DNA from: Winogradskyella luteola
GTDB taxonomy: Bacteria > Bacteroidota > Bacteroidia > Flavobacteriales > Flavobacteriaceae
Reading direction: 5' to 3'
DNA: 64,000 bases
Assembly (NCBI RefSeq): GCF_019203985.1
Contig: NZ_JAGSPD010000003.1
Location: 1-64,000, forward strand
Shown: positions 1 to 64,000 of the stretch, piece after piece
Layout: every line of letters begins with the position of its first letter
Position numbering within the stretch: the first letter of the stretch is position 1
Notes under the pieces: generated by a model
Database searches by the model: none
What the model saw: only the letters and a program-made list of their open reading frames with translations
Told to the model about the DNA's origin: nothing
Program-made: the position numbers and the translations under genes

Positions 1-24
1 AGGAACTTTGGATATTTTATGTAA

Positions 25-61
25 AAGTAAAGCCCGTGCAATTATTGTACGGGCTTTACTT
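25..61. terminator. Bidirectional hairpin terminator
   Basis: A near-perfect stem (about 14 bp, core AAAGCCCGT / ACGGGCTTT) around a 5-base loop, with A-rich and T-rich flanks on both sides. It lies just downstream of the minus-strand outer-membrane protein gene and can also serve a plus-strand gene entering from the left of the window. Confidence 0.8.
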
Positions 62-78
62 TATGAATAAATTTTATT

Positions 79-1608
79 TTAAATTCTAAATCCTAATGAT
101 AGTATTACATCTGTAAACTTTGTTTGTACTGATGCAGTGTCTGTTAATCCAACATTAAATAATTGCTGATTTACATCTCTTTCCGCTTGACTAAAAGCTA
201 GATCTAAATTAAAATCTCCAAAAGTGTAACCAAGACCTAATGAGTAACCCGTTAAATCTCCAAAACGACTATCATCTTTATATGGACTTTCTTCAAAACG
301 ATATCCGCCTCTGAAACTAAATTGTTTGTAACGGTATTCACCTCCAAACCTATAGGATACAGCAGAATCTAACGAATTGCTAATTTCATCGTTCAATAGA
401 GAAAAACTTGTGTCTGACGCAGGTCTAAATTCTGTATCACTGTAGTCTTTAACAGAATAATCAAAACTCAACAGGCCCTGCTTTCCGAAGACATAAGCCA
501 AACTTCCTGTAACCTTGCCAGGGGTACGTAATCTGTACTCAGGGAAAATATTGATAACATCACTAATGAAATTAATTTCAGGATCGGCATTATTAGAATT
601 AATACCTTGAACTAATTCTTCACTTATTCTATACCATGTTGGCGAATTATAAGACACACCAGCTCTAAGCTCTGGCGTCAGTTTAATAATTGTGCCTAGT
701 TGGAATGAAAAACCACTACCTGTAGTAGATAATAAATTTTCAAATCTTAAATTATTAACAGTAGAACCATCGTTAGAATTGGTTTCATTAAATCTTGTGA
801 ATTTTTCGTAGTCTATAAAATGTGCATTCAGGTTTACTCCGAAAAAGAATCTATCATCATAATCTGCAGCAAAATTAAATGCAAGCTTACCATTATAACC
901 TCTCTCAGAATATAGGTAGTTTTGATTAAAATTTCCAGGTCCTACATTAGAAATATAGTTAGTTTCATCATCATTACTGTTGTCATCTAAATTTACTGGA
1001 TCAATCACACCAGACCAATATCCTAAAAATGCTTGTTGAATCGAATAACCATCTACAGGAATTGAACTAATATCTGCATAAGCCTCTTCAATAAATTCAC
1101 CGGGTTGTAATTTTAAAATACCAAAAGGTATTTCAATATTATTGGTGAAAGAAAGGAAATAGCTATCTAAAGAGGTTGTATTTACTCCACTAGCTACCCA
1201 TTCATTATCATGGTTAGCTGTATTGTCATAGGCTGCACTAAGTGTAAATTTTTTCCAAGGAGAATTTGGATTTGAATTTACAAACACAAAAGCTGCCCCA
1301 AGTTGGTTTAAATCAAATTCGGAATTTGATGTTGAATTCAAACCATTAAAATAACTAACATCGTTATTCTTATCTATAACACCCAGAGAGACCGAAGCGT
1401 GGCTGTTGTTAAATATTGCAGAACCAGCAGGGTTGATATTAACCCCAGACATATCACCACCTAAGGCACCAAATGCACCACTCATGGCTCTAAAACGTGC
1501 AGTTCCTTTAATTTCATCCATTGAATATCTAACTGCATCATTTAGATCTTGTGCTAAAATATAGGATGTACTAACCAAGCCTATGGAAAACATAAGTAAC
1601 TTTTTCAT
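79..1608 (-). CDS. OmpP1/FadL/TodX-family outer membrane transport protein
   Basis: 509 residues. An N-terminal Sec signal peptide (hydrophobic stretch ending SYILAQ-D) is followed by the start seen in FadL-like porins: a short amphipathic segment, then RFRAMSGAFGALGGDMSGV and a NPAGSAIF motif. The rest alternates polar and hydrophobic residues and ends in an aromatic-rich strand, as outer-membrane beta-barrels do. Family members move hydrophobic compounds across the outer membrane; the substrate here cannot be read from sequence. It is followed by a bidirectional terminator and preceded by the lipoprotein gene on the same strand 38 bases upstream. Confidence 0.8.
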   Translation of the reverse strand: MKKLLMFSIGLVSTSYILAQDLNDAVRYSMDEIKGTARFRAMSGAFGALGGDMSGVNINPAGSAIFNNSHASVSLGVIDKNNDVSYFNGLNSTSNSEFDLNQLGAAFVFVNSNPNSPWKKFTLSAAYDNTANHDNEWVASGVNTTSLDSYFLSFTNNIEIPFGILKLQPGEFIEEAYADISSIPVDGYSIQQAFLGYWSGVIDPVNLDDNSNDDETNYISNVGPGNFNQNYLYSERGYNGKLAFNFAADYDDRFFFGVNLNAHFIDYEKFTRFNETNSNDGSTVNNLRFENLLSTTGSGFSFQLGTIIKLTPELRAGVSYNSPTWYRISEELVQGINSNNADPEINFISDVINIFPEYRLRTPGKVTGSLAYVFGKQGLLSFDYSVKDYSDTEFRPASDTSFSLLNDEISNSLDSAVSYRFGGEYRYKQFSFRGGYRFEESPYKDDSRFGDLTGYSLGLGYTFGDFNLDLAFSQAERDVNQQLFNVGLTDTASVQTKFTDVILSLGFRI

Positions 1609-1646
1609 AAGTAAATTTTTTAAAATTTTAGAATTTAATTTTAAGA

Positions 1647-2684
1647 CTATCCTCTACCGCGTCTTCCTCCACCAGACCTCATTCCAGAAGATCTCGAAGA
1701 ACCTCTAGACGATCTCATAGAGCCTGATGATCTTGATGAGCCTCTACTAGATCTAACTCCAGACGAACGACTACTTCTAGAAGATCTAACCGAACCTGAT
1801 GATCTCGATGGCCTTGATGATCTATTTACTCTAGAATTAGATCTTGAAGTTGAAGAACTTCTTACGGATCTAGATGGTCTTGTTACCCTATTACTTCTAG
1901 AACTGGAACTAGACCCAACCCTTGTACTTCTTGTGGTTGCAGCCCTTGAAAGTCTACTTGTTGAATAGTTTCGTCTTGATAAAGCAGATGAACTTCTATT
2001 TCTTCTACTTAAATTATTATTGTTGTAAAGCAGTGAGCTGCGTCTTCCACCATTAAATGCAAGCCTGTTGTTTCGGAATCCATTATTCCAACCCCAGTTA
2101 TTCCATCCAGGACCCCAGCCCCAATTGTTCCAGCCCCAGCCAGCATTCCAACCCCAGTTGTTCCAGCCTAAGCCCCAACCAGCATTCCAACCCCATCCAG
2201 CATTCCAGCCCCAGTTGTTCCAACCCCAAGGTCGTCCCCAACCCCAGTTATTCCAACCCCAGCCCCATCCAGCATTCCATAACCAAGGATCATTCCAACC
2301 CCATCCATTATCAATAATATTAATGGTAACGTTTTCATTGCTCTGACCCCAACCACCGTAGGCTGGTCTTCGTTCTAAAGTGTCTTGAGCTTTCTCCATA
2401 TAGTTACCTTCATAAGAGTCTATGTCTGTAAATATTTCATTTTCTTCAGTTATGACATTAAGTTGTGCCGAATTTTCTGCAAAATAATTTTGATAATAAT
2501 TTGAGTCATCGGTAGAAGTTGTAACTACTGGTTCTTCTACATCGGTTTCATAATCGTCCGCTGTATATATTCCATCATTATCATATCCTGCATATTGAAA
2601 AGAACCACATGAAGTTAACACGGTTAGTAAACCGAGCGCAACAAAAAATGGCAATTTGTTCGAAGTAATGGCTTTAAATTGCAT
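1647..2684 (-). CDS. Lipoprotein with Trp-Gly-Asn repeats and Arg/Ser-rich tail
   Basis: 345 residues. The N-terminus is a lipoprotein signal (hydrophobic stretch, then lipobox LTSC), so the mature protein should be anchored through its Cys. Residues about 105-205 are repeats built from WGWNNWGWG-like units. Residues about 215-345 are almost only Arg, Ser and Gly (RSSRSS units), strongly basic. No enzyme domain is visible. Similar WGW-repeat lipoproteins occur next to proS in other Flavobacteriia; the function is unknown. Overlapping plus-strand reading frames here are shadows of the repeat. It is divergent from proS. Confidence 0.75.
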   Translation of the reverse strand: MQFKAITSNKLPFFVALGLLTVLTSCGSFQYAGYDNDGIYTADDYETDVEEPVVTTSTDDSNYYQNYFAENSAQLNVITEENEIFTDIDSYEGNYMEKAQDTLERRPAYGGWGQSNENVTINIIDNGWGWNDPWLWNAGWGWGWNNWGWGRPWGWNNWGWNAGWGWNAGWGLGWNNWGWNAGWGWNNWGWGPGWNNWGWNNGFRNNRLAFNGGRRSSLLYNNNNLSRRNRSSSALSRRNYSTSRLSRAATTRSTRVGSSSSSRSNRVTRPSRSVRSSSTSRSNSRVNRSSRPSRSSGSVRSSRSSRSSGVRSSRGSSRSSGSMRSSRGSSRSSGMRSGGGRRGRG

Positions 2685-2712
2685 ATCTCTTATATTTTAT
2701 TGTTGAACATAG

Positions 2713-2720
2713 CAAAAATA
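2713..2720 (-). promoter_or_regulatory. Candidate -7 element for the lipoprotein gene
   Basis: On the minus strand this reads TATTTTTG, a full match to the Bacteroidetes -7 consensus TAnnTTTG, about 30 bases upstream of the lipoprotein start. I do not see a good -33 TTTG at the right distance. Confidence 0.4.
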
Positions 2721-2784
2721 GTTAGTTTTGCTGAACTATTTTTTTATTTAACATAGTCACAATATTTGTGCCAAAACATTGAAA

Positions 2785-4263
2785 ATGAGCAAAAATCTTA
2801 CGAGTAGAGCTGAAGATTATTCAAAATGGTATAACGAATTGGTTGTTAAAGCTGATTTGGCAGAAAATTCTGCGGTTAGAGGCTGTATGGTTATTAAACC
2901 TTACGGTTATGCTATTTGGGAGAAAATGCAAGCAGAATTGGATAGAATGTTTAAAGAAACTGGGCATCAAAATGCTTATTTTCCTCTGTTTGTACCTAAA
3001 AGTTTGTTTGAAGCTGAAGAAAAGAATGCTGAAGGTTTTGCAAAAGAATGTGCTGTAGTGACTCATTACAGATTGCAAACTGATCCTGATAATGAAGGTA
3101 AACTTAGAGTTGATCCAGAAGCAAAATTGGAGGAGGAATTAGTTGTAAGGCCTACAAGCGAAGCCATTATATGGAACACTTATAAAGGTTGGATTCAATC
3201 ATATAGAGATTTACCAATTTTAGTAAACCAGTGGGCTAACGTGGTACGATGGGAGATGCGAACACGACTCTTTCTCCGTACAGCAGAATTTTTATGGCAA
3301 GAAGGACATACCGCCCATGCAACCAAAGATGAAGCCTGGGAAGAAACTAAGTTAATCAATAATGTTTATGCTAAATTCGCAGAGAACTTTATGGCAATTC
3401 CTGTAATACAAGGTTTAAAAACAGAGAGTGAGCGTTTTGCGGGTGCAGAAGAGACTATGTGTATTGAGGCACTGATGCAAGATGGTAAAGCATTACAGGC
3501 CGGAACATCCCACTTTTTAGGTCAGAATTTTGCAAAGGCATTTGATGTAAAGTTTACTAACAAGGAAGGAAAACAAGATTATGTTTGGGCTACATCTTGG
3601 GGTGTTTCTACACGATTAATGGGCGCATTGATTATGACACATAGTGATGACAAAGGCTTAGTATTGCCACCAAATTTGGCACCTTACCAAGTTGTTATTG
3701 TACCCATATATAAGAATGAGGAGCAATTTGATGCTGTAAAAAAAGTTGCTGACGAAATTATAGATGACCTCAAAGAAAGAAATATCTCTGTAAAGTTTGA
3801 TAAAAGAGATACACTTCGCCCTGGTGCAAAATTTGCACAGCATGAATTGCAAGGTGTGCCAATAAGGATTGCAATAGGCCCCAAAGATCTTGAAGATAAT
3901 ACTGTAGAAGTCGCAAGACGAGATACATTTACCAAGGAAACAGTAATCTTAGATCGAATAAATGTAGTTGTTGAAGATTTGTTGGAAGAAATACAAAAAA
4001 GCTTATTTAAGAAAGCACTGGATTTCAGAAATTCCCACATAACAGAAGTTGAAGATTTTGAAGAGTTTAAAAAGGTACTGGAAAACAAAACAGGTTTCAT
4101 TTCTGCACATTGGGATGGTACTGCCGAAACTGAACAAAAAATAAAAGAATTGACTAAGGCTACAATACGATGTATTCCTTTAGATAGCAAGAAAGAAGAA
4201 GGAGAATGTGTATTTACTGGCAATCCATCAAATCAGCGTGTACTTTTTGCAAAAGCCTATTAA
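2785..4263 (+). CDS. proS: Prolyl-tRNA synthetase (short, archaeal/eukaryote-like type)
   Basis: Charges tRNA-Pro with proline. Class II motifs are visible: [10 protein letters not shown] near motif 1, [11 protein letters not shown], motif 2 as [14 protein letters not shown], and motif 3 in [18 protein letters not shown]. An anticodon-binding domain follows, then a C-terminal domain ending in Tyr, typical of the short type without the bacterial INS domain. The length, 492 residues, is normal. An upstream in-frame TTG at 2779 adds only two residues; the ATG at 2785 ([12 protein letters not shown]) is the better start. Confidence 0.95.
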
Positions 4264-4291
4264 AAATTTTGCAAAAAAATTATGTTAGTAG

Positions 4292-4321
4292 TTGCAACAT
4301 TTAAAAATAGTTGTATTTTTG
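4292..4321 (+). promoter_or_regulatory. Promoter for tRNA-Glu / rpsT
   Basis: TTG at 4292-4294, a 19-base spacer and TATTTTTG at 4314-4321 match the Bacteroidetes consensus. It lies between the proS stop and the tRNA and would start transcription roughly 75 bases before the tRNA. Confidence 0.65.
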
Positions 4322-4405
4322 CACCCGCTAGAACGATATATTTTGCATCGGGCTAGTTTACAATGGAAACATTGTAGGTTCATTTAATTAGTAAAATAAC
4401 CAAAT

Positions 4406-4477
4406 GGCCCGTTCGTCTATCGGCTAGGACGCCAGGTTTTCATCCTGGTAAGAGGGGTTCGATTCCCCTACGGGCTA
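4406..4477 (+). tRNA. tRNA-Glu (anticodon TTC)
   Basis: 72 bases that fold as a complete cloverleaf: acceptor GGCCCGT / ACGGGCT, anticodon arm CCAGG-TTTTCAT-CCTGG with anticodon TTC, and T-arm AGGGG-TTCGATT-CCCCT. Discriminator base A; the 3' CCA is not encoded. rpsT follows 22 bases downstream. Confidence 0.95.
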
Positions 4478-4499
4478 CAATTTTAATAAGAGAAATAAA

Positions 4500-4751
4500 A
4501 TGGCAAATCATAAGTCAGCTTTAAAAAGAATTAGAAGTAACGAAAAGAAACGCGTGCTTAACAGATACCAGCATAAGACAACACGTAATGCTATTAAGAA
4601 GTTACGTGAAATTACCAATGCTAAGGAAGCACAAAAGATGTTACCTTCCGTTATTAGTATGATTGATAAATTAGCTAAGAAAAATGTAATTCATGCTAAT
4701 AAAGCTGGTAACTTAAAGTCACAATTGACTAAGCATGTTACAGCGTTATAA
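4500..4751 (+). CDS. rpsT: 30S ribosomal protein S20
   Basis: 83 residues, normal for S20, very rich in Lys and Arg. It begins with the diagnostic MANHKSALKRIRSNEKKR and is helical throughout. It binds 16S rRNA at the bottom of the small subunit. Probably co-transcribed with the upstream tRNA-Glu and ended by the hairpin at 4781-4807. Confidence 0.96.
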   Translation: MANHKSALKRIRSNEKKRVLNRYQHKTTRNAIKKLREITNAKEAQKMLPSVISMIDKLAKKNVIHANKAGNLKSQLTKHVTAL

Positions 4752-4780
4752 TTAGTGATATATAATTAAGATATTTGAAA

Positions 4781-4807
4781 GTCTTTCCAATAGGAAAGAC
4801 TTTTTTT
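4781..4807 (+). terminator. rpsT terminator
   Basis: Perfect stem GTCTTTCC-AATA-GGAAAGAC followed by seven T: a standard intrinsic terminator 30 bases past the rpsT stop. Confidence 0.85.
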
Positions 4808-4840
4808 GTTTTCCCTTTATTTAAAAGTTAGCTATCCATA

Positions 4841-4874
4841 AAAAAACCTTGAATAGTAAAGTTCAAGGTTTTTT
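4841..4874 (-). terminator. rho gene terminator (bidirectional hairpin)
   Basis: Stem AAAAAACCTTGAA / TTCAAGGTTTTTT with an 8-base loop. Read on the minus strand it ends in a T-run directly after the rho stop codon; the T-run on the plus strand makes it usable both ways. Confidence 0.8.
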
Positions 4875-4898
4875 ATTATAAATATGACAGAAGAATTA

Positions 4899-6530
4899 CT
4901 ATCCATTCATGGAAATTAAAAACTCTTCATTGTTTCTTGTTTGTTTAAACCTGTCATTAATAAATTCCATTGCTTCAACAGGGTTCATATCTGCAAGATA
5001 CTTACGCATTACCCACATTCTTTGAATGGTATTATCGTCCAATAATAAATCGTCACGTCTTGTACTTGATGATGTTAAATCAATAGCAGGGAAAATACGA
5101 CGATTAGAAATCTTACGATCTAATTGTAGCTCCATATTACCTGTACCTTTGAATTCCTCAAAGATAACTTCGTCCATTTTAGAACCCGTTTCGGTAAGTG
5201 CGGTGGCAATGATAGTTAAAGAGCCACCATTTTCGATATTACGAGCAGCACCAAAGAAACGTTTTGGTTTATGCAAAGCATTAGCGTCAACACCACCAGA
5301 AAGAATTTTTCCAGAAGCAGGTTGTACCGTATTGTAGGCTCTTGCCAATCGAGTAATGGAATCTAGTAGAATTACAACATCGTGTCCGCATTCCACTAAG
5401 CGTTTTGCTTTTTCTAAAACAATGTTAGCAATCTTAACATGCTCGTGTGCTTCTTTATCAAAAGTAGACGCTATTACCTCACCACGGACATTTCTTTGCA
5501 TGTCTGTTACTTCTTCAGGACGTTCATCAATTAAAAGAATCATCTGATATACTTCAGGATGATTAGCCGCAATTGCATTTGCAACATCCTTAAGCAGCAT
5601 AGTTTTACCTGTTTTTGGTTGAGATACAATCATACCACGTTGTCCTTTACCAATGGGTGCGAACAAGTCCATAATACGTGTAGAAATTGTGGTTTGCTTT
5701 TCAGCAATATTAAATTTCTCTTTTGGGAATAATGGTGTTAAGTGCTCAAAAGCCACACGGTCTCTAACTACATTGGGATTTTGACCATTGATTTTACTCA
5801 CCTTTATAAGTGGGAAATATTTTTCACCTTCTTTTGGGGGTCTTACATGCCCTAATACTGTATCACCAGTTTTTAAACCGAATAATCTAATTTGAGATTG
5901 TGATACATAAATATCGTCTGGGGATGTTAGATAATTATAATCGGATGATCTTAAGAATCCATAACCATCTTGCATAATATCTAAAACACCTTCACTTTCA
6001 ATAATGGCATCAAATTCAAAATCTGGTTCACGGTAACGGTTTCTGTTATCTTTATTACCATTGTTTTTTGAATTGCTGTTATTGCGATTATTATTATCCT
6101 TAGAACGATTCTGATTTTGCCTTTTATCGTTGTTCTGATTATTATTAGAACGTCGATTATCGTCTTTACGGTTGTCTTGCTTTTTATGACTTTGTTTATC
6201 GTTGCTAGACTGGTCGTTATTAGACTTACGTTCTTGAGGTTTAGGTTCTTCCTTTTTTTCGGAGAACTCTAAAGATTTTTGATCTTTGTCGTCTTGAGTT
6301 TTTTTCTGTACTCTAGCTCTACTTTGTTTAGGCTTGCTTTGTTTTGGTTCAGAACTGCTGTCAGTATCTTTTGTAGCTTTTACTGCATCAGGATTTGCAG
6401 CTTGGTAATCTAAAATTTGGTAAACCAAATCTAGCTTCTTCATTGAGCGGTACTTAGGTACTTTGAGTTGTTTGGCTAGTTCCTGTAATTCTGGAAGCTT
6501 CTTAGCTTTTAACTGTGAAATTTCAAACAT
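4899..6530 (-). CDS. rho: Transcription termination factor Rho
   Basis: A hexameric RNA-dependent ATPase that ends transcription. 543 residues, longer than the roughly 420 of E. coli. An N-terminal SAP-like helical segment (residues 1-45) is followed by a low-complexity stretch rich in Asn, Lys, Asp and Gln (about 50-170), typical of Bacteroidetes Rho. Then come the cold-shock RNA-binding domain ([13 protein letters not shown]) and the ATPase core with Walker [11 protein letters not shown], Walker [16 protein letters not shown] and the C-terminal DDLLLD region. It stands alone between two hairpins. Confidence 0.95.
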
Positions 6531-6716
6531 TCGTATGTTATATAATGTATTATAATTTTGATATTATTAATTCAAGATTTTCTAAATGAAATAAAAAGAA
6601 AAAAAGTGAAATTAATTTGGAAGATTAGAAAGATGCAACTCAGTGCATTACCCTTTCTACTGCAATTATACAACTTTATTTTAAAACTATTTCTATCTTT
6701 TTAAAAAATAAACTAC

Positions 6717-6724
6717 TAATTTTG
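6717..6724 (+). promoter_or_regulatory. -7 element for the DUF4293 gene
   Basis: TAATTTTG matches TAnnTTTG and lies 22 bases before the ATG at 6746. A clear -33 TTTG is not seen. The 190-base gap to rho holds nothing else I can name. Confidence 0.45.
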
Positions 6725-6745
6725 CAATGCTTTTTAATTAAAGAT

Positions 6746-7156
6746 ATGATTCAACGTATACAAACACTCTATTTAATTTTGGCTGCTGGTATTTCTGCGG
6801 GCTTAATTTTCGTGTTTCATTTGTGGACTAATAACGAAGACGCTAAAGTATATGCTTTAGATAACTATACGTATTTAGGTTTGTTTTTGGGTTCTGCTTT
6901 TTTATCTTTAATTTCAATTTTTATGTTTAAAAACAGGAAGTCTCAATTTATGTTGGGTCGACTTAATATAATATTAAACTTTATTTTACTAGGAATCTTT
7001 GTGTATCAATCTCTAAATTTATCTGGAGAAACTAACGTTTCTGAGAAAGGTATTGGGATTCTTCTTCCTATTTTTTCTATTGTGTGTTTAGTCTTGGCTA
7101 ACAAGGCTATTAAAAAGGATGAAGATCTCGTAAAATCTGTAGATCGATTACGATGA
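6746..7156 (+). CDS. DUF4293 family membrane protein
   Basis: 136 residues from the ATG at 6746 (MIQRIQTLYLILAAGIS), the usual DUF4293 start; a TTG eight codons upstream is less likely. Four hydrophobic segments are visible (about residues 9-28, 43-61, 70-90 and 103-120) with a short charged tail, so it is a small integral membrane protein. The family is common next to rho in Flavobacteriia; no activity is known. It ends just before a strong bidirectional terminator. Confidence 0.8.
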   Translation: MIQRIQTLYLILAAGISAGLIFVFHLWTNNEDAKVYALDNYTYLGLFLGSAFLSLISIFMFKNRKSQFMLGRLNIILNFILLGIFVYQSLNLSGETNVSEKGIGILLPIFSIVCLVLANKAIKKDEDLVKSVDRLR

Positions 7157-7181
7157 ACCTAAAATCTTAGTATATTAGTGC

Positions 7182-7213
7182 GAAAACCCCGGACGCTGCC
7201 GTCTGGGGTTTTC
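7182..7213. terminator. Bidirectional terminator
   Basis: A 14-bp stem (GAAAACCCC plus GGACG, one G-T pair) around a CTGC loop, A/T-rich on both flanks, between two convergent genes. It serves DUF4293 on the plus strand and the phosphodiesterase on the minus strand. Confidence 0.85.
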
Positions 7214-7217
7214 ATTT

Positions 7218-7712
7218 TTATAGTCTTTCAAATTCTATAATTTCTAAATCCTTTATGTGCTTACCATCTATTTTGAATCGGAGCATGGTTCTTTTTTTAT
7301 GAAAGCCATGTTTACCAACTGCACCAGGATTCATGTGAAGAAGATCTAATTTTTTATCAGGAATTACCTTAAGTATATGAGAGTGTCCACAGATAAACAG
7401 ATCAGGAGGATTTGAGTTCAGTTCCTCTCTAATACGATTATTATACTTAGGAGGATATCCGCCTATATGTGTTATCCAAACATCAATACTTTCACATATA
7501 AACCTATTATGAAGCGGAAATTCAGTTCTAGCTTTAGCGTCATCAATATTGCCATATACAGCTTTTAATGGTTTTAGTTTTTTAATTTGATCCGTGACCT
7601 CTAAATCGCCAATATCTCCAGCATGCCATACTTCATCTGCTTGTTTTACATGCTTAAGAATAGCAGCATCAATGTAACTATGTGTATCTGATAATAATAG
7701 TATTTTTTTCAT
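7218..7712 (-). CDS. YfcE/MJ0936-like metallophosphoesterase
   Basis: 164 residues from the ATG at 7712 (MKKILLLSDTHSYID). Calcineurin-like metal-binding motifs occur in order: SDTHS, AGDIGD, GNID (in place of GNxD/GNHD), then ITHIGG and GHSHI. Such enzymes cut phosphodiesters with two metal ions; the cellular substrate is unclear. A longer frame starting at 7754 uses sequence brought in by the prophage and is not the native start. The prophage end lies only 22 bases upstream, so the original promoter has probably been separated from the gene. Confidence 0.88.
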   Translation of the reverse strand: MKKILLLSDTHSYIDAAILKHVKQADEVWHAGDIGDLEVTDQIKKLKPLKAVYGNIDDAKARTEFPLHNRFICESIDVWITHIGGYPPKYNNRIREELNSNPPDLFICGHSHILKVIPDKKLDLLHMNPGAVGKHGFHKKRTMLRFKIDGKHIKDLEIIEFERL

Positions 7713-7729
7713 ACTTGTTTTCCGATTAT

Positions 7730-7734
7730 AATCG
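7730..7734. repeat. Target-site duplication, right copy (AATCG)
   Basis: AATCG directly abuts the prophage terminus TGAAATCG at 7735. The same five bases follow the other terminus at 47183-47187. Five bases is the duplication length made by Mu-type transposition. Joining the flanks with one copy gives the palindrome TTTCCGATTATAATCGGAAA. Confidence 0.75.
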
Positions 7735-7773
7735 TGAAATCGAATTGTACACAAACTTAAATCAAATTGTACA
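7735..7773. other. Prophage right end (attR) with two transposase-type sites
   Basis: The terminus starts with TG. Two copies of a site sharing AATTGTACA lie with their GTACA cores at 7747 and 7769, exactly 22 bases apart, resembling the closely spaced R1 and R2 sites of Mu. The inner copy, CAAATTGTACA, occurs inverted at the left end (47063-47073). Which protein binds is inferred. Confidence 0.6.
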
Positions 7774-7881
7774 TAAAAAACAATTTAAACACCATTTAAA
7801 ACAGTTTTAAATCATCCTTTGGGTTGCTCACAGGTGATAATTAGCTGTCAACACCTCTATTTTCGTCTTTTATTAGCGTCT
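7774..7881. other. Non-coding right-end stretch with a 9-bp-arm palindrome
   Basis: Between the TS-like gene and the end sites. It contains ATTTAAAAC-A-GTTTTAAAT at 7794-7812 and a weaker AGGTG / CACCT inverted pair. No gene and no intrinsic terminator reading toward the host phosphodiesterase is evident. Confidence 0.4.
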
Positions 7882-8517
7882 TCATACATTCAAACTAAAC
7901 TTGGAATCTTTGCCCTTCAGCAAGCGCTTGGTTGATTTTAGGTTGTTTTCATAGATATGCACATTTCCAAGAAATAAGGTAATTGACTTTAGCGGTATGT
8001 CAATTTGGCGCGATATCAAGTATAAATGGTAAATATCCGAAGGCAAACCAAGAGAGGCATCAGAACTACGCTGATAAGCGCTTAAAACAAGCTTTCCACG
8101 GTCAATCTGGAACTGTATCAAGCTCAAGCACGGCTGTTGGTTGGTGTCTATGGTATTGGCACCCAAAAACAGCACGTAATTTTTGCTAGAGCGCTTTTCC
8201 TTATTGATGCGTTTTATAAGTCCAGGTAATTGCTCAAAATACGTCGGATAACTATTCACCAAAATAGGACCACAGTAATCCCACCAGGTTATCCCTATGT
8301 CACGATACGCCTCAGTGTTTCGCTCACCTTGCATAAATAGATCTAGCTCGTCGCGCAATTTGTTCCTGGCAACCGTATGGCCTTCCAATATCTCCAATAG
8401 GTCAATTGGCCGTAAGTGCAGCTCTTTGTTCAATAGGTATCTAATGTTTCCTTTTTTGTTTTCTTGGACCTTACCTTTTTGTAAAATCCGCTTTAGTGTT
8501 TTGTGATATTTGTTCAT
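7882..8517 (-). CDS. Thymidylate synthase-superfamily protein, probable dCMP (hydroxy)methylase
   Basis: 211 residues. The TS fold can be followed: Glu57 in ELDLFMQG (E. coli Glu58), the WWDYCG region, catalytic Cys130 in QQPCLSLIQF, then YQRSSDASLGLP (Gln149, Arg150, Ser151, Asp153) and HIY (His187, Tyr189). At the position of E. coli Asn177, which recognises dUMP, it has Asp161, the substitution found in dCMP hydroxymethylases such as T4 gp42. The double Arg that binds phosphate from the partner subunit is replaced by Lys-Asn, and the C-terminal extension is missing. It is the last phage gene, where Mu has mom. Product could be 5-hydroxymethyl- or 5-methyl-dCMP; a ribonucleotide substrate, as in MilA, is also possible. 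Confidence 0.72.
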   Translation of the reverse strand: MNKYHKTLKRILQKGKVQENKKGNIRYLLNKELHLRPIDLLEILEGHTVARNKLRDELDLFMQGERNTEAYRDIGITWWDYCGPILVNSYPTYFEQLPGLIKRINKEKRSSKNYVLFLGANTIDTNQQPCLSLIQFQIDRGKLVLSAYQRSSDASLGLPSDIYHLYLISRQIDIPLKSITLFLGNVHIYENNLKSTKRLLKGKDSKFSLNV

Positions 8518-8544
8518 TGTTATAAATTTGTTGCTCTGACGTAA

Positions 8545-8605
8545 AAAGGTGCATACACACCATAAGCTAGGATATTACTCCTCGGCTTGGTGTGTATGCA
8601 CCTTT
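8545..8605 (-). terminator. Long hairpin between fibre genes and TS-like gene
   Basis: An 18-bp perfect stem (AAAGGTGCATACACACCA at 8545-8562 against 8588-8605), with five T following on the minus strand, so it can end the tail operon. Further inverted matches outside it (TCTGACG near 8535 and CGTCAGA near 8622; TTTGTTGC and GCAGCAAA) extend the symmetry to about 8527-8645. The structure is much larger than a terminator needs. Confidence 0.65.
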
Positions 8606-8674
8606 GTTGTTAGCCGTTTGCGTCAGAAACTTACGGCAGCAAAGTCGAGGTTTTTATAAACCTCAAGCTATTTT

Positions 8675-9013
8675 TTATGGTGGCGGATTCTGATAAGTGT
8701 TCTTTAAAGCATCAAACTCTGCTTGTTTGGCCGTTGTATCTTCGCCAAGTCTTACCATTAAGTCGAGCTCAATAGATAATCTTCTTAGCTGGCCTCGCTG
8801 TAATTCTGCCAAAGTAGAATCAACAGGATCTGGTCGCTTATCCAAAGTTTCAGTAATAAATGATGCATCTAATCCTACTAAACCTTCAGGCTCTTCAACT
8901 TCAGCTTCAATTACATTATGGTTTTGAGGAAGTAAGGCGTTAGCTATGTCCTCACTATGTACGCCAACAATAATGTTATTACCATTTATTTCTATATATA
9001 CTACTTCTGCCAT
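8675..9013 (-). CDS. Putative tail fibre accessory/assembly protein
   Basis: 112 residues, overlapping the fibre gene by 13 bases at its start. Residues 1-60 are a small beta-rich region. The C-terminal half (LAELQRGQLRRLSIELDLM, then DTTAKQAEFDALKNTY) is helical, charged and ends Pro-rich. Position directly after the fibre gene is where Mu-like phages keep fibre assembly proteins, so the role is inferred from context; I recognise no family. Confidence 0.5.
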   Translation of the reverse strand: MAEVVYIEINGNNIIVGVHSEDIANALLPQNHNVIEAEVEEPEGLVGLDASFITETLDKRPDPVDSTLAELQRGQLRRLSIELDLMVRLGEDTTAKQAEFDALKNTYQNPPP

Positions 9014-9942
9014 ATCGCTGTGTAATTAATTTTAGTGTTTCTGTCATTCTTATTAACTTGAGCTATGACTCTAACTTTATCGCCATCAATTTGATGCTTC
9101 ATCCACATTTCCTCATTATCTTCCAAATAATCACTAAAACCAACAAAATTGAACGACATGCTAACACCTACTAAATGTTCTATTGTAAAACCTATAGGAG
9201 GATAGATAAATCCATAATTCTTAGTCCAATCATTAGAGTTATTGATGTTAGAATTGATTTGATTTTCTAATATGATGGTTCCTTGAGAAACGCGTGTTAT
9301 CAAATAACCAGCTGCCTTTAAAGCTGCAATGGTAACAGCTCTCTCATCATCCACGCCATTAATTGCTTCTTGATTGGTTACAAGCTCAACAACGCCGCGT
9401 CTTTCAGTTGTGGCTTTTCTTGCATTAAGCTTTTTAGGTGTTATAACGTGAGTGTCGTTATCGTTGTCATTAGTCTCATCTTGAGTAGCAATTTCATTTA
9501 GACCTAATATTTCTTCAGTAGCTTGCTCCAATAAGCCATCCAAGGTCTTAACGGTTCTTATGCGATTAAGTGTACCAAAATCAAAAGAAGCAACTACCCC
9601 AGCATCACCAGGATCACCAAACTTGGCTTTTCGATTTTTCCATACCGGCAGTATCTGGTTAAAGTTACCGGTTTGGGAGGTGTCGTATGCCGCTTCGGTT
9701 ACGGTTTCAATTATTACAACCGTTTCGCCAGTCTCACTCGCTTCAAACGGGAGTATCTCATTGTTATAGATTATCCATCCAGCGCTTGTATTGCCATTAT
9801 CATCCACAACACCATCAAATATTACATTGTCACCAATAGCCCTAACTATGGCATTGATCTGATCATGGCTACTTGATTCCGCAAATGCCAAGTATTCATT
9901 TGCACCAGGAAAGCCCTGGCCAGATATTATTAGTTTATCCAT
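9001..9942 (-). CDS. Tail fibre protein
   Basis: 313 residues with low sequence complexity typical of fibres. A central segment (HVITPKKLNARKATTERRGVVEL, shortened here to its sense: a T-P-K-x-L motif followed by A-T-x-x-x-x-G-V-V-E-L) is the repeat unit seen in many phage fibre proteins. The C-terminus is beta-rich and likely binds the host receptor. It overlaps the gp48-like gene by 13 bases upstream, matching baseplate-to-fibre gene order in Mu. Confidence 0.75.
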   Translation of the reverse strand: MDKLIISGQGFPGANEYLAFAESSSHDQINAIVRAIGDNVIFDGVVDDNGNTSAGWIIYNNEILPFEASETGETVVIIETVTEAAYDTSQTGNFNQILPVWKNRKAKFGDPGDAGVVASFDFGTLNRIRTVKTLDGLLEQATEEILGLNEIATQDETNDNDNDTHVITPKKLNARKATTERRGVVELVTNQEAINGVDDERAVTIAALKAAGYLITRVSQGTIILENQINSNINNSNDWTKNYGFIYPPIGFTIEHLVGVSMSFNFVGFSDYLEDNEEMWMKHQIDGDKVRVIAQVNKNDRNTKINYTAIWQK

Positions 9943-10439
9943 TCGATTCTGTATTTTTTAGCATATAGTTTGTAATAGTTAATCACCGCACCAACCTTAA
10001 TCAAATAGGCCTGAAGCTCGTTTGCGTTCACTGGCTGATATTCTATGGGTATGTGAACCGTAAAGTCTGCACTATGCGCTATGTTGCCAAAAACGTAATA
10101 AAACCCCTTTTGCACATTCCCTTGAGTATAGAAACCAAATTCCTTTTCAGCAGCCCAAGGATAGAACCTGTCGATGTCAGTTTTTTCAACGTTACGGATA
10201 TATATCCTACGCTCTTCATTATCAAAGCCATCATTCAGTACCTTTTGCAATAGTGTTATCGATCCGTTATGGCTAACCCTGTAAATCGCATCATCTTTAT
10301 AGGCTACGAAACTGATATAACGTTCTTTAATCGGTGCGCAAACAGCATTTAACCAAGCCAAAACCTTAACACCTCTTAAGAATGTTGGCAGGCTCAACTT
10401 TATCAGTCTAGATATGTCAAGGTTATAGATATTACTCAT
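9930..10439 (-). CDS. Mu gp48-like baseplate/tail protein
   Basis: 169 residues, overlapping the gpJ-like gene by 8 bases and the fibre gene by 13. In Mu-like phages this slot holds gp48 (DUF2313-type), which links the wedge to the fibre. Sequence similarity by eye is weak; the call rests on size, position and overlap. No signal peptide or membrane segment. Confidence 0.5.
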   Translation of the reverse strand: MSNIYNLDISRLIKLSLPTFLRGVKVLAWLNAVCAPIKERYISFVAYKDDAIYRVSHNGSITLLQKVLNDGFDNEERRIYIRNVEKTDIDRFYPWAAEKEFGFYTQGNVQKGFYYVFGNIAHSADFTVHIPIEYQPVNANELQAYLIKVGAVINYYKLYAKKYRIEWIN

Positions 10440-11346
10440 AGCTCTCTACAAATTCAAAAGTGCTTTCAACTTCATCAAGGTTAAAATAGCCTGCGTCAGG
10501 TTGTCTGAAATCTGCAATCGAACCTGCACCAGGAATATCTTCAGTTTCGTATGTAAAAGCAGCGTATTTTGAAGCTGCCAAAACCTTGTGCGGAGATGAG
10601 ACACCATCCACCAACTGGATGGCATCTGTCAACTGATTTATGTCCAAAAGCCCATCAAATTGGCTACTGGCCAAAAACGATTTCACGGCAGCCTGTACCG
10701 GTGTATCATTCGTACCATCCAAGCGCTTACCTTCATTGTCCAATATCAAGGCATCATAATAGATTTTATAATGAAGCTTTAAGTCATCACCCGTTCCTGA
10801 GGTTGCCACTACATAAACTCCAGCTGCACCCATCAATTCAATATATTGTTGAAAACCTGCAAGCTCTGGCGTAGTAAAAGGTGCCAAAAGTCCATTGTTG
10901 TCCTTTGCGACCTTCACCCTTAGGGAACCCACACCGTTTAAAACAGTCGGTATCACCGAAGCTTTCTTAACGATCTTAGAAGCATTCACTGCCTGTATTT
11001 CTGCCGATGCATTTGGTATTGGATATATTCCGGTCTCTGGTAGATCATAACCGTGCTGATAGTTTAGCGCAGTGAGCGCATACCATTGTTTTGTAAATGG
11101 CCTGGTCTCCGATATCCTTTTTTCGATGTCACTTCTTAGAACGTCCCAAAGCTTTTCACTGACCCATTGGCCAAACGCATGCACCCAAACAAATAAACGC
11201 CAAATTGATACCTTACTGGCACTGGTCAACTGATCCTGAAGCTGTACTTTTTCAGCATCGGTCAAAACCTGAAGTGTATCGAGCTCATCAGCATCGCCAA
11301 TGGCGTTCAACATTACATCCTGTATCTCGTTTATTGATCTGCTCAT
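10432..11346 (-). CDS. Baseplate wedge protein, gpJ/gp47-like
   Basis: 304 residues. It begins with a helical region (SINEIQDVMLNAI, then SKVSIWRLFVWVHAFGQWV) and continues into alternating alpha/beta sequence, as in Bacteroidetes gpJ-type baseplate proteins. It precedes the gp48-like and fibre genes. In Mu this gene directly follows gp46; here about 6 kb of extra genes separate the two. Confidence 0.6.
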   Translation of the reverse strand: MSRSINEIQDVMLNAIGDADELDTLQVLTDAEKVQLQDQLTSASKVSIWRLFVWVHAFGQWVSEKLWDVLRSDIEKRISETRPFTKQWYALTALNYQHGYDLPETGIYPIPNASAEIQAVNASKIVKKASVIPTVLNGVGSLRVKVAKDNNGLLAPFTTPELAGFQQYIELMGAAGVYVVATSGTGDDLKLHYKIYYDALILDNEGKRLDGTNDTPVQAAVKSFLASSQFDGLLDINQLTDAIQLVDGVSSPHKVLAASKYAAFTYETEDIPGAGSIADFRQPDAGYFNLDEVESTFEFVESYE

Positions 11347-11916
11347 CTATTTTATTTTTTCAGGTATCACCATACCATATATCAAAGTATCCTGACGTTC
11401 TATTATACGCCATTTTATAACATCTAAACGAGTCCTTTGGTTGGTCTCTACTTCCAATATACTTTCATCAAAACGCCTCCACGATCCATCTATGGCCAAG
11501 GACAGATCTCGAGCATGGAAAACCGATGCTGTTTTCTGATCGTAGATGTCAAAGTCAGTTGAGCCCATATAATCGTACCTACTAAACCCACGTGGCTCCA
11601 GATACTTTAAATAATAGGCCTTGTTTACGTACTGCATTACAAATGCGCCATTACGCTTTACCTTCTGCCATACAGGGAGTGGAAAATCCTCAAAAGACCG
11701 GTTGAAATAAACCATGTCCGCAATGAGTTTGCTGTTTTCCGATTTTATCTTCTGAAGCTCCACCTCTAAATCTATGACATCGCTTCTAAGGTAGAAATTG
11801 GATATGGTGAGGAACAGCAAACCCGAGTACGTGAATAACGTCTTATATCTCTTACCGAATCGAATAGCGGTAATAATCCACTTATACAGTTTGGTATGTG
11901 AAAATCTTAACCTCAC
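11347..11916 (-). CDS. Membrane-anchored protein with a PAS-like domain
   Basis: 189 residues. One membrane segment lies near residues 27-43, followed by a short coiled coil (about 48-68). Residues about 78-186 read like a PAS domain: FVMQYVNKAYYLKYL, then YDYMGSTDFDIYD, ASVFHARDLSLAIDG and a closing strand pair with YGMVIPE. PAS domains sense ligands or mediate dimerisation. No output domain is attached. Such a protein is unexpected among baseplate genes; a role in lysis control or sensing is only a guess. Confidence 0.5.
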   Translation of the reverse strand: MRLRFSHTKLYKWIITAIRFGKRYKTLFTYSGLLFLTISNFYLRSDVIDLEVELQKIKSENSKLIADMVYFNRSFEDFPLPVWQKVKRNGAFVMQYVNKAYYLKYLEPRGFSRYDYMGSTDFDIYDQKTASVFHARDLSLAIDGSWRRFDESILEVETNQRTRLDVIKWRIIERQDTLIYGMVIPEKIK

Positions 11917-11924
11917 TTGTAAAC

Positions 11925-12176
11925 TTATTTTTTAGTTTCTAAACCTCTTGCTTTTCGTATCAGATCAACCAAGGTCATTGGGGCCCAAATGAACAAAAAT
12001 GAAATTGCCAATACAGCCAACTCATTTAAACTATACTCCAGCTGTTTGGTGGCGAGCCAATAAAGTAGGATGAGTATTCCTATAGCTCCAACTACAAACA
12101 GAAAGTACTCACCTATACCATATTTTTTTAAAAATGTCTCTCGCCTCCTGTTAATGTCTTGAGATAATTTTTCCAT
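11925..12176 (-). CDS. Small two-TM membrane protein (holin candidate)
   Basis: 83 residues with a charged N-terminus and two hydrophobic segments (about residues 24-42 and 50-68), then a basic tail ending in KK. Size and topology fit a class II holin, but the M15 endolysin lies 12.6 kb away, so the role is uncertain. It sits 8 bases upstream of the PAS-like gene. Confidence 0.45.
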   Translation of the reverse strand: MEKLSQDINRRRETFLKKYGIGEYFLFVVGAIGILILLYWLATKQLEYSLNELAVLAISFLFIWAPMTLVDLIRKARGLETKK

Positions 12177-12178
12177 AA

Positions 12179-14983
12179 TCAGTTATTAATTAAAAGTTGT
12201 TTCTTAACAGCCATAGTATTGTTAAATTCTGTATTAATTGAAGTAATATTTACAGTAGAGGTATCTGTAAAAGAACCATCATTAGTGGTTACCGTTATTG
12301 AAACTTGTCCAGCTTCTGAAGCCGTAAATAGTCCTGTTTGGGATATTGTACCAAAAGAAGTATTGGATCTACTCCAGACAACGGTAGTGTCCGTGGCATC
12401 ATTTGGTTCCACAATAGCATTGAATTGATAATTTTGCCCTTCAGTAAGTGTAATAGAATCAGGCAATCCATTAACTCCTGTTACCGGTATATTTTGAACT
12501 ACTTCTGTTATTTTAATATTATCCAAAGTCACTCCGTCTTGGGCAAATATTCTTATATCATCAAAAGAATTACCTGCGGTGATAGTCGTGGAAACTTCTC
12601 CTTCGTCATATATTAAAGCATCCGTAAAAGCATTCTTTAGTCTAATTTGGACCCATCCAGATCCCGTTTTATCAAATTCAACTAAATAAGTACTTCCTTC
12701 GGTAAGGTAACTATCCCCTTGCTGAAACATCGCAGTGCCTCCACTATTAGCTCCAGCATTTAGTTTACCGTTACTTATTGTCCAGTCACCTTGTAAAGTC
12801 CAACCTGTTGAATCTAAAAAACATGGATTTACCACTAGATTATCTTGGGTATCCACAGTACAAGGAATTTCTTTTAATACAACATTATCCAAGACAATAG
12901 TGGCATCATCTACCAATACTCTAAAAACAAATATGCCGCTAGAACCGGTATTAACAAAATTTATAGTATGAACACCCACGGTTGATGGCGGTGATTTATA
13001 ACCACCATCGTAATAAATTCTAAAGCCTGCTCCCTCGTCACTTATAACTTCGTACGTTAATTCATATTCTTTACCAGTTTCCACTACATCGCTATTAGTT
13101 CCATTTGTAGCAAATGTTCTACCATTGGCTTCACTGGATAATTTAGTTAAATGTAACTGCCCATCAATTATTTCAGCAGCACCTTCAATACTCCACCATC
13201 CCAAAGGATATGAATTGCTATCTATAGTACCGTCAGTTGAAAAACATGGGTTTATAAAAATGTTATCAACAGTATCAACACTACAGCCAGCTTCAACAGG
13301 TAAATCATCAGCAAGATACCCTAAGAAATCTTCAAAATCAGAATAACCATTAGAGTCTGTATCATCTGTTCCATCTTTTGATAAATTACCAAATTCTGAG
13401 TTTTCCCAAGAGTCTGCCATACCGTCATTATCGGAATCAGTATAAGGCGTACCATCGTTGTATTCGGGAAAAGTATTATCGGTTACGTTATCCGTACCTT
13501 CCCTATTGGCAACATCAGACATAGCCCTGTCATCTTCCGAATCCCTGTATTTGTAATTACCCACTACAGGCAATAAATTGGTCTCGATTTCGCTATTATC
13601 CCACAAAGGAATACCGCTCTTTATTATAGGCGTATCAAATGGAACAGAGGACCTCATATAAGAGGGTACATTGTTTGTATTGTTGGAAGAGTTTTTTCCA
13701 AACTGTACCATTCTATATTCAGGGTCACTCTCTTGTGCTGCACTCATCATTGAATCATCAAAATTACCTAAAGAGTAGATTCTTTCTCTCTCACTACTGG
13801 AACCGTTATCGGTGCCATCGCCTATCCTAAAAAACCTAATGGAGTTGGTTATTATTTGACTTGTTCCTGAATCGACTTTAGCGGTTCTTACATTGTTCAC
13901 AAAATTTACTTCATAAAAATTTGTTGTAGAAACATTGCCCGCACTTGCCCCGTTACCGCAGTCGTGCCAAAAATTATTAACAAGCTCAAACACTCCGTCA
14001 AAAGTGTAATTGTGCCCACTTTCAGAAGATAGGGAGGGGTTTCTAGTTGCCGAGTTTATAAAAGCGTTTCTCCATAACGACAATCTTGGGGGGCTTCCCG
14101 TAATGAGCATACTCTTATTGTTACCTCCATAGGAATTGGTAAACAAGCAGTACTGTACCGTAACACTGTCCGTAACCCTGTTATTATAATCGTAGTTATA
14201 ATTTGCTATATCCAAATTACCATCACTGCTCCACGAAAGTGAACAATGATCTACTATTATGTTTTTACCCTTGTTAACCCAAATATTATCTCCAGCATTG
14301 TAACCAGAACTACTTTCACTTCTTCTAAAGGTCAAAAATCTTATGATTACATCATCCGCATCTATCTCAAATGTAAATTTAGACGTAGCGTTTGAATTGA
14401 TAAGCATGATACCATCACCTGGAGCGGTCTGTCCAGCAATCGTAATATTATTGTTTTTTATCTCCAAAGGACTCTTTATGTCCAGAATACCTCCAACCTT
14501 AAAAATGACGGTTCTAGGATTTGCGTTATCTATAGCCTTTCTTAAACTTCCGTCATAAAAAGGAGAAGACGTATCCGGTACAAAATATGCGTAATCGTTA
14601 TCATCGTTACCAAAATTGTCAAATATTACCTGATTTATCTGATCTTGGCAAATCTCAATATTTAGCCTAGAGTCTCCAGATACATCGCTATCATACGGAC
14701 TGTACGAAGTATTTACATCCAAACCTACAGAGGTTTTCCATACGTCCGGTAAATTATCGCCGGCTATATTTGCAAAAGTCTTTACCCGGGAACCGCTTGG
14801 CTCACTATCATCACGCCATTGTGTTATTATATGGTGATCTTTAAGATGTGTGACTGATATTATGGTACCTCCACGTCCTCCCTGACTATATTTACCATAT
14901 CCCTCAGCACCTTGAAATGCAGGGGTCTGAGCTTGCGATACAAAGCAAAAAGAAACGATTAATATTAATAGCAAATTTTTCAT
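12179..14983 (-). CDS. Exported pectate-lyase-like protein with CBM-like and Ig-like domains
   Basis: 934 residues. Sec signal peptide (residues 1-18, cut after SQA). The mature start QTPAFQGAEGYGKYSQGGRGG and later TIAGQTAPGDGI and IIVDHCSLSWSSDGNLD are signatures of polysaccharide lyase family 1-type parallel beta-helices. Residues about 515-560 hold Asp-rich calcium-type repeats (DSDNDGMADSWEN). Two similar beta-sandwich modules follow (each starting near VDTxDN and NPCF), resembling carbohydrate-binding modules, then an Ig-like domain of the BIG2 kind. No type IX secretion tail is seen. It lies in the tail operon and may be a virion depolymerase or an exported enzyme expressed for the lysogen. 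Confidence 0.75.
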   Translation of the reverse strand: MKNLLLILIVSFCFVSQAQTPAFQGAEGYGKYSQGGRGGTIISVTHLKDHHIITQWRDDSEPSGSRVKTFANIAGDNLPDVWKTSVGLDVNTSYSPYDSDVSGDSRLNIEICQDQINQVIFDNFGNDDNDYAYFVPDTSSPFYDGSLRKAIDNANPRTVIFKVGGILDIKSPLEIKNNNITIAGQTAPGDGIMLINSNATSKFTFEIDADDVIIRFLTFRRSESSSGYNAGDNIWVNKGKNIIVDHCSLSWSSDGNLDIANYNYDYNNRVTDSVTVQYCLFTNSYGGNNKSMLITGSPPRLSLWRNAFINSATRNPSLSSESGHNYTFDGVFELVNNFWHDCGNGASAGNVSTTNFYEVNFVNNVRTAKVDSGTSQIITNSIRFFRIGDGTDNGSSSERERIYSLGNFDDSMMSAAQESDPEYRMVQFGKNSSNNTNNVPSYMRSSVPFDTPIIKSGIPLWDNSEIETNLLPVVGNYKYRDSEDDRAMSDVANREGTDNVTDNTFPEYNDGTPYTDSDNDGMADSWENSEFGNLSKDGTDDTDSNGYSDFEDFLGYLADDLPVEAGCSVDTVDNIFINPCFSTDGTIDSNSYPLGWWSIEGAAEIIDGQLHLTKLSSEANGRTFATNGTNSDVVETGKEYELTYEVISDEGAGFRIYYDGGYKSPPSTVGVHTINFVNTGSSGIFVFRVLVDDATIVLDNVVLKEIPCTVDTQDNLVVNPCFLDSTGWTLQGDWTISNGKLNAGANSGGTAMFQQGDSYLTEGSTYLVEFDKTGSGWVQIRLKNAFTDALIYDEGEVSTTITAGNSFDDIRIFAQDGVTLDNIKITEVVQNIPVTGVNGLPDSITLTEGQNYQFNAIVEPNDATDTTVVWSRSNTSFGTISQTGLFTASEAGQVSITVTTNDGSFTDTSTVNITSINTEFNNTMAVKKQLLINN

Positions 14984-16399
14984 CTAATCTTTGGTTAAAG
15001 AAACATTGTCAATCGTAAAGGCATCTGAAGACGTAGAGGCGTTCAACCTAAATCCGGTAATGATCTCTCCCTGATTGAAGTTTATTGGTATGGATAGACT
15101 CCCTTCTGTATATGTTGCAAACGATACAACCTGTGCCCAACCAGCACTAGCTCCAAAAACTTCTACAGAAAAACGTCCCTGTGTTTCTGAACTCACAAGA
15201 TCCAAGGTCAACTTATAATCTGTACCATTTGCTAGATTATCCGTTATTGCAAACTCAATGGAATCTACAGCAGAATCATCAAAGGAAGCAACCCCTCCAG
15301 ATACGGTCCATGGCGGGGAATTAAACGTTAAATCGCTAGAATCATCAAAAGTCCCATTAACTATAAGCCCACTATCGAAAGGAGGAATCGGAGCTGTATA
15401 GTCCTGTATAATCCAATCGTCACTTGATGGGTGAATTACATTCTGTGCATCACTGGATATACTGGCATAACCATAATGGCCAGTCTTTAAAATATAAGCT
15501 TTTTGAAGCCCACTTCTATAATCAGTAACGCCTACAGCAGGTACAACCTTTAGAGCACTTCCAGTTTTGGGAGAAAAAGTGGTTACCAAAGTACTCCCGT
15601 CGTGTGTTGATATTGCTGGGTATGTCACCACGACTGTATCAACTTTAGTGGTACCGTCTACTCTAAAAGCCTCAATCAAGTGTAGTTTAGAAGATATGAT
15701 ATTAGTTTCCGATAAAGTATATACGGAATCTATGACCTTTAGATTATTGATTTGCGTATCAGGTAAATCAACATAACTGATATCACCGCTTACATTTGTT
15801 TTAAAACCCTGCCCTTCTTCAGGTACAATTATATTCCCACCGGAATCATAAAGCTTAATATTAAGCCCTCTTCTTCCCTCTATCTCTAAAGGATTTGTGC
15901 CGTAAGCCTTAAAGCTACCGGATTGGTTGGTAAAATCGAAATTATCAAAATCAGCTGTCATCAAAGAACCTAAATTACCATCTTGAATGGTCATTGCCTC
16001 GCTATCCGAATATATGGCAAATATGGCATCCTGACTAACCGTCAACGATCTTACTATGTTGCTTGATATAGATCCACTGGATGTATATATGTTGTCTTGA
16101 ACAATGCTTGAAAGATCTACTACCCCAGAAAAAGCATCATCACCGACGCTATTGAATAAAAGATTGGTGCCTGATAATGAAACCCCAAAAATATAACCGT
16201 CATTGCCTCCCGTGATTGGCAGGTCACCGATTTTAGTATATTTGACCCTGCCGTTTGCCAAAGAATCCCAAACCATTAGTCTGGTATTGAGATCGGTTGT
16301 GGTATTCTCTTCCACTTTCTGTACCTCCAAGGTTCTGACCCCTTGTCCCTGTGCCGCATATAAAAATAGCAGCATTGTAAATGTCATTAATTTTTTCAT
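14984..16399 (-). CDS. Exported protein with C-terminal carbohydrate-binding-like module
   Basis: 471 residues. It starts with a Sec-type signal (MKKLMTFTMLLFLYAAQGQG). Residues about 30-330 are beta-rich, repetitive and of unknown fold. Residues about 340-471 (IVNGTFDDSSDLTF, then a final TIDNVSL) match the layout of CBM-like jelly rolls also present in the neighbouring lyase. It ends one base before the lyase gene, so the two are translated together. It may be a fibre or adhesin; the signal peptide is odd for a virion component. Confidence 0.55.
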   Translation of the reverse strand: MKKLMTFTMLLFLYAAQGQGVRTLEVQKVEENTTTDLNTRLMVWDSLANGRVKYTKIGDLPITGGNDGYIFGVSLSGTNLLFNSVGDDAFSGVVDLSSIVQDNIYTSSGSISSNIVRSLTVSQDAIFAIYSDSEAMTIQDGNLGSLMTADFDNFDFTNQSGSFKAYGTNPLEIEGRRGLNIKLYDSGGNIIVPEEGQGFKTNVSGDISYVDLPDTQINNLKVIDSVYTLSETNIISSKLHLIEAFRVDGTTKVDTVVVTYPAISTHDGSTLVTTFSPKTGSALKVVPAVGVTDYRSGLQKAYILKTGHYGYASISSDAQNVIHPSSDDWIIQDYTAPIPPFDSGLIVNGTFDDSSDLTFNSPPWTVSGGVASFDDSAVDSIEFAITDNLANGTDYKLTLDLVSSETQGRFSVEVFGASAGWAQVVSFATYTEGSLSIPINFNQGEIITGFRLNASTSSDAFTIDNVSLTKD

Positions 16400-16668
16400 C
16401 TTCTTATATTATATTCTAATAGTTCCAATTTAGCCTCTTTATCATCAATTGCTACGATCTGATATGTGCAAAGTGCAGTGCCTTTCAGTTTCAAGGGATC
16501 TACATTCACAAATGTTAAAAAGTCGCCAACTTCCTTTTTGCCTCTGTTGGAGTTTCCGACACCCTTAAAGTGTAGCATTTCACCATCACTTATGGTTTGT
16601 AGTTCGCCCCTGAGGAAAGCCCAGAAGCGTTGAAAAAAGTTTTCTCTCTGTGTTACTTCTATTATCAT
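16396..16668 (-). CDS. Small phage protein, function unknown
   Basis: 90 residues, overlapping the exported protein gene by 4 bases. Soluble, mixed alpha/beta, with an aromatic start (ENFFQRFWAFL). Spacing to the next gene is 2 bases, so it belongs to the late operon. I do not recognise it. Confidence 0.6.
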   Translation of the reverse strand: MIIEVTQRENFFQRFWAFLRGELQTISDGEMLHFKGVGNSNRGKKEVGDFLTFVNVDPLKLKGTALCTYQIVAIDDKEAKLELLEYNIRR

Positions 16669-16670
16669 AT

Positions 16671-17045
16671 TTATGGTATTGGTTCAATTCTTATATAGGT
16701 ATGCACTATCCAATTAGCGTCATCTGATTGGTCGCCTCCAGTCCATTGTGCCAAGGTCCATATAATGGTATTGTCTCTCATATATTCAAACCCGTAATCA
16801 TAGGGTTCAAATACTTCAGCATTGGCAGGATTGTTATTCTGCGGATGCTTTATAAATCGAACTAACTGACCGTTAATTTCAGTTGTGAGCCCAAATAGTT
16901 TTTTAACCTTTTCGCCAAGCTCAGCGATACTGTTGTAACCATCTTCATCGTGCTTTGTTCTATCGTTTAGCTCTTTAATCAGGTTGGCACCTTCCTCAAC
17001 GGTATAGGTCTGGTTATTAAAATCTCTTATTTCCTGTTGGTTCAT
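16671..17045 (-). CDS. Phage protein, function unknown (baseplate region)
   Basis: 124 residues. It opens with a helical segment (QQEIRDFNNQTYTVEEGAN) followed by Trp-rich beta sequence (WTLAQWTGGDQSDDANWIV). It is packed 2 bases from each neighbour. The pattern resembles short fibre-attachment proteins, but nothing confirms it. Confidence 0.55.
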   Translation of the reverse strand: MNQQEIRDFNNQTYTVEEGANLIKELNDRTKHDEDGYNSIAELGEKVKKLFGLTTEINGQLVRFIKHPQNNNPANAEVFEPYDYGFEYMRDNTIIWTLAQWTGGDQSDDANWIVHTYIRIEPIP

Positions 17046-17047
17046 AT

Positions 17048-17323
17048 CTATTCAAATAATCCGTTTTCAAATAATCCAGCTTCAAACAGGGTTAATACAT
17101 AGTCTATTGCAGATAATGCCGTTGCTGGGCGCTTATCCCTGCTTTTATAATATTGCTGTATGTCCTTTGCACTACTTTCAATCTTTGGAATTTGTAATTC
17201 GGTTCCAGGAACCAAAGCTTCCGTTATACTAATCTCATTTGCCAAAGACAATTCAATTAACTCATTCAAGGACCCAAATTCCTGAATCGATATATCCAAT
17301 AAAGATTGTTTTTGTAATATCAT
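17048..17323 (-). CDS. LysM-like tail protein (gpX-like)
   Basis: 91 residues. Residues 1-48 match a LysM fold: a start like QSLLDISIQEFGS, a middle helix LNELIELSLANEISI and a closing VPGTELQIP. Phage tail protein X and related baseplate LysM proteins look like this. It overlaps the gp46-like gene by 4 bases, consistent with a role in the tail hub or baseplate. Confidence 0.6.
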   Translation of the reverse strand: MILQKQSLLDISIQEFGSLNELIELSLANEISITEALVPGTELQIPKIESSAKDIQQYYKSRDKRPATALSAIDYVLTLFEAGLFENGLFE

Positions 17324-17607
17324 TCAACCTGTCGTTTTAGGTTAATAAAATCCTTTATTTGGTTATAGTCCTTTCCATCTCTTTGCAAATGAAGCTTAAC
17401 ACGCTTCTTAAGCTCTGAATTGCTGACATTCGTTTTTACTAACTGTATTAAGTTGGCACCAATCAAGGGATCGTTTTTAAATTCGCCCTGGTTAACACGC
17501 AATATCAAACTCACTTCCTGAGTCAAACTTTCACCGATTAACAAATCGCCATTGGCAATGATAATATCATCGTTTTCATCCAATAAAAAATCAGTTTCCG
17601 TTGCCAT
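17320..17607 (-). CDS. Baseplate wedge protein, gp46/gpW/gp25-like
   Basis: 95 residues, the usual size for T4 gp25-like wedge proteins. It begins with an acidic, strand-forming LLDENDDIIIANGDLLIG and contains LILRVNQGEFKNDPLIGAN, the conserved family segment. It overlaps the spike gene by 17 bases. Confidence 0.75.
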   Translation of the reverse strand: MATETDFLLDENDDIIIANGDLLIGESLTQEVSLILRVNQGEFKNDPLIGANLIQLVKTNVSNSELKKRVKLHLQRDGKDYNQIKDFINLKRQVE

Positions 17608-18163
17608 GTTTTATGGTTTCATTTTTAATATTTGCTAAGTCTGCACGCTGCAAACTTGTAAATTGACCGGATAATCCTTTTAAAGCAGCTCCACCATCAT
17701 TTGGTGACGTTACCCAAGAACTAAATACCTGTTGAATCATCTGCAGTATTTTAGTGTTCTTATCTATCTGCAATTTTAGTTCTGGGGCTTTCACAATACC
17801 TTCATAGTTCTCACCGTTCAATGTCAGTTTACCATTGTTTAAATAGGCTTTAAACCCTGTTTTATCAATAATTTCAATACCTTCAATTTCATTGGCAGAT
17901 ATTAAAAACGTCTGAGCGTCATTGTTCAGTATGACACCAATTAGGCAAAGTGTACCAAGTACCGGTTTTATGTTTACCGATCCCAATCCCAAAATCACGT
18001 CAAAGAACTCTAGATCATCTATTAGATCCTTAACTACCATGGTTCGGTTATTCCAATCCACAGATTCTACTTTTGCGTAGTGAGTCTGTATTTTGGCTTC
18101 ACCTTTTATGGCTTTGTTTAAAAGGCTTCCAAACTCTTCTATTTCGCGTCCGTTTCGTTTCAT
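17591..18163 (-). CDS. Baseplate spike / central hub protein (gp45/gpV-like)
   Basis: 190 residues. An OB-like N-terminal region (HYAKVESVDWNNRTMVVKD, with later VLGTLCLIGVIL) is followed by a short beta-helical part (IIDKTGFKAYLNNGKLTLNG) and a C-terminal helix. Mu gp45 and P2 gpV share this plan and tip the tail tube for membrane puncture. Overlaps both neighbours slightly. Confidence 0.7.
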   Translation of the reverse strand: MKRNGREIEEFGSLLNKAIKGEAKIQTHYAKVESVDWNNRTMVVKDLIDDLEFFDVILGLGSVNIKPVLGTLCLIGVILNNDAQTFLISANEIEGIEIIDKTGFKAYLNNGKLTLNGENYEGIVKAPELKLQIDKNTKILQMIQQVFSSWVTSPNDGGAALKGLSGQFTSLQRADLANIKNETIKHGNGN

Positions 18164-19134
18164 GCCACTGCACCTCCCAAGGTGATTTCTTGTCTTATAC
18201 TGGCGTTCTCAAAACGCTTTTTAACAGCTTCTACATAATAGGTTCCTGATCGCTCGGAGTAAAGTGAACTCTCCAGCTCTACTTTCATGCCATGGTATAC
18301 TGATGGTGTTCCAAAACTTGTAAAGCTGCCATCAAAACCTCCACGCTTTCTGAGTTCATAATCCTTTTGCATTAACTTCTCAAGCTCGGCCTTTAACTCA
18401 ATATTGTAATAGGTCAATTGAAAATCGTCTCCACCTTCCTCACCAATTATAGATTCTATCTTAGTGCCATTGGCCAATACCGAAATACCTTTTAACCTTA
18501 AAACAATATCTTCAGCGCTTCTATAGTTTAAGTCATTACTGACAGCGTTTCTCTCGAGATGAAATTTTACCGTTTCGCTGTCACTATCATCAGAATAGTA
18601 TTTACCACAAACCAATTGCTTACCTTTCATATAACTGTAAAGCTTATAAGGATCCTTTTTAAGCTTATCCAAAACTTCAGCGACATTTGTTTTTGGAAAA
18701 CGAACGCCTCCGAGTGTTACGCCTTCAAGCGCATCTACATCGTATCCGGAGGCGATTTCGTTCAATAGCGTTTCAAGTGTTACAGATTTATAACTCACAT
18801 TTACCGGAAGCTGCTTTAACTTCCACATTTCATCTTCACATTGTATTTCAATGGGAATATTTGCTGAAGCTTGGGTTACATAACCCTCGAACTCATTGAC
18901 TATCCCATCATTATTGTATCCAAATTCTATCTTAACAGGTCTTCCACGTCTAAAGACGTCCTTTACCTTATTTCTGTCAAAGAACTTAAGGTTTCTGGGC
19001 AATCGTATCACTGCTTTATCAGTTAACAGCTTAAAGCTGCTTTCAATCTCTATTGAGTTGACCAGTCTTATTATTAGCTCAGGTTGATTCTGATAACTGG
19101 CAAACGTTATTTTACAGATCATGGCTAGTGTCAT
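18160..19134 (-). CDS. Baseplate hub protein (gp44 / gpP / late control D-like)
   Basis: 324 residues, close to Mu gp44. Beta-rich, with RRGRPVKIEFGYNNDG, the loop typical of hub proteins joined to the tail tube, and a late EVKKRF-like ending strand. It overlaps the DUF6046 gene by 4 bases and the spike gene by 4. Position between tape-measure block and spike supports the call. Confidence 0.7.
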   Translation of the reverse strand: MTLAMICKITFASYQNQPELIIRLVNSIEIESSFKLLTDKAVIRLPRNLKFFDRNKVKDVFRRGRPVKIEFGYNNDGIVNEFEGYVTQASANIPIEIQCEDEMWKLKQLPVNVSYKSVTLETLLNEIASGYDVDALEGVTLGGVRFPKTNVAEVLDKLKKDPYKLYSYMKGKQLVCGKYYSDDSDSETVKFHLERNAVSNDLNYRSAEDIVLRLKGISVLANGTKIESIIGEEGGDDFQLTYYNIELKAELEKLMQKDYELRKRGGFDGSFTSFGTPSVYHGMKVELESSLYSERSGTYYVEAVKKRFENASIRQEITLGGAVA

Positions 19135-19748
19135 AATCCAGCTAATTCTATTGGTTGATCACTACTGGCCGTAATTTCAAAAGGAATCACATTATGCCTT
19201 CCTTGAGGTTGTCTAAAATCGATTTCCTCAATTGCAATTCTGTAAATATTCTTATCTATAAACAGATCACCATCAACCTCAATACTGTTAACGACAGCCT
19301 CCCATTTCAACAGTTCGTTCTGCAAATCATATGCTTTTTCGGTTGGAGTATCCAAACAAAGACCTCTGATACGTATCTGCCAATCGTCAAAACCATATAT
19401 TTCTTTTACGGTACCATTATCTCCCAACACATTGGTTTTGGTAATATTCTTGGCACGTCTAAAATCCACTACGGTCGTTGGAGGCAGATCAAAGTCTTTT
19501 AATGATTTGTTTTCTAACTCACCCGATTGATTGTAAAACTGATACTGCTGACCTATGAACTTTACCGGAAACATAATCGGTGTACCCATCCAACTCAATT
19601 TCTGGGCTTCCTCATCTTCTACCGTTTGTATAGACTGGTAATTGGCACTTCCGTTATTTTGACGGCCTTCATTGACTTTGTACACAATTGGCACAAAACC
19701 AAAGGCTGCATTAAACAATTGCGATATGTCTGGCTTAAAATTGCTCAT
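19131..19748 (-). CDS. DUF6046-like tail protein
   Basis: 205 residues between the tape measure and hub genes, overlapping each by 4 bases. The central WQIRIRGLCLDT and the C-terminal FRQPQGRHNVIPFEI match the pattern of DUF6046 proteins in Bacteroidetes phages. In Mu this place is held by gene N, a circularisation/hub protein, so a similar role is likely. Confidence 0.6.
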   Translation of the reverse strand: MSNFKPDISQLFNAAFGFVPIVYKVNEGRQNNGSANYQSIQTVEDEEAQKLSWMGTPIMFPVKFIGQQYQFYNQSGELENKSLKDFDLPPTTVVDFRRAKNITKTNVLGDNGTVKEIYGFDDWQIRIRGLCLDTPTEKAYDLQNELLKWEAVVNSIEVDGDLFIDKNIYRIAIEEIDFRQPQGRHNVIPFEITASSDQPIELAGL

Positions 19749-21748
19749 ACACTTAACATGGCATCTCGGAGGCGATCATTGATCTTACCGGTAACCATAT
19801 CTGCTATTTTATCTATTTTGGAAGCTGCAGCATCCGCAACTTTGAAATGGTTGTTAATAGTCAATGTCATCTGAACGCTCTTGGCAATGCCTTTGGCATC
19901 GCCTTTAAGACCACCAGATTTATTGGTATCCGCATTGGTTTTGCCATCTAACTTTGGCGCAACGATTCCTGGAGAGTTTAAATTTTCTGCAGATGTTGCA
20001 GTAGAGTCTTCCTCACCTTCCTTTATTTTTAGGGATGCACCAGCTTTTACAAAAGCTCCAGTAGCTTCAAGTGTTAAATCTGCAGCTTTCTTATAACCAT
20101 CTATAATCGATTGTTTGCGAGATTCAGTATCGGCATTGATCTGGTTGATCATCTTTTGGTTTTCCGTACTATCTCCAAGGCCCATAGCCTCTTTAAATTT
20201 GTACCAACCAAGTTTAATCTTATTAATACCAATCATCAAGCCATTAATCATCAGGTTCCAATTAGCTTTAACACCCTCTATAAAAGCACCAAATAAAAGT
20301 TTAGCACCTGTCCAGGTATAGTTCCAGGCTTCTCCCCAACCTTCTACTTTAGAGACCATCCAAACAATTCCGGCAACCAAAGCTGCTACTGCAACAATTA
20401 TTAAACCTATTGGATTGGCAGTCATTGCAATATTCCACAACCATTGTGCTGCGGTTGCCACTTTAGTAGCTGCAGCTTGAACCCAAGTCACTTTACTCAA
20501 GCTCGAAACTATCGGAATCATAGAAGCCATAAAAGTGACTACTGGAGATAATTCCACGATGCTTGAAGCAATGCCTCCAAAAGTTTCACTAAATGATGAT
20601 CTTAAATCAGCCAACCATGCTCTAATACCCGAGTTCGCAGATTCAACCGATGGAATTTTATTGATATCAAGGTCTATACTGTCGAGACCTTCGATCCATG
20701 CCATACCAGCGTCTTCTCCTGCACCTTTAAAAATATCGGCCAAAACCAATTGCTTGGCTTGGGTTGTAGCGCCTTCCATGGATTTGCTGATCATCCTTAC
20801 CGCTTCAAATGTTGTCTTTCCGGCTAAGTCTTCAACTTCAATTCCTATGGCTTTTAAAGCATCTATCTGAGGTTGTCCCATTTCTTTTAATGAGAGATCG
20901 GCTTCTTTTATAGAATCGATGGCCTTATCACTAAAAATGCCTTTTTTACCAGCTTGTGCCATCATAGCAATGGCCTCAGACTGGCTCAATCCCAACTGAC
21001 TTATAAAAGTTGGATATTCCTTAAGTTGATCTATAAAATCACCATTGATGTTGGCACCCTTTTCAAAACCTGCCTCAATCAATGCCAGGTTCTCATCATA
21101 AGAGCCTCCAATCAATTTGGTCATGGCATTAGCAGCTTTGGCAATCTCTTCAGGATTTTCCTTAAATACAGCACCTAAACGGTAAGCCTTTTCGGTGAGG
21201 CTATCAAGCTGATCACCACTCTCTCCAGACATACGCTGAATGTTGGTTCTCAGTTCCTCTATTTCTGTTGTAAAAGCCAACCCGTCTATGGCCTTATTGA
21301 CTAACTCAACCGTTTGGTTGGCCACTACAACAGCAGCGCCCCAATTCGCTTTTAACTTGGCAGGATCTGGAGCGTTTTCTATTTCTCGCAGTTCGTGCTC
21401 AACTTCGGTCAATTGCTCTTTATAGCGTCTAACTTTGTTCTCGGCCTGCTCAATATCAAAATCAATCTGAGACTTTAATAAAGGATCAATGGAATTACCG
21501 AGATCATCGAGATGTTTTTTAAGCCCATCAATCTTTTTTTGTTCCTGGTTAATTTCAGAGCCAAGATCATTAAAACTTTTTATGGCCTGTTGGGCTGCAG
21601 CTTTTGCGGTCTCATCCATATCATCCATGGCTGCCGTAACGTTTCGTACGGTTGCATTGACTGATTTAGTAGCTTTATCTACACCACGCATCGGAGCCGT
21701 GACCTTGTCCATCAGCTCTAAAATCCATGTGGTTTTTGTACTACTCAT
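19745..21748 (-). CDS. Tail tape measure protein
   Basis: 667 residues. Coiled-coil-rich N-terminal part (about 1-135), helical middle with tape-measure-like MAQAGKKGIFSDKAIDSIKEA, and a strongly hydrophobic stretch at about 430-465 (NPIGLIIVAVAALVAGIVW). Sets tail length and likely passes through the host membrane. It follows the tail chaperone pair, and its ATG overlaps the stop of the frameshifted chaperone (TAATG). Confidence 0.88.
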   Translation of the reverse strand: MSSTKTTWILELMDKVTAPMRGVDKATKSVNATVRNVTAAMDDMDETAKAAAQQAIKSFNDLGSEINQEQKKIDGLKKHLDDLGNSIDPLLKSQIDFDIEQAENKVRRYKEQLTEVEHELREIENAPDPAKLKANWGAAVVVANQTVELVNKAIDGLAFTTEIEELRTNIQRMSGESGDQLDSLTEKAYRLGAVFKENPEEIAKAANAMTKLIGGSYDENLALIEAGFEKGANINGDFIDQLKEYPTFISQLGLSQSEAIAMMAQAGKKGIFSDKAIDSIKEADLSLKEMGQPQIDALKAIGIEVEDLAGKTTFEAVRMISKSMEGATTQAKQLVLADIFKGAGEDAGMAWIEGLDSIDLDINKIPSVESANSGIRAWLADLRSSFSETFGGIASSIVELSPVVTFMASMIPIVSSLSKVTWVQAAATKVATAAQWLWNIAMTANPIGLIIVAVAALVAGIVWMVSKVEGWGEAWNYTWTGAKLLFGAFIEGVKANWNLMINGLMIGINKIKLGWYKFKEAMGLGDSTENQKMINQINADTESRKQSIIDGYKKAADLTLEATGAFVKAGASLKIKEGEEDSTATSAENLNSPGIVAPKLDGKTNADTNKSGGLKGDAKGIAKSVQMTLTINNHFKVADAAASKIDKIADMVTGKINDRLRDAMLSV

Positions 21749-22334
21749 TATTTGAGACTTTTAAAGACTTGGTTAACAACATCGACCAAAGCACTTTTAC
21801 TGCTGTTTTCAATTATGTTACTGAGGTTCTTAAACTCAACCGCTTTTACATAAGCATATTCCTGATAGAGTTTTGCCCATTCCTCATCGCTGAGGGCTTC
21901 TGGTTCTATTTGGTAATGGCTACGTAAAAGCGCGTTGACTTTTGGTATAAAATGATGACCGTTATCCTCTTCATCAACCTCTAGGAGGAAGCGGTCTAAC
22001 GCTTTTTTATGGTACTCTTCGCCTCAGTTTTTAGTTTCTGTAAATTCTGAAGAACTTCTACATAGACGCCTCCGTCTTTGTCCAAAGCTTCCATATCACC
22101 TCCGAGCACACAATTTGAAATCAGGGTTTTATTGGTTTGCTGTACGTTCTTAGAAACCGCATGTTTACCCATAGCTTCTAAAACAGCTCTGTCTGGCTTT
22201 CGTAATACAAAATTGTATGACTGGCCATCAACTTCAACCTCTAGATCCACAATACGGCTTTTGCCATATTTGGCTTCCCAAGCTTTGTTTTGCTCATCGG
22301 TGATCTCAGCGAATGTGGTATATGTTTTGCTCAT
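21748..22334 (-). CDS. Tail assembly chaperone, short form plus -1 frameshift extension
   Basis: The first frame (21996-22334, 112 residues) starts MSKTYTTFAEI and ends STIKKR then TAG. A second open frame, with no start codon of its own, runs to the TAA at 21750-21748 and encodes about 85 residues (LDRFLLEVDEEDNGHH and onward). Slippage at A-AAA-AAG (22008-22002) joins them into one protein of about 195 residues. This is the widely conserved G/GT arrangement of tailed phages, placed correctly between tube and tape measure. The short and long forms chaperone tape-measure and tube assembly. Confidence 0.8.
22002..22008 (-). promoter_or_regulatory. -1 programmed frameshift slippery site (tail chaperone)
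   Basis: On the minus strand the codons read ATA-AAA-AAG-CGT-TAG, placing A-AAA-AAG in the canonical phase one codon before the stop. The -1 frame continues openly to the tape-measure start. Confidence 0.8.
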
Positions 22335-22339
22335 CTATT

Positions 22340-22780
22340 TTAAATTACGTTCCACTCAATATGTGATACGATAAGGTCGTATTTGGTTGAAATGGTACCA
22401 TCGTTATTCTTAACATCAACACCATCGTTCATAAACTCACAGTTACGGATACGATCCTTTACAATCTCACCATTGCCTTTTTGATACTGTACATTGATAT
22501 CAAATGGCAATATGTTTTGAAGACGCCTACCTGTAGCTAAAGCTGCTTTAATGGCATCAGCCTCTTCTTTATAAAGAGTGATTGAAGCTTTAGCCTCATA
22601 ATTACCTTTAGAGCGACCTACCGGATACATGCCTGCACCAGGAACATTTTCTTTCTTTACGGTATCGTCATAAGCAAGCTCAGTAATACCTTCTACATCT
22701 CGTGACAGCAAATTCACAGTGATGTCATTCCATCCCTGCATGGTGCCAAACTTGTTAATAATAGTTGTATCTGTTGTCAT
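22340..22780 (-). CDS. Tail tube protein
   Basis: 146 residues, following the sheath gene by 2 bases. Beta-rich, with a GAGMYPVGRSKGNYEAKASI segment and a polar C-terminal strand pair, fitting tube proteins of contractile tails. Gene order sheath, tube, chaperone, tape measure is standard. Confidence 0.75.
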   Translation of the reverse strand: MTTDTTIINKFGTMQGWNDITVNLLSRDVEGITELAYDDTVKKENVPGAGMYPVGRSKGNYEAKASITLYKEEADAIKAALATGRRLQNILPFDINVQYQKGNGEIVKDRIRNCEFMNDGVDVKNNDGTISTKYDLIVSHIEWNVI

Positions 22781-22782
22781 GC

Positions 22783-24012
22783 CTATAATTTATCGGTTAA
22801 ACCTAAATCCACTTCAAACTCAAAGACAATATCGTCAGTTACGATCTTACCTTTTACTTTAAGCGGTGAATCTTCGCCTAAAACTTGTTTAGGATCAATA
22901 TAGAAATCAAAACCACTGATTTCATTGTCCGTTATCATTACCTCAAGAGCTTTATTAAGTCTCGAGTTCCAATCTGCAATTGTAGAAGCTCTAATAGATC
23001 CCGTCTCAATATCTTTCTTTACAATACCTCTAACACGTGGAATCAAAGTCTGTCTGATGTATCGCACCGCTTTGTTCCAAACACGATTATTCTCTATGTA
23101 GGCGAAATCATTCGCTTTTTCTACACAAGTAGGTGAGCTGTTAAAGAATACACCTCCATAACCGTTAAAGGATCCTGCGTAGATGTAACCGGAATCCGTT
23201 AAGGATTTTTGGTCAGGATTTGACAAGTCACTAAACGATCGTCCATCAGATAATGTTGAAGATGACCATTTACCAGTGGTTAAACTCAATGGATAATCCT
23301 CTCTACCTTTAAAGCCGCTAGGTTTATTTAAGATATCAACCGATCCTAAGTTTTCATTCACTTGTCTTACACAGACACCACCCAAAACTGCACCGACTGA
23401 TGCATATTTTGCATAAGAAGCATCTAGAGCTGCAATTGCAGGATCTTGTGCAATGCTAACAGAAACATTTGGAGCATCCTTGGCACGCAGGTCAGGATAG
23501 TTGGCAATTGGTGTTAAAGCAGCTGCCTCACCGATACCTTCTAAAATAACCGCATCGATGTAACGCTTCTGAGTTGCAAAATCATTGACAAAGGTTTGTA
23601 CATTCTCAACTTCATCGTCTATTGTAGGAACAGCAACATTATGGTGTAAAATTCCTATAACATTGGCTTCTGGTACATTACGTACTGCAGCAATCAAATT
23701 AGCATCTGCAACGATAGCAGATGGTGTCTGATCAACCGCAACCGGTATAAGATGAAGTTCGCCATCTGGACATAATGCAAAGAACTCTGTAATCGCATGA
23801 TGTACCAAGGCAGTTTCATTGGCATCGTAAGCCGCTGTTATACCTAAATCCTCAGCGTCTTCAGGTTGCAATAGCTTATGTGCCGTGTTCGCTATAGCGG
23901 TGGTGCCTGCCAATGCCATACCAACTATAATAATAGCCTTGTTATCATCGCTTGGGTTTCTACGGCCCAGCCCACCATTTAGCTTATTTGTGTTTACAGC
24001 CTGAAAACTCAT
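22783..24012 (-). CDS. Tail sheath protein (DUF2586-like)
   Basis: 409 residues. It begins with NKLNGGLGRRNPSDDNKAII and carries Gly/Ala-rich alpha/beta sequence, a GYIYAGSFNGYGGVFFN motif, and a C-terminal domain with RYIRQTLIPRVRGIVKKD, where sheath subunits normally link to each other. This identifies the phage as a myovirus. The start overlaps the upstream gene stop by one base. Confidence 0.82.
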   Translation of the reverse strand: MSFQAVNTNKLNGGLGRRNPSDDNKAIIIVGMALAGTTAIANTAHKLLQPEDAEDLGITAAYDANETALVHHAITEFFALCPDGELHLIPVAVDQTPSAIVADANLIAAVRNVPEANVIGILHHNVAVPTIDDEVENVQTFVNDFATQKRYIDAVILEGIGEAAALTPIANYPDLRAKDAPNVSVSIAQDPAIAALDASYAKYASVGAVLGGVCVRQVNENLGSVDILNKPSGFKGREDYPLSLTTGKWSSSTLSDGRSFSDLSNPDQKSLTDSGYIYAGSFNGYGGVFFNSSPTCVEKANDFAYIENNRVWNKAVRYIRQTLIPRVRGIVKKDIETGSIRASTIADWNSRLNKALEVMITDNEISGFDFYIDPKQVLGEDSPLKVKGKIVTDDIVFEFEVDLGLTDKL

Positions 24013-24389
24013 TAGGCATCAGATTTTAATTCATCCAAACGTGCCTTTAAAGCTTCTACAACCGTTTTTCTTGGTTTTTTAGCTTCATTTTCGGCATCTA
24101 AGTATTTTTTCGCTGATTCAGCATCCGCTGTCTTGGCAAACTCAATGATGTCATCTGCTTTTGAAAGTGTATCAGAAGCATCATTGTTCTTATCAGCAAC
24201 ACCTGAGTTCTCATTTTCAAACTCAGTCACCTTCAATTTTTCATCAGATGATGCATGAAGATCTGCACGGTTTTTGCTCAAAAAAGCATTACCATCATTG
24301 GTCACATATCCTTTTTCGGCATTAGGATAATCCTTGAACAGTTTGTCCGCTTTCTCTTGTAGCTGCGACTTGCTTAAAATTTTACTCAT
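24012..24389 (-). CDS. Phage protein of unknown function upstream of sheath
   Basis: 125 residues, mostly helical and charged, rich in Lys, Asp, Glu and Ala. The N-terminal 45 residues (LQEKADKLFKDYPNAEKGY, then VTNDGNAFLSKNRADLHA) resemble a small domain seen in Bacteroidetes virion genes. It overlaps both neighbours. Possibly a head-tail joining or capsid accessory protein. Confidence 0.5.
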   Translation of the reverse strand: MSKILSKSQLQEKADKLFKDYPNAEKGYVTNDGNAFLSKNRADLHASSDEKLKVTEFENENSGVADKNNDASDTLSKADDIIEFAKTADAESAKKYLDAENEAKKPRKTVVEALKARLDELKSDA

Positions 24390-24771
24390 CGTTCTTTTTT
24401 TTGTTTTTGTTCTTTTTACCGAAAAGCCTTTTAAAAAAGCCTGGTCGGTCTTCCTTTTTTTCTTCAGGAACTACAGTGAGCGTATCACCGTTTTGTTCCT
24501 GTTGTTTTATTTGGTTGTCTATAACCGGTTTTACATCTAGGGTGACTTCACCTTTACGGTTCTTTAACTTTTTGATCTCGGTCTTAAACTCATTGGTTAT
24601 GGATGTGGTTTCCTTACGGATCGCTTCCATAATCACCTCATTATTCGCCTCCAGTATTCTTTTTGTAGTGGTATCAACGGTTTTATCCATCACCTTGTAA
24701 CAAACAAAGGCTCCAGCTAAAAAAGCGACAATGCTTATTCCTAAATTTTCAGCAGTGTTTCTCCAAGTCAT
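24382..24771 (-). CDS. Membrane-anchored coiled-coil protein (spanin/holin-like)
   Basis: 129 residues from the ATG at 24771, which overlaps the endolysin stop codon (ATGA). One N-terminal membrane segment (GISIVAFLAGAFVCYKVM), a helical coiled-coil region, then a Pro/Lys-rich basic tail ending FFKRLFGKKNKNKKK. Coupling to the endolysin suggests a lysis function such as an inner spanin. A longer start at 24819 is less likely. Confidence 0.55.
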   Translation of the reverse strand: MTWRNTAENLGISIVAFLAGAFVCYKVMDKTVDTTTKRILEANNEVIMEAIRKETTSITNEFKTEIKKLKNRKGEVTLDVKPVIDNQIKQQEQNGDTLTVVPEEKKEDRPGFFKRLFGKKNKNKKKNDE

Positions 24772-25205
24772 CTGCAAATACATTTTAGTTGAAAGTGCAT
24801 GCCATCTTTTCGCGTCCAATCACCTCCCCAATCAAAACCGGCATCCGTAAAACAGGCTACCAATTCTTTACTCATTTCAGGGTCTTTGCCTAATCGGTTC
24901 CACGCTGCATTTAGGTCAACAGCTATGGCCCAACTATGAAGTGACCAACTTTTTAAACCTCTTTTTTTACGGATGTTAAAGCAACCGTCCCAAGTTTTAA
25001 CTTCATCACACAGTCCTCTGTCTATGATATTATTAAAAGCTTCCTCTAGAGGTTTTACAAGATCTTTATTGCAATAGATCTTATTTGGTAAGACAGGTGT
25101 TGCATCGTTAATATCCTGTGGAACGTCCCACAGCACCATGTGCTTATATTCCATCTGCACATTTGGTGTGCCATATTTAGCGATACATAACTTACTGGTT
25201 ACCAT
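24768..25205 (-). CDS. Endolysin, M15-family D-Ala-D-Ala/L-Ala-D-Glu peptidase
   Basis: 145 residues. The zinc-peptidase motifs are visible: LHSWAIAVDLNAAWN (H-x6-D) and, near the end, GGDWTRKDGMHFQL, which brings the third ligand His. It cuts the peptide part of peptidoglycan during lysis. No signal peptide, so export needs a holin; the next gene has a membrane anchor and overlaps by 4 bases. Confidence 0.85.
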   Translation of the reverse strand: MVTSKLCIAKYGTPNVQMEYKHMVLWDVPQDINDATPVLPNKIYCNKDLVKPLEEAFNNIIDRGLCDEVKTWDGCFNIRKKRGLKSWSLHSWAIAVDLNAAWNRLGKDPEMSKELVACFTDAGFDWGGDWTRKDGMHFQLKCICR

Positions 25206-25256
25206 TTAAGCAAATTTTAAAGCAGCTTTAATACCTCTTAAAGCTGCTTGTTATAT

Positions 25257-26261
25257 CTAGGCCTTACCAGAGATAATTGCCGCACTTCCCTCAACACCAT
25301 AGGCAACGATGATATGGTACAATCTAAAGCCGATTGTATTCTCTCTGTTTTCAGGATCATCTGAAGACATACGAGCAAATCGTTTTATGGTACCAGCTGC
25401 TTTTGCTGTACTTCCTTTATGGAATACAACAGATGACTTACGACCAGGTGTCGCTGAACCATATGGTAATCTTTGAAGCGTAGTATCATCATACTCAGGT
25501 GTAGTTGAATCCTCATAGACCTTAAAACCGTAGTATTTGTTACTAATCGCTCCCTCAGGATGATTGTGGTATTGTGTGTAGAACTTTCTATCCTCTTCCA
25601 ATAAGTCAGATACATGGTCATCGCATAATACCAGGATTCTACCTTTTTTACTGATTCCGGCTTTGTTCATTTTTGCCTGTAAGTTTCTCAAATCCTTAGT
25701 TTGAAGCTTTAGACGTCCGGTACCATCAGATTCACCAGTCGATTCCAATACAAATTGGTTTTCTGGTTCATCGTTCTCTAAAGGTGCCAAGCCCCAAATG
25801 CCGTACTCCATAGTTTCATCCTCTAAGGTTTCTCTATGTTGCATTTGTACGTCACTTACCTTTTCGTATGGCAATGCATAGAGTTCATCATCAGTAACGA
25901 CCGTATTCTCAGTATCGAACTTGTGCAATGACACCACAACGTGGCTATCATCCCTTTCATTCTTTACAATAGGATAGTTGGTGTTGTTGATCAGAACGGC
26001 AGGTGCTGCACCTCTCTTAGGTATTTTAATAATGTCGTTATTGACCCAGCTTTGTTTGGACCTTATCTCAGAGACCCATGTATGCTCGTAACGCAATTGC
26101 TTAAGCATCTCACGCTCCGCCAATTCATTTTTAACCGGAAGCGCAACCGTTGTAACAGCCATAGTTACGGATTCTCCACCTGATGCTCCAAAGGCATTGC
26201 CTACTGCCGTTAGACTGAAAACCGCAATAATTGCGAATAGGAATTTTAAAATGTTTTTCAT
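25257..26261 (-). CDS. Major capsid protein with signal-peptide-like N-terminus
   Basis: 334 residues directly after the protease-scaffold gene, the usual capsid position. Body with DNDIIKIPKRG-like, LEDETMEYGIWGL and a C-terminal GFRLYHIIVAYGVEG, in line with the capsid proteins of Bacteroidetes Mu-like phages. Residues 1-28 (MKNILKFLFAIIAVFSLTAV then GNAFGA) look exactly like a Sec signal, which is odd for a capsid. An internal ATG at 26162 (Met34) would give 301 residues without it. Cleavage by the prohead protease is an alternative. Confidence 0.7.
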   Translation of the reverse strand: MKNILKFLFAIIAVFSLTAVGNAFGASGGESVTMAVTTVALPVKNELAEREMLKQLRYEHTWVSEIRSKQSWVNNDIIKIPKRGAAPAVLINNTNYPIVKNERDDSHVVVSLHKFDTENTVVTDDELYALPYEKVSDVQMQHRETLEDETMEYGIWGLAPLENDEPENQFVLESTGESDGTGRLKLQTKDLRNLQAKMNKAGISKKGRILVLCDDHVSDLLEEDRKFYTQYHNHPEGAISNKYYGFKVYEDSTTPEYDDTTLQRLPYGSATPGRKSSVVFHKGSTAKAAGTIKRFARMSSDDPENRENTIGFRLYHIIVAYGVEGSAAIISGKA

Positions 26262-26333
26262 CGTTATAATTTTTGTTGTTTTGATAAGTGTTAAGTATGT
26301 AGATTTGGGGTTTATTGTCTCAATTTTTATTTC

Positions 26334-27491
26334 TTATTTTCTAGCAGCTTCCATGGCTTTATAGCGTTCTGGATCCTCGGCCAAAATTTTCTCCAATGCT
26401 TCAGGATCATTATCCAAGTAGTCATCAAACGTCCATTTTGCTTTGGCACCTTCACCGTCTTCACCGTTTTCCTGGTTGAGCTCTTTGCTCAGTTTTGGTT
26501 TTGGTGTTAACGCATCAATAGCGGTTTTTGCAGCTTCAAAGTCTGCAGTTGCCAATTTCTCGTAAGCAGAAACTTCCTTAGCCGTGTATTTTTTGTCCTT
26601 AAGGCCTTTAGCGACCAATTCCTTGACTTCAGCAGAAACCTCGGTTTCGTCTTCGTCTTCAGTTTCCTTTTTGCCTTTCGATTTTGGCTTTTTCTCTTTA
26701 GAATCTTCACGATACTTTAATGCATCGATTTTCATTTTAGATTTCGCTTCAGCAATTTGCTCGTCGGTTGCATCAGCATCTAGGCCTAAATAGGCGATTA
26801 ACTCTTCTCTATCCATGATTAATTTTGATTTATTCTTAGTTTTTGCGCTCACTTCTGGCACAATAGGTGCACCACAAGCTGCGAGTGAATCCACATCGAA
26901 TTCTGTAAATGACTCAACCTCACCTTCAATAGCATCCACAAAACCTTCAGCTAAAAGCTCCTGTGCATCCATCCAGTAGTCACCATCTTTCCAAAGGGCT
27001 TCTATTTCAGCTTCGGTTTTGCTTGTTTTTTTGGCATAAGCTTTTTTATAGTCTTTAGTGATGTTTTCACCCAATTTAAGTGAGCTTTTAATCTCTTTAA
27101 TGTTACCACGTGCACCTATCATAGGCATATGAATCATACCTTGAGTGTTAGATTTTATTGTGGTATGAAAGTGAGATGTTAAATAAGTAAATGCAGAAGC
27201 CATTAGGGCATGAACCTTAATCTTTACCTCATCGAACTGCTGAAACAAAGCCAGTAAATCATTGGTAGCAAATACAGAACCGCCTTCAGAACTTCCCTCA
27301 ATGACTGCATTTTTAGCGCCAGATTTAAGAGCTTCATCTATTTGTGTTCGTAGCTTACTGCCATCTTCAGCGGACCAGGACCAAATACGGCCAATAATCT
27401 TAAAATAAGCAACACCTTTATCTACAGCTGCAGATATAGAACCTACTTCTTTTCCTTTTTCAGAAAACGCTATGAGTTTTTTGTAAATCAC
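26334..27491 (-). CDS. Prohead protease (ClpP/S14-like) fused to scaffold
   Basis: 385 residues from a GTG start. Residues about 15-200 have the ClpP-like crotonase fold: EGSSEGGSVFATNDL, the nucleophile region HALMASAFTYL, HMPMIG (His) and DYWMDAQELLAEGFVDAI (Asp). Residues about 225-385 are charged and helical, fitting an internal scaffold. ATG26816 (Met226, MDREELIAYLGLD) could start a separate scaffold of 160 residues, as in Mu genes I and Z. It is the first gene of the minus-strand virion module. Confidence 0.8.
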   Translation of the reverse strand: MIYKKLIAFSEKGKEVGSISAAVDKGVAYFKIIGRIWSWSAEDGSKLRTQIDEALKSGAKNAVIEGSSEGGSVFATNDLLALFQQFDEVKIKVHALMASAFTYLTSHFHTTIKSNTQGMIHMPMIGARGNIKEIKSSLKLGENITKDYKKAYAKKTSKTEAEIEALWKDGDYWMDAQELLAEGFVDAIEGEVESFTEFDVDSLAACGAPIVPEVSAKTKNKSKLIMDREELIAYLGLDADATDEQIAEAKSKMKIDALKYREDSKEKKPKSKGKKETEDEDETEVSAEVKELVAKGLKDKKYTAKEVSAYEKLATADFEAAKTAIDALTPKPKLSKELNQENGEDGEGAKAKWTFDDYLDNDPEALEKILAEDPERYKAMEAARK

Positions 27492-27649
27492 AGGGCAAAA
27501 ATCAATAGGAAAGCAAGCCTAAAAAAATCTCTGTACGGAATCAGGAGGTTTTTGATACGGTTTTTGTAACGATAGCCTACAGACTTCGTATTTAAAATTC
27601 CTTTACAGAGGTATCATTAGGATATTTGCCAAGTACTTAAATAGTAAGA
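27492..27649. promoter_or_regulatory. Divergent late promoter region
   Basis: 158 bases between the minus-strand tail module and the plus-strand head module. GATATTTG at about 27627-27634 (7 of 8 to TAnnTTTG) points toward the terminase genes. An inverted pair CTCTGTA / TACAGAG spans much of the gap and could bind a late activator. No clear minus-strand promoter is visible. Confidence 0.4.
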
Positions 27650-28189
27650 ATGGCAAAAGATAAAGCGAGAGCTGCTGGAAAGATTTTGTATGTGGATCAG
27701 GGGAAAACCGCCAAAGATTCAGCTAAACTTGTAAAAGTTACCGAAAAGACATTTGGTAACTGGATTGAAAAATACGGTTGGAAAAAACTTCGTGATGCAA
27801 AAGAGAATTCAAGAGATCAGCGTATCGATAATATCAAAAACGTTATCGATGGTATCACTGAAGACCGCCAAGCTACAAGGACGCGGTTAAACGAGTTAAA
27901 GGCCGATTTAAAAACCTATTTAAATACCAAGGACGATGATGCCGTTGAGATCACTCGGGAGATGATCACGGAAGCGCGTAAAGAAATCGTTGGTTACGAT
28001 GACGCCATCAGCAAATGGAATAAAACCCTTGAGAACTTTGATAAGGAGCGAACGGTTTCACTTTCCAATTACCTCTATGTTATGGACGAAGTGTTTAAGG
28101 ATATGCAGATGGTAGATACAGACCTGTATTTAAAGACCTTGGATTTTCAAGAACAACATATTACTAAAGCCAGTTTAAAACTAGGATGA
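27650..28189 (+). CDS. Terminase small subunit-like protein
   Basis: 179 residues. The N-terminal HTH (KDSAKLVKVTEKTFGNWIEKYGW) followed by long charged helices fits a small terminase. It is two genes upstream of the large subunit, with a 4-base overlap into the next gene. Confidence 0.7.
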   Translation: MAKDKARAAGKILYVDQGKTAKDSAKLVKVTEKTFGNWIEKYGWKKLRDAKENSRDQRIDNIKNVIDGITEDRQATRTRLNELKADLKTYLNTKDDDAVEITREMITEARKEIVGYDDAISKWNKTLENFDKERTVSLSNYLYVMDEVFKDMQMVDTDLYLKTLDFQEQHITKASLKLG

Positions 28190-28449
28190 TAAAGAAACTA
28201 TTAAGCTTCCTTTGGAACGGAGCCGACCAGAGACAGTATTTTATTGAGATTGGTGTTTGGTTCTTAAAAAAGGGCATTGAAGTCGAAGTTGGCCAGATCA
28301 TAAAGGAGAAAAAAATAAACCACGTAAAAGGCAAGCCTTTGAAAGTTACTGTGGTGAAGGATGTGATTTGGAGTTTAAAGGAAAACACTGTAAGGCACAT
28401 CGAGGAGACACAATTGATTTCTGAAGACCAAAAGTACACCAAGAAGTGA
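28186..28449 (+). CDS. Small phage protein between terminase subunits, unknown function
   Basis: 87 residues with basic, beta-rich sequence (GVWFLKKGIEVEVGQIIK). It overlaps the small terminase gene (ATGA) and the large terminase GTG (GTGA), so the three are translationally coupled. No family recognised. Confidence 0.6.
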   Translation: MIKKLLSFLWNGADQRQYFIEIGVWFLKKGIEVEVGQIIKEKKINHVKGKPLKVTVVKDVIWSLKENTVRHIEETQLISEDQKYTKK

Positions 28450-29960
28450 AACGCAAAGACAAAATAGCATTAGAGCGCTATAAAAAGCGTCTTGAGTTTG
28501 CCCGAAGTTCTGGTGAAGTCAATCCTTTTGAGACCAAACAAGAACAAAAGGAACGTATCGAACGTGCTAAGAAGGACTATGCATATATGTGCCAAGAGTA
28601 CTTTCCGCATTATGCCACTTCCAAACCTGCAGATTGCCACTTAAAGGCCGCAAGACAGACCTTAAGAAATCCAATTATCAAAAAGTTTGATGAGATGCCT
28701 CGTGGTTTTGGTAAATCTGTTATGGATGATATACTAATCCCATTTTGGCTCTGGATGAATGATCAGGCACATTATATGGTTCTGGTTACGGTTTCAAAAG
28801 ACAGGGCTTCAGAATTGCTAGAAGACTTGAGAGCTGAATTTGAGGCCAACCCAAAAATCATTAATGACTTTGGCGAACAAGCAGGCACTGGACAATGGGA
28901 AAAAGGCTTCTTTATAACTCAAGGCGGTTTTATGGCTAAAGCATTAGGTGCAGGACAATCAGTACGTGGTTTACGCGTAAAGAGCCAAAGACCAGATTAC
29001 ATTGTCGTTGATGATCTTGAGACTAAGGAACTCATAAAAAATCCAAAGCGTCAAGACGAATATGTAAAATGGATTGAGCGTGATTTAATACCGACCATGG
29101 ACGGTCCTATAAGACGTCTTATATACGCCAATAACCGGTTTGCTCCAGTTATGATACAGACGAAGCTTCAGGAGCGTCATCCAGATTGGATTGTAAATCA
29201 TGTTAAGGCTTATGATCCTGTAACCTATAAACCAACATGGCCAGAAAAATACCATGATGATTATTATCGAGAGTTAGAAAAGGAAATGGGAACCTTGGCA
29301 CTAGAGGCTGAGTATTTACAAATCCCAAAAGTAGAAGGCTACTACTTTAAGCCAGAGCATATCCAATACGGTAAAATGCCAAAGCTCAACCAATTTAAAA
29401 TCATTATTGGCACTTGGGATGTTGCCTATTCCGGAAGTGCTACTGCAGATTACAATTCCATTGATGTTAAAGGGATTTATAATAAAGATTTCTGGGTCAT
29501 TGACACTTTTGTAAAGCGCTGTAAAATGCGTGATGCCGTTGCTTATATGTGTAGTTTTCAAAAAAACCTACCTAAAACCGTAACGGTACACTGGAGGTTT
29601 GAAGCTCAGTTCTGGAATGATGAAGTTGAGCGTGTAATAAAGGAAACCGAAAAGACTTTTGGAATAAAGCTTAACATTCTAAAGATACAGGTTCCTAAGG
29701 TAAAAAAAATGGATAGAATTTTGAGCTTGCATCCGTATTACCAAAACAGCAGGATATTCTACAATGAAAAATTAAAGAGCCATAATGATACTCAAGTTGG
29801 TATTGCACAATTATTATCCATTGAACCCAACTATAAAACCAATGATGATTATCCGGATTCACAGCAAATGGGCATCGTGTTGATGGAACCTTATAATGTT
29901 GAAAATACTGGTCTCAATTACCGTCAAGGCAAAATGCGACCTAAAAACGAAAGAATATGA
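28446..29960 (+). CDS. Terminase large subunit (Mu gp28-like)
   Basis: 504 residues from a GTG start. Walker A-type MPRGFGKSV, Walker B DYIVVDDLE and a C-terminal RuvC-like nuclease (IIIGTWDVAYSGSATADYNS, with further acidic residues) are present. It pumps DNA into proheads; in Mu it cuts the packaged host-flanked DNA. Confidence 0.9.
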   Translation: MKRKDKIALERYKKRLEFARSSGEVNPFETKQEQKERIERAKKDYAYMCQEYFPHYATSKPADCHLKAARQTLRNPIIKKFDEMPRGFGKSVMDDILIPFWLWMNDQAHYMVLVTVSKDRASELLEDLRAEFEANPKIINDFGEQAGTGQWEKGFFITQGGFMAKALGAGQSVRGLRVKSQRPDYIVVDDLETKELIKNPKRQDEYVKWIERDLIPTMDGPIRRLIYANNRFAPVMIQTKLQERHPDWIVNHVKAYDPVTYKPTWPEKYHDDYYRELEKEMGTLALEAEYLQIPKVEGYYFKPEHIQYGKMPKLNQFKIIIGTWDVAYSGSATADYNSIDVKGIYNKDFWVIDTFVKRCKMRDAVAYMCSFQKNLPKTVTVHWRFEAQFWNDEVERVIKETEKTFGIKLNILKIQVPKVKKMDRILSLHPYYQNSRIFYNEKLKSHNDTQVGIAQLLSIEPNYKTNDDYPDSQQMGIVLMEPYNVENTGLNYRQGKMRPKNERI

Positions 29961-30376
29961 TTTACATCACAGATGATGATTTAAGAACCGATAGCTTTCA
30001 GCGCTTTATTGATGACAGTACGGCTGATTTTGCAGATGCAAAAGACAATGCTGAACTCAAAGCCATTGGCAAAGTAAAAACACTGATTAAAGGGCGTTAC
30101 GACGTTGATCTCATTTTTGATGAACAAAATCCACTGCGTGATGAGTATATGGCCGACATCATTACCAAACTTACACTTTGTAAAATTTTCAAAAGGAATG
30201 CCGGTAGAAAACTGCCAACTGATCTAAAGGAAGATTGGGAATGGGCCATGAAGCAACTCGAAAAAATAAACGGTGGTAAAATTGTACTGGAGCTTCCGGT
30301 TAACACCGACGATGAAGGCAACCCAACCGCAAAGCCCATGTTTGGCAATAACAGTAATAAAGACTTCTATATATGA
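29957..30376 (+). CDS. Mu gp36-like protein (DUF1320)
   Basis: 139 residues. MIYITDDDLRTDSFQRFID, then AIGKVKTLIKGRYDVDLIF and a helix ending DWEWAMKQLEKI match the DUF1320/gp36 family, thought to act at the head-tail connector. It overlaps the terminase and the portal gene by 4 bases each. Confidence 0.7.
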   Translation: MIYITDDDLRTDSFQRFIDDSTADFADAKDNAELKAIGKVKTLIKGRYDVDLIFDEQNPLRDEYMADIITKLTLCKIFKRNAGRKLPTDLKEDWEWAMKQLEKINGGKIVLELPVNTDDEGNPTAKPMFGNNSNKDFYI

Positions 30377-31662
30377 AATTACCTAAGTTTATATACGATC
30401 CCATTGCAAATTATATCCTAAGGAATACGGATGAATTCACGCTTAAAGTTGCTGCAGCTACAAAGTCGGGTAACAACTATGCCTCTGGTAAAATTACCAA
30501 AGAGGCAGAGACCATGGCCGCACAAACACTTAAGGAATGGAAGAATGCACTTTTGCTCGCTACCGATCCTGAGGAGCCTAACTTTTTGTTACTGGATAAA
30601 CTCTATAAAAACCTAAAGTTAGACAGTCACCTGGTTGCCTTGTTTGAAAACCGAACCGAACCAGTACAGGGAGCACCATTTAAATTAGTGGATGAGTCCG
30701 GCAAAGAGGATGAGGATGCCAAGGAACTATTGGAGGCGATGTGGTTTATTGATTTCATTGCTTGCTGTATGAACAGTAAATGGGAAGGTGTAAAGGTTGT
30801 AGAGCTTTATGACCTCGATGACAATATGATGCTGAATGATATTGAGGAAATCCCTATGGCACACGTTATACCTACTAAGGGCATAATCACCAAAGAGGCA
30901 GGTGGTACCACAGGCTGGAGTTATAAAGAGGGTGTATTTGCAGATAACTATATACAAATAGGCAAAGATGGTTTTCTGGGACTAATGGCACAATTGGCAC
31001 CTTTGGTATTGGGTAAAAAACTAGGCTTCGGTTCCTGGTTAGACTATATTGAAAAATACGGAGTGCCTCCTATTTTTGCTATTACCGATCGCGAAGACCA
31101 AGAACGTATGGATCAGCTCTTTGAGGCCTTATTGAATTTTAAGAGCAATAACTTTATGGTTGGCCGTGGCCAGGAAGAATTTACGATAGGTAAGGACATG
31201 TCTGGAGGCAATGTAGATATCTTTGATAAATTGATATTGCGTTACAACTCAGAACTGAGCAAACGTGTTAATGGTGCCACTGGTACCACAGATGAAAAAG
31301 CGCATGTAGGTGCTGCACAAGTGCATGCTGATATTCTTAAAACAAAGCATAAACTCGACAAGTTCTTTGTAAAGGTCATCATCAACAATCAATTGTTTCC
31401 AAGGTTGGTAAAGTTGAGTCCGGTATATGCTCCTTTGGAGCGTTTAAAGTTTGAATGGGACGATACCGAATCACTAAACCTAAAAGAGCTTTTAGAGTAC
31501 ATTGAGAAGCTGAGCGTTAATTATGAATTTGATATTAAGGAACTGGCCATATTGACCGGATTGCCAATTACGGGATTAAAGCAAACCGCTTTACCTGCAC
31601 CAGAACCAAAAGAAGATCCAAAACCCGATCCTAAAAAAAAAAGTCTAAAAAAGGTAGTTTAG
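30373..31662 (+). CDS. Portal protein (Mu gp29-like, DUF935)
   Basis: 429 residues. Contains RTEPVQGAPFKLV, GSWLDYIEKYGVPPIFAITD and VNGATGTTDEKAHVGAAQVH, all typical of gp29 portals. The C-terminus is Pro/Lys-rich (PEPKEDPKPDPKKKS) and coincides with two A-rich slippery sites just before the TAG, through which ribosomes could pass into the MuF frame. Confidence 0.85.
   Translation: MKLPKFIYDPIANYILRNTDEFTLKVAAATKSGNNYASGKITKEAETMAAQTLKEWKNALLLATDPEEPNFLLLDKLYKNLKLDSHLVALFENRTEPVQGAPFKLVDESGKEDEDAKELLEAMWFIDFIACCMNSKWEGVKVVELYDLDDNMMLNDIEEIPMAHVIPTKGIITKEAGGTTGWSYKEGVFADNYIQIGKDGFLGLMAQLAPLVLGKKLGFGSWLDYIEKYGVPPIFAITDREDQERMDQLFEALLNFKSNNFMVGRGQEEFTIGKDMSGGNVDIFDKLILRYNSELSKRVNGATGTTDEKAHVGAAQVHADILKTKHKLDKFFVKVIINNQLFPRLVKLSPVYAPLERLKFEWDDTESLNLKELLEYIEKLSVNYEFDIKELAILTGLPITGLKQTALPAPEPKEDPKPDPKKKSLKKVV
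31635..31662 (+). promoter_or_regulatory. -1 frameshift signal joining portal and MuF frames
   Basis: In portal phase the codons run AAA-AAA-AAA, AGT, CTA-AAA-AAG, GTA, GTT, TAG. A-AAA-AAA at 31635-31641 and A-AAA-AAG at 31647-31653 are both in the canonical -1 phase. The -1 frame is open from 31635 to the MuF stop. A possible downstream stem pairs GCAGC and ATTAT (31671 on) with ATAAT and GCTGC. Confidence 0.6.
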
Positions 31663-32915
31663 ACAAAATTGCAGCCTATTATAATCTTAATTGTTGCGGT
31701 TCTGATAATGCTGCACCTTTTGCGCTTTCTCTTACAAAATGGAACAAGATCATAGAGCGTGTTGCTAAAGACCTTCATAATGGTAAAATAAAACCAACTG
31801 ATCTCAGCGAGGAACTTCTAAAAACCACTTACGGTGAGCTCAATTCTGCATTGGCTGAAGGTTATGGTACCAGATTTTCTAAAATGGACAAAACGAATAC
31901 CAAAACGGTTCAACAGCTGAAGCAAAACATCTACAGGTTCTCAGCTGCAAAAACATATCAAGAGCTTCAAAAATTCAATACTTATCTCGTTGATGAAGAC
32001 GGTAAAGAGCGTTCGTTTAATGACTTTAAGAAATTAGTCTTGGACAAACATCCAGCCTATAATCTCAATTACCTGCAGGCAGAATACCAAACCGCTAAAG
32101 CTTCAGCACAAATGGCCGCTAAATGGCAGCAATTTCAACGTAACAAATCGAGGTATCCTAACTTAAGGTATAAAACGGTGGGTGACGAACACGTGCGTGA
32201 TGATCATAGAACGCTAGATGGATTTACAGCAGCTATCGATGACAAGATTTGGGATCGAATTTACCCACCTAACGATTGGAGATGTCGTTGCTATGTACAG
32301 CAAACCGATGCATCAGTTTCGGATACTAAACTAAAGCTAGACTTTATGAAGCCTGAGTTTAGTGTAAACGTGGGTAAAACAGGTGTTGTGTTCAACGATA
32401 AAGCGCATCCTTACTATGTTATGCCAAAAAAGGACAAGGATGCCGTAAACGTGGCTCTTGAGAGTTTTAAACTTCAGGCAGGCTATGGCCGTGCCAAATA
32501 TACTTCCAATAGTGGAGGTAAGGTCTTTGTAAGTGACTTTGTGGATCCAAGAGATTTGTTTGATAATTACCAAGTTGCAAAAGCTTTGGCCGATAAGGGC
32601 ATGACGGTAAAAATAAGACCTCATATTGACGGCAGCGTTATAAAGAACACCAAAAACCCGGAATATTTAATAGGTAAAAAGATTTCTGAGCGAAAAGCTC
32701 CCAAGGGCTTAAATTTAAGAAACGTATTTAGAAAAGCCGTAAGACAAGGTAGTGAAGTGGTGGTGATTGATTTAATGGATAATGAAAACTCAATAACTGA
32801 AGTTAAAAAGGTTGTAAGTAAACAACTGAGCAGAACGGATCGCTTTCCTTCAATAAAAGAAGTCATCATTATTTCAAAAGACAAAAAAGCGATTGAACGC
32901 ATAAAGCGTAAATAA
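31653..32915 (+). CDS. MuF-like minor head protein with C-terminal CdiA-CT-like toxin domain
   Basis: The frame is open without ATG, GTG or TTG until the TTG at 31851, yet codes sensible protein from 31653 on (GSLDKIAAYYNLNCC, then FALSLTKWNKIIERVAKD). It is therefore probably made as a portal fusion by -1 frameshift. The MuF core holds VGDEHVRDDHRTLDGF and PPNDWRCRCYVQ. The last about 130 residues (DLFDNYQVAKALADKGMTV, KNPEYLIGKKISERK, EVVVIDL, KEVIIISKD) resemble nuclease toxin tails of the CdiA-CT/PD-(D/E)XK kind. MuF toxins of this plan are known in temperate phages. No immunity gene is recognised next to it. Confidence 0.7.
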   Translation, partial: GSLDKIAAYYNLNCCGSDNAAPFALSLTKWNKIIERVAKDLHNGKIKPTDLSEELLKTTYGELNSALAEGYGTRFSKMDKTNTKTVQQLKQNIYRFSAAKTYQELQKFNTYLVDEDGKERSFNDFKKLVLDKHPAYNLNYLQAEYQTAKASAQMAAKWQQFQRNKSRYPNLRYKTVGDEHVRDDHRTLDGFTAAIDDKIWDRIYPPNDWRCRCYVQQTDASVSDTKLKLDFMKPEFSVNVGKTGVVFNDKAHPYYVMPKKDKDAVNVALESFKLQAGYGRAKYTSNSGGKVFVSDFVDPRDLFDNYQVAKALADKGMTVKIRPHIDGSVIKNTKNPEYLIGKKISERKAPKGLNLRNVFRKAVRQGSEVVVIDLMDNENSITEVKKVVSKQLSRTDRFPSIKEVIIISKDKKAIERIKRK

Positions 32916-32917
32916 CA

Positions 32918-32939
32918 AAAGCAACCTTGCGGTTGCTTT
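32918..32939 (+). terminator. Hairpin after the MuF gene
   Basis: Perfect 9-bp stem AAAGCAACC-TTGC-GGTTGCTTT right after the MuF stop. The T-run is short, so it may attenuate or process the transcript rather than end it. Confidence 0.5.
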
Positions 32940-32999
32940 GCTGTGATGCACATTCTTGATATTATCGCGAACTTCGTCACAATGCAAATATAACAAAAT

Positions 33000-33512
33000 A
33001 TGAGCCAAATTAACCAGATACCCGATTTTTTAGGTATGGCAGAACAACTAAAAGTTGATCTACAGATGGATGCCGAAATAATGGGTATGGATTTTATACA
33101 CCAAAACTTCTATGATGAAGGTTGGCATGGTGCTGCTTATGAATCTTGGGAAACCAGAAAACAAAGCAGTACCTACAACTTGTTGCGCGTTACCAACTAT
33201 CTATTTAATAGCATCAACGTATCCAGCAGCTCTGTAGAGCAAGTGGTTTTTGAAGCTGATGCTCCTTATGCTGAAATACATAACTCTGGTGGTATATTAA
33301 ACATTCCTGTAACAAAACGTTCCAGAAAGTTCTTTTGGGCCATGTTCAAAGCCACTGGAGATAAGAAATGGAAGTGGATGGCACTTACCAAAAAGGAACG
33401 TTTTACTATAAAAATGGATAAGCGTCAATTTATGGGTGATTCACCTAGCTTTGATAAGCAATGGGATGCCCACGTAATCAATGAAATTTTAACACGATTT
33501 AAACGTCTTTAA
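33000..33512 (+). CDS. gpG-like virion morphogenesis protein
   Basis: 170 residues. YESWETRKQSSTYNLLRVT, ADAPYAEIHNSGG and the final MGDSPSFDKQWDAHVINEIL are the hallmarks of the phage virion morphogenesis (tail completion S / Mu G) family. It follows MuF as in Mu. Confidence 0.75.
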   Translation: MSQINQIPDFLGMAEQLKVDLQMDAEIMGMDFIHQNFYDEGWHGAAYESWETRKQSSTYNLLRVTNYLFNSINVSSSSVEQVVFEADAPYAEIHNSGGILNIPVTKRSRKFFWAMFKATGDKKWKWMALTKKERFTIKMDKRQFMGDSPSFDKQWDAHVINEILTRFKRL

Positions 33513-33527
33513 AAGCCTATTTAAACC

Positions 33528-34043
33528 ATGCAGAATTGGAAAGATCTTTATTTAGAACATGCTGAACTTATTAGTGATGGCATTGCCGCTATCAACTGGG
33601 TAGACCTTTGGCACAACCAGGTTAATTTTTTAACAGAGGAACATCCTTTTGCAACACCTGCAGTATTTTTGAGTTACCGTACATTGACCACGGATGATGT
33701 TGGCCAAAAGGTACAGAACGTTAAAGCACAAGTGGATGTGTATCTGTATTATGAGACCTTTGCCGACACCTATAAGGATGCCGTTAACCAGGAAAGCGCG
33801 TTGGAGTTTATTGACCTTATGGATGAGATATACAAGTTACTGCATGGCTCTAAAGGTGAAAATTACAGTAGTATGAGGCGTCTGGGTTTTGCACCAATGG
33901 ATACTGGTAACGCTGGTAATCTTTATCGAATAAGCTATGAGTGTATCTTAATGGATTACTCGGCCATAAAGCAATATACTGATCACGAGCTCGAGGAGAT
34001 TGATGTTGAGCACTCTGACGATCCTTACGAGATTGAAGTGTAA
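33528..34043 (+). CDS. Tail terminator/completion-like protein (gp37 position)
   Basis: 171 residues. Alpha/beta with FLSYRTLTTDDVGQKVQNVK and VDVYLYYETFADT, the layout of tail terminator proteins (beta-sheet with one long helix). Last gene of the plus-strand module; 15 bases after gpG. It converges on the early operon. Confidence 0.55.
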   Translation: MQNWKDLYLEHAELISDGIAAINWVDLWHNQVNFLTEEHPFATPAVFLSYRTLTTDDVGQKVQNVKAQVDVYLYYETFADTYKDAVNQESALEFIDLMDEIYKLLHGSKGENYSSMRRLGFAPMDTGNAGNLYRISYECILMDYSAIKQYTDHELEEIDVEHSDDPYEIEV

Positions 34044-34080
34044 TAAAAAGCCCGAATACGTCTTGTCGTAATTCGGGCTT
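34044..34080 (-). terminator. Terminator of the early operon
   Basis: Perfect 10-bp stem AAGCCCGAAT / ATTCGGGCTT with the loop ACGTCTTGTCGTA. On the minus strand a run of five T follows, so it ends early-operon transcription. The plus strand has no T-run, so late read-through into the antisense of early genes is possible. Confidence 0.7.
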
Positions 34081-34101
34081 AGCTACATTAATTAGTCGGG
34101 C

Positions 34102-34335
34102 CTAGCCCAGTTTATCTTTTTTAACGATAATAGGAAAGGTAGCCCTTTCAATTATATCTTTGATTGATTCAGTTTGGTTCTTGATTATCTTTGTTGTTTG
34201 ATCTAAAAGATTTATTGGATCTTCTCCCATGTATATTGCATCTACAACTTTTCTAAAAACTTGCTCTGTTTGATACCTATTCATTCCATCATCAAATAAG
34301 TTTATTACTTCATCTATTGAATTGTATTTTCTCAT
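34102..34335 (-). CDS. Small early phage protein, unknown
   Basis: 77 residues, overlapping the 60-residue gene by 4 bases. Helical with SIDEVINLFDDGMNRYQTEQVF. Last gene of the early operon. No family recognised. Confidence 0.6.
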   Translation of the reverse strand: MRKYNSIDEVINLFDDGMNRYQTEQVFRKVVDAIYMGEDPINLLDQTTKIIKNQTESIKDIIERATFPIIVKKDKLG

Positions 34336-34514
34336 ACTCTATAAAATATTATATCCTCAATGGTTCTGACTTCCCTGAAGAATTTTTTTGCAAGCTTATG
34401 CTTTATCCAAGCATCAGAAAACTTCTGTACACCATATTCTGTGACATTGATAAGACGCTCATGTTCTGATCGGATTGCTTCGTAGAATTCATTGGTCTTT
34501 GTTTTAGCAGCCAT
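34332..34514 (-). CDS. Small early phage protein, unknown
   Basis: 60 residues, basic and helical (EAIRSEHERLINVTEYGVQKF). The layout looks like a small DNA-binding or regulatory protein but no motif settles it. Coupled to the next gene by ATGA overlap. Confidence 0.6.
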   Translation of the reverse strand: MAAKTKTNEFYEAIRSEHERLINVTEYGVQKFSDAWIKHKLAKKFFREVRTIEDIIFYRV

Positions 34515-34537
34515 GGTACAAATTAAACACTAAGGTT

Positions 34538-34951
34538 TTAATTTTCCAAAAGCAGTTTTACATCTGTAAATTCCTCAAAGTTCTTTTTACCTGAGCTCAA
34601 CAAAAATCTATCGCTTGCAGAAAACTCATCTATTGGTTTTAAGGCTTCAGCTTCGTTGTAGTAATTAACAGCCTTTTTTAATATAGGAACAGAAAGTTCT
34701 AGTTCTACCATAGCTACCTGAAGTGCTGCATTGTAATAGTCATCTGCAATAAGATAAAGTGCAGATGCCTTGGCTTTATTGCATTTTTCCTGAGGCTCTA
34801 TTGCGCATAGATCTTCTATTTGAGACAAACCTTCTTTTAGAACTTCTGTAGTCGATCTAGATTTTATCTTATCCTTGTAAATGGTTTGTAAATCCTGAGC
34901 TTGTGCAAAGCCCATAACGAGCAATGCTAATGTTAATAATGATGTTTTCAT
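34538..34951 (-). CDS. Exported phage protein, unknown function
   Basis: 137 residues. A clear flavobacterial signal peptide (MKTSLLTLALLVMGFAQAQ then D) is followed by about 118 residues of helix-rich sequence with two Cys (CAIEPQEKC), perhaps a TPR-like helical repeat. An exported protein in an early operon suggests lysogenic conversion or superinfection exclusion in the periplasm; this is inference. Confidence 0.6.
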   Translation of the reverse strand: MKTSLLTLALLVMGFAQAQDLQTIYKDKIKSRSTTEVLKEGLSQIEDLCAIEPQEKCNKAKASALYLIADDYYNAALQVAMVELELSVPILKKAVNYYNEAEALKPIDEFSASDRFLLSSGKKNFEEFTDVKLLLEN

Positions 34952-34977
34952 AATGTAAATTTAAAAAATTAAAACAA

Positions 34978-35178
34978 CTAACTGATAAGTTTATAATCAT
35001 CACCTTTTATCACTTTTTCTATATTAGTATCGAAGGTTTTATTTTCATTTTGAAATGTCACTGCTATTACATAATCACTGCTAGAAACCACATTTGTAGC
35101 TCTAATCTCTGTAATCTTAAATTCTTCCCCATCAATAGTGTAGGTTTGCCCTTTAAAAACTTCATTCAAATATGCCAT
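34978..35178 (-). CDS. Small phage protein, unknown
   Basis: 66 residues, beta-rich (GQTYTIDGEEFKITEIRATN), like a small SH3-type barrel. It overlaps the upstream gene by 17 bases. Confidence 0.55.
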   Translation of the reverse strand: MAYLNEVFKGQTYTIDGEEFKITEIRATNVVSSSDYVIAVTFQNENKTFDTNIEKVIKGDDYKLIS

Positions 35179-35434
35179 AATCCTCTTGTTTTTTTATTGC
35201 GATAAAATCAACCCAACCTGAAACCCAACACTGTTTAAAATGGGCTTGATATCCAAAATGCTCACAGGCTCTATATATCAATTCTTGGTTTTGCAACCTT
35301 ACGGGAAACCCTCCGTTTGTAACTTCTTCTTCACCCTGCTTTAATCTCTCCCATATCATTCCGAACTCAACCCCATGAACAAAATCTTTTGGCCTGTCAT
35401 CAAAGCTTATTAATAAACTAAATTCTCCGCCCAT
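35162..35434 (-). CDS. Small phage protein, unknown
   Basis: 90 residues, acidic, with LLISFDDRPKDFVHGVEFGM and two Cys/Trp-rich strands (QCWVSGWVDFI). Similar short proteins occur in early regions of flavobacterial phages; the function is not known to me. Confidence 0.6.
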   Translation of the reverse strand: MGGEFSLLISFDDRPKDFVHGVEFGMIWERLKQGEEEVTNGGFPVRLQNQELIYRACEHFGYQAHFKQCWVSGWVDFIAIKKQEDYGIFE

Positions 35435-35439
35435 TTTTG

Positions 35440-35520
35440 CTACAGTTTGTTTAAAATCTTATCCATTCGTTCTGCGAGTTTAAAAATGAAAAGCCATATT
35501 GTTCTTGCTACTTTTTTCAA
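35440..35520 (-). CDS. Possible 26-residue peptide with TTG start
   Basis: Starts at TTG 4 bases after the preceding TAG, and its TAG falls just before the next gene ATG, so it fills the gap exactly. The peptide MKKVARTIWLFIFKLAERMD plus 6 residues would be a basic amphipathic or membrane-seeking helix. Too short to support by composition. Confidence 0.35.
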   Translation of the reverse strand: MKKVARTIWLFIFKLAERMDKILNKL

Positions 35521-35523
35521 AAT

Positions 35524-35715
35524 CTACAGTTTTCGTTTAAAGTAAAACTTGCGACGATTTACTTCTGTTGGGTTGTCAATTGCGTATCTAACTTCAACAC
35601 TTATCAACTCCCATTCATCTTCAGCCATTTCAGAAAGGTATTGAGCGATAAAAGCTTCACTTAATTCATGGCTAAACTTGTTTTGGATTAAATATTCAAT
35701 TTGTTGTTTACTCAT
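35524..35715 (-). CDS. Small early phage protein, unknown
   Basis: 63 residues, helical N-terminus (QQIEYLIQNKFSHELSEAFIAQYL) and a basic end FYFKRKL. No family recognised; packed tightly with its neighbours. Confidence 0.6.
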   Translation of the reverse strand: MSKQQIEYLIQNKFSHELSEAFIAQYLSEMAEDEWELISVEVRYAIDNPTEVNRRKFYFKRKL

Positions 35716-35743
35716 AGTTTCTAAATTTTACACTAATTTTATA

Positions 35744-36514
35744 CTATTCTTCCTCGTCTATGTACTGATATTTTCCATTAACTAAATGGTAATATTTTTC
35801 AGCGTCTGGATTCAATTCAAAAGCAATCTCATAACACTCATTACTTAGATTATCCGGTTCTCTAAAATCATGATTTCCATTTTCAAAAATTCCAAGCCCA
35901 CAATTAGATCCAGTATCTTCATCAGCGTACTTATAGTCAAACTTTACGTCTGGAAATTTTTTGCTCAACAATAAAATTAAATTGGGAACTCCGTTCCATG
36001 CTGTTTGAAAGTAAATTGTATCTTCTGTATTTCGTTCATCATTCAAACCATAAGCATTCCATTTAGTGCCCCAGTTTTTTTTAGACCATTCAAACCAACT
36101 TGTATCACCATGATTTCTGACATTTCTCAAGCATTGAACGAAAATCTCAAATTCATCATCAGATAAGTCTTTTACATTTCCTTCACGTTTTGCTGTAAGA
36201 TGATCCATAGCGGTTGATGCAGCCATTCTAGTGGAAAGAGCCGAGTAATTTCTTTCTTTAAAAAGTTCTGAAGGCGACTTATCTAGTGGCTTGAATAAGC
36301 AATTAAAATCTAATTGACCTGTACATATTTCAACCCACATCTTTATACCAGAATGTGCATGAACATCTAATCCCTTTGGCATTGGTATTATCTTGTTAAA
36401 ATCAATTTCTATTTCATTATTGTCGTCATCCTTAGCTTTTAATGAATCAAGTACTTTCTTTATTTCACTTTTTGAGCCGATTACTCTTAATCTATTTTGT
36501 ATATGATTTGGCAT
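35744..36514 (-). CDS. Api92/YubB-like ferredoxin-fold protein (DUF1281)
   Basis: 256 residues. MPNHIQNRLRVIGSKSEIKK, FNKIIPMP, ENWGTKWNAYG-like (KKNWGTKWNAYGLNDERN) and FQTAWNGVPNLILLLSKKFPDV are characteristic of the Api92/YubB family found on plasmids and phages. The role is unknown. It lies mid early operon. Confidence 0.72.
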   Translation of the reverse strand: MPNHIQNRLRVIGSKSEIKKVLDSLKAKDDDNNEIEIDFNKIIPMPKGLDVHAHSGIKMWVEICTGQLDFNCLFKPLDKSPSELFKERNYSALSTRMAASTAMDHLTAKREGNVKDLSDDEFEIFVQCLRNVRNHGDTSWFEWSKKNWGTKWNAYGLNDERNTEDTIYFQTAWNGVPNLILLLSKKFPDVKFDYKYADEDTGSNCGLGIFENGNHDFREPDNLSNECYEIAFELNPDAEKYYHLVNGKYQYIDEEE

Positions 36515-36533
36515 TTTCTTTTGTTTTAAATTA

Positions 36534-36662
36534 TTACAAATAACTTGTTACCTTAATTCCTTTTACTTTTGTTTTTGTATGCCTGTAATCGCCAAAAACT
36601 AATTTTGGTTTTGAAGATATGATCTTTTTGTATTGCGTGTTTTTAAATTTATCATTGTTCAT
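36534..36662 (-). CDS. Possible 42-residue basic protein
   Basis: ATG at 36662 and TAA at 36534 on the minus strand; the peptide begins MNNDKFKNTQYKKIISSKPK and is very basic. It fills an otherwise empty gap in a dense operon. Composition suits a nucleic-acid-binding peptide but nothing more can be said. Confidence 0.42.
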   Translation of the reverse strand: MNNDKFKNTQYKKIISSKPKLVFGDYRHTKTKVKGIKVTSYL

Positions 36663-36675
36663 AAAAACCAGGTGC

Positions 36676-36900
36676 TTAATTTCTTATACTTTGAACTTTA
36701 TTATTGAACCATCTACGGATCACATAGCTCCTAAGAATGGAGATAATGGTAAAGTAGATGGTAATGACCAGGTTCTTGCTTGGATTGCTATGAAAGCCCA
36801 CCAATGGGAATATGGCAAAAGTACTCAAATAGCTTATTACAAAACCTACTGCCGTATTGGTGACGGCTTCCTTTAAAGATTGTTTTTTAGTTTGGCTCAT
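36676..36900 (-). CDS. Two-TM phage membrane protein (DUF7220-like)
   Basis: 74 residues. SQTKKQSLKEAVTNTAVGF, STFAIFPLVGF, ITIYFTIISILRSYVIRRWFN form the pattern of a small phage membrane protein found in many early regions. Two membrane segments. Its ATG overlaps the stop of the 51-residue gene (ATGA). Confidence 0.65.
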   Translation of the reverse strand: MSQTKKQSLKEAVTNTAVGFVISYLSTFAIFPLVGFHSNPSKNLVITIYFTIISILRSYVIRRWFNNKVQSIRN

Positions 36901-37052
36901 TGATCTAATTGTTTTTGCCCTTGGTTAATCTTATTTGTAAATCTTGGACTTGTAATTAGCAATTCTACCTCATAGAGCTCTTCTGGTGAACAAGCATTTA
37001 AAAACCGTTCAGGTGTAACATCTAGCTCAAATTGTTTTATGATTTTTGGCAT
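36897..37052 (-). CDS. 51-residue phage protein
   Basis: ATG at 37052 to TGA at 36897 on the minus strand. Reads MPKIIKQFELDVTPERFLNA then CSPEELYEVELLITSPRF and a charged end. The ATGA overlap with the downstream membrane protein gene and its clean spacing support it despite the small size. Confidence 0.6.
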   Translation of the reverse strand: MPKIIKQFELDVTPERFLNACSPEELYEVELLITSPRFTNKINQGQKQLDQ

Positions 37053-37063
37053 ATATCAATTAA

Positions 37064-37486
37064 TTATAATCTGCCATTAGGGTCAGGTATTTCCATTTCT
37101 ATAGATTCCTTAATCACCTCTAAAGGATAGTATTTTTTACTTTCGTATTCTATGGATTCAAGCAATTTGAACTTTAATGATTTAGTGCCAAGATGATGGA
37201 AACTTTCTGTTATTTTCTTAGCTATATCTGACATATACAGTTGAGCGCTACTGTCCTTTTTAGGGTCTTTAATTTTCAGTTTTATGTAACCATGCTCGCT
37301 AAGGTGTATAAACCATTTTTGAGAGTCCTCTTCGTCTTGAAAAATACTTACTCTAGGTTCTTTTTTAGCATCCATTAATTCAACTGCTTTTGAGTTGATA
37401 TAAATCGTTCCTTTTGAGGTTACAGACACTTTTGGGAATGTGTTGTGATCTCTTCCTGTTGTTCTTTCAACTAGTCTTAGTTTCAT
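37064..37486 (-). CDS. Early phage protein, unknown
   Basis: 140 residues. The N-terminal part (KVSVTSKGTIYINSKAVELM then REPRVSIFQDEED-like) resembles a small beta fold for substrate or DNA contact, with a helical C-terminus. No known family recognised. Confidence 0.6.
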   Translation of the reverse strand: MKLRLVERTTGRDHNTFPKVSVTSKGTIYINSKAVELMDAKKEPRVSIFQDEEDSQKWFIHLSEHGYIKLKIKDPKKDSSAQLYMSDIAKKITESFHHLGTKSLKFKLLESIEYESKKYYPLEVIKESIEMEIPDPNGRL

Positions 37487-37515
37487 GATAATATAGTTTT
37501 AATTAATATTCATTT

Positions 37516-37935
37516 TTAATCCAACCATCGTTTTTGGCGTAGGTAGGTATCCGGTAATGGGGTTGATAAATTTTTGACCCGGTAACGGCTCTTTAGTTTT
37601 GGTATAAAGGCAATAGCATTATACCTATCGTCATCCTTCAGCTTTTTCCAAAGGTCCTGACATACCTTTTTTTTCATCTTATCGTCGTACTCGTTCCAGA
37701 AGACCCCGAAGCTGAGATCGGGTTCGCCTTTGGTGATCTCAAAACCTTTTTTGTTATTGAAGAAGTCCATGTCCTTTTCTAGCTTAATAATTACGCTGTG
37801 GACGTATTTTGCTGCTTTTTTGGTCAATTCCCTGCCACTGTATTTAAACTCTATTAAATAGCCGTTTAAATCGAATTTAAAGAAGAGCTGACCTCCACTT
37901 TTTGAAACTACCGTATATGTGGTCTCGAGTGCCAT
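37516..37935 (-). CDS. Early phage protein, unknown
   Basis: 139 residues, Lys- and aromatic-rich, beginning with a beta-hairpin (TYTVVSKSGGQLFFKFDLNG). Shares one base with the upstream gene stop. No family recognised. Confidence 0.6.
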   Translation of the reverse strand: MALETTYTVVSKSGGQLFFKFDLNGYLIEFKYSGRELTKKAAKYVHSVIIKLEKDMDFFNNKKGFEITKGEPDLSFGVFWNEYDDKMKKKVCQDLWKKLKDDDRYNAIAFIPKLKSRYRVKNLSTPLPDTYLRQKRWLD

Positions 37936-38249
37936 TATGCTAGTTTTTGGTCTAATTTTTCAAAGAAGCTCTGTGCATAGTGCGGTAACTTTAAAACCAT
38001 CATGGTTTTGTGCATGCAGTCAGCTTCATAAAATTCCAAGGAAAGCTTAAAATGCTTCTTTTTGTCCTTGTGCGACAATACTTTTTTAGCGAGCTTAATT
38101 CTAATGCTTTCAAGTAAACTGTAAAGCGATTTCATCTTTCGATTTTTTTCACCTGCGTATGGTATCTCTGGCATATCGAAGTCCAATGAAGCATAAGCTT
38201 CTTTTAGCTCATTAGCCGTTATATTCAATTCTATTTTTGGAATAATCAT
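37935..38249 (-). CDS. Early phage protein, unknown
   Basis: 104 residues, helical and basic (LLESIRIKLAKKVLSHKDKKK). ATGA overlap with the upstream gene. No family recognised. Confidence 0.6.
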   Translation of the reverse strand: MIIPKIELNITANELKEAYASLDFDMPEIPYAGEKNRKMKSLYSLLESIRIKLAKKVLSHKDKKKHFKLSLEFYEADCMHKTMMVLKLPHYAQSFFEKLDQKLA

Positions 38250-38458
38250 AATTTCGATTCTTGATAAATGGTTACTATTTCGGTGTTTTTGTAATCCTCA
38301 ATGCTCATGTTCTCTATAAAGCTGTTCTGATGGTTTAGCCTTGTTACTTCTGACATTAGATTTAGCGCTTGGTGGTACGGCAAAGATGAGTGCTGCATAA
38401 ACTCTAGATAGAGGTTAATAAAGTAGGTGTTCTCACTATGCTTAGCCTGCCAGTCCAT
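38246..38458 (-). CDS. Early phage protein, unknown
   Basis: 70 residues from the ATG at 38458 (MDWQAKHSENTYFINLYLEF), two bases past the preceding TGA; the upstream TTG is less likely. Helical, no motif recognised. Confidence 0.55.
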   Translation of the reverse strand: MDWQAKHSENTYFINLYLEFMQHSSLPYHQALNLMSEVTRLNHQNSFIENMSIEDYKNTEIVTIYQESKL

Positions 38459-38460
38459 TA

Positions 38461-38685
38461 TCAACAGTCTATCCTTTCAATGAGTTTTGTGTTACAATCT
38501 AAACACCAAGTCTCTATCATTTCGCATGTGCATGTATAATCTACTACCACATCGACCTTGGTATGGTGCGGACAATACATGTCCGGTTCCTGATCGACGA
38601 TGCTTTTTGTCGCAGAAAATATCATTGATAAGATGACCAATACTATTATTACTATGCCCAAGGTCAGAAATAAGTTGTCCAACAT
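38461..38685 (-). CDS. One-TM protein with Cys-rich C-terminus
   Basis: 74 residues. A membrane helix (residues about 4-23, LFLTLGIVIIVLVILSMIF) is followed by seven Cys and two His in CPHHTKV, YTCTCEM and WCLDCN, most likely a small zinc ribbon on the cytoplasmic or periplasmic side. Between GemA and a short gene. Confidence 0.6.
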   Translation of the reverse strand: MLDNLFLTLGIVIIVLVILSMIFSATKSIVDQEPDMYCPHHTKVDVVVDYTCTCEMIETWCLDCNTKLIERIDC

Positions 38686-38686
38686 A

Positions 38687-39097
38687 TTATTTGTATTTTT
38701 TGGTTATCATTGATTCTAAACAGCTGATAAGCTTACTGGTCTCTTTAGTGTCCATTTGCTGAAGTGGTTTTGGCACTGGACTTTTTTTAGACTTTAAAAA
38801 ATTGCTGAGTCTGGCCATATCTGCAACCTCACCGTGCTTATCGTTTGGTATGGTCCATCCCAGTTGACGCATAAGGCTTAAGATGTAATTATGCTGTTGG
38901 TTACCGATGTTGAATTTGGCCCAATTGGTCACCAGTTTCTTTTTGAGCTGATCGGCTTGATGCATGGTGAGTTCCTTGGCGGTTTTTGCGCTGCCGTTGG
39001 TCATTTCACCAACGTGCATGGCTTCGGTGTCCTTGCAGTAGCCAAAAAGCCTGTAGAGGCTTTTACGCTGGCCTGAAGTGGATAATACGTGTTTCAT
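38687..39097 (-). CDS. GemA-like regulatory protein (Mu gp16)
   Basis: 136 residues. HNYILSLMRQLGWTIPN, ADMARLSNFLKSKKSPVPKP and a final KLISCLESMI match the GemA/gp16 family, which in Mu modulates host gene expression and DNA topology after infection. First gene after the terminator at 39203-39231. Confidence 0.75.
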   Translation of the reverse strand: MKHVLSTSGQRKSLYRLFGYCKDTEAMHVGEMTNGSAKTAKELTMHQADQLKKKLVTNWAKFNIGNQQHNYILSLMRQLGWTIPNDKHGEVADMARLSNFLKSKKSPVPKPLQQMDTKETSKLISCLESMITKKYK

Positions 39098-39202
39098 TTT
39101 CGTGGTTTTGAGAGTAGTACGCTGAGTATTATAAAGGCTATAGCAATAACTACCAGATTAATAATCTGTAGGACTTGTAATGACATAAGATTTGGGTTTT
39201 GG

Positions 39203-39231
39203 GTTAAAAACAGGCTGGCTTCCCAGCCTGT
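39203..39231 (-). terminator. Hairpin terminator inside the early operon
   Basis: Perfect 9-bp stem ACAGGCTGG / CCAGCCTGT with a 4-base loop; on the minus strand TTTTTAA follows. It separates MuA-MuB-DUF3164 from GemA and the small genes, so downstream expression needs read-through, antitermination or a new promoter. The 137 bases upstream (39232-39367) hold no gene I trust. Confidence 0.75.
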
Positions 39232-39367
39232 TGTGTCTTTCCCTGCATTGATGGTTTATGGCTTCGTGCAACGTCCGCTTAATAAATTGACAGTTGATTA
39301 TTTGTACCTGCTTTCCAAAGGCTCGGGAGGTCAACTGCCAGTTACATTCAAGGCGCATCAACCGTGA

Positions 39368-39550
39368 CTACGGCTTTTTGTTATTCGTTGCATCCTCCCG
39401 ACTTAGTGCTTTTACATGCTTATTAAAAGCTTCGTATTCGGTAGTGGTCAGTTCTATCTTGGCAATCCAGTTGCCGTCAATATCTTTCTGTACCAGTTTT
39501 TCGTTAACCAATATTTGGCGCTCGTTGGGTTGTTGGATTTGTACACACAT
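39368..39550 (-). CDS. Small early phage protein, unknown
   Basis: 60 residues (MCVQIQQPNERQILVNEKLV). Two bases from the DUF3164 gene. Resembles the small accessory proteins that follow DUF3164 in Mu-like phages. No function known. Confidence 0.55.
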   Translation of the reverse strand: MCVQIQQPNERQILVNEKLVQKDIDGNWIAKIELTTTEYEAFNKHVKALSREDATNNKKP

Positions 39551-39552
39551 AA

Positions 39553-40185
39553 TTATATACTTGAAAGGTTTAAATCCACATTCTGATATTCGCCATGCTC
39601 ATCCTTTTGCCATACCCTAAAGTAAGTTTTGCTCTTTGGTTTTCTGACCGCTTGATTTATCAATGCAACCGCTTCACTAAACAAAGGATCGTTTATCTTA
39701 GATTCGTAACGGCTAAGGTTCATCACCTGCTTTACATCCATTTTGCCTGATCGCTGCGTCTCAAAAGCATCGGTGATCATCTCTTTTACAAAGTCATTTT
39801 TCGATTCTATATTCTGATCCAGGAACTCATCAAATTTTGACTTTGCCGCCTCGATGGTGAGATCATCAAAACGAATAGGCTCACTTATGGACACCTCTAT
39901 CTTAATACTACGGTCGAAGTTATACCAAGTGAAATTGCCCTTGGTTTTTGTCTTTGAGTTTTTTTCTTTCATAAAGACCTTGTAAGCCTCATCAGACAGC
40001 TTACGAATCAAATTCTTAAACTCTGACAACTTTTTGTTAAGGCTAATGGCACTTTTTAAAATCCTTGCTGAGGAACGCTCATGCAAACGTTCTGCCTTTG
40101 TGGTTCTGTTGTAGGGAATTGATACTCCGCTTTCGTCAATCCATTCTTTATCCCTTGAGGTGTGGTAAGTTGCTGTGTTTTTCAT
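39553..40185 (-). CDS. DUF3164 family Mu-like protein
   Basis: 210 residues. Helical N-terminus, GNFTWYNFDRSIKIEVSIS, RFDDLTIEAAKSKFDEFL, MDVKQVMNLSRYE and KPKSKTYFRVWQKDE match DUF3164, which is almost confined to Mu-like phages and lies in early operons. Exact function unknown. Confidence 0.8.
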   Translation of the reverse strand: MKNTATYHTSRDKEWIDESGVSIPYNRTTKAERLHERSSARILKSAISLNKKLSEFKNLIRKLSDEAYKVFMKEKNSKTKTKGNFTWYNFDRSIKIEVSISEPIRFDDLTIEAAKSKFDEFLDQNIESKNDFVKEMITDAFETQRSGKMDVKQVMNLSRYESKINDPLFSEAVALINQAVRKPKSKTYFRVWQKDEHGEYQNVDLNLSSI

Positions 40186-40190
40186 ATCTA

Positions 40191-40424
40191 TTATTTATTA
40201 AATTCTATTACTAATCCGTGAGTGGCTCCAGTTGACTTTATGGAGAAATCCATTTCGTAGTCTGCAGCTATGTTCTGTATCGATAGGCAATCGTCTGCCG
40301 TAATCACTTTGTGCACAAATACGGTTGCGCTTTCTATGTTACCATCACCATCGACGAGGCCATGTGGCACACTCTTTGGAAAGGTCTGTTTAACTGTATC
40401 TTTGAATGATTTTAGTATTGTCAT
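40191..40424 (-). CDS. Small early phage protein, unknown
   Basis: 77 residues from the ATG at 40424. Contains GLVDGDGNIESATVFVHKVI. Start overlaps the upstream gene by 35 bases. Not recognised. Confidence 0.55.
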   Translation of the reverse strand: MTILKSFKDTVKQTFPKSVPHGLVDGDGNIESATVFVHKVITADDCLSIQNIAADYEMDFSIKSTGATHGLVIEFNK

Positions 40425-40740
40425 TTTCAATTGTTTTTGTTATATACTTTACCACATCAAATGGTTTCCATGTTCTACCATGATCTTCACTTTCTTCTAA
40501 TTCCCTGTAGCTATTGTACCTCAATAATGGCCGTTTCCAATTTCTTTCCTTTATCATATTGCTGATATTAAGAATATGGCCGTAAGGCGTCTCGTTGACC
40601 AATGCTGGAGCTTCCGGGTTACCATAATTGATAATGATCTGTCTATGCAACCAATAGCGGTCTGCAATTGTAAGTAGGTCTATTAGCGTGTCGTAACTTA
40701 GTATGTTTAGCAAATGCTTTATGTAAATGGCTCTGGTCAT
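40390..40740 (-). CDS. Early phage protein, unknown
   Basis: 116 residues, helical and basic, with IADRYWLHRQIIINYGNPEA and a Trp-rich end. TAATG overlap with the gene before. Not recognised; may belong to the replication set. Confidence 0.55.
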   Translation of the reverse strand: MTRAIYIKHLLNILSYDTLIDLLTIADRYWLHRQIIINYGNPEAPALVNETPYGHILNISNMIKERNWKRPLLRYNSYRELEESEDHGRTWKPFDVVKYITKTIENDNTKIIQRYS

Positions 40741-41087
40741 TAATTTATCTGTGGATTTCCGATGATATTATTGGTCTTGCTTTTTGATGCCCTTAACAGG
40801 GTTAATGGATACAGTCTTTTAATCTTTATGGTCTCGATTTTATAGATGCGCTCCATTTCTCGTTTTGAAGCCACGGAATGAAAAGGTTCTGCCATATCCA
40901 AAAAGGATTCTTGCAGCTTCTTGTACTCAAACAACCACCAATTGAATAGGGCATTGTTTGCCATTAGCTTTTGAAGCTCTAAATCGTCCTTAGAATACAT
41001 CTCGCACCAATATTGATAATGCATTATGGTGAGCATCTCCAGTTGATGGGACGTGCATTGCAGTAAAGTTGTTAATTCGTGTTTCAT
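40740..41087 (-). CDS. Early phage protein, unknown
   Basis: 115 residues, helical (LTTLLQCTSHQLEMLTIMHY, then WWLFEYKKLQESFLDM), 3 bases downstream of the second ATPase gene. It might be that ATPase's partner; inferred only from position. Confidence 0.55.
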   Translation of the reverse strand: MKHELTTLLQCTSHQLEMLTIMHYQYWCEMYSKDDLELQKLMANNALFNWWLFEYKKLQESFLDMAEPFHSVASKREMERIYKIETIKIKRLYPLTLLRASKSKTNNIIGNPQIN

Positions 41088-41090
41088 TTC

Positions 41091-41732
41091 TTATAGTTTT
41101 AAATCGTTCCAGTAATCCTCAGCACCTTGATGCCAAATGACGTAGGGCTTGGTTAACTTACCTCTAGAAGCGCGACTTTTAGAAAAGGCCTTAAAGCCTT
41201 CGACATCGATTTTGATGTCGGCATCGTATTCGATATGCCGTGCCAAGGATCCTACGGGATTTTTACCTTGTACATGGCTGTTGATAATGAATACAATCAA
41301 TGGGTTTTCAGACTGAAGCGCTTTATAATTCTGAAGGCTCATAAAGGCATACTGTATAGAGTCTATCACACAGAATCTGACGCCACGTGAGCGCTTTAAC
41401 CTTACGCGCATATCTTCAATAGGTTCCCGGTGCAAAAAGTTGATGTTCTTTTTTTCGGACTCGGTAAGGTTCTGTTCCTTAACCGCATCTTGCATAGAAA
41501 GCCTGGCACCTTCCTCGAGTGAATTGTAATACACTTTCCCGAACTTGCTGAGCTCTTTTATAAGCTGCAGTATTAAGGTGGTTTTACCCTGACCGGATTT
41601 TCCTTTAATAAACCAAGTGCCCCCCTGTTCTGGTCTTCCCAATAATTCTCTAAATCGACCTGTTAGAGGTATTTCAATGAACTTTGTTTTTAGTAGTTGA
41701 TCTACCGAAATTGCTTTTTTTAGTTTGGCCAA
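41091..41732 (-). CDS. RecA/DnaB-fold P-loop ATPase
   Basis: 213 residues. Walker A FIKGKSGQGKTTLIL, a VYYNSLEEGARLSM loop, Walker B RFCVIDSIQYAFM and a late INSHVQG sensor place it in the RecA/RadA/DnaB-like class. A P-loop ATPase beside MuB is not part of Mu itself; it may help load a helicase or remodel the transpososome. Confidence 0.72.
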   Translation of the reverse strand: MAKLKKAISVDQLLKTKFIEIPLTGRFRELLGRPEQGGTWFIKGKSGQGKTTLILQLIKELSKFGKVYYNSLEEGARLSMQDAVKEQNLTESEKKNINFLHREPIEDMRVRLKRSRGVRFCVIDSIQYAFMSLQNYKALQSENPLIVFIINSHVQGKNPVGSLARHIEYDADIKIDVEGFKAFSKSRASRGKLTKPYVIWHQGAEDYWNDLKL

Positions 41733-41743
41733 TGTTGAGGGCT

Positions 41744-42586
41744 TTAGGCGGTTTGTTTTAGTTTGTAAATGTCTATGTCCCTGCGTACACGCCTCAAATC
41801 ATCCTCGCAATTATTAAAGATGTATTGTATCTCATCGTCATCATCCACACCATTGGCGTTGCATATCAGCTTTACATCTTTGAATGTGATATGGTCTAGC
41901 TCTATGAACTTTCTACCGATACGGCTGTAAAATTCCTCGTAGCCAATTTTTTGGCGGTGCACACCTTTAAGGATGCGTTTCTCTAAGGCTTTGACACCTG
42001 AGATCATAAATCCGCAATGGCCATTTAGGTCATTGTAGAAATCCATAAAAAGGTCTAATTGTGGGTCCTTAAGTTTGTCGGCCTGGTCCAATATCACTAA
42101 TGGATTTTCAAGCGACATAAGGTGTTTTAAAAACCGAGCCAGTAGTTCTTCAGTCTTTCCATAGCTATCAAGACCCGAAGCCACTAAAAGTGCTTTTAAA
42201 TAAGACTTTTTGGTCCATGAGGTTTTGCACTGCAGATAGATGGTGCTATTGATATTGCTTTTCCAATACGCTTTGAAGGTTTCACTTTTACTTTTACCAG
42301 CCGTATCGGATATCGCTATGCTAATGCCTTGTTTTTTTGACGTGTTGAGGAAGTGGGTTATGAGTTTAAAGTTCTCTATTGCAACCGTTTTCCATTCAAA
42401 ATCCAAGAACAAACGCTTTTGGATAATGCGCCACATTTCATTACTGATCAGGTTCCAGTTGTTATTGATAATCTGACTCACAATGGCAGTAGAGACTTCG
42501 AGAAGTTTAGCCATATGACTCTGGCTTGTTTTTTGACATAGAATCGAGAGCTCGTTGGCTATGGCGATTTTGTTTTCGTTTTGCAT
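41744..42586 (-). CDS. MuB-like target-capture ATPase
   Basis: 280 residues. N-terminal HTH (SQSHMAKLLEVSTAIVSQII) followed by an AAA+ core with a degenerate Walker A SDTAGKSKSETF and Walker B PLVILDQADKL, then C-terminal helices. Layout and place after MuA match MuB, which binds target DNA, gives target immunity and stimulates MuA. Confidence 0.82.
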   Translation of the reverse strand: MQNENKIAIANELSILCQKTSQSHMAKLLEVSTAIVSQIINNNWNLISNEMWRIIQKRLFLDFEWKTVAIENFKLITHFLNTSKKQGISIAISDTAGKSKSETFKAYWKSNINSTIYLQCKTSWTKKSYLKALLVASGLDSYGKTEELLARFLKHLMSLENPLVILDQADKLKDPQLDLFMDFYNDLNGHCGFMISGVKALEKRILKGVHRQKIGYEEFYSRIGRKFIELDHITFKDVKLICNANGVDDDDEIQYIFNNCEDDLRRVRRDIDIYKLKQTA

Positions 42587-42596
42587 TTTGAATTAA

Positions 42597-42941
42597 TTAA
42601 GGTTCTACAATATTTATTTTCTCTATTTCATACAATCTGATAACATCATGACTTCTAGGAAGCTCAGGGACATCTCTCAAAATGTCTTTAGCAGATACTT
42701 TTACTTTAAAGGGCTTTGGCTTTCTAAATAGTATATAATCCCAAAAGCTCTGACGTTTCGGATAGAATAAAACTTCCTCTTCACCTAATTTCCTTGAAGC
42801 TATATATGATACCAGAGCCATCTGCATTTCATTTATATATGGATTACACTCTTGAATAAAAATTCTAGTATCCCTGAAATAAGGAGGTAGATTGATATGT
42901 TCAATAGCTATTTTCTCTAATTTGTACTCTAAGTCTCTCAT
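42597..42941 (-). CDS. Phage protein between transposase and MuB, unknown
   Basis: 114 residues from the ATG at 42941 (MRDLEYKLEKIAIEHINL), one base past the transposase TAA; longer starts overlap MuA. Contains PPYFRDTRIFIQECNPYIN and a KVSAKDILRDVPELPR end. Not seen in Mu. Coupling suggests a role in transposition. Confidence 0.6.
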   Translation of the reverse strand: MRDLEYKLEKIAIEHINLPPYFRDTRIFIQECNPYINEMQMALVSYIASRKLGEEEVLFYPKRQSFWDYILFRKPKPFKVKVSAKDILRDVPELPRSHDVIRLYEIEKINIVEP

Positions 42942-42942
42942 T

Positions 42943-44973
42943 TTACATTCTGTTATAAAAGGACTCGGCCTCGGCTTCACTGCGCTGTTGTTTTGGTAGT
43001 TTGCCACCAAACTTTATTTTGAGTTCCTGATCCTTTATCAATTGTTCTGGAGTAATACCAGTTTCTTTTTGTATCTGTTGAATTTTGCGCTTGGCTTCAG
43101 CTTCCTCGGTTTTACGGACGTCATAATCTTTTTTCCATTGGGCTTTGTCACCTTCTTGCTGAAGTACCGGAAGCTGCTGTTGTTTTCTTACCTGTTGGGC
43201 ATCGGCGACGTACTGCTTATCTCCGTTAGGTAGCTTTAGATAAAGGCTGACGTAATTGTCTAGGTTGTCTGGATCGTACTTTACAAAGAACTTTTTATTG
43301 ACCCAGCGCTCTCTAAACCTTAGGTCTATATCACCATTGACATTGTAAACCTCGAAGTGGTGTTTTTGCTTTGCAATTTCAACACGTATGCCATCGGCTC
43401 TGTAGGTAATGGTATCTGAAGTGTACACCCAGAACATATCGATCATATCGAGGTAGCTCACATCCTCCTTCATTAATTGCTCCTCTTGGTAAACCTCGTT
43501 TCTGCTTTTGTTGTATTTAGCATGCTTGGCTTCGTTCCATTCCTGGACACAGAGTTCCCAAGCCTTAATTAGTTCTTGCTTGGTTGGTAGTTTGTCAAGA
43601 TTTGACAAAATGAAGTCCATATTAGGCTTATTGTTATCGGTACGGACTTTAATGGATTGCTTATCACTGAACCACCATGAGTTAATAACCTGCTGTTGTA
43701 GGCGGTTGAAAATACCTTCAGCTGGTGAGCTATGCTCATAAGCCGCATGTTGGTAATGAACACCTCCCTTTTTAGCTACCATTTTACCATATAGCTCCTG
43801 CATTCTAGTTGAGGTATGACCAGACTGACCATCGTAAGTGAATAAATATGGCCTTGTTTGAGCGTTGTTAAACGCCATTTTAATAGCATTAAAATGGTCG
43901 ATATGGTTTTCAGTTTCGCTGAAGGACCAGCCGATGATCTTCTCTGAGTAAACATCTATGACCGGATCTATCTTAAACTTAGCAGCTGCACCGAGTTGAT
44001 TGTCGTAGTAGTGCATCCAATCGATTTTGGATCCATCTATAGCCCAATATGCATTTGGGAACCATTGGTCTTTGTCCCTTACGAGCTTGTGACCGTATTT
44101 GTTTCTGTAAGTTTCAATGCCATCTCTGGATATCATCCACAGCTTCTCCTGTTCTGGTTCGTATAGCCATTTGTAGATAGCGGATTCTGATAGTTCTGGC
44201 CAGTCGCGCTTTTGGGCTTCCTTATTGTAGAGCATGTGAAGTACCGGTACCACAATTTTATTAGGCATTGAGTATTGAGCTATGAGCCACTTGGCAATAT
44301 CGCCTTTGATTTTTTGAGCTGCTTTGTTGTTTGCGTTCTTATGTACCAGGAACTCGTAACCCTCTTCTTTAAAACCATTTGCCTTACGCTCTAGCGCACG
44401 CACGTTAGTAGGTAATTTGTGAGGATATTTTTTAGTTTTGGTATTTGGGTAGCATTCAGACTTAAGGTCTTTAATGATGTTAGTCAATTTTTTCTTAAGG
44501 TCGCCTTTCTTTGATTTTTTTCGACGCTGTTTGATCTTATGATCGTAGTTAATCAGTATCTCGTTGTAAAGGTTTAGTATTTCGGCTTCGCAGATGTATT
44601 GGGCTTGTTTTTTGTTTGGGATGCCTCGGCCGTCTTCGTAGGTATAGGTTTTGTAAAAATCAATTGCTTTATAGTCTGTGGTGATCTGATTTGTAAAGGT
44701 TTCGCGATCGTCTTTTAGATAAGGGTTACCAAAGGATCTAATAATGACGTTTTTTAGATCTTCGGGTATGCTAGCGAATTCTATTAGACCGGATCTACCA
44801 CGTCCTTTTGTCCGGATTCGGTTAAGCTTTCCTCTTTGTACCCATTTTTGAAAGTTGCTATAACTTAAAATTGAGAGGTGATTGTAGAACACATCCTGAT
44901 CAACACAAATCGTATTTAGATAGTTTTCGTACACAGGACTATTGTTCCACATTGATTGATTCGTAATACTCAA
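42943..44973 (-). CDS. MuA-like DDE transposase
   Basis: 676 residues, same size class as MuA (663). The N-terminal part (about 1-100) has winged-helix DNA-binding sequence (FQKWVQRGKLNRIRTKGRGR). The RNase H-like core has Asp313 in AIDGSKIDW, Asp381 in FTYDGQSGH and Glu419 in SSPAEGIFN, a credible DDE triad. A beta-barrel region and a basic, charged C-terminal tail for MuB contact follow. Start overlaps the Cro-like gene by 35 bases. Confidence 0.92.
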   Translation of the reverse strand: MSITNQSMWNNSPVYENYLNTICVDQDVFYNHLSILSYSNFQKWVQRGKLNRIRTKGRGRSGLIEFASIPEDLKNVIIRSFGNPYLKDDRETFTNQITTDYKAIDFYKTYTYEDGRGIPNKKQAQYICEAEILNLYNEILINYDHKIKQRRKKSKKGDLKKKLTNIIKDLKSECYPNTKTKKYPHKLPTNVRALERKANGFKEEGYEFLVHKNANNKAAQKIKGDIAKWLIAQYSMPNKIVVPVLHMLYNKEAQKRDWPELSESAIYKWLYEPEQEKLWMISRDGIETYRNKYGHKLVRDKDQWFPNAYWAIDGSKIDWMHYYDNQLGAAAKFKIDPVIDVYSEKIIGWSFSETENHIDHFNAIKMAFNNAQTRPYLFTYDGQSGHTSTRMQELYGKMVAKKGGVHYQHAAYEHSSPAEGIFNRLQQQVINSWWFSDKQSIKVRTDNNKPNMDFILSNLDKLPTKQELIKAWELCVQEWNEAKHAKYNKSRNEVYQEEQLMKEDVSYLDMIDMFWVYTSDTITYRADGIRVEIAKQKHHFEVYNVNGDIDLRFRERWVNKKFFVKYDPDNLDNYVSLYLKLPNGDKQYVADAQQVRKQQQLPVLQQEGDKAQWKKDYDVRKTEEAEAKRKIQQIQKETGITPEQLIKDQELKIKFGGKLPKQQRSEAEAESFYNRM

Positions 44974-45148
44974 TTATTTCTCGAGCTGCTTTAAGAATAT
45001 TTTGAGCTTTATCGTTTTCTGGGTCAGATTCTGATTTTAATATCCTTGACACGTAGGAATGAGAGCATTCAAACTTTTTAGCCAGACCACTTGCATTTAC
45101 CATTTTAATCTGGGTTTCCGTAAGTGGGATAAATTTTTTTGTGTACAT
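44939..45148 (-). CDS. Cro/Ner-like HTH protein
   Basis: 69 residues. NASGLAKKFECSHSYVSRILKS is a helix-turn-helix. First gene of the early operon, divergent from the repressor, as Mu ner. Likely represses early or repressor transcription. Confidence 0.72.
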   Translation of the reverse strand: MYTKKFIPLTETQIKMVNASGLAKKFECSHSYVSRILKSESDPENDKAQNILKAAREIIEYYESINVEQ

Positions 45149-45150
45149 TA

Positions 45151-45198
45151 GTTCAAGAATTTGAACAAATATAATAGAAAGTTTTCTAAAAAAGCAAA
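45151..45198 (-). promoter_or_regulatory. Early promoter with palindromic operator
   Basis: Minus-strand TTTG (45198-45195), 21-base spacer, TATATTTG (45173-45166): a full Bacteroidetes promoter for the early operon. The palindrome GTTCAAGAATTTGAAC at 45151-45166 lies over the expected start of transcription and is a natural operator for the repressor or the Cro-like protein. Confidence 0.65.
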
Positions 45199-45222
45199 CT
45201 TTATGAGATATATTTCTAATTT

Positions 45223-45702
45223 ATGGATGGAATAGTTTCTAAAATTAAAACCTATATTGATAATAATCAACTTACCGCAAGTGCTGTTGAGCGCTCTATT
45301 GGCGTGTCTAACGGAACTTTATCCAAAGCTTTAAAAAAAGGTACTAGTATAAATACCGCTACTTTAGAAAAGTTTCTAAACACCTACAAAGATTTCAAAC
45401 TTACTGATAATTACAACGATGATTTTAGCATTGATAGAAATTTCAACGATGAATCTTTGAGCTTAAACGAAAAAAGTGATAATAAAAAGTTAAAGTTGGC
45501 TCATTCCATAAATGATGACACTTTCAAATTGAATCTTTTAAAGGAAATATTTGGTTTTGATAATGGTAAATTAGATTTGATACTCAGTAATCAGGAAAAG
45601 ATTTTAGGTCTCTTGGATCGACAATTCATTAAAGATAATATTAAAAGAATAAGAGAGGAGATAATAAATGAGGAGAAGTCAGAAAATTTTAAAGAGCACT
45701 AG
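45223..45702 (+). CDS. Phage repressor-like HTH protein
   Basis: 159 residues. An N-terminal HTH (LTASAVERSIGVSNGTLSKAL) of the Cro/CI kind, an acidic middle, and C-terminal helices that could oligomerise. The only plus-strand gene at the left end, divergent from the early operon, as expected for a lysogeny repressor. Confidence 0.72.
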   Translation: MDGIVSKIKTYIDNNQLTASAVERSIGVSNGTLSKALKKGTSINTATLEKFLNTYKDFKLTDNYNDDFSIDRNFNDESLSLNEKSDNKKLKLAHSINDDTFKLNLLKEIFGFDNGKLDLILSNQEKILGLLDRQFIKDNIKRIREEIINEEKSENFKEH

Positions 45703-45703
45703 T

Positions 45704-45886
45704 TTATGTATTAGCGTAATTGTTCAAGATCTCATTGATATCAGCTTCAAGCAATGTACGATCTGCTTTAATTAAGTTATCTTCAATGTCCTGAATTATT
45801 TTTAAAAATTGGACCTTTGTTAAAGCTCCTTCTTTATAGGCGTTCTCGCTAGCTACTAGCAATATTTTTTGATTTTTATAATTCAT
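45704..45886 (-). CDS. Small phage protein, unknown
   Basis: 60 residues, helical (MNYKNQKILLVASENAYKEG). It converges on the repressor gene and overlaps the membrane protein gene by 11 bases. Confidence 0.5.
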   Translation of the reverse strand: MNYKNQKILLVASENAYKEGALTKVQFLKIIQDIEDNLIKADRTLLEADINEILNNYANT

Positions 45887-46373
45887 TTTCAGATAGTACT
45901 CTTTTCTTTTTTTCGATTTCTCTAGTTATAGATTCTTTTTCTTTTTTATTGTAAGCAGTCCATACAAAGATTATTAGAATACAAGTTCCAAGAGCATAAA
46001 AATAAGTGTATTGTTTATCTACAATATTCAAGTCATAAATAATAAACCATAACTGTAAAGTGTATGAGTACAAGGGTACTACATACGCAATCAGTTTTGT
46101 TTTTAAATGTGCTGCAATGATAAGTAACAATGGAGATACAGTTACAGAAATTGACCAGATCAAAGTTTCAAAATCATAGGAGTCATATCTCGAGGGTAGT
46201 GAAAAATTTATATCTAAAAAACCAATAATCTTATCTGTGTATAAGACTATACCAGATAAGATTACTAAAACAGTTCCTAAAAAACTTGACTTTAAAAAAT
46301 TGAATTGACTAGGAGATACCGTTTCCTGGTCTTTTAATTTTTGTCTTGTCAATTTTTGTGATTTTTTGGCCAT
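45876..46373 (-). CDS. Four-TM phage membrane protein
   Basis: 165 residues from the ATG at 46373 (MAKKSQKLTRQKLKDQETVS). Four hydrophobic segments (about 31-46, 65-87, 91-110 and 119-138) and a basic coiled C-terminus. Placed between left end and repressor, transcribed apart from the early operon; a lysogenic conversion or exclusion role is possible. Confidence 0.6.
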   Translation of the reverse strand: MAKKSQKLTRQKLKDQETVSPSQFNFLKSSFLGTVLVILSGIVLYTDKIIGFLDINFSLPSRYDSYDFETLIWSISVTVSPLLLIIAAHLKTKLIAYVVPLYSYTLQLWFIIYDLNIVDKQYTYFYALGTCILIIFVWTAYNKKEKESITREIEKKKRVLSENEL

Positions 46374-47008
46374 TAATATCAATGATTAAATCATTACTTA
46401 ACGACAGTGCGAATAATGCGCAAAACACCCATGCGCGGGTAATTGTAGGTTTCATAGATTTGGGTTTTAGGCTTTTGGGAAGCCAATTATTGGTTGCTAA
46501 TCTACAATATTACAACCATTTAACCAAATCTTGCAATTAATACACCACTGCTTTAGTAAAACTATTTGACTAAATTAAGTTATTATAACTAAAAATATTT
46601 ACGGTTTTTCCGCACATTTTCTATGAAAAAAACATTAGAATGTTAAAAAAGTACATTAAACTTTCATAATATAAAAGCCTACTGAAAATGTAACTTATTA
46701 AAAAACAGCATTTTGATTTATTTGTGACCATAAATTTAAATGCATTATCCCTATGTGTTAATTTAAATTAAGTTCATTTAAATTACTTTTTAAGTAACTA
46801 TAACCGATACTGTAAGCTTAAAATTTCGGTTTTTGTCCATCCTATTGTCCATCCTATTGTCCATCCTATGATTTTTTAGTAAAAATCTGTTTAATTGTTC
46901 TTTAGTAATTTTGCCATTATAGCACAGTTATTATTGCACTACTTTGAATGCTTGTAATAGTAATTTTTAAGCGGTTTTAAAGCAAGAATTGTAGTTGTTT
47001 AAGGTTAG
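46374..47008. other. Gene-free AT-rich prophage left-end region
   Basis: About 635 bases without a convincing gene. It holds the 3 x 12-bp repeat and probably the promoter for the membrane-protein gene. One 48-residue signal-like frame (46455-46309, minus) overlaps that gene and is not called. Confidence 0.6.
46833..46868 (+). repeat. Three perfect tandem copies of TTGTCCATCCTA
   Basis: A 12-bp unit repeated three times without a mismatch, in AT-rich non-coding DNA 165-315 bases inside the left end. One-and-a-bit helical turns per unit suits cooperative protein binding; role unknown. Confidence 0.85.
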
Positions 47009-47182
47009 TGTATATTTGTTGTTTAGAAAAAGGAAGTGTAATGGTATAAAAACGGTAGTTATTGTACAATTTGTTTTTAATAGCGAAAAAACAAAAAACG
47101 TCCGAAAGCTTTTAAAAATATACCTTTTTTGGACTTTTTATAATATTTACTTTGTACTATTTAATTTAATACCCCTACGATA
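47009..47182. other. Prophage left end (attL) with three transposase-type sites
   Basis: Reading inward on the minus strand: TAGTACA (core near 47157), CAAATTGTACA (47073-47063) and the weaker CAAATATACA (47018-47009). The middle site is identical to the inner right-end site and has related flanks. The wide L1-L2 gap recalls Mu. The terminus itself reads TATCGTAG rather than the usual TG. Confidence 0.5.
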
Positions 47183-47187
47183 AATCG
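47183..47187. repeat. Target-site duplication, left copy (AATCG)
   Basis: Matches AATCG at 7730-7734 and is followed by GGAAA, the second arm of the restored host palindrome. Confidence 0.75.
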
Positions 47188-47235
47188 GAAATTTTCATCT
47201 TTATAATTTAGCATTTCTTTAGTAACTAAAACCGT

Positions 47236-47243
47236 TATCTTTG
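47236..47243 (+). promoter_or_regulatory. -7 element of the truA promoter
   Basis: TATCTTTG matches TAnnTTTG and lies 26 bases before the truA start. It stays outside the prophage, so truA keeps its promoter. Confidence 0.55.
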
Positions 47244-47268
47244 TGCTTTCACAAAAGTAAGATTTCTA

Positions 47269-48018
47269 TTGCGATTTTTCATTGAGTTTTCATATAATGG
47301 TAAAGCCTATCACGGTTGGCAAATTCAACCTAATGCTATTTCTGTACAAGAAGTGTTGGAAAAAGCATTAAGTACAATTTTGAAAACTGGAATAACCGTG
47401 GTTGGGGCAGGTAGAACAGATGCAGGTGTACATGCTTCGCAAATGTTTGCACATTTTGATTTTGCAGAAACGTTTAACTCAAAGGATTTAGTTTATAGGC
47501 TAAATTCTTATTTGCCAAAAGATATTGCCATTCTCAATATTTTTGAAGTACAGCCCAACGCACATGCTAGATTTAATGCTACAAGTCGAACTTATCATTA
47601 TAAAATTTCGACTTCCAAAAATGTGTTTGACTATGATTTTGCTTATCAAGTGCAATTACCTTTAAACGTTGATGCCATGAACGAAGCATGTAAAATCTTA
47701 TTTAAGTATAAGGATTTTCAATGCTTTTCTAAAAGTAATACAGATGTAAAGACTTATAATTGCGATATTAAAACGGTATTTTGGACTATAAACACGAATC
47801 AACTTATATTTACAATTACAGCAGATCGGTTTTTGCGTAACATGGTTAGAGCAATTGTTGGCACAATGGTAAATATAGGATTGGGAAAATTAAAGCCAGA
47901 AGATATGAGTTATATTATAGCATCTAAGGATAGAGGCAGAGCGGGTTTTTCGGTGCCAGCACATGGCTTGTACTTGGTAGAAGTTGTTTATCCCGAATCG
48001 CTTAGATTAAAAAGTTAA
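47269..48018 (+). CDS. truA: tRNA pseudouridine(38-40) synthase TruA
   Basis: 249 residues. The TTG start gives MRFFIEFSYNGKAYHGWQIQ, the normal TruA beginning. Catalytic Asp in VGAGRTDAGVHA; further FLRNMVRAIVG and the C-terminal GLYLVEV. Converts U38-U40 in the tRNA anticodon arm to pseudouridine. First gene right of the prophage. Confidence 0.95.
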   Translation: MRFFIEFSYNGKAYHGWQIQPNAISVQEVLEKALSTILKTGITVVGAGRTDAGVHASQMFAHFDFAETFNSKDLVYRLNSYLPKDIAILNIFEVQPNAHARFNATSRTYHYKISTSKNVFDYDFAYQVQLPLNVDAMNEACKILFKYKDFQCFSKSNTDVKTYNCDIKTVFWTINTNQLIFTITADRFLRNMVRAIVGTMVNIGLGKLKPEDMSYIIASKDRGRAGFSVPAHGLYLVEVVYPESLRLKS

Positions 48019-48054
48019 TTTTAAAAGAGATTTCTGCGCATGCGGAAACTAAAT

Positions 48055-49824
48055 ATGGCAGAAGAACAAAAGAAAATATTTGATGTTTCGCTCTTTAAGC
48101 GTTTGTTGGAATACATAAAACCATATCGTAATATTTTTGCGATTTCTTTGATTTGTGTAATCGGACTTGCAGTTTTTGGAGCCATGAGACCTTATGTATT
48201 AAAAGAAGCGATTGATGTTAAAATCGCTAATAAAGAATACAATGGTTTTGTTTTCTACATTACTATTATGTTTGCTTTATTAGTTTTTGAAGTTATTTCG
48301 CAACTACTCTTTATATATTATGCAAGCTGGCTCGGACAGTCTGTAGTTAAGGATATTCGTGTAAAACTATTTAAGCACATTCTAAATTTTAAGATGACTT
48401 ATTTTGACAAGTCGTCTGTTGGAGTTCTTATTACCAGAGCTGTGACTGATATGGAGCGTATTGCAGATATTTTTGGTCAAGGGCTTTTTATGATATTCAG
48501 TGATATTTTAAAGATGTTAGTTGTAGCCATGGTTATGGCATTTATAAACCTAAAATTAGGTTTGATTGTTTTTGCGACTATGCCAATAATAATAATTGCC
48601 ACTAAGATTTTTCAGAAGTATATGAAACGAGCTTTTGAAGATGTACGTACCGAAGTATCTAACTTAAATTCCTTTGTGCAAGAACGTGTTACAGGCATGA
48701 AAATCTTACAATTATTTACGCGTGAAACCACTGAGTACAAAAAATTTAAAGCCATAAATGAGCGTCACAAAAAAGGTTGGTTAAAAACAGTTTGGTATAA
48801 TTCTATTTTCTTTCCGATTGCAGAATTTGTGTCTTCGGTAACTTTAGCTTTAGTTATTTTAGTTGGCGGTTTTGGTGTAGTTTCGGAAGTTTCAGGTACA
48901 ACAATGGGAGATTTAATTTCGTTTACCATGTTTATTCCCATGTTGTTTAGGCCTTTAAACCAAATTGCCAATAAATTTAATACCTTACAAATGGGTATGG
49001 TGGCAGCAGATCGAGTATTTAAGGTATTGGATACAGAATCTAATATTGATGATCTGGGTACCATAGAAGCGAATCATTTTAAAGGAAAGATTGAATTTAA
49101 AAATGTGCGTTTCTCTTACATCAAAGATGAAGAAGTTCTAAAAGGTGTATCTTTTAATGTTGAAGCTGGTGAAACTGTTGCCATTGTTGGTGCTACAGGT
49201 GCTGGTAAATCTACGATAATCAATCTGTTGAATCGCTTTTATGAAATTGATTCTGGTACTATTTGTATAGATGGTATTGATATAAAAAATATGACGCTAA
49301 ATTCTTTGCGCAATCAAATAGCGGTAGTGCTACAAGATGTGTTCTTATTTGCGGATACCATTCTTAACAACATTAAACTTAACAATGAATACATAACGGA
49401 AGAAGATGTTGTAACAGCTGCAAAAGCCATCGGTATACATGATTTTATTTCTACGCTTCCTGGTGGTTATCATTATAATGTAAAAGAGCGCGGTGTTATG
49501 TTGTCTTCTGGTCAGCGCCAATTAATTTCGTTTTTAAGAGCCTATGTCACCAATCCTAGTATTTTAATATTGGACGAAGCGACATCTTCTGTAGACTCTT
49601 ATTCGGAGCAATTAATTCAAGATGCAACAGATACTATAACTAAAGGAAGAACTTCTATAGTTATTGCGCACCGTTTGGCTACGATTCAGCAAGCCGATAA
49701 AATTATCGTAATGGACGCTGGACAAATCGTGGAAATGGGTACGCACAAGTCCTTACTTAAAAAGAAAGAGGGCTATTATAAAAACCTCTACGAAGTTCAG
49801 TTTTTAAAGGTTGAAGCTATCTAA
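48055..49824 (+). CDS. ABC exporter, fused TM and ATPase domains (MsbA/MDR type)
   Basis: 589 residues from the ATG at 48055 (MAEEQKKIFDVSLF); another ATG at 48040 adds 5. Six membrane helices (to about residue 310) and an ATPase with Walker A GATGAGKST, signature LSSGQRQ, Walker B ILILDEATSSVD and the His switch VIAHR. Acts as a dimer exporting lipids or drugs. Overlaps the end of the DUF3667 gene. Confidence 0.9.
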   Translation: MAEEQKKIFDVSLFKRLLEYIKPYRNIFAISLICVIGLAVFGAMRPYVLKEAIDVKIANKEYNGFVFYITIMFALLVFEVISQLLFIYYASWLGQSVVKDIRVKLFKHILNFKMTYFDKSSVGVLITRAVTDMERIADIFGQGLFMIFSDILKMLVVAMVMAFINLKLGLIVFATMPIIIIATKIFQKYMKRAFEDVRTEVSNLNSFVQERVTGMKILQLFTRETTEYKKFKAINERHKKGWLKTVWYNSIFFPIAEFVSSVTLALVILVGGFGVVSEVSGTTMGDLISFTMFIPMLFRPLNQIANKFNTLQMGMVAADRVFKVLDTESNIDDLGTIEANHFKGKIEFKNVRFSYIKDEEVLKGVSFNVEAGETVAIVGATGAGKSTIINLLNRFYEIDSGTICIDGIDIKNMTLNSLRNQIAVVLQDVFLFADTILNNIKLNNEYITEEDVVTAAKAIGIHDFISTLPGGYHYNVKERGVMLSSGQRQLISFLRAYVTNPSILILDEATSSVDSYSEQLIQDATDTITKGRTSIVIAHRLATIQQADKIIVMDAGQIVEMGTHKSLLKKKEGYYKNLYEVQFLKVEAI

Positions 49825-50612
49825 GGTGATTTCTTGGGGGTAAAATCTTCAAGGTTTACCACACCAGTTGCAACCATAATAAAGAATACCGCTATAGATA
49901 TAATAATATAGGCGACCATAAATAAGGCTAGAGAAATTAAAGCTTTTAATATTAAGTTTCCTGTAGATAGTTTAAATATTCTTTTAAGCATGTAGCTGTG
50001 ATACAAAAACATTAAAGGCCATGTGCAGAAACTAAACAGAAGATAGTACTCTGGTATGGTTAAAAGTGCAATCTGAGCTGCGAATACCAAAAGAATACTC
50101 ATTAAAGACATGGAGTATAGATAAATAATGATATGCTCGGTAAAATTGTACTTTTTATCTAAAAAGGTAATCCAAGAGATTAAAGCCAACAGCGGTATTA
50201 AAAATGAATAAAATAAGGAGTTATATTCTAAAGCGCCACCAGATGTAGCGTCAAATATATCCTGACTTGCTTTTACTCCTTCAAATAATGTTGAAAAATC
50301 TAAATGCTGAATATAGAATTTTTTCAATATAAATACAGAAATACCAGATAGGGTCAGCGATAATCCAAAAAAGCTAATTGGGTTAATATATTTCTTTCTA
50401 ACACCATTGATATAACCAACGATAACATCTTCAGGATTTTTAAAGAGTTGTACAAAAGTTCGTAATAATTTATTATCGTAGTTAAAGAAAGTTTCGCTAA
50501 GATGTTCAAAAAGATTTTTAAAGTTTAAACGTTTTCTAATCACTCTGCCACCACAACTTTTACAATAGTCGTCTTGTTCTTGTAGTTCGGTATGACAGTT
50601 TTTGCAATTCAA
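49821..50612 (-). CDS. DUF3667 membrane protein, copy 2
   Basis: 263 residues. N-terminal zinc ribbon CKNCHTEL and CKSCGGRV, then DNKLLRTFVQLFKNPEDVI and GVRKKYINPISFFGLSLTL, the DUF3667 core, with five membrane helices. It is a paralogue of the upstream gene, one base apart. Role unknown. Confidence 0.85.
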   Translation of the reverse strand: MNCKNCHTELQEQDDYCKSCGGRVIRKRLNFKNLFEHLSETFFNYDNKLLRTFVQLFKNPEDVIVGYINGVRKKYINPISFFGLSLTLSGISVFILKKFYIQHLDFSTLFEGVKASQDIFDATSGGALEYNSLFYSFLIPLLALISWITFLDKKYNFTEHIIIYLYSMSLMSILLVFAAQIALLTIPEYYLLFSFCTWPLMFLYHSYMLKRIFKLSTGNLILKALISLALFMVAYIIISIAVFFIMVATGVVNLEDFTPKKSP

Positions 50613-51410
50613 TTAGATATTTAGTTTTCCTGTTGCAAATAAATAAATTACTGCGATTACTAATATAATAACCATTATGATTGAGAAAACAATCGTATAT
50701 ATGATGTAGGCCCCAATATATCTAATTAATGAATTTATATAGGACAAATTATACAATCTCTTAAATATATATGCTCCATATAAAATTAATGGAGGAGTTA
50801 TGATTATGGAAGCAATGAGATAATCAAAAACATTAAAAACTGCCATAATAGTAATAACAACAAAATTGACAAAAATAGTTTGTGCTGTTATGTAAAGATT
50901 AATAACCAAATGCTCAGTATAGTTATATTTTCTTTTATCTAAATAGATTAACCATGTTCCAATAGCAATAAAAGGCATTAACACAGAAAAGAATATACCT
51001 TGAGAATTACTAAAAAAATCTGCAGAATTAGCAAATGGATTGTTATTTCCAGTACCACTCACTTTAAAAGTTTCCTTAAACGCTTCGAATTGCGGTTCTA
51101 AAAATTCAGAAAAAAATTGTTTTAAAAGAAACATCTGAAATCCCAGTAAAGTCAAAGAAATCGCATAATAGGTGATGGCATTAATATACTTTTTGCGTGT
51201 ACCATCTATAAATCCTCCAATAACATCTTCGGGAGTTGTAAACAAACAAATTAATGTTCTTAAAAACTTGTTGTCTAAAGATAAAAATTCCTGATTAACC
51301 TGTATAGCCAACACTTTCGGAGTCAACCGATTTTGAATAACCTTTGCTCCGCACTCATCACAATATTTTTGAGTGTCATTTAGGATTTTGTTACAGTTTT
51401 TGCAATTCAT
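50613..51410 (-). CDS. DUF3667 membrane protein, copy 1
   Basis: 265 residues from the ATG at 51410, which overlaps the dacA stop (TGATG). Zinc ribbon CKNCNKIL and CDECGAKV, then DNKFLRTLICLFTTPEDVI and GTRKKYINAITYYAISLTL. Same plan as copy 2, so a tandem duplication. Coupling to dacA suggests a link to cell-envelope control. Confidence 0.85.
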   Translation of the reverse strand: MNCKNCNKILNDTQKYCDECGAKVIQNRLTPKVLAIQVNQEFLSLDNKFLRTLICLFTTPEDVIGGFIDGTRKKYINAITYYAISLTLLGFQMFLLKQFFSEFLEPQFEAFKETFKVSGTGNNNPFANSADFFSNSQGIFFSVLMPFIAIGTWLIYLDKRKYNYTEHLVINLYITAQTIFVNFVVITIMAVFNVFDYLIASIIITPPLILYGAYIFKRLYNLSYINSLIRYIGAYIIYTIVFSIIMVIILVIAVIYLFATGKLNI

Positions 51411-52192
51411 CAAGCTAAGTCTTCTTTAATCTTTTTTGTAAGATCGTCCGTGTCTTTAAACATAACAAACTCCCCACTTTTAAAATAGGAAATTTGCCCA
51501 GTTTCTTCACTTACTGCAATAGCCAAGGCGTCTGTTTTTTCAGTAATACCTACAGCAGCTCTATGTCTTAGGCCAAAACGTTCAGGAATGTTTTTTTCAT
51601 TATTTACAGGAAGAATAACACGTGTTGCCTTTACAACATTATTGTCAATAATAATAGCACCATCGTGCAAAGGGCTATTCTTAAAAAAGATGCTTTCTAT
51701 GATAGGTTGCGAGACTAAAATATTCATTTCATCTCCAGTATTTGTGAGAAAATCCAGATTGTTATTGCGCTCAATAACTATAAGTGCGCCAGTATTTGTG
51801 GCACCCATTTTATTGCAAGCGTTAATTATGGCATCTACATCTGTTGTGGTTTGGTCGTCATTTTTAAGGAATTTAAAATTCTTGAAAATGCCTTTTTTGC
51901 CACCAATATTTGTGGATCCTACGAGTAATAAAAATTTTCGAATTTCGGGCTGAAAGACTACAATAAGCGCAATAATACCAACCTTCATAAAGCCATCAAA
52001 GATGCTGTAAAGCATATGCATTTGGAGGTAATCTGTTAAGCGCCATGCAAAATAGATAATAAGTATACCAATAAAAATATTGATGGCAACAGTACCTTTT
52101 ACAAGTTTGTAGATGTAATAGAGTAGGATGGCAACGAGAAAAACGTCAACAAAGTCTATAAGTCTAAAATCCCAAAGTTGTAAGTTCTCCAA
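51410..52192 (-). CDS. dacA: Diadenylate cyclase CdaA/DacA
   Basis: 260 residues. Three N-terminal membrane helices, then the DAC domain with SPLHDGAIII (DGA) and RFGLRHRAAVG (RHR), the catalytic motifs. Makes cyclic di-AMP from two ATP. Confidence 0.93.
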   Translation of the reverse strand: MENLQLWDFRLIDFVDVFLVAILLYYIYKLVKGTVAINIFIGILIIYFAWRLTDYLQMHMLYSIFDGFMKVGIIALIVVFQPEIRKFLLLVGSTNIGGKKGIFKNFKFLKNDDQTTTDVDAIINACNKMGATNTGALIVIERNNNLDFLTNTGDEMNILVSQPIIESIFFKNSPLHDGAIIIDNNVVKATRVILPVNNEKNIPERFGLRHRAAVGITEKTDALAIAVSEETGQISYFKSGEFVMFKDTDDLTKKIKEDLA

Positions 52193-52225
52193 AGGTTAGT
52201 GTTTTTGCTAATTTAAGAATTTAAG

Positions 52226-52915
52226 TTAATAAATGATTTCGTCATTACTTATTTCAGACATTTCATTTGTAAACATTAGAACTTTATGTTTTAAATTGAT
52301 ATAGCTTTGAAAGCTTAATCTTTTGTCAAATGATAAAGTGATTTTATTTTTATTTTCCCTGTATGAATCAAAATAATCTTTATTAAAATAGGGCTTTAGT
52401 GCCATTGTTTCCTCTTTAGTTTGTTTTCCTCCAAAAAGTTCTGTTATACTAAAAACATCATTTGAAAAAAAATGAATATAAACAGTCCTTATTTCATTGT
52501 CTATATTTTGGTTGTTTTCATAAGAGTTAATATTTGTAATAAAGTCAACATCCGTAAACTCAACAAACCCCAAATTGCCAATGCTTGTATCGTTACAAGT
52601 AAAATAGTTTTTGGCATTTTCATTCATATGTATCTCTGCATTTCGCTTTTTATCTTGTAGAAATTTAATATGTGGAATGGCTTGTCGTAAAGTCAATCGT
52701 TTGTCTACATTGACTAACCAATTGGTTGTGCTAATGAGGTTTTTTCTATTCAATAAAGTAGAATCTGGTTGTGTTTCGTCATAAAAAATATAAGCCGGTG
52801 AAACATCCAAGACTTTAGTAATCTCTGCGTTTTCAATTTCGGGTAGCTGTAAAACACGTTCGTTATTACAACTTAAAGTCAATAAAATTAATAATAAATA
52901 AAAATAACGATTCAT
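52226..52915 (-). CDS. Lipoprotein of unknown function
   Basis: 229 residues. Signal MNRYFYLLLILLTLSC with lipobox LTLSC, then a soluble alpha/beta domain with no motif I know. It starts where folP ends and precedes dacA; typical of a flavobacterial folP-dacA cluster. Confidence 0.65.
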   Translation of the reverse strand: MNRYFYLLLILLTLSCNNERVLQLPEIENAEITKVLDVSPAYIFYDETQPDSTLLNRKNLISTTNWLVNVDKRLTLRQAIPHIKFLQDKKRNAEIHMNENAKNYFTCNDTSIGNLGFVEFTDVDFITNINSYENNQNIDNEIRTVYIHFFSNDVFSITELFGGKQTKEETMALKPYFNKDYFDSYRENKNKITLSFDKRLSFQSYINLKHKVLMFTNEMSEISNDEIIY

Positions 52916-53788
52916 TTAGCCGATAGTTAATTGATTATACAAGGTTATACATTCCATAGCTTCTTTTACATCGTGTACACGTAGAATTTTTGCTCCTCTT
53001 TGCAGTGCAACCATGTGTAATGCTGTGGTTCCGTTTAAAGCTTCATTTGCTGTTGTATCGAACGTTTTATAAACCATGGACTTTCTTGAGATTCCGACCA
53101 AAATAGGTTTATCCGCAAGTTGAAAAAGGTTCATTTTATTTAGCAGTACATAGTTTTGCTCTAGGGTTTTTGCAAAACCAAAACCTGGATCAATAATGAT
53201 ATCGTTTATATTTTCAGCATGTGCTTTTGTAATCCGTTCTGCGAAATAGAGATTAATATCCTTAATTAAATCTTCATAATCGGTTTGTTGTTGCATGGTT
53301 TTAGGATTTCCTTTCATATGCATCATTATGTACGGAACACCTAATTTTCCAACGGTTTCTAACATGGTTTTATCTAATTTTCCAGCCGAAATATCATTAA
53401 TAAGTGCAGCACCAGCTTCAATACTTTTTTTAGCTATTTGACTTCTAAAGGTGTCAACGGAAATCAATGTTTCAGGAAAATGGTTTAAAATCATTTCAAT
53501 TACAGGAATAACCCGATTCAATTCTTCTTCTTCAGAAACGAAGTCAGATCCTGGTCGCGAACTGTAGCCGCCAATATCAATGAACGTTGCACCTTCATTA
53601 AGCATGGTTTCTGCTTGTTTTAGAATTGCAGATTCATTTTTGTGTTGTCCACCATCAAAAAAAGAATCTGGAGTAACATTAAGTATTCCCATCACTTTAG
53701 GTGAGGTTAGGTCTATGAGTTTGCCTTTGCAGTTTATGGTTGTGGTATGATTCAAGATTATAAATTTAAAATCCAAAGTTATCAACAT
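52916..53788 (-). CDS. folP: Dihydropteroate synthase
   Basis: 290 residues. VMGILNVTPDSFFDGG, FIDIGGYSSRPGSD, SVDTFRS, DISAG, MHMKGNP, DPGFGFAKT and ISRKS cover the pterin and pABA sites. Condenses pterin pyrophosphate with p-aminobenzoate. A TTG at 53755 may be the true start. Confidence 0.94.
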   Translation of the reverse strand: MLITLDFKFIILNHTTTINCKGKLIDLTSPKVMGILNVTPDSFFDGGQHKNESAILKQAETMLNEGATFIDIGGYSSRPGSDFVSEEEELNRVIPVIEMILNHFPETLISVDTFRSQIAKKSIEAGAALINDISAGKLDKTMLETVGKLGVPYIMMHMKGNPKTMQQQTDYEDLIKDINLYFAERITKAHAENINDIIIDPGFGFAKTLEQNYVLLNKMNLFQLADKPILVGISRKSMVYKTFDTTANEALNGTTALHMVALQRGAKILRVHDVKEAMECITLYNQLTIG

Positions 53789-53821
53789 ATTTCCAAACTT
53801 TTAAACGCTTTCCAAAACATT

Positions 53822-53849
53822 GAACTCGGAACTTTGAACTTTGAACTAT
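53822..53849. repeat. Four tandem 7-bp units GAACTNN
   Basis: GAACTCG, GAACTTT, GAACTTT, GAACTAT in the gap between divergent folP and the DUF1599 gene. Possibly an operator or a simple expansion. Confidence 0.5.
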
Positions 53850-53884
53850 TTAAGCGAAATTTACGCAAATTTTAATTGAACTTA

Positions 53885-54427
53885 ATGCAAGAAACATCAA
53901 AACAATACGATGGAGTTATAGCAAAATGTAGAGCGCTTTTTGTAAACAAGATGAGTGATTATGGTAGTGCATGGAGAATTTTAAGATTACCATCGCTTAC
54001 AGACCAGATTTTTATAAAAGCACAACGCATAAGAAGTTTGCAACAAAACTCGGTAAGAAAGGTTGATGAAGGTGAGGTAAGCGAATTTATAGGTATTATC
54101 AATTATTGTTTAATGGCATTAATTCAAATAGAAAAAGGTGTGGTTGAACAGCCCGATTTAAATACGGAAGAAGCAACTGAGCTTTATGATGAAAAAATAG
54201 CCTTAACCAAACAGTTGATGTTAGATAAAAATCATGATTATGGTGAGGCCTGGCGAGACATGCGCGTGAGTTCTTTAACGGACTTGATACTGCAAAAGCT
54301 ATTGCGCGTTAAACAAATAGAGGATAATGCAGGTAAGACACTTGTTAGTGAAGGTATTGATGCCAATTATCAAGATATGATTAATTATGCGGTGTTTGCT
54401 CTTATCCATTTAGGTGAATTAAATTAA
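53885..54427 (+). CDS. DUF1599 domain protein (two repeats)
   Basis: 180 residues from the ATG at 53885. Two copies of a K-x-x-DYG-x-AWR motif (KMSDYGSAWRILRLPSLTDQ and KNHDYGEAWRDMRVSSLTDL), each followed by helices. The family often stands beside folP in Bacteroidetes; enzymatic role unknown. Confidence 0.85.
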   Translation: MQETSKQYDGVIAKCRALFVNKMSDYGSAWRILRLPSLTDQIFIKAQRIRSLQQNSVRKVDEGEVSEFIGIINYCLMALIQIEKGVVEQPDLNTEEATELYDEKIALTKQLMLDKNHDYGEAWRDMRVSSLTDLILQKLLRVKQIEDNAGKTLVSEGIDANYQDMINYAVFALIHLGELN

Positions 54428-54498
54428 TAATCAAAATCCAAGAGCCTAACTCTAAATACCAGGGTTTACAGTCTTGATTTTTATGGAATTTATATTTT

Positions 54499-55593
54499 AT
54501 GAAATACATAGTACAGATAAGTAGAGTATTCGTTGGAGTCCTTTTTATTATTTCGGGATTTATAAAACTCAATGATCCTCTGGGGTTTTCTTATAAGCTT
54601 CAAGAGTATTTTGGTGAAGATGTTTTAAATCTAGAGTTTTTAATTCCTTACGCATTATTGATTTCTGTCTTTGTTGTCGTTTTTGAAGTTGTTTTGGGTG
54701 TTTTTTTGTTAATCGGTTATAAGCCTAAATTTACGGTATATAGCTTGCTGGCAATGATTGTGTTTTTTACGTTCTTAACCTTTTATTCGGCATATTTCGA
54801 TAAAGTGAAAGATTGTGGTTGTTTTGGAGATGCCTTAAAATTGACACCTTGGGAAAGCTTTACTAAAGATATTATTCTACTGGTTTTAATTTTAATATTG
54901 GTTTACGGTTTAAAATACATCAAGCCTATTTTCACAAAATTACCAACCACTGTATTGGCTTTATTAAGTTTTATTGTATCGCTTTGGTTTGGGTATCATG
55001 TATTGATGCATTTACCGGCAATTGATTTTAGAGCTTATGCTATTGGAAAAAATCTACAAAAACAAATGGAGATTCCTGAAGATGCAGCTAAGCCTGTTTT
55101 AGAGTATACATGGACATTTAAGGTTAATGGAGAGGAAGAGAAATTTGTTACCAGTGGTAGTTACCCAGAGGTTGATGGAGAATATATTGGGGTTGATACA
55201 GAGACTATAGACGAAGGTTATATTCCACCAATTCAAGATTTTTCTATTGAATCTAATGATGAAGATTTGACATCCTACTTTTTAGAAAAGGAGAATCTTA
55301 TTATGGTAGCAATGTATAATATTTCTAAAGCTGAAGCAGACGGAGTGGTAAAGCTAAAATACTTTTCAGATGAAGCTATAAAAAAAGGATATACGGTTAT
55401 TGGTTTAACATCATCAGGTGAAGAAGCTAAGCAAAATTTAAAGCAAGAGTATAATCTTAATTTCGATTTTTACCTCTGTGATGAAAAAGTGGTTAAAACC
55501 ATTGTACGTTCTAACCCAGGAGTTGTACTTTTAGAAAAAGGAACAGTTACAAACAAAGCACACTGGAACGATATGGAAGATATTGAACTGTAG
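54499..55593 (+). CDS. DoxX-like/BT_3928 membrane protein with thioredoxin-like part
   Basis: 364 residues. Four N-terminal membrane helices with ISGFIKLNDPLGFSYKLQE and the redox-type DCGCFGDALKLTPWES, then a soluble region (about 270-364) resembling the end of a thioredoxin fold. Probably a MauE/DoxX-type redox partner. Confidence 0.75.
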   Translation: MKYIVQISRVFVGVLFIISGFIKLNDPLGFSYKLQEYFGEDVLNLEFLIPYALLISVFVVVFEVVLGVFLLIGYKPKFTVYSLLAMIVFFTFLTFYSAYFDKVKDCGCFGDALKLTPWESFTKDIILLVLILILVYGLKYIKPIFTKLPTTVLALLSFIVSLWFGYHVLMHLPAIDFRAYAIGKNLQKQMEIPEDAAKPVLEYTWTFKVNGEEEKFVTSGSYPEVDGEYIGVDTETIDEGYIPPIQDFSIESNDEDLTSYFLEKENLIMVAMYNISKAEADGVVKLKYFSDEAIKKGYTVIGLTSSGEEAKQNLKQEYNLNFDFYLCDEKVVKTIVRSNPGVVLLEKGTVTNKAHWNDMEDIEL

Positions 55594-55679
55594 TAATAAG
55601 TTACAGTATTCCTTTTTTTGATAAATTGAATATTACAATTTAGTTCTTGCGATTTGCAATGTGTTTGAATTAAGAAAAT

Positions 55680-56756
55680 TTGATTCGTTATTTAATAAAC
55701 AAACTATTTTATGCCTTTATCACCTTACTAGGTGTCGTCACTGTTATCTTCTTTTTGTTTACAATCCTTCCCGGTGATCCTGCAAAGATGATGCTTGGTC
55801 AAAACCAAACGGCAGAGCAGGTAGAAGCAGTCAAAAAAAAATATGGATTCGATAAGCCATTAGGAACTCAGTTTTTATATTACTTAAATGATTTATCGCC
55901 CATTTCATTTCATTCTAATAATTCAGAAGATTACACCTATTTAAGTACAAACAAATATAATCCTTCCCGTTTGTTTACAATAGGAAATGTCACTACGGTT
56001 ATAAAAACACCCTATCTTAGAGAATCCTTTACCAAACAAGGCAAAAAGGTAACTGAGGTTATTGGAGATACCATTCCGAATACATTTGTATTAGCGGTTT
56101 CTGCAATTTTTATAGCTATTAGCCTTGGAATTATTTTTGGAATTATCTCTGCGCTTTATAAAGATACTTGGATCGATAAAACCATTCAGATTCTTAGTAC
56201 GTTCGGTATGAGTGTGCCTTCTTTTTTTAGTGCTATTTTATTCGCATGGCTTTTCGGATTTGTACTTCATAAATACACCAATTTAGAGATGACAGGTAGC
56301 CTTTATGAGTTAGATGATTTTGGCGAAAAGATGACTATTCAATGGAAAAATTTAATTCTGCCAGCGATAGTTTTAGGGATTCGTCCATTGGCTGTGGTTA
56401 TACAATTGATGCGTAATTCATTACTAGAAGTTATGAACCAAGATTATATTAGAACAGCGAGGGCCAAGGGATTGAGTGAGTTTCAGGTTATAAAAAATCA
56501 TGCTGTAAAGAATGCATTAAACCCTGTGGTTACCGCCATATCTGGATGGTTTGCTTCAATGCTTGCTGGTGCAGTTTTTGTAGAATATATTTTTGGTTGG
56601 AACGGTTTGGGAAAAGAAATCGTCAATGCTCTAAATACACTAGATTTACCAGTAATTATGGGAGCTGTTCTGGTCATTGCAATAGTTTTTATTACAATTA
56701 ATATCCTAGTTGATATAATATATGCATGGTTAGATCCAAGAGTAGAGTTGTCTTAA
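55680..56756 (+). CDS. ABC transporter permease, DppB/OppB type
   Basis: 358 residues from a TTG start. The first membrane helix runs into ILPGDPAKMMLG; the BPD motif lies in RNSLLEVMNQDYIRTARAKG; GALAGA-like FASMLAGAVFVEYIF follows. Six helices. The partners are not in the window. Confidence 0.85.
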   Translation: MIRYLINKLFYAFITLLGVVTVIFFLFTILPGDPAKMMLGQNQTAEQVEAVKKKYGFDKPLGTQFLYYLNDLSPISFHSNNSEDYTYLSTNKYNPSRLFTIGNVTTVIKTPYLRESFTKQGKKVTEVIGDTIPNTFVLAVSAIFIAISLGIIFGIISALYKDTWIDKTIQILSTFGMSVPSFFSAILFAWLFGFVLHKYTNLEMTGSLYELDDFGEKMTIQWKNLILPAIVLGIRPLAVVIQLMRNSLLEVMNQDYIRTARAKGLSEFQVIKNHAVKNALNPVVTAISGWFASMLAGAVFVEYIFGWNGLGKEIVNALNTLDLPVIMGAVLVIAIVFITINILVDIIYAWLDPRVELS

Positions 56757-56809
56757 CAATTACCTGACAATTATCAACCGTCTTTCTTCTTTAATACCTT
56801 ATTTTTGTA

Positions 56810-56817
56810 ATCTTAAA
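56810..56817 (+). promoter_or_regulatory. Candidate -7 element for tpiA
   Basis: TATTTTTG matches TAnnTTTG, 27 bases before the tpiA ATG. No clear -33 partner. Confidence 0.4.
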
Positions 56818-56844
56818 GTAAAGTAGAATTCAATTCACTATAAA

Positions 56845-57594
56845 ATGAGAAAACATATAGTAGCCGGAAACTGGAAAATGAATAATGGTCTAATTCAGAC
56901 GGAGTCATTGATTGTAGAATTAAAAAAGCAAACCAAAGCTTCAGATGCAGAGGTGATGATAGCACCGACATTTACCAACTTATGGCATGCTTTTCAGTCT
57001 ACAAGACAACACGATATCGAAGTTATTGCTCAAAACATGCATTTTGCAGAAGACGGAGCATATACCGGAGAAGTAAGTGCGGGTATGCTAAAGAGTATAG
57101 GTATTAAAACCGTGATATTGGGTCATAGTGAAAGAAGAGCTTATTTCAATGAAACAGACGAATCTCTAGCTAAAAAAGTTGATGCTGCTTTAGCTAATGA
57201 TATAAGGGTAATATTCTGTTTTGGTGAAGAATTGTCGGATCGTAAGGCAGAAAATGAAGAAGTTGTTGTAGAAAGCCAGATTAGGAATGCGTTATTTCAT
57301 TTAGGTGCGGATGCATTTAAAAATATTGTTTTAGCTTACGAACCTGTTTGGGCAATTGGCACAGGTGAAACAGCTTCACCAGAACAAGCTCAAGATATGC
57401 ATGCCTTTATTAGAAAGACATTAGCTGAAAAATATGGTAGTGCCACTGCAGATTCAGTTTCAATCCTTTATGGTGGAAGTGTAAAACCCAACAATGCCAA
57501 AGAAATCTTTGGAAAGCCAGATGTAGATGGAGGCCTTATTGGAGGAGCGTCCCTAAAAGCGGAAGATTTTTATGCAATCGTGAACGCATTTTAG
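56845..57594 (+). CDS. tpiA: Triosephosphate isomerase
   Basis: 249 residues. VAGNWKMN (Lys), VILGHSERR (His), LAYEPVWAIGTG (Glu) and YGGSVKPNN are all present. Interconverts DHAP and glyceraldehyde 3-phosphate. prmA follows 2 bases downstream. Confidence 0.97.
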   Translation: MRKHIVAGNWKMNNGLIQTESLIVELKKQTKASDAEVMIAPTFTNLWHAFQSTRQHDIEVIAQNMHFAEDGAYTGEVSAGMLKSIGIKTVILGHSERRAYFNETDESLAKKVDAALANDIRVIFCFGEELSDRKAENEEVVVESQIRNALFHLGADAFKNIVLAYEPVWAIGTGETASPEQAQDMHAFIRKTLAEKYGSATADSVSILYGGSVKPNNAKEIFGKPDVDGGLIGGASLKAEDFYAIVNAF

Positions 57595-57596
57595 TA

Positions 57597-58433
57597 ATGT
57601 CTGATACAATATATATAGGCTATGATTTTAAGGTGAATCCGCTTCAACCAGCCACAGAAATACTAATAGCGGAACTGGGTTATACTGGTTTTGAGAGCTT
57701 TGTTGAGAATGACGAAGGTCTTACGGCTTACATACAAAAAGACGATTGGAATGCGTTTATTTTAGATGGTATTCAAATTTTAAAATCAGATGAATTTAAA
57801 ATTACCTATGAGTTTAACGAAATAGAGCAAACCAATTGGAACGAAGAATGGGAAAAGAACTTTAAGCCTATAGTTGTTGATGATTTGGTAACAGTCCGTG
57901 CACCTTTTCACGACACACCCAATACCCAATACGATGTAATTATTGAGCCCAAAATGAGTTTTGGTACTGGTCATCATGAGACCACTCATATGATGATACA
58001 GCACATTCTGAAAAATGATTTTAATAAAAAATCAGTCTTAGATATGGGTTGTGGTACGGGTGTTTTGGCAATTCTTGCAGAAAAAGTTGGTGCCACTAAC
58101 TTAGATGCGATTGATATTGATAACTGGTGCTACCTTAATAGCATAGAAAATGTGGAACGCAATAATTGTAACCATATTTCGGTTTATAAAGGAGACGTAA
58201 GTTTACTTAATGGAAAAAGTTATGACAGTATAATTGCTAATATTAATAGAAATATTCTTTTAGCAGATATTTCAGAATATGCTAAAAGCTTGAATGATAA
58301 TGGTATGCTGTTCTTAAGCGGGTTTTATGAAGACGACATTCCATTAATCGAGGCCAAATGTAACGAGCACATGTTAAAATTGGATGAAATTATACAAAGA
58401 GAGCAGTGGGTATCGTTAAAATTTATAAATTAG
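57597..58433 (+). CDS. prmA: Ribosomal protein L11 methyltransferase
   Basis: 278 residues. SAM-binding VLDMGCGTGVLAILAEKVGA and the downstream IIANINRNILL are typical. The N-terminal substrate domain is shortened as in Bacteroidetes. Confidence 0.93.
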   Translation: MSDTIYIGYDFKVNPLQPATEILIAELGYTGFESFVENDEGLTAYIQKDDWNAFILDGIQILKSDEFKITYEFNEIEQTNWNEEWEKNFKPIVVDDLVTVRAPFHDTPNTQYDVIIEPKMSFGTGHHETTHMMIQHILKNDFNKKSVLDMGCGTGVLAILAEKVGATNLDAIDIDNWCYLNSIENVERNNCNHISVYKGDVSLLNGKSYDSIIANINRNILLADISEYAKSLNDNGMLFLSGFYEDDIPLIEAKCNEHMLKLDEIIQREQWVSLKFIN

Positions 58434-58465
58434 TATAACGAGAAATCCTCAAATCCGTTAAAGCT

Positions 58466-58738
58466 ATGACAAAAGAAAAACAATCCGAAGAATTGCTTCT
58501 TGAAGAAGAGGTTATAAAACAGAATGAAATTGTTTTGTTTAACGATGATGTCAATACCTTTGACCATGTTATAGATACACTTATTTATGCTTGTGACCAT
58601 GTTCCGGAGCAAGCCGAGCAATGCGCTATCATTGTACATTATAAAGGAAAGTGTACTGTAAAAACTGGCTCTTACGACGATTTAAAGCCACGCTGTTCTA
58701 AGCTTCTACAGGCTGGACTTAGTGCTGAAATCGTTTAA
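58466..58738 (+). CDS. clpS: ClpS adaptor
   Basis: 90 residues. IVLFNDDVNTFDHVIDTLIY, with the N-end-rule pocket residues, and CAIIVHYKGKCTVKTG. Brings N-degron proteins to ClpAP/ClpCP. Last gene of the tpiA-prmA-clpS run. Confidence 0.93.
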   Translation: MTKEKQSEELLLEEEVIKQNEIVLFNDDVNTFDHVIDTLIYACDHVPEQAEQCAIIVHYKGKCTVKTGSYDDLKPRCSKLLQAGLSAEIV

Positions 58739-58805
58739 TCTGAACTTTTGTTTTCAGATTCTTCAATTACATGTAATAATTTGTATTCTAAAACGAACTC
58801 AGAGT

Positions 58806-59075
58806 CTATTTACTCATCCTACCAACTGCACAACTCACAAAAGATTTAGCTTTTTTGGGTAGAGAATTGGTTTCACCTTCCATAGGATAACCTAAATCCG
58901 ATAGTTTCTTTTTAGCAGTTTCAAATATAGTTTCCGAATTATGACTGAAACTAACTTCATCAGTTTCATTGTCAACACTTACGTTTTCTACGCCATCTAA
59001 TTTTGAAAGTTGCGTAACAATTGTATTGGCACAACCATGACATTTTAAATTTTGAATTTTTACTGTTGAGATCAT
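58806..59075 (-). CDS. HMA-domain metal-binding protein
   Basis: 89 residues. A heavy-metal-associated fold with LKCHGCANTI (CxxC) and GVENVSVDNETDEVSF. The C-terminus adds a short tail with one Cys. It may be a copper chaperone; it lies downstream of the sulfur cluster. Confidence 0.8.
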   Translation of the reverse strand: MISTVKIQNLKCHGCANTIVTQLSKLDGVENVSVDNETDEVSFSHNSETIFETAKKKLSDLGYPMEGETNSLPKKAKSFVSCAVGRMSK

Positions 59076-59172
59076 AATATTCTACGATTTAGTAAAACTG
59101 AGTGCAGTCAAAGTCTTTGAAAGATAATATTCTATAAGGTTTAGTCTGCGCTCAACTTAACGTAATAATTAA

Positions 59173-60579
59173 TTATAAGGTCGACAGGCATACGAAATCT
59201 GTAGTCGGTAAATCCGTTTTTTTTATGGCGGCAAAACCACCAGCAATATCAATAAGATTATCGTAACCTCTAGCTTTTAGTATGGAAGCTGCAATTACAG
59301 AGCGATAACCACCAGCACAATGTACGTAATAGGTTTTGTCTTTGTCAACTTCGTTCATTTTCTCATTAATGTAATCTAAAGATAAATGTTGCGCATTTTC
59401 TAAATGCATAGATGTATACTCACCATCTTTTCTAACATCGAGAATGTTAATATCTGATGATTTGGCTCTATTGGCAAACTCTTCAGCAGAAATAGATTCT
59501 AGTGTATCAATATCTTTGCCAGACGCTTTCCAGGCTTCAATCCCTCCTTCTAAATAACCTAACGTATTGTCATAACCTACACGAGATAATCGTGTTACGG
59601 CTTCCGTGGATTTTCCTTCAGGAACAACTAAAACAATAGGTTGCTTAATATCTGTAATTAGCGCTCCAACCCAGGGAGCAAACTGACCGTTTAATCCAAT
59701 GAATATGGAGTTGGGAATATGACCTTTTATATAATCTGACTGTGATCTTACATCTAATACCAAAGCGGATTCATGATTAGCCAACGCTTCAAACTCCTCA
59801 GGGTTTAAGGGATTGTCTCCAGTTTTTAAAACAGCGTCAAAAGCATCGTACCCCATTTTATTCATCATTGCATTTTTAGCAAAATACTGTGGAGGAGGGG
59901 CAATGCCATCGAGTACTTCTTTTACAAATTCAGCTTTTGTCATATCTGCACGTAATGCATAATTGGTTTTCTTCTGCTCACCCAAAACTCCTACAGTTTC
60001 TTTACTTAGATTTTTTCCGCATGCTGAACCAGCACCATGAGCAGGATATACAATAACATCATTTGCTAAAGGCATTATTTTGGTGCGTAAAGAATCGAAG
60101 AGCATCCCGGCTAAATCTTCTTTGGTTAAATCAGATTTTATGGCTAAATCTGGTCGGCCTACATCACCTAAGAATAAAGTATCTCCAGAAAATATGGCAT
60201 GGTCTTTTCCTGTTTCATCTTTTAATAAATAGGTCACAGATTCTAATGTGTGTCCAGGTGTATGAAGTACTTTGATAGTCAATTTCCCTAGCTTTAATTC
60301 CTCGCCATCTATTGCAGAATGAATATCATAATCTGTGGTAGCTCCTGGTCCAAAAACTATGGTAGCACCAGTCTTTTCAGCTAAGTCCACATGGCCAGAA
60401 ACAAAATCAGCATGAAAATGTGTTTCTAAAATATATTTGATCTTTGCGTTATTGGTCTTTGCCTTATCGACATATTGCTGTGTTTCCCTAAGTGGATCAA
60501 TGATAGCAACTTCTCCTTCAGATTCAATGTAGTATGCACCTTGTGCTAAACATCCTGTATATAATTGTTCAATTTTCAT
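59173..60579 (-). CDS. CstB-like persulfide dioxygenase-rhodanese fusion
   Basis: 468 residues from the ATG at 60579 (MKIEQLYTGCLAQGAYYI). Metallo-beta-lactamase domain with ETHFHADFVSGH and FSGDTLFLGDVGRPDL; a middle rhodanese-like domain with no Cys (LVVPEGKSTEAV); a C-terminal rhodanese with active YYVHCAGGYRS. This three-part plan is that of CstB, which oxidises persulfide to thiosulfate. Confidence 0.88.
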   Translation of the reverse strand: MKIEQLYTGCLAQGAYYIESEGEVAIIDPLRETQQYVDKAKTNNAKIKYILETHFHADFVSGHVDLAEKTGATIVFGPGATTDYDIHSAIDGEELKLGKLTIKVLHTPGHTLESVTYLLKDETGKDHAIFSGDTLFLGDVGRPDLAIKSDLTKEDLAGMLFDSLRTKIMPLANDVIVYPAHGAGSACGKNLSKETVGVLGEQKKTNYALRADMTKAEFVKEVLDGIAPPPQYFAKNAMMNKMGYDAFDAVLKTGDNPLNPEEFEALANHESALVLDVRSQSDYIKGHIPNSIFIGLNGQFAPWVGALITDIKQPIVLVVPEGKSTEAVTRLSRVGYDNTLGYLEGGIEAWKASGKDIDTLESISAEEFANRAKSSDINILDVRKDGEYTSMHLENAQHLSLDYINEKMNEVDKDKTYYVHCAGGYRSVIAASILKARGYDNLIDIAGGFAAIKKTDLPTTDFVCLSTL

Positions 60580-60599
60580 TTTTATAGTTTTGAATAGTA

Positions 60600-60607
60600 C
60601 AAATTTA
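60600..60607 (-). promoter_or_regulatory. -7 element before the CstB-like gene
   Basis: Minus strand TAAATTTG (TAnnTTTG), 20 bases upstream of the ATG at 60579, so the gene may have its own start besides read-through from the permease genes. Confidence 0.5.
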
Positions 60608-60648
60608 CAAAACTTCAATTTTTGTAATGTGACATTTATCACAAAGTA

Positions 60649-61452
60649 TTATAAGAGCTCTTTGTAAATGATATAAATCGCCATGATAAGTGTAAAATAA
60701 CCAAAGCCTTTCTTTAGCTTTTTTCCACTGATAAATTTTGAAAGGTAACCCCCTAAAATAATACCTATTATTGATATTAAGGTAAAGGTTGATAAGAATG
60801 TCCAATCTATTTCAATATTTGGTATGTCTCCCAAAAAACCGATTAATGATTTTACGGCAATGATTAATAGTGATGTTCCAACAGCTTTTTTCATGGGTAG
60901 CTTAGCCAATAATACTAATGCGGGAATAATTAAAAACCCTCCGCCAGCACCAACGATGCCAGTGAGAATTCCAACCACAAAACCTTCTACAGCAATTAAA
61001 GGATAATTAAAACTTTGAGTTTCTGTTTCAATATTTTTTAGCTTGTTAGGTTTATTTTTTATCATGGAATAGCTTGCGAGAAGCATAATGACAGCAAATA
61101 GCACCATGATAAATATGTTGTTGGTGACTTCAAAATCTCCAACTGAAAAGACAACTTCTGGTATCATCTGTACCAAGAAGCGTCTTGTGAGATAGACAGC
61201 AATAAAAGCAGGAATGGCAAAAATGATAGCGGTTTTTATATCTACCATACCTTTTCTAAAATTCTGGAAGGCACCAATAACTGAGGTGACGCCAACAACA
61301 AATAAAGAATATGCTGTTGCTGTAATGGGGTTAAGGCCAATAAGGTATACTAAAACTGGAACGGTTAGTATGGATCCTCCTCCGCCAATAAGACCCAAGA
61401 CCAAACCGACAATCAATGCTCCTAAAAATCCTAAAATTTCAGTAATTTCCAT
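60649..61452 (-). CDS. TauE/SafE-family sulfite/anion exporter
   Basis: 267 residues. Two inverted copies of a GLVLGLIGGGGSILTVP / GILTGIVGAGGGFLIIP repeat, seven to eight membrane helices. Likely exports sulfite or another sulfur anion formed by the neighbouring dioxygenase. Confidence 0.88.
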   Translation of the reverse strand: MEITEILGFLGALIVGLVLGLIGGGGSILTVPVLVYLIGLNPITATAYSLFVVGVTSVIGAFQNFRKGMVDIKTAIIFAIPAFIAVYLTRRFLVQMIPEVVFSVGDFEVTNNIFIMVLFAVIMLLASYSMIKNKPNKLKNIETETQSFNYPLIAVEGFVVGILTGIVGAGGGFLIIPALVLLAKLPMKKAVGTSLLIIAVKSLIGFLGDIPNIEIDWTFLSTFTLISIIGIILGGYLSKFISGKKLKKGFGYFTLIMAIYIIYKELL

Positions 61453-61869
61453 CTAATGCGGTAGTTTGTTTCTTAGCAAACCATAAACATAGGTGCCTAA
61501 AAGTGCAGCGGCAATTACGATGATTATCGAAAAAACACCAGTGCCTACAAGTATATACATTGGGCCAGGACATGCGCCACATAATGCCCAACCTAGCCCA
61601 AATATAATTCCTCCTAAGATATAGCGAGTCAATCCTCTTTCCTTTAGCGGTACTTTTAAGTTGCTGCCATTTATGGTTTTTATCTTTAATTGATTTGATA
61701 CTAAGAGTAATATTATACCTGTAGCTACCGCAGTACCTATAATGCCATACATATGAAAAGATTGAAACTTAAACATTTCAAAAATTCGGTACCACGATAC
61801 GGCTTCGGATTTTACTAAGACAATTCCGAAAAACAGGCCTACTACAAAGAACTTTATATATTTTCCCAT
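61453..61869 (-). CDS. YeeE/YedE half transporter (DUF6691-like)
   Basis: 138 residues, four helices. The key GLGWALCGACPGPMYIL motif carries the Cys typical of thiosulfate carriers. Pairs with the upstream half, one base apart. Confidence 0.85.
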   Translation of the reverse strand: MGKYIKFFVVGLFFGIVLVKSEAVSWYRIFEMFKFQSFHMYGIIGTAVATGIILLLVSNQLKIKTINGSNLKVPLKERGLTRYILGGIIFGLGWALCGACPGPMYILVGTGVFSIIIVIAAALLGTYVYGLLRNKLPH

Positions 61870-61870
61870 C

Positions 61871-62428
61871 TTAAAATAGTATTGGATAAATAAAATGAAT
61901 CATGATTAAACCTCCTATAAAAAAACCAATTACAGCGATTAGCGAAGGTCTTTGTAAACTGCTCAAACCTGTAATGGCATGGCCAGAAGTGCATCCGCCA
62001 GCATAACGTGTACCGAAGCCCACAAGAAATCCTCCAAAAATGAGGATGGATATACCTTTAATGCTTAAAACAGCATCCCAACTAAATAGTTCAGGCGGTA
62101 GAAGGCTTTGCCCTGCGTTTTCGAAACCAAGTGCTTTTAAGTCTTCAACCGTATTTTGGCTCAAATCTATATTTATAGGATTAGATAAGTAGTGGTGCGC
62201 TATAAAACCGCCTGCGATAGCTCCCAATACGACCACTAAATTCCAGCGCTGACTTTTCCAATCGAACTTAAAAAACTCAACACGTTTTCCAGCTCCGCCA
62301 ATAGCACATAATGTCCTAAGGTTTGATGACATACCAAATGTTCTACCAAAATAGAGTAGTAGAAACATGACAATCGCAATACACGGCCCAGAAACGTACC
62401 AAGGCCAAGGTTGTAAAATATATTCCAT
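61871..62428 (-). CDS. YeeE/YedE half transporter
   Basis: 185 residues from the ATG at 62428 (MEYILQPWPWYVSGPC). GFGTRYAGGCTSGHAITGLS is the complementary Cys motif. With the next gene it makes one complete thiosulfate/sulfur channel. Confidence 0.87.
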   Translation of the reverse strand: MEYILQPWPWYVSGPCIAIVMFLLLYFGRTFGMSSNLRTLCAIGGAGKRVEFFKFDWKSQRWNLVVVLGAIAGGFIAHHYLSNPINIDLSQNTVEDLKALGFENAGQSLLPPELFSWDAVLSIKGISILIFGGFLVGFGTRYAGGCTSGHAITGLSSLQRPSLIAVIGFFIGGLIMIHFIYPILF

Positions 62429-62485
62429 AAATTTAATTTGATACAAAAATAATGTTATGTATTTAAGCCAATGTTACAATAGTTA

Positions 62486-63121
62486 CTAAAACTCTAAGAC
62501 TTTAATTTTGTTTCTTCCGAGCTTGATTTTACGTTCTTTTTCAAGTTGCTTTAAAAGCCTAGATATAACCACTCTAGAAGTGTGTAAATCTTCAGCGATT
62601 TCTTGATGAGTTATTTCCAAATCAGTAGAGGCAGATAGCTTAACCTTATCAGTAAGGTGTTTAAACAAACGTTCATCCATTTTCATAAATGCTAAAGTAT
62701 CTATGGTTTCTAGCATTTCGTCAAACCGAATTTGATAACTCTGTAAAATAAAATTTCGCCAACTCTCATTAGAGTTAAACCAAAGTTTCATGTTTTCAAG
62801 TGGTATCATTACTACTGTCACATCTTCATCTGCAATGGCTCTTATTTTACTTACCGATTTAGACATACAGCAAGTTAATGACATGGCGCAGGTATCACCC
62901 GACTCTAGTACATATAGCAAGAGCTCATCTCCGATATTATCCTCCCTTAAAACCTTAATATTTCCTTTAATAAGTAGTGGGATAAAGTTTAATTCCTCTC
63001 CTATGTCTATAATAATATCAGTTTTATTGTATGTTCTTAAAAAAGAAACTTTAGTAATGTTTTCAATTATTTCTGAATCGAAAAGATAATTAAAAGGCTT
63101 AAGAAGTTCGGTGGAAATCAT
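62486..63121 (-). CDS. Crp/Fnr-family regulator
   Basis: 211 residues. Cyclic-nucleotide-like beta-roll, a Cys cluster CAMSLTCCMSKS that could sense persulfide or redox state, a long dimer helix and a C-terminal winged helix (TDLEITHQEIAEDLHTSRVV). First gene of the minus cluster and probably its regulator. Confidence 0.85.
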   Translation of the reverse strand: MISTELLKPFNYLFDSEIIENITKVSFLRTYNKTDIIIDIGEELNFIPLLIKGNIKVLREDNIGDELLLYVLESGDTCAMSLTCCMSKSVSKIRAIADEDVTVVMIPLENMKLWFNSNESWRNFILQSYQIRFDEMLETIDTLAFMKMDERLFKHLTDKVKLSASTDLEITHQEIAEDLHTSRVVISRLLKQLEKERKIKLGRNKIKVLEF

Positions 63122-63157
63122 ACTTCAAAAATACAATTAGAATTTTGAAATAAATAG

Positions 63158-63190
63158 TTTGGATTATTTTTAATAAAAGTTCTATATTTG
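63158..63190 (+). promoter_or_regulatory. Promoter for tRNA-Arg
   Basis: TTTG at 63158-63161, 21-base spacer, TATATTTG at 63183-63190: a full Bacteroidetes promoter 48 bases before the tRNA. Confidence 0.75.
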
Positions 63191-63237
63191 CACCCCTTTT
63201 ACAATTGAAGTCTTGGGCTAAAATGTAAAAGGTAAAA

Positions 63238-63311
63238 GGCCACGTGGCGCAACTGAATAGCGCACTTGATTACGGCTCAAGAGGTTGCAGGTTTGAATCC
63301 TGCCGTGGTCA
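63238..63311 (+). tRNA. tRNA-Arg (anticodon ACG)
   Basis: 74 bases; acceptor GGCCACG / CGTGGTC, anticodon arm CTTGA-TTACGGC-TCAAG with anticodon ACG, T-arm GCAGG-TTTGAAT-CCTGC. Discriminator A; no encoded CCA. Confidence 0.95.
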
Positions 63312-63320
63312 CTTAGAGTT

Positions 63321-63352
63321 AAAAATCCATTTTTTCAAGAAATGGATTTTTT
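63321..63352 (+). terminator. tRNA-Arg terminator
   Basis: Stem AAAAATCCATTT / AAATGGATTTTT followed by T-rich DNA, 10 bases after the tRNA; symmetric enough to work both ways. Confidence 0.8.
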
Positions 63353-63415
63353 AGTTTTTATGAAATGACGAAGTATTGCAAATGATTTAGAGCTATTTTT
63401 AATTTATCTAAGTTG

Positions 63416-63868
63416 TTAAGACCTCATTCTACCTGTCATTTCTTCAATACTAATAAGAAATACAATGGGAATGTCTTGATTGTAAATCTTACTTGAGAAT
63501 TCACTTATGTAATCTAGATCTTTAAGCTCCTTTTTTAGGACAATACTTTTAATACCTAAAGAGAACTCATGCAAATACAGTTTAGCCGTTCCGCCATCAA
63601 CTTCATCATAACTGCCATGGACTAAAACAGATTTCCATTCCCTAGGCGAACTTATAGTATTGACTGCTAAAGAAATTTCAGGTTTTTTTCGCATAGCATT
63701 AATTTTATGCCCTGGACCAGAATAGCAGATCATATAGTTGTCCTTTTCATTATAAAAATAGGTAATAGGAATCGTATAGGGTCTGTTGCTACTTATGTAA
63801 GATAAGTTGCCAATATAATTGTTTTTTAATACGCCACTGCATTGTTTCTGGTCTAGATCTTTAATCAT
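63416..63868 (-). CDS. Pyridoxamine 5'-phosphate oxidase-fold (NimA-like) protein
   Basis: 150 residues from the ATG at 63868 (MIKDLDQKQCSGVLKNNYIG); a longer start is unlikely. PYTIPITYFYNEKDNYMICY and GHKINAMRKKPEISLAV are typical of flavin-binding split-barrel proteins. May reduce small molecules; substrate unknown. Confidence 0.8.
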   Translation of the reverse strand: MIKDLDQKQCSGVLKNNYIGNLSYISSNRPYTIPITYFYNEKDNYMICYSGPGHKINAMRKKPEISLAVNTISSPREWKSVLVHGSYDEVDGGTAKLYLHEFSLGIKSIVLKKELKDLDYISEFSSKIYNQDIPIVFLISIEEMTGRMRS

Positions 63869-63976
63869 AATTACGGAATTTTCAATGAATATAATCACTT
63901 ACAAATATATTTTTAATGATAAATGTCATCAGTTGACTGATTTTATTTTAGTAAATTATCGGAAAGCAGAATTACA

Positions 63977-64000
63977 ATGAAAAAAATACTTCTACTTACT
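63977..64000 (+). CDS. Partial gene start at the window edge
   Basis: ATG at 63977 reads MKKILLLT before the window ends. A signal peptide or response-regulator-like start; cannot be identified. Confidence 0.4.

Follow-up and report, generated by a model that had tools for sequence, protein, structure and literature searches.

A thymidylate synthase-like protein of Bacteroidota transposable phages with a probable cytosine-type active site and a stem-loop element in common with phage DNA methyltransferase genes

The closest described systems to the gene considered here are thymidylate synthase (TS, ThyA), the hydroxymethylase gp42 of phage T4, the enzyme MilA, the Xanthomonas phage Xp12 and, for its place in the phage, the mom gene of Mu. 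In the MetaGPA work, an Asp at position 177 is associated with cytosine, and modified phage DNA shows its two strongest links with positions 177 and 147; earlier work described there has an Asn-to-Asp change at position 177 shifting TS towards dCMP, giving 5-methyl-dCMP (PMC8670742). For hydroxymethylation, a signature has been proposed from the T4 enzyme, consisting of an acidic residue three positions before the catalytic Cys and an S/T-x-Y motif; the D145N exchange alone abolishes the T4 reaction, and the C-terminal tail is missing from this enzyme (PMC6400193). MilA is described as preferring CMP, with Lys and Ala in place of Arg126 and Ser167 of TS (PMC5175136). AXL1, a relative of Xp12, is described with a DHFR, a dCMP deaminase, a TS and a DNA polymerase of its own (PMC9206674). 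In Mu, the published account is that an RNA structure at the start of mom holds back translation until Com opens it (PMC6483171).

The window, a stretch of 64,000 nucleotides from Winogradskyella luteola, contains a TS-like gene of the dCMP type at 7882..8517 on the minus strand. Both the fold and the top sequence matches of its 211-residue product are those of TS, and database records label it thymidylate synthase; PADLOC gives no match for it. The initial annotation had placed this gene last in a Mu-like phage, where Mu has mom. A MuA-like transposase (42943..44973, minus strand; phrog_310, E 2.6e-52) and a MuB-like DNA transposition protein (41744..42586, minus strand; phrog_296, E 4.8e-36) in the window agree with a Mu-like phage, and the terminal, mom-like position of the gene is supported as well. 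No target-site duplication was seen at the prophage ends. The G+C content is 0.40 in the TS-like gene, 0.38 in the prophage and 0.33 in the flanking host DNA. The window also encodes a protein with an Api92-like ferredoxin-like domain (35744-36514; PF18406, E 7e-14) and, in the tail region, a 934-residue ORF (12179-14983) that by eye resembles a parallel beta-helix protein of the lyase-like kind.

The TS-like proteins form a large, highly conserved family in transposable phages of Bacteroidota, including the gut hankyphage. A search of 5.8 billion proteins returned at least 8000 candidates, all with E≤0.001, and the 120 matches listed are 71-94% identical to the window protein. Relatives number 206 on viral contigs and 214 on genome contigs, from each of which 80 were taken; the 80 genome contigs are Bacteroidota by title, L121 and L123 excepted. 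Among the best 40 of 730 records in a phage collection, 21 are 68.9-69.8% identical to the window protein, 19 of them named Bacteroides phages including hankyphage p00, and the next match falls to 27.9%. Conservation was evaluated on 274 rows (282 minus eight removed for length), which come from best-hit lists and so represent near relatives; in this set 81 of the 211 positions are conserved at 99% or more. Between the window and locus L084, pN is 0.051 and pS 0.692. In one 342-residue family member (P0001) the TS-like domain looks partly duplicated in tandem. The literature search, with wider hits judged by title and the start of the abstract, found no link between hankyphage and thymidylate synthase and nothing joining thymidylate synthase, Mu-like, Bacteroides and phage; 'thymidyl' is absent from the hankyphage literature text-searched for the term.

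The gene is often found together with a MuA-like transposase. Among 39 long related phage records, picked from 81 virus records that may be fragments, 31 have a MuA match, with identities from 70% down to 20%, whereas the TS in the loci of these MuA-bearing records is 69-82% identical to that of the window, so that the transposase varies much more than the TS-like gene that it accompanies. A class-wide survey of 395 genomes found TS in two and MuA in seven, with both TS genomes among the MuA seven; in five of the seven MuA carriers TS was not found at the threshold of this search. TS and MuA lie 34 kb apart on one contig in an independent genome (G199).

The predicted model has the same fold, the same catalytic equivalents and apparently the same C-terminal tail as ThyA of E. 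coli and Elizabethkingia, although the protein has 211 residues and ThyA about 264. The equivalents of E. coli TS Cys146, Glu58, Trp80, Arg166, Ser167, Asp169, His207 and Tyr209 are all kept. Glu57, Gln127, Cys130, Leu131, Arg150, Ser151, Asp153, Asp161, Asn185, His187, Tyr189, Leu209 and Asn210 are invariant in all 274 rows. Both the dCMP-type Asp and the retention of the catalytic residues (Glu57, Cys130, Arg150, Ser151, His187 and Tyr189), as read in the initial annotation, are thereby confirmed across the family. Asp161 lies in the same column of the MAFFT alignment as Asn177, the Asn of dUMP-type TS, which is absent from the family, and it matches the Asp at position 179 of the T4 type. 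It is also kept in seven further copies from other genomes, the most distant of which (L174, 64% identity) has Val at the Leu131 position. The other substitutions relative to E. coli TS are His147 to Leu131, Leu143 to Gln127 and Tyr94 to Leu86; the paired arginines Arg126-Arg127 are gone as well. Three TS and the T4 enzyme agree in 33 columns, of which four family members retain 14, with Tyr94 and the arginine pair among the 19 lost. A constant stretch, S111-K112-N113, occupies the arginine region, with a register that differs by one or two residues between HMMER and MAFFT. Because Tyr94 has become Leu86 and the arginine pair is lost, the enzyme must carry out catalysis and bind phosphate in another way than either known type.

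From these residues, the substrate is very probably a cytosine nucleotide. Like MilA as described (PMC5175136), the family has an equivalent of its Asp186 and a Lys, K112, near the phosphate site, close to the place of the Lys that stands for Arg126, though the register is uncertain. The Ala176 of that description, which replaces Ser167 of TS, is not found in the family: Ser151 is present in 274 of 274 rows, which favours deoxyribose. MilA also differs in belonging to antibiotic synthesis rather than to a phage.

The identity of the group added to the base is more evenly balanced. In common with T4 gp42, the protein is encoded by a phage gene and has the cytosine-recognising Asp and the catalytic set. 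Unlike gp42, it has no acidic residue before the Cys: Gln127 stands three residues before it in all 274 rows. It also has no S-x-Y motif; both MAFFT and HMMER place P84-x-L86 where S/T-x-Y would align. A tail appears to be present, and no kinase partner was found in the related phage records. In several structural alignments residues 1..211 of the predicted model align to residues 1..264 of TS, so that the ends coincide; 251 of the 274 rows have Val at position 211, and the pLDDT is 82 for residues 201-210 and 51 for residue 211. A profile match to gp42 is weak (hhalign probability 2.4, E 0.02). T4-type hydroxymethylase as a label for the family was rejected because the published signature is missing. 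The initial annotation had compared the protein with dCMP hydroxymethylases; the cytosine-type specificity contained in that comparison is supported, given Asp161 and Leu131 at the His147 position, but the hydroxymethyl product does not follow from it, since the signature is absent and the tail appears TS-like. With the signature absent, a TS-like tail apparently kept and Tyr94 and His147 replaced, 5-methyl-dCMP is at least as likely a product; judged from the residues, the methyl and hydroxymethyl products come out nearly even, methyl being slightly favoured. A methyl product would have 5-methylcytosine as a possible end result in common with Xp12, which is set beside this phage by description.

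That the enzyme is nevertheless a true hydroxymethylase, with the T4 product 5-hydroxymethyl-dCMP or the MilA product 5-hydroxymethyl-CMP, is a special case of the reading favoured below and is possible rather than probable. Asp161 is compatible with it, a constant polar residue (Gln127) stands three positions ahead of the Cys where TS has Leu143, and K112 near the phosphate-binding arginines recalls Lys133 in the description of MilA (PMC5175136). These points have to be set against the missing acid and S/T-x-Y motif, when as little as D145N is reported to kill the T4 reaction (PMC6400193), against the apparently retained tail that T4 is without, and against Ser151, which is of the deoxyribose type and unlike the Ala of MilA.

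Ahead of the gene is a stem-loop element (8531..8632, minus strand) built from an outer stem, an 18-bp middle stem and an apical hairpin. The arms of the outer stem, TCTGACG at 8621..8627 and CGTCAGA at 8535..8541, are paired in the centroid fold and in the match to R1, a covariance model made from 34 sequences with the window excluded; those of the middle stem (8588..8605 and 8545..8562, 18 nt each, all minus strand) form a perfect inverted repeat. The 123 nt from 8518 to 8640 fold at -47.6 kcal/mol (z -7.19), and none of 200 shuffles is as low. With filters off, R1 ranks the right place best in the window, with a statistically weak score (9.5 bits, E 0.72); in the window's own genome R1 gave no significant match. 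Three pairs of the middle stem are changed on both sides relative to L084. The window stem-loop is a diverged copy of the element found in relatives. No Rfam family fits the stem-loop, and an Rfam identity was rejected for the window, 11 loci and L005: window positions 7700-9100 give nothing at E≤1, the sole match above the gathering score in the 11 loci lies away from the element, in L131, and the 19 matches in L005 are all far under the gathering score, the best being microRNA models. The L131 match, at 1655-1744 of this TS-bearing locus, is to the RT-17 RNA (40.9 against a gathering score of 40.4 bits).

The relatives have a like architecture of outer stem, middle stem and apical hairpin, the last often GGAGGAC...GTCTTC. 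Among 137 distinct leaders, taken unselected from upstream of the first gene, whether TS or methyltransferase, 56 have the strict apical motif, 103 fold better than all of their 12 shuffles and 110 fold better on the sense strand than on the complement. The G-U pair present in 34 of 34 apical hairpins and the constancy of the apical sequence in the same set are imposed by selection, as picking the motif fixes both bases. In 18 sequences chosen for similar geometry, 93.3% of cells pair, and 12 of the 26 pairs, every one of these in the outer or the middle stem, differ on both sides; none of 500 shuffles reaches the pairing and two-sided-change values, although related sequences may beat shuffles even without structure. 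Sliding the partners lowers pairing in this set to 41-59%. A strand about 11-22 nt upstream complements the apical strand over at least 8 nt in 60 of 84 elements (mean 8.1 nt for own pairs, 6.7 for swapped and 5.2 for shuffled), a pattern suggestive of a switch between alternative pairings. In the window this feature is missing, with complementarity over 5 nt.

The strand on which the element acts can be read in two ways: it may be an mRNA leader or an opposite-strand small RNA gene. The leader reading comes from the better folding of the sense strand, and the small RNA reading from a promoter-like box. The consensus of the -7 box in Bacteroidota promoters is TAnnTTTG, and TAAATTTG, at 8523..8530 on the plus strand, fits it and points through the stem-loop, in the direction leading away from TS. 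On the sense strand the corresponding CAAAnnTA is found near the end of 72 of 76 elements (shuffled mean 9.8), mostly within 5 nt, and 81 of the 137 unselected leaders have it in the 70 nt preceding the first gene (shuffled mean 6.0). An A run, equivalent to a U run on the opposite strand, marks the outer edge of 55 of the 76 elements. Given the box and the U run, the element may be a small RNA gene transcribed away from TS. A sense-strand box was found just upstream in none of the 76 elements and further upstream in three of the 137 leaders.

The genes fronted by the element connect it with DNA modification. R1 was run on 90 of 169 sources, almost all of them TS loci by construction, and gave 53 matches, counting both strands. 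Those on the plus strand, 36 in number, precede 21 TS genes, 14 D12 methyltransferases and one ORF that by eye is ParB/methyltransferase-like; one of these 36 loci (L055) was in R1, and for some the same phage recurs in a different collection. The hankyphage L081 was missed by R1. Among 397 genomes of the host's family, R1 matches occur in 11, at 12 distinct places: five before a TS-like gene, six before a DNA methyltransferase and one before a decayed pair. By Pfam, the six methyltransferases are four D12, one C-5 cytosine (followed by a D12-like ORF) and one N6_N4; these loci (L175-L178, L180 and L181) are without a TS-like gene. At L179 (oriented 5823-6438) the stem-loop is followed by a short methyltransferase-like start that runs into a TS start, and the TS end is separate. 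Five of the seven TS-bearing genomes were matched by R1, the other two being the window's genome and G687. The 12 genomic places mean that the element marks phage DNA-modification operons, the TS-like gene among them: the TS-like enzyme has its putative control element in common with phage DNA-modification genes. It is quite unlikely that the stem-loop merely terminates the late operon and says nothing on function. In many loci a GC-rich stem with a T-rich stretch behind it has the look of a terminator, but the two-sided changes in the outer and middle stems, the upstream strand complementary to the apical strand and the confinement of the element to modification operons in the whole-genome search all speak against this.

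DNA methyltransferases are also frequent neighbours. Among 98 loci flanked on each side by 1 kb or more, in which some phages are present from both collections, an adjacent D12-type DNA methyltransferase occurs in 61 (37 downstream and 24 upstream), in some cases overlapping TS by a few bases; none was found adjacent in the other 37, and no D12 (PF02086) partner was found in the window. Three example neighbours belong to the D12 N6-adenine class by Pfam, and two of these are type II methyltransferases by PADLOC (E 2.6e-61 and 6.2e-47). With these neighbours and the stem-loop common to methyltransferase operons, the earlier comparison with mom is strengthened. As in Mu (PMC6483171), the gene stands at the end of a transposable phage, with a predicted RNA structure before a putative modification gene; the fold is strong in the window and covaries in relatives, with the R1 match in the window being weak. 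The likeness to mom is one of leader structure in general, and the Com domain (PF10122) was found in none of the 39 related records. Mom itself belongs to another enzyme family and uses other chemistry than the TS-like enzyme.

Taken together, the reading that we favour, with a probability of about two in three, is that the protein, a member of the TS superfamily, alkylates cytosine nucleotides at C5 in a folate-dependent reaction and belongs to an anti-restriction module of Bacteroidota transposable phages. We infer that, in the lytic cycle, the enzyme would convert dCMP and methylene-tetrahydrofolate to 5-methyl- (or 5-hydroxymethyl-) dCMP, which host kinases would bring to the triphosphate. 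The host replisome would then place the modified base at part of the cytosines during replicative transposition, and restriction enzymes requiring plain C would be blocked. The conserved stem-loop may time the production of the modification enzymes, like the RNA structure for Mu mom. Incorporation would depend on host kinases, as no phage kinase was found: neither a cytidylate kinase nor a T4-type dNMP kinase is found in any of the 39 related records, and no nucleotide kinase is present among 24 other proteins scanned, which are part of those of the window phage. Several points count against this favoured reading: the empty kinase searches, the retention of 14 of the 33 shared columns, the lack of a significant R1 match in the window, its genome and hankyphage L081, and the 37 of 98 loci that, like the window, have no adjacent methyltransferase. 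In addition, a nucleotide-level route requires the enzyme before or during replication, and the position of the TS-like gene, ending the late genes, suggests late expression.

The absence of kinases from the 39 records would suit a modified cytosine nucleotide that acts free, outside DNA, for example by blunting a nucleotide-based host defence, and, with the phosphate-binding arginine pair gone, more than one phosphate form may be the substrate. The shared stem-loop and the methyltransferase neighbours indicate DNA modification, however, and a free role is unlikely. An ordinary auxiliary thymidylate synthase supplying dTMP for phage replication has in its favour the fold, the best matches and the record names, all of which are TS, yet it is very improbable. 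Asp161 is constant, each of the eight NCBIfam TS equivalog models listed falls short of its cut-off (at best 57.3 bits against 327), and the stem-loop is in common with DNA methyltransferases. The host encodes its own ThyA, so the phage gene is not needed for dTMP supply. On the grounds of Asp161, the equivalog scores and the host ThyA, ordinary dTMP supply was rejected. The shared stem-loop lends the anti-restriction reading independent support. A broader and more tentative proposal, which we put forward with some doubt, is that the three-layer stem-loop with its apex-pairing upstream strand is a new class of cis-acting element governing a DNA-modification regulon, in which a third type of enzyme, a cytosine-nucleotide C5 alkylase that is neither TS nor T4-type, salts the DNA of a kinase-less phage with modified cytosine.

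The 'thymidylate synthase' of these widespread phages, including human-gut hankyphages, is thus probably a cytosine-modifying enzyme. Hankyphage virions are described as non-infective in the laboratory (PMC12135933). The stem-loop, common to several DNA methyltransferase classes, offers a means of finding modification genes in phages and a switch that can be tested. If the favoured reading is true, a Mu-like phage would attain the goal of mom through other chemistry, and DNA modification would belong to the life of a common gut prophage.
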